Positions 1-9,127 of a stretch of DNA of 9,127 bases are shown piece after piece. The translations under genes were made by a program, and so were the position numbers. Source of the DNA: Deltaproteobacteria bacterium (GTDB lineage Bacteria > JAUYMQ01); assembly GCA_030698575.1 (NCBI GenBank), contig JAUYMQ010000160.1, positions 1 to 9,127 on the forward strand. The letters run 5' to 3'. The number at the start of each line of letters is the position of its first letter. Within the stretch, counting starts at the first letter, position 1. The notes under the pieces are model-generated. The model saw nothing but the letters and a program-made list of their open reading frames with translations, was not told the origin of the DNA and searched no databases.

Positions 1-66
1 CGTCCCCAGCAGGTCAATCCGAACCTCTTTCTTCTTCCCACCCCGTCTTTGAGCGGGCCTGGCCAT
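1..66 (-). CDS. 5' end of a leftward gene, possibly ZapA-like cell-division protein (partial)
   Basis: On the minus strand an ATG at 66-64 opens a frame that runs 22 codons to the window edge without a stop. It is preceded by a strong Shine-Dalgarno site (GGGGAGG, complement of 71-77) with a five-base spacer. The visible protein has a basic start, then KKKEVRIDLLGT. A basic lead followed by a beta strand of the form V-x-I-x-(I/L)-L-G is how many ZapA proteins begin; ZapA binds and cross-links FtsZ filaments at the division site. With only 22 residues this assignment is tentative. That a gene starts here is better supported than its identity. It is divergent from the small Cys-rich gene, with 29 bases between the two proposed starts. 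Confidence 0.5.
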   Translation of the reverse strand, partial: MARPAQRRGGKKKEVRIDLLGT

Positions 67-73
67 GGCGCCT

Positions 74-86
74 CCCCTCTGAGGGG
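74..86. promoter_or_regulatory. Palindrome carrying back-to-back ribosome binding sites
   Basis: CCCCTC-T-GAGGGG is a perfect inverted repeat. Its right half is part of the Shine-Dalgarno site for the ATG at 96 on the plus strand. Its left half is part of the site for the ATG at 66 on the minus strand. Either transcript that runs through it could fold the site into a short GC stem. The 29-base gap is too short for two full promoters, so at least one promoter must lie inside the neighbouring coding sequence, or the Cys-rich gene starts at 159. A TTGACA on the minus strand (126-121) could be a -35 for the leftward gene, but I see no good -10 for it. Confidence 0.45.
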
Positions 87-95
87 GTCGGAACC

Positions 96-476
96 ATGTT
101 TCCTCCAGCAATCGATTCGTTGTCAAGGGGTTACGCCGGGGCCGTTAAGTTGACGGCGATGGGTTTCAGGGACGCCTGCGGGAGCTGCGACGCCGGGCTT
201 CACGCCTGCCTGAACTGCCGCTTCTACGATCCCGGCGCGGCGGGTGAGTGCCGCGAGGAGCAGGCGGAGCTGGTTGTCGACAAGGACCGCGGGAATCGAT
301 GCGAGTGGTTCCAGGCGGGAAGCGGGCGGAGCGAGCCGGGAGAGAGTGCTGACAGTGACAGGGCGCGCGACAAGCTGGACGCGCTCTTCCGGAAGCCCGG
401 CGAGACTCCCCGGCCGGGCGGCCCAAAAAAAGACCCCCGCGCGGCGGCGGAGGATCTCTTCAGGAAGAAGCCTTGA
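96..476 (+). CDS. Small six-cysteine protein, probable metal-binding, function unknown
   Basis: This 126-residue protein has no signal peptide or membrane segment. The core (residues 28-72) carries Cys28, Cys31, Cys38, Cys41, Cys52 and Cys69, spaced C-x2-C-x6-C-x2-C-x10-C-x16-C. They sit among conserved-looking aromatic and charged residues (LNCRFYD, VDKDRGNRCEWF). Paired CxxC motifs suggest a zinc or iron-sulfur site; this is inference. The C-terminal half is polar and low-complexity, with two related short motifs, LDALFRKPGE and AAEDLFRKKP, that may be docking helices. I recall similar unnamed proteins in deltaproteobacteria but no assigned function. The ATG at 96 has a good Shine-Dalgarno site (AGGGGG at 82-87, eight-base spacer). 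The ATG at 159, just before the Cys core, is an alternative start without a clear site. Residues 1-21 look uncharacteristic, so the shorter form remains possible. Confidence 0.68.
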   Translation: MFPPAIDSLSRGYAGAVKLTAMGFRDACGSCDAGLHACLNCRFYDPGAAGECREEQAELVVDKDRGNRCEWFQAGSGRSEPGESADSDRARDKLDALFRKPGETPRPGGPKKDPRAAAEDLFRKKP

Positions 477-488
477 ACGTTGCTGCCG

Positions 489-588
489 CATGTCATTGCG
501 AGGAGGGACGCAGTCCCGACGAAGCAATCCCCCGGGCAGCGCCGGAATCACGGGATTGCTTCGTCGCTTCGCTCCTCGCAATGACATG
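489..588. repeat. Branched palindromic repeat element (REP/MITE-like)
   Basis: This 100-bp imperfect palindrome lies between two convergent genes. The outer arms are perfect over 17 bp: CATGTCATTGCGAGGAG at 489-505 and its complement at 572-588. The inner arms are perfect over 15 bp: CGACGAAGCAATCCC at 517-531 and its complement at 552-566. Between the left arms sits a small stem, GGGAC-gca-GTCCC (505-517), matched on the right only by five unpaired bases, so the folded strand would be branched. The loop is 532-551. Elements with this core (TCATTGCGAGGAG, GACGAAGCAATC) recur between genes in many environmental bacterial genomes, from memory. It has no coding capacity and would have to be mobilised in trans if it is mobile. 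Its right arm is shared with the efp terminator hairpin. Confidence 0.82.
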
Positions 589-613
589 AAAGGCGCGAAG
601 CGCCTATCATGTC
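583..613 (-). terminator. Terminator hairpin of efp, overlapping its stop codon
   Basis: GACATGA (583-589) pairs with TCATGTC (607-613), and AGGCGC (591-596) pairs with GCGCCT (600-605). There is one A-A mismatch (590/606) and a three-base loop. Read leftward the stem begins within the efp stop codon (614-612) and is followed by the palindromic repeat rather than a clean U-run. It is therefore either a weak intrinsic terminator or an RNA-stabilising 3' stem. The outer arm is shared with the right end of the repeat, so the element may have supplied part of the terminator. Confidence 0.55.
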
Positions 614-1172
614 AGGCGCGCGAGAGGTACTGGCCGGTGGCGGTGTCCACCGTCACCACATCTCCGACCACCACGAAGTTCGGGACGTTGACCACGAGGC
701 CGGTCTCCAGCGTCGCCGGCTTCGGCGAGTTCGTGGCGGTCGCGGTCTTCAATCCTGGATCGGTCTCGATCACCTTCAGATCGACCGTCGTCGGGAGATC
801 GATACCCACGGGGCGCCCTTCGAAGAATTCAACCTGGAGCTTGTGGTTCGGGAGAAGGTATTTCACGGCGTTGCCGAGAGTTTCGGCCTGGAAGGATATT
901 TGCTCGAAGTTCTCGGTATTCATGAAAACGTGCTCGTCCCCCGATGCGTAAAGAAATTCGAGCTCCTGCTGCTCGAGATTCGCCCGCTCGACACGGTCAT
1001 CCGACCTGAACCGGTTTTCCGACTGGGTCCCCGTCCGGAGATTGCGGAGCTTGGTTTGCATCTTCCCGCGCTTGTTCCCTTGGGTGATGTGCTGGGTCTC
1101 CATGATACGGTGGGGATCTTTGTTATAAATGATGGTCATTCCGACCCGCAGCTGCGTCGCGGGGATGTTCAC
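612..1172 (-). CDS. efp: Translation elongation factor P
   Basis: EF-P binds between the ribosomal P and E sites and rescues ribosomes stalled on proline-rich stretches. The protein is 186 residues, the usual length, with the KOW-like N-terminal domain and two OB domains. The C-terminal family signature is clear (KPATLETG, then VPNFVVVGDVVTVDTATGQYLSR). The GTG start at 1172-1170 is chosen because GGAGGT sits six bases upstream and the family begins here. The frame continues upstream to 1280, but that extension has no family resemblance. The loop that reaches the tRNA acceptor end reads TQGNKRGK (residues 30-37), followed by KLRNLRTG. By alignment from KLR backwards, the residue at the position of E. 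coli Lys34 is Asn33, followed by Lys34, and the usual Pro before the Gly is Gln31. The modification type cannot be read from this. The gene stands alone, with no EpmA/EpmB or EarP homologue in the window. Confidence 0.95.
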   Translation of the reverse strand: MNIPATQLRVGMTIIYNKDPHRIMETQHITQGNKRGKMQTKLRNLRTGTQSENRFRSDDRVERANLEQQELEFLYASGDEHVFMNTENFEQISFQAETLGNAVKYLLPNHKLQVEFFEGRPVGIDLPTTVDLKVIETDPGLKTATATNSPKPATLETGLVVNVPNFVVVGDVVTVDTATGQYLSRA

Positions 1173-1215
1173 GGTGTTACCTCCAGATTCACATCGCCAG
1201 ATCGAATCTGGCGGT
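1173..1215 (-). promoter_or_regulatory. Structured efp 5' leader with alternative hairpins at the ribosome binding site
   Basis: Read on the minus strand, arm A CGCCAGATTC (1213-1204) can pair with arm B ATCTGGCG (1202-1195 within the leader), giving an 8-bp stem with a three-base loop. The inner part of arm A, CCAGATTC (1211-1204), is also perfectly complementary to arm C, GAATCTGG (1190-1183). The last two G's of arm C belong to the GGAGG Shine-Dalgarno site. The two pairings exclude each other: A:B leaves the site open and A:C partly covers it. This is the layout of a translational switch. No ligand class is recognisable, and a chance duplication of ATCTGG could also produce it. Confidence 0.4.
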
Positions 1216-1280
1216 TTCCGAGACGGACCTCGACTCCGGGCGACAGCGGTCGATGTCAGATGACAAACGACAAATGGCAA

Positions 1281-1301
1281 GGGCCGCCTCCGTGGCGGCC
1301 C
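1281..1301 (-). other. Strong GC hairpin in the efp leader, attenuator-like
   Basis: GGGCCGCC (1281-1288) and GGCGGCCC (1294-1301) form a perfect 8-bp stem with a five-base loop. Read leftward it is followed by TTGCCATTTGTCGTTTGTC, a T-rich tract, so it resembles an intrinsic terminator on the minus strand. No leftward gene ends here. The hairpin lies just downstream of the predicted efp promoter, which suggests an attenuator, a pause site or a 5' stabilising stem. The neighbouring ATGACAAACGACAAATGGCA (1260-1279) contains short degenerate direct repeats of the type GACAAA. I have seen similar tracts between genes in environmental genomes. Confidence 0.4.
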
Positions 1302-1313
1302 CAGGCGGCGGTT

Positions 1314-1342
1314 AATCTAGTCAAACAGCCTGCGATTGGCAA
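1314..1342 (-). promoter_or_regulatory. Probable sigma-70-type promoter of efp
   Basis: On the minus strand TTGCCA (1342-1337, five of six to the -35 consensus) is followed after 17 bases by TAGATT (1319-1314, four of six to the -10 consensus). Transcription would start near 1307 and give a leader of about 130 nt before the efp GTG. I see no equally good promoter on the plus strand for the divergent membrane-protein gene at 1361. Confidence 0.5.
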
Positions 1343-1360
1343 CCGGATCTGGGGAAACAA

Positions 1361-2137
1361 ATGACTGAACCCACCCTCGTCGCGCCCCCCTCCGAGCAGA
1401 GCGCGCTGCCGAAGTTCGTCAAGCTGGGGCTCGTGGCGGCCGTGATCGCGGGGGTTCTCCTGGCCGTGCGGAACCCCGAGGTCCGGGCGGCGCTCTCACA
1501 GGATCAGATTGCCGCGTTCATCGCCGGGGCGGGCGCCTGGGGACCGGCGCTGTTCGTGCTGCTCTATGCCGTCTGGGTGACGCTCTTCCTGCCGGCCATC
1601 GTCGTTACGATCGCGGGAAGCCTCATCTTCGCCCCCTTGCCGGCCACGATCTTCATCGTTCTGGGGGCGACGCTGGGCGCGTGCACATCGTTCATGGTTT
1701 CCCGAACCGTCGGGCGGGATCTCGTTGCGGGCATGCTGCGCGGGCGCATCGCGTCCTGGGACGACGGAATCGCGAAGAACGGATTCTTCTTCGTCTTCTA
1801 CCTCAGGCTTCTCTACGCGCCTTTCACGTACTTCAATTTCGCGGCCGGGCTGACGAAGGTGACCTTTTTGCATTTCTTCTGGGGGACGTGTCTGGGGATC
1901 ATCCCGGGGACGTTCATTCTCGTCTTCTTCGTCGATCGTCTGAAGGAGCTGGTGGCGGTCGCCCGCGAAGCGCCGAGCCGCTTCGAAGGGATCGCCGGAG
2001 CGGGACAGTTGCTCGTCTCGAATCCCCGCTACCTGATTCCTTTTCTCATCTTCGTGCTCTCGTTCTTTGTGCCTGTGCTCGTCAAGCGCGCCCAGTCGGC
2101 CTTCGTGGCCCGGCGCGAATCGCGGAGGATGGCGTGA
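1361..2137 (+). CDS. TVP38/TMEM64 family inner-membrane protein
   Basis: This 258-residue polytopic membrane protein belongs to the TVP38/TMEM64 (SNARE-associated, DedA-related) superfamily. Relatives include lipid scramblases and undecaprenyl-phosphate translocases, but this subfamily has no settled substrate. Hydrophobic segments lie at about residues 20-37, 62-90 (probably two, including a re-entrant part), 95-113, 142-162, 168-191 and 224-242. Family landmarks are FLPAIVVTIAGSLIF (76-90), the small-residue helix LGATLGACTSFMVSRTVGRD (101-120), and RLLYAPFTYFNFAAGL (149-164) leading into FFWGTCLGIIPGTF (172-185). The N-terminus is cytosolic and polar; the C-terminus is basic (KRAQSAFVARRESRR). 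The ATG at 1361 has GGGGA six bases upstream. Its stop overlaps the start of the next gene, so it is the first gene of an operon with the acetolactate-synthase-like enzyme and the glycosyltransferase. Confidence 0.88.
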   Translation: MTEPTLVAPPSEQSALPKFVKLGLVAAVIAGVLLAVRNPEVRAALSQDQIAAFIAGAGAWGPALFVLLYAVWVTLFLPAIVVTIAGSLIFAPLPATIFIVLGATLGACTSFMVSRTVGRDLVAGMLRGRIASWDDGIAKNGFFFVFYLRLLYAPFTYFNFAAGLTKVTFLHFFWGTCLGIIPGTFILVFFVDRLKELVAVAREAPSRFEGIAGAGQLLVSNPRYLIPFLIFVLSFFVPVLVKRAQSAFVARRESRRMA

Positions 2138-3777
2138 GAGCTTCCGAACTGTTCATCCGGTGCCTCGAGAACGAGGGGGTGGAGACGATCTTCGGCCTGC
2201 CGGGCGAGGAGAACATCGACGTGATGGACGCCCTCGTCGATTCGAAGATCCGTTTCGTCACCACCCGCCACGAGCAGGGAGCGGCCTTCATGGCCGACGT
2301 GTACGGCCGGCTGACGCAGCGTGCCGGGGTCTGCCTCTCCACCCTCGGCCCCGGCGCGACAAATCTGATCACAGGCGTCGCCGACGCGAACATGGATCAC
2401 GCGCCGCTCGTGGCCATCACGGGACAGGCGAGCCTCGACCGGATGCACAAGGAGAGCCACCAGTACCTCGACACGGTCGCTTCTTTCCGGCCGCTCACGA
2501 AGTGGAGCGCGCAGATCAGACGCGCCTCGATCATCCCCGAGGTCGTGCGAAAGGCCTTCAAGATCGCCCAGACCGAAAAGTTGGGGGCGACGCACATCGA
2601 TTTTCCGGAGGACGAGGCCGCCGTCGAGATTTCGGGTGAACCGCTCAAGGCGCAGTTCGCCGCGCACCCGGAGCCCCCCGAAGAGAAGGTTCGCGAGGCC
2701 GCGGAACTCATCTCGGGCGCCCGGCACCCCATCGTGCTGGCCGGCAACGGGGTCATCCGGGGTGGCGCGTCGGAGGCGCTGCGCCGGTTTGCCTCCAGGC
2801 TCAACATTCCTGTTGCGAACACCTTCATGGCCAAGGGTGTTCTCTCGCTGGACGATCCCCTGTCGCTGTTCTCCGTGGGGCTCCAGACCCGCGACTACGT
2901 CTCTTGCGGCTTCGAGCGCGCCGACGTCGTGATCTGCGTCGGTTACGACCTCGTGGAGTATGCGCCGGTCTTCTGGAACCCCGAGGGCGACAAGCGCATC
3001 GTCCACGTCGACATGAGCCCCGCCGATGTCGACGCCCATTACGTCGTCGCGACAGGCGTGACGGGGGACATCGGCGAAAGCCTGGACCGGATCGCCGCCC
3101 TGGCGCGACCGAGCGAGGCGAACTCGATAGTGAAGCTGCGTGATCAGCTCGTGCACGAGATCCATGAACGCTACAGGGAGGACGGGGGTTTCCCGATCAA
3201 GCCCCAGCGCGCCCTCGCCGACATCCGCTCCGTGCTCGGCCCCGAGGATCTCCTGATCTCCGACGTCGGCGCCCACAAGGTCTGGATCGCGCGCTGCTAC
3301 CCTTGCTACGTGCCGAACACCTGCATCATCTCGAACGGTTTCGCCTCGATGGGCATCGCCCTTCCGGGCGGGGTGGCCGCGGCCCTCCTCTACAAGGGCC
3401 GTCCGGGGCGGCGCGTTGTGGCGCTCTCGGGAGACGCGGGTTTTCTCATGAACGTCCAGGAGCTGCAGACGGCCATCGAGCAGGAGGTCGCGTTCGTCAA
3501 CATCATCTTCCGCGACGACGGCTACGGGCTCATCCGGTGGAAGCAGCTCCGCCGCTTCGGGCGGGAGTCCCACGTGAGCTTCAGGAACCCCGACTTCCTG
3601 CGGCTCGCGGAGGCGTTCGGCTGCCGCGGCTACCGCGTGCAGGGCCCGAACGAGCTTGCCCCCGCGCTGAGGGAGGCCTTGTCGCAGAAGGTGCCCTCCG
3701 TGATCGAATGTCCGGTCGACTATGCGGAGAACCTGAAACTGACCGAGGAGCTGGGCGCGCTGGTCTGTCCCGTCTGA
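2134..3777 (+). CDS. Acetolactate synthase-type thiamine diphosphate enzyme (large subunit)
   Basis: This 547-residue cytosolic enzyme has the three-domain layout of acetolactate synthase, which condenses two pyruvates to 2-acetolactate with loss of CO2. The N-terminal PYR domain carries FGLPGEEN (20-27), the cofactor-activating Glu47 in TTRHEQGAAFMADVYGR, and LSTLGPGATNLITGVADA (68-85). The central domain follows (about 185-330). The C-terminal PP domain has the Mg/ThDP motif beginning GDAGFLMN (433-440) and ending FRDDGYG (459-465). RFGRES (474-479) and NPDF (485-488) resemble the FAD-independent catabolic (AlsS-like) branch more than anabolic IlvB, and no IlvN-type small subunit gene is adjacent. 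The GTG start at 2134 overlaps the upstream stop as GTGA and has GGAGG six bases before it. The frame is open further upstream but is non-homologous there. Other ThDP decarboxylases or carboligases of the family remain possible, so no symbol is given. Confidence 0.88.
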   Translation: MRASELFIRCLENEGVETIFGLPGEENIDVMDALVDSKIRFVTTRHEQGAAFMADVYGRLTQRAGVCLSTLGPGATNLITGVADANMDHAPLVAITGQASLDRMHKESHQYLDTVASFRPLTKWSAQIRRASIIPEVVRKAFKIAQTEKLGATHIDFPEDEAAVEISGEPLKAQFAAHPEPPEEKVREAAELISGARHPIVLAGNGVIRGGASEALRRFASRLNIPVANTFMAKGVLSLDDPLSLFSVGLQTRDYVSCGFERADVVICVGYDLVEYAPVFWNPEGDKRIVHVDMSPADVDAHYVVATGVTGDIGESLDRIAALARPSEANSIVKLRDQLVHEIHERYREDGGFPIKPQRALADIRSVLGPEDLLISDVGAHKVWIARCYPCYVPNTCIISNGFASMGIALPGGVAAALLYKGRPGRRVVALSGDAGFLMNVQELQTAIEQEVAFVNIIFRDDGYGLIRWKQLRRFGRESHVSFRNPDFLRLAEAFGCRGYRVQGPNELAPALREALSQKVPSVIECPVDYAENLKLTEELGALVCPV

Positions 3778-3800
3778 CCCCATCGCCGGGGACGAACCGC

Positions 3801-4457
3801 ATGAATCTATCCATCATCATACCGGTCCTGGACGAGGCCGCGATCATCGCCGGCACGGTCATGCGCGCGCGCGCGACCGGTGCGGCCGAGATCATTGTCG
3901 TGGACGGCGGTTCGAAGGACGCGACGGCGGGGAACGCCGCGAAGGCGGGCGCGCGGGTGATCGCGTCGGCGCCAGGCCGCGCGCGGCAGCAGAACGCGGG
4001 GGCGGCCGCCGCGGCGGGAGACGCGCTGCTCTTCCTTCACGCCGACACCGCGCTGCCCGGCAACGCGCTCGAGCGCGTGCAACGCGTGCTCGGCGATCCG
4101 GCGGTGGCGCTCGGAGCATTCCGCCTGGGCTATGACCGGGACGACTGGGGGACGCGATTTCTTGTCTTCGGCGCCGATCTACGCATGCGGCTCTTCAGGC
4201 TTCCCTACGGCGACCAGGCGCTCTTTCTCCGGCGGGAGACCTTCCGATCGCTCGGCGGTTTCCGCGATCTTCCGGCCATGGAGGATCTTTGCCTCGTGAC
4301 GCGGGCCAAGCGGTCAGGAAGGGTGGTTGTGGCGCCGGAACGGGTGCGGACGAGCCCGCGCGCCTATGATCGCGTCGGGCTCTTCCGGATAATGCTCCGA
4401 AACTGGCGTGACGCAGGGCTTTTCTCCCTGGGCCTCCGGCCGCCCCCGCCGGCGTGA
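3801..4457 (+). CDS. TIGR04283-type family 2 glycosyltransferase
   Basis: This 218-residue GT-A fold glycosyltransferase has no membrane segment. It opens with the nucleotide-sugar binding strand MNLSIIIPVLDEA. Then come VVDGGSKD (33-40), the donor-loop signature GRARQQNAGA (59-68), and LFLHADTALP (77-86), whose HAD replaces the usual metal-binding DxD. The acceptor side has LPYGDQALFLRRE (134-146), LGGFRDLPAMEDL (151-163) and RNWRDAGLFSLG (200-211). This combination is typical of the family named for its association with radical-SAM/selenodomain and arsenosugar gene clusters; the true acceptor is unproven. The ATG at 3801 has GGGGA eight bases upstream and lies 23 bases after the preceding stop, so it is the last gene of the operon. 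A terminator follows. Confidence 0.9.
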   Translation: MNLSIIIPVLDEAAIIAGTVMRARATGAAEIIVVDGGSKDATAGNAAKAGARVIASAPGRARQQNAGAAAAAGDALLFLHADTALPGNALERVQRVLGDPAVALGAFRLGYDRDDWGTRFLVFGADLRMRLFRLPYGDQALFLRRETFRSLGGFRDLPAMEDLCLVTRAKRSGRVVVAPERVRTSPRAYDRVGLFRIMLRNWRDAGLFSLGLRPPPPA

Positions 4458-4493
4458 GGCCCGCGGGGGGCGTTTCGCGTGCCACTAAAACGA

Positions 4494-4525
4494 CGGCCCC
4501 GGGTGCTCCGGGGCCGCCTCTTTGT
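4494..4525. terminator. Bidirectional intrinsic terminator between glycosyltransferase and tRNA-Pro
   Basis: CGGCCCCGG (4494-4502) and CCGGGGCCG (4508-4516) form a perfect 9-bp stem with a five-base loop. On the plus strand it is followed by CCTCTTTGTT, ending the three-gene operon. On the minus strand it is followed by TCGTTTTAGT, ending the tRNA-Pro transcript, whose mature 3' end lies 28 bases upstream of the stem. Confidence 0.85.
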
Positions 4526-4543
4526 TCCGCTGCTGTGCTGAAG

Positions 4544-4620
4544 TGGTCGGGACGACTGGATTTGAACCAGCGACCCCCTGCTCCCGAAGCAGGTGCGCTA
4601 CCAGGCTGCGCTACGTCCCG
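4544..4620 (-). tRNA. tRNA-Pro (anticodon CGG)
   Basis: Read on the minus strand this is a complete 77-nt cloverleaf. The acceptor stem pairs CGGGACG with CGTCCCG. The D arm is GCGC/GCGC with AGCCTGGTA in the loop. The anticodon stem CCTGC/GCAGG encloses loop TTCGGGA, which gives anticodon CGG and decodes CCG. The variable loop is GGGTC. The T arm GCTGG/CCAGT carries the invariant TTCAAAT. Discriminator A and a genome-encoded CCA (4546-4544) complete the 3' end. No integrase or duplicated tRNA end is visible to suggest use as an integration site. Confidence 0.97.
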
Positions 4621-4674
4621 AGAAGGCATTTCCGGCGGAGAAATCCGCAACTGAAACCGACGTGAGAGGCCTGC

Positions 4675-4703
4675 TAGGTAACATGGGCTCCGGGGGGTGT
4701 CAA
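4675..4703 (-). promoter_or_regulatory. Promoter of tRNA-Pro
   Basis: On the minus strand a perfect -35 TTGACA (4703-4698) is followed after 17 bases by TACCTA (4680-4675), a weak -10. Transcription would begin near 4668, about 48 bases before the mature tRNA 5' end, leaving a leader to be removed by RNase P. A perfect -35 with a C-containing -10 is common for stable RNA promoters. Confidence 0.6.
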
Positions 4704-4727
4704 GCAACCCTTCAACCTGACCGGAAC

Positions 4728-4811
4728 TGTCGATAACCGCCTGAACCCGCGGTTCGCGTCGCCTTTCTGCCCCCGATTATGTGGATAACGTTGTTGATAA
4801 ATTGTTGACAG
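4728..4811 (-). other. Cluster of DnaA boxes in an AT-rich patch
   Basis: Within the gap of about 300 bp between tRNA-Pro and the kinase gene, the minus strand carries a perfect consensus DnaA box TTATCCACA (4788-4780). It also carries two one-mismatch boxes, TTATCAACA (4800-4792) and TTATCGACA (4736-4728), and a weak match CTGTCAACA (4811-4803). All face the same way, and the last three are spaced 12 and 11 bp, about one helical turn. The stretch from about 4776 to 4820 is clearly richer in A+T than its surroundings. Such clusters occur at replication origins and at DnaA-regulated promoters. There is no dnaA, dnaN, parA or rep gene in view. The rest of the gap holds the tRNA promoter, the kinase promoter and its probable untranslated leader. 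Confidence 0.6.
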
Positions 4812-4834
4812 AAGTGATAGGCTCCCGCTACGCG
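4805..4834 (+). promoter_or_regulatory. Possible promoter of the histidine kinase operon
   Basis: A perfect TTGACA (4805-4810) lies at the edge of the DnaA-box cluster. The best -10 at the right distance is TACGCG (4829-4834, 18-base spacer), which is poor, so the promoter may need an activator or another sigma factor. It overlaps the weakest DnaA-like site. It would start transcription near 4840, so the GTG at 4840 is a poor start candidate, and the ATG at 4930 would have a leader of about 90 nt. Confidence 0.35.
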
Positions 4835-4929
4835 AAAACGTGAGTCCGGCGCCCCGAACCACGGCGCCGGCAGGGCAATCCCTAGCTTCCCTGGCCTTCC
4901 TGGCAGGAGTTTGCGAGGTAGCGCGCTCG

Positions 4930-6873
4930 ATGTCACCCCCCCCGACTCGAACGCCCGCCAAGCACACGGCCCTCCGGCGGCTGGGCGCCGCTCTCGGCCG
5001 GCAGCGTGGCGAGATTACCGAAGCCTGGACGGAGCGGATCCGGAAGTCGATCCTCGGCCGGCGGCTGGCTGGCGATCCGGCGCAGGGTGTGTCTGGTGAT
5101 CTCGCGACGCGCAGCTTCGACGCCTTTCAACGCGCCCTCTCGGGCTCACCCCGCGCCTTGCGCGCGGCACCCCTCGCTCCCTTCAAGGAACTTCTCGCCG
5201 CCTCAACCGCGGACGCCGCAGGCTGGTGCAGCGCGCTCTTCGACATCTGCCGCGATGCCCTCGACGCAGACCATGAGATCCCTCCCCGGGATCTCATCGC
5301 GTTCCGGAACCGGCTCCTGAACCTCCAGGAACGCGTCCAGACCGCCCTCGTCCTGCACGCATCCGCCGCCATGAGCCGGGAGGTCCAGGCGGGCTGCGAC
5401 CGCGACATGCAGTCGCTGCGCATGGAAGCGCGCGCCGCTCGCGAGAGCTACCGGAACCTCGTCGAACGGCTCGATGAAGCAATCTTCACCCTGGACGTGC
5501 GGGGCCGGTTCCGATCGGCGAGCGGTCGGGGGCTCAGGACGCTGGGGCTTACCGAGAAGGAGCTGCTCGGGAAACCCATCACGGCCGTCATCCCCCGGTC
5601 TTACCGGGAGCAGGTCCGCGATCTGCGGTCTTTGCTTCTGCGAGAGAAGCGCCTGCGCGGCGTGACGATCAAGGTGGAGAACGCGCGGGGACGGGAGATC
5701 ATCCTGGAGGTCAACGCGTCGCTCCTCGAGGAACGGGGCCGGCCGGTCGGCGCGCTCGGAATAGCCCGGGACGTGACCTCGCGCGTGCGACTGCAGGAGC
5801 AGGTGCGTGAGTCGCGGGACTATCTCGAGCTGCTCGTCGAAAGCTCTGTCGACGGCATCATCGCGTGGAGCTCCGAGGGCGGCATCACGTTCTTCAGCCG
5901 GGGCGCTGAAGAGATCTTCGGCTATGCATCGGGCGAAGTCCTTCACAAGCCGCTGAGCGCCTTCTTCAGCCTCCCGGAGGGCGGTCACGAAGATCTCTTC
6001 CGGCAGATCAAGGCTGCCGGGGGCCGGCTGCGCGACAGGGAATGCGTCTGCCGCGGGCGGGACGGTTCGGAGATAAAGGTGAGCTACTCGGCCGGGTTCC
6101 TGCACGACGACGCCGAGGAGATCATCGGCGCCATCGCCGTGTGCAAGGACATCACGGACACCCGCCGGCAGGAGGAGGACATCCGCGCGAAGAACGAGGA
6201 ACTGGAGGCCTACGCCCGGACGGTGACCCACGATCTGCGCGGGCCGCTCGTTTCGATCCACGGCTACGCCTCCCTCATGGAGGAGGTCCTCGGCACGCGC
6301 GTTCCGGAGAGTGTGGCTTATTACCTGAAGCGAATTCACGAGAACGCCGGCACGATGGGTCGGCTGATCTCGGACGTGCTCGAGTACTCCACCGCCGGCC
6401 GGCAGAAGGGCACGCCCTACTGGGTGCGTCTCACCCAGGTCCTCGGCAGCCTCGCCCAGGAGATGAAGCCCCAGTTCGACCAGTCCGGCGTGCGCATGGA
6501 AATCCAGCGGCCCATGCCCCAGGTGCTGGGCGACGAGACGCGGCTACGGCAGGTCTTCTCCAATCTGGTCACGAACGCCCTGAAGCATCTCGGCGGGTCG
6601 CGGGATCCCCTCATCGAGATCAGTGCGGAGGCCTCCGAGCGCGGCCACACGATCTGCGTGGCGGACAACGGCCCGGGCATTCCCCGCAAGGAACAGGCGC
6701 ACATCTTCGATCTCTTTTACAGCCGCGCTGCCCGGAGCGGGGAGAATGGGTCGGGCATCGGGCTGGCCATCGTGAAAAAGACCGTGGAATCTTGCGGCGG
6801 TCGCGTCTGGGTCGAGAGCGAATCAGGACGCGGCTGCCGCTTCTTCGTTTACTTTCCGGAAACCCAGAACTAG
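4930..6873 (+). CDS. Soluble PAS-PAS sensor histidine kinase
   Basis: This 647-residue protein has no signal peptide or membrane segment, so it should sense a cytosolic signal. The N-terminal helical region (about 11-145; LGAALGRQRGEITEAWTERI near its start) resembles the RsbRD-type N-terminal domain of stressosome proteins, a tentative match. A helical linker follows (150-175). PAS 1 (about 174-285) ends GIARDVTSR; PAS 2 (about 297-412) ends AVCKDITDTRR. Next come the dimerisation/phospho-acceptor helix with THDLRGPL (His434) and the ATPase domain: N box NLVTNALKH (545-553), G1 VADNGPGIP (577-585), F box FDLFYS (593-598) and G2 GSGIGLAIV (607-615). No receiver domain is fused and no response regulator is adjacent. 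The ATG at 4930 has GAGG 11 bases upstream. An in-frame GTG at 4840 would add 30 residues but lacks a ribosome binding site. Confidence 0.93.
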   Translation: MSPPPTRTPAKHTALRRLGAALGRQRGEITEAWTERIRKSILGRRLAGDPAQGVSGDLATRSFDAFQRALSGSPRALRAAPLAPFKELLAASTADAAGWCSALFDICRDALDADHEIPPRDLIAFRNRLLNLQERVQTALVLHASAAMSREVQAGCDRDMQSLRMEARAARESYRNLVERLDEAIFTLDVRGRFRSASGRGLRTLGLTEKELLGKPITAVIPRSYREQVRDLRSLLLREKRLRGVTIKVENARGREIILEVNASLLEERGRPVGALGIARDVTSRVRLQEQVRESRDYLELLVESSVDGIIAWSSEGGITFFSRGAEEIFGYASGEVLHKPLSAFFSLPEGGHEDLFRQIKAAGGRLRDRECVCRGRDGSEIKVSYSAGFLHDDAEEIIGAIAVCKDITDTRRQEEDIRAKNEELEAYARTVTHDLRGPLVSIHGYASLMEEVLGTRVPESVAYYLKRIHENAGTMGRLISDVLEYSTAGRQKGTPYWVRLTQVLGSLAQEMKPQFDQSGVRMEIQRPMPQVLGDETRLRQVFSNLVTNALKHLGGSRDPLIEISAEASERGHTICVADNGPGIPRKEQAHIFDLFYSRAARSGENGSGIGLAIVKKTVESCGGRVWVESESGRGCRFFVYFPETQN

Positions 6874-6889
6874 CACCTCGCCGGCGGAC

Positions 6890-7702
6890 ATGCCTTCCAC
6901 TTCCGGCCTCATCACCTTCACCAGCGATTTCGGCAGCGGCTGGTACGCCGGCGCCATGAGGGGCGCCGCGCTCGCGGTCAACCCGCGCGCGACGCTTGTC
7001 GACATCACGCACGCTGTATCTCCACAGAACATCCTGGAAGGAGCCTTCGCGCTCGCCGCGGGGTGCGAGGCTTTTCCCGACGGCGCCGTCCACGTGGCGG
7101 TGATCGACCCGGGTGTGGGCACCGCGCGGTCCGCCCTGGTCATCGAGACGGCGCGGGCCTTCTTCGTCGGACCCGACAACGGCGTCCTCACCCTGGCCGC
7201 GCCCCCGGCCGCCCGCCGCGCCGCGCGCCTGCTCGAGAACCCGCGCTATTTCAGGAATTCGCCGAGCGCGACCTTTCACGGGCGCGATCTGTTCGCGCCC
7301 GTCGCCGCGCACCTCTCGCTGGGCGCCGATCCTGTCGATTTCGGTTCGCCGGCCGGCGCGATCGAGGAACTGGCGCTGCCGCCTGCGCTTCGCGACGGCG
7401 ACGGATGGGTGGGCGAGGTTCTTCTCGCCGACTGCTTTGGCAATCTGATTACCAACCTCCCTGGCGGCCTCCTCGCCGGACCGGCCGGAAGCTGGGAGGC
7501 GTGGCTGGGGGAGCGGCCCCTCGGCCCCCTTCGTCGCACCTACGGTGACACGCAGCCCGGCGAGGCGCTGGCGCTGGTCGGCAGCCACGGCTACGTGGAA
7601 ATCGCCGTCTCCGGCGACAGCGCCGCCCGATGCCTCGGAGAGGGCAGTGTCCGTCCACAGGTCCGGGGGCTCGCAATGCGGCTCCGCATGAGGAACGCTT
7701 GA
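6890..7702 (+). CDS. SAM hydroxide adenosyltransferase (DUF62 family)
   Basis: This 270-residue cytosolic enzyme belongs to the DUF62 family, relatives of fluorinases and chlorinases that use water or hydroxide to split S-adenosylmethionine into adenosine and methionine. Family landmarks in order are ITFTSDFGSGWYAGAMRG (8-25), VNPRATLVDITHAVSPQNI (30-48), VHVAVIDPGVGTARSAL (67-83), FVGPDNGVLT (92-101), FHGRDLFAPVAAHL (129-142) and the C-terminal domain motif DCFGNLITNLPGG (181-193). The hydrolase triad of the family, Asp-Arg-His, is present as Asp73, Arg80 and His130. The halogenase-specific chloride/fluoride loop is not evident. The ATG at 6890 lies 16 bases after the kinase stop, with only a weak GGCGG nearby. 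The physiological role of the family is unsettled; control of SAM level is a common suggestion. Confidence 0.92.
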   Translation: MPSTSGLITFTSDFGSGWYAGAMRGAALAVNPRATLVDITHAVSPQNILEGAFALAAGCEAFPDGAVHVAVIDPGVGTARSALVIETARAFFVGPDNGVLTLAAPPAARRAARLLENPRYFRNSPSATFHGRDLFAPVAAHLSLGADPVDFGSPAGAIEELALPPALRDGDGWVGEVLLADCFGNLITNLPGGLLAGPAGSWEAWLGERPLGPLRRTYGDTQPGEALALVGSHGYVEIAVSGDSAARCLGEGSVRPQVRGLAMRLRMRNA

Positions 7703-9081
7703 AAAATCTCACGAATATCCTGCGCCTCATGCTCCTCGCGTTCCTCCTCCTCCCGGGAAGGGTGGCGGGCGGTGAAATCGACTATCAGGCCGCGGAGCAG
7801 GCCTACTTCTTCGCTCGCGAGCACATGGAGGCGGGGGAGGTTGCAGAGGCCATGACGGCCTACCGCGAGGCGCTTCGCCTCCGGCCCGGGTGGGATCTGG
7901 CGCACTACCACCTTGGGTATGCTCTCGCGCAGGAGGGGAAACTCGATGCGGCCATCGCCGAGTACCGCATGGCCGTGGCGGCCGATCCGGACTACGCGGT
8001 GGCCTGGAACTCCCTCGGCGTCGCCCTTTCCAGACAGGGCAAGGCGGCGGACGCGCGGAAAGCCTTCCGGAAGGCGGCGGAGGCGGCGCCCGCCTACGCA
8101 GAAACGTGGTTCAACCTGGGGGTGCTGGCCCTGGGGCTCGGCGACGAAGGGGAGGCGCGGCTGGCCTTTGAGCGCGTGGTCGCCCTCCGCCCGGGTGACG
8201 CGCCCGCCTGGTTCAACCTTGGCTACGCGCGCAGCCTCTCGGGGCTCGACGAGCAAGCGCTCGAGGCCCTCGATGCGGCTCTGCGGATCGAAACCGAGTA
8301 CGCACAGGCCCACGCGCTGCGCGGGCGCGTGCTGGCGCGCGGCCACCGGAACGACGACGCGGAGAAGGCACTCCGCCGCGCGCTCGCCATCGATCCGGAC
8401 TACGCGGACGCCTGGGTGGCGCTCGGGCGGTTGCTGGAGCAGGCGGGCAAGACGGACAAGGCTCGCGACGCCTACGCGCGCGGCGCCGGGACGCCCGGCG
8501 GGGATGCTGCCCGGGCCGCCTTCCAGCAGGGGCTCCTGGAGTACCGGGAGGGCAAGCTCGAATCGGCCGAGGCCGCCTTCGCCACCGCGGCGCGGGCCGA
8601 CCCGGCGGAGAAGCGCGTGCACAACAACCTGGGGATGACGCGCCTCGACCAGGGCGATCTGGAGGGGGCGCGGGAGGCCTTTGCGGCTGCCGTCGCGGCC
8701 GATCCGGGTTACGCGCTTGCCCAGGCGAACCTCGGAAGCGTGTGCTTGCGCATTCGCGATCTCGCCTGCGCCGGCGCGGCGCTAGGCGAAGCGCTGCGCA
8801 TCGATCCGTCAAACGTCCCGGCCCGCGTCGATCTTGCTTCGGTCCACTGGCTCAAGGGAGAAAATGAGCAGGCGCTTGCGGAGCTGCGCGCAGCCGTGGC
8901 CCGGGATCCGGCGGACGCCCGCGCCCGGCTTTTGCTGTCGCGGCTGCTCATGGAGACCAATCACCCGCGAGAGGCGCTCGCCTCCTACCGCATCTTCCTC
9001 GATCGATTTCCCGAGGCCCCCGGCGCGCGCACGGCGAAGCGCCGCGTGGAGGAGCTCGAAAAGGTCCTCGCGCGGCAGTGA
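7699..9081 (+). CDS. Exported twelve-repeat TPR protein
   Basis: This 460-residue protein consists of a signal peptide and tandem tetratricopeptide repeats, a scaffold for protein-protein contacts. Residues 1-24 form a signal peptide: KN near the start, a hydrophobic stretch of about residues 7-18 (ILRLMLLAFLLL), and a likely cut after VAG. Twelve repeats of about 34 residues fill 29-439 with the usual signature (for example AWNSLGVALSRQGKAADA and TWFNLGVLALGLGDEGEA). The tail (440-460) is a charged helix ending EELEKVLARQ. The TTG start at 7699 overlaps the upstream TGA as TTGA, has GAGGA five to six bases before it, and places the signal peptide exactly at the N-terminus. An ATG at 7630 in the same frame would bury it behind 23 Arg/Pro-rich residues. 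No lipoprotein cysteine or catalytic domain is present. The partner is unknown. Confidence 0.9.
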   Translation: MKNLTNILRLMLLAFLLLPGRVAGGEIDYQAAEQAYFFAREHMEAGEVAEAMTAYREALRLRPGWDLAHYHLGYALAQEGKLDAAIAEYRMAVAADPDYAVAWNSLGVALSRQGKAADARKAFRKAAEAAPAYAETWFNLGVLALGLGDEGEARLAFERVVALRPGDAPAWFNLGYARSLSGLDEQALEALDAALRIETEYAQAHALRGRVLARGHRNDDAEKALRRALAIDPDYADAWVALGRLLEQAGKTDKARDAYARGAGTPGGDAARAAFQQGLLEYREGKLESAEAAFATAARADPAEKRVHNNLGMTRLDQGDLEGAREAFAAAVAADPGYALAQANLGSVCLRIRDLACAGAALGEALRIDPSNVPARVDLASVHWLKGENEQALAELRAAVARDPADARARLLLSRLLMETNHPREALASYRIFLDRFPEAPGARTAKRRVEELEKVLARQ

Positions 9082-9127
9082 TCTTTCGCCGGCCCCGCGG
9101 CCTGGCCAACGCAAAGACCCGGGCGGC

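Follow-up and report, generated by a model that had tools for sequence, protein, structure and literature searches.

What is a cluster of DnaA boxes doing in a stretch of a deltaproteobacterial genome that carries none of the genes usually found at an origin? Bacterial origins of replication (oriC) combine an array of DnaA boxes with an unwinding element, and usually lie near dnaA. The window considered here is the whole stretch of DNA analysed (9,127 nucleotides), which is the entire contig C291 of a 4.13 Mb assembly in 653 contigs (91.6% complete, 4.6% contamination). An earlier note on this DNA described one perfect, two one-mismatch and one weak box in a single orientation, and proposed that they might represent a relocated or atypical oriC, a site that titrates DnaA, or a means by which DnaA controls the neighbouring kinase operon. 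Our analyses favour the last of these roles, retain titration as a rival and speak against the origin. The boxes themselves are as described, all on the minus strand:

4728-4736, minus strand: DnaA box 1, TTATCGACA, one mismatch, some 25 bp upstream from the -35 of the candidate tRNA-Pro promoter
4780-4788, minus strand: DnaA box 2, TTATCCACA, perfect
4792-4800, minus strand: DnaA box 3, TTATCAACA, one mismatch, overlapping the candidate kinase -35
4803-4811, minus strand: weak fourth site, CTGTCAACA, three mismatches, between the -35 and -10 of the putative kinase promoter

The cluster lies between two divergent genes, one for tRNA-Pro(CGG) and one for a PAS histidine kinase. Box 2, box 3 and the fourth site are arranged head to tail with start-to-start spacings of 12 and 11 bp, confirming the reported interval of about one helical turn between neighbours. 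Box 1 is set 52 bp apart and is the least convincing of the three good boxes, having a G at position 6, and was graded weak. The AT-rich patch that had been noticed here is genuine, with 35-45% GC across approximately 60 bp, and the least stable 50-mer of the window lies at 4775; yet it is modest by the standards of its own genome, since 11 of 85 other stretches contain a less stable 50-mer.

The improbability of several near-consensus 9-mers falling together by chance, which the earlier note had asserted, is upheld by shuffling. There are no other sites with zero or one mismatch in the window, and three such sites anywhere were seen in just one of 200 dinucleotide shuffles of its whole length. 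When the intergenic region (4621-4929) was shuffled 20,000 times, three boxes never fell on the same strand, and 50,000 shuffles of the AT-rich patch (61 bp) never yielded two boxes with an exact one among them. From the density of boxes observed, approximately 0.00023 same-strand triples are expected genome-wide. The cluster, with at least two near-consensus TTATCCACA boxes lying closer together than chance would place them, is real, non-random and statistically secure. We therefore regard as very improbable the view that an AT-rich patch resembling a promoter produced the boxes by chance and that DnaA has no role here. Box 3 does lend it something, in that TGTTGATAA includes a -35-like TTGATA and part of this box is thus explained by the promoter, but the pair was never reproduced from the same patch and the perfect box forms no part of a -35.

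Such an arrangement is rare within the genome. The assembly contains four perfect TTATCCACA sites and approximately 190 one-mismatch boxes, scarcely above a reversed control, and just one of the four exact sites, namely box 2 of the window, is accompanied by another TTATNNACA no more than 30 bp away. No inverted box pair was found in the assembly. A weight-matrix scan covering 697 kb of contigs from the same genome returned no other cluster composed of strong boxes, its highest-scoring alternatives being sums of weak sites, and a search of the assembly for further clusters with a lenient pattern added an array on contig C116 and a poor site on C467, where the control gave two matches. Strict uniqueness of the tandem array in the assembly was abandoned because of the C116 array (4520-4550), which reads TTATCCCCA-AG-TTATCCACC-GG-ATATCCACC and is weaker than the cluster in the window. 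It lies shortly past the 3' end of a ParB-like gene (4593-5441, minus strand) on a contig of 5.8 kb, and is possibly the origin of a mobile element or plasmid. Elsewhere, a lone perfect TTATCCACA at 4674-4682 of C353 lies between coaE (minus strand) and, on the plus strand, a gene resembling chorismate mutase/prephenate dehydratase, with a good promoter (TTGACA...TAGGAT) approximately 30 bp downstream of the box. Exact-word matches in viral contigs, and plasmid matches with E about 1, were set aside as uninformative.

The host encodes, on contig C355, a DnaA with the standard means of recognising DnaA boxes: domain IV is intact (PF08299, 4.7e-31) and carries the box-recognition motif GGKDHSTVIHA. 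Tandem TTATCNACA pairs occur in 54 of 290 other bacterial genomes, far exceeding a reversed-pattern control, in which they were rare. Among 30 loci retrieved, 16 contain dnaA and/or dnaN and one more contains rpmH, and these are therefore dnaA/oriC loci; approximately 40% of the 30 lie elsewhere, for example at ftsA-ftsZ, nusA, serS and coaX. In one genome (G004:C30, around 1500), tandem perfect boxes lie between ftsA and ftsZ. Given the excess over the control and the association with dnaA, dnaN and rpmH, boxes repeated in tandem at this distance are, as a class, genuine DnaA sites, and the array is a real type of DnaA site, found mostly but not invariably at the origin, of which the window supplies a further instance. 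Conservation was sought among relatives with little return: phylum-wide and relatives searches retrieved no near kin, 80 EF-P loci (best EF-P identity 58%, in Acidobacteria) lacked synteny, and 29 distant kinase-homologue loci had no three-box cluster, a result of little weight at about 30% identity.

Could the cluster nonetheless be the chromosomal oriC, moved away from dnaA? More than half of the tandem pairs retrieved from other genomes accompany dnaA/dnaN or rpmH, the assembly has no other strong cluster, and the rpmH-dnaA interval is missing from it, so that a standard oriC is not seen. However, the genes expected to flank an origin are found elsewhere, in intact blocks that both break where oriC would be expected. 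Contig C355 breaks off within dnaA and carries the end of that gene, then dnaN, then gyrB; contig C345 begins inside rpmH and continues with rnpA, yidD, yidC, jag, rsmG, parA and parB. The standard rpmH-dnaA interval thus falls in the gap between the facing ends of the two contigs, and a search with the dnaA ATPase domain did not recover the N-terminal part of dnaA from the assembly. That interval is the commonest arrangement of oriC in bacteria, and because the contigs end inside its usual flanks, a standard oriC is probably to be sought in the unassembled gap. None of the usual origin genes (dnaA, dnaN, rpmH, gidB, parAB) is present in the window, in agreement with the earlier statement that no replication gene adjoins the cluster. 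GC skew shows no change of sign across the 9-kb window, in a genome where skew is weak throughout and the contigs are too fragmented for cumulative skew. Nor is there a DnaA-trio-like run after the boxes, where the minus strand past box 2 reads TAATCGGGGGC, or a separate AT-rich unwinding element, the low-stability DNA being confined to the box patch amid stable, GC-rich surroundings. We conclude that the cluster is unlikely to be oriC, and a displaced origin of this kind seems to us highly improbable. More generally, the strongest cluster of DnaA boxes in a fragmented genome is not necessarily its origin. The true origin region may be absent from the contigs, and origins assigned automatically in such genomes can therefore be wrong.

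The surroundings of the cluster suggest a different role. Its neighbours and their promoters are as follows:

4492-4518, minus strand: terminator-like hairpin, 3' of tRNA-Pro
4544-4620, minus strand: tRNA-Pro (CGG), left of the cluster
4675-4703, minus strand: candidate tRNA-Pro promoter, -35 TTGACA (4703-4698), 17-bp spacer, -10 TACCTA (4680-4675)
4794-4823, plus strand: candidate kinase promoter, read from sequence, -35 TTGATA (4794-4799), 18-bp spacer, -10 TAGGCT (4818-4823)
4930-6873, plus strand: soluble PAS-PAS-HisKA-HATPase histidine kinase, likely start ATG 4930 behind GAGGT

A GTG at 4840 was rejected as the kinase start in favour of this ATG. Downstream of the kinase are a gene for a SAM hydroxide adenosyltransferase and then a TPR gene. 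The -35 first suggested for the kinase, TTGACA at 4805-4810, has no acceptable -10 and gives way to the better TTGATA, inside box 3. In 697 kb of the genome's own contigs, TTGACA-N16-18-TAnnnT, and particularly TAGnnT, is sharply enriched at sigma-70 spacing, and the candidate TTGATA-N18-TAGGCT matches this promoter grammar; its -10 agrees with TATAAT at three of six positions and a strict consensus promoter scan makes no call. The same contigs indicate that the housekeeping promoter of this lineage takes the form TTGACA-N17-TAGnnT instead of TATAAT. Box 3 sits on the -35 of the candidate promoter, the fourth site falls in its spacer and box 2 is immediately upstream. Within the presumed 5' leader of the kinase, a GC-rich CCGGCGCC...GGCGCCGG stem without a T-run is present on the plus strand at 4846-4870; the leader folds no better than shuffled sequences (z -0.91) and matches no Rfam family.

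The sequences of the boxes, their arrangement, their rarity in the genome and their overlap with a promoter of matching pattern were all observed directly. On the strength of these features we are inclined, with modest confidence, to view the cluster as a DnaA-binding regulatory site serving the divergent region between tRNA-Pro(CGG) and the orphan PAS histidine kinase. DnaA would first occupy the perfect box 2 and then spread cooperatively to box 3 and the fourth site. Because box 3 covers the -35 and the fourth site lies in the spacer, bound DnaA should block the kinase promoter by excluding RNA polymerase, such that high levels of active DnaA would lower kinase expression. Box 1, upstream of the tRNA-Pro promoter, might offer an additional contact and might also affect tRNA-Pro. 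Occupancy, cooperativity, repression and any role in the cell cycle are what we infer for this site. The 11-12-bp direct repeats at the -35 (TGTGGATAACG / TTGTTGATAAA / TTGTTGACAGA) could instead be bound by another transcription factor, for instance a response regulator of the OmpR/PhoB type. Their period over a -35 is typical of such regulators; TTGTTGA is moreover repeated exactly at 4791 and 4802. But the best of these repeats is a perfect DnaA box and the window has no response regulator gene, and we think this quite unlikely.

If DnaA does control the kinase, this uncultured lineage would have a signalling pathway coupled to its replication cycle, a connection resembling that of DnaA with GcrA in Caulobacter and with Sda in Bacillus. 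A bolder reading, which we advance with considerable doubt, is that DnaA directly represses the orphan soluble PAS kinase, and perhaps tRNA-Pro, so tying signalling to the replication cycle; bolder still would be a cluster that is the true oriC, displaced from dnaA.

Known systems offer three comparisons. Like bacterial oriC, the cluster has TTATCCACA-type boxes repeated in tandem on one strand every 11-12 bp, an arrangement also seen near dnaA in other genomes; it departs from oriC in having no separate unwinding element, no origin genes and, within the window, no skew switch. It is also like datA of E. coli, whose box cluster neighbours a tRNA transcription unit and places one of its boxes over a promoter (PMC10950094). 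This likeness, together with its standing as the strongest cluster in the assembly, would suit a site that titrates DnaA or modulates its activity, akin to datA, DARS or the Bacillus DnaA-box clusters, and binds DnaA without regulating its neighbours. We consider that unlikely: the good boxes number only three, box 3 lies directly on a promoter element, and datA follows its tRNA operon and depends on IHF binding at a site of its own (PMC10950094), whereas the window cluster lies upstream of the tRNA gene and no IHF site was identified in it, no IHF motif being known for the host phylum. DnaA control of the kinase promoter has its closest parallels among DnaA-regulated promoters, which include dnaA and nrdAB in E. 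coli and gcrA and ftsZ in Caulobacter (PMC8203912). The target here would be a different one, the orphan PAS histidine kinase, tRNA-Pro(CGG) or both, neither of which was found among the DnaA targets in the parts of that source drawn on here. The same parts describe repression of nrdAB by high DnaA-ATP, presumably through exclusion of RNA polymerase (PMC8203912). The feature shared by such promoters, several DnaA boxes at or over the promoter, recurs in the window at what is a candidate promoter.
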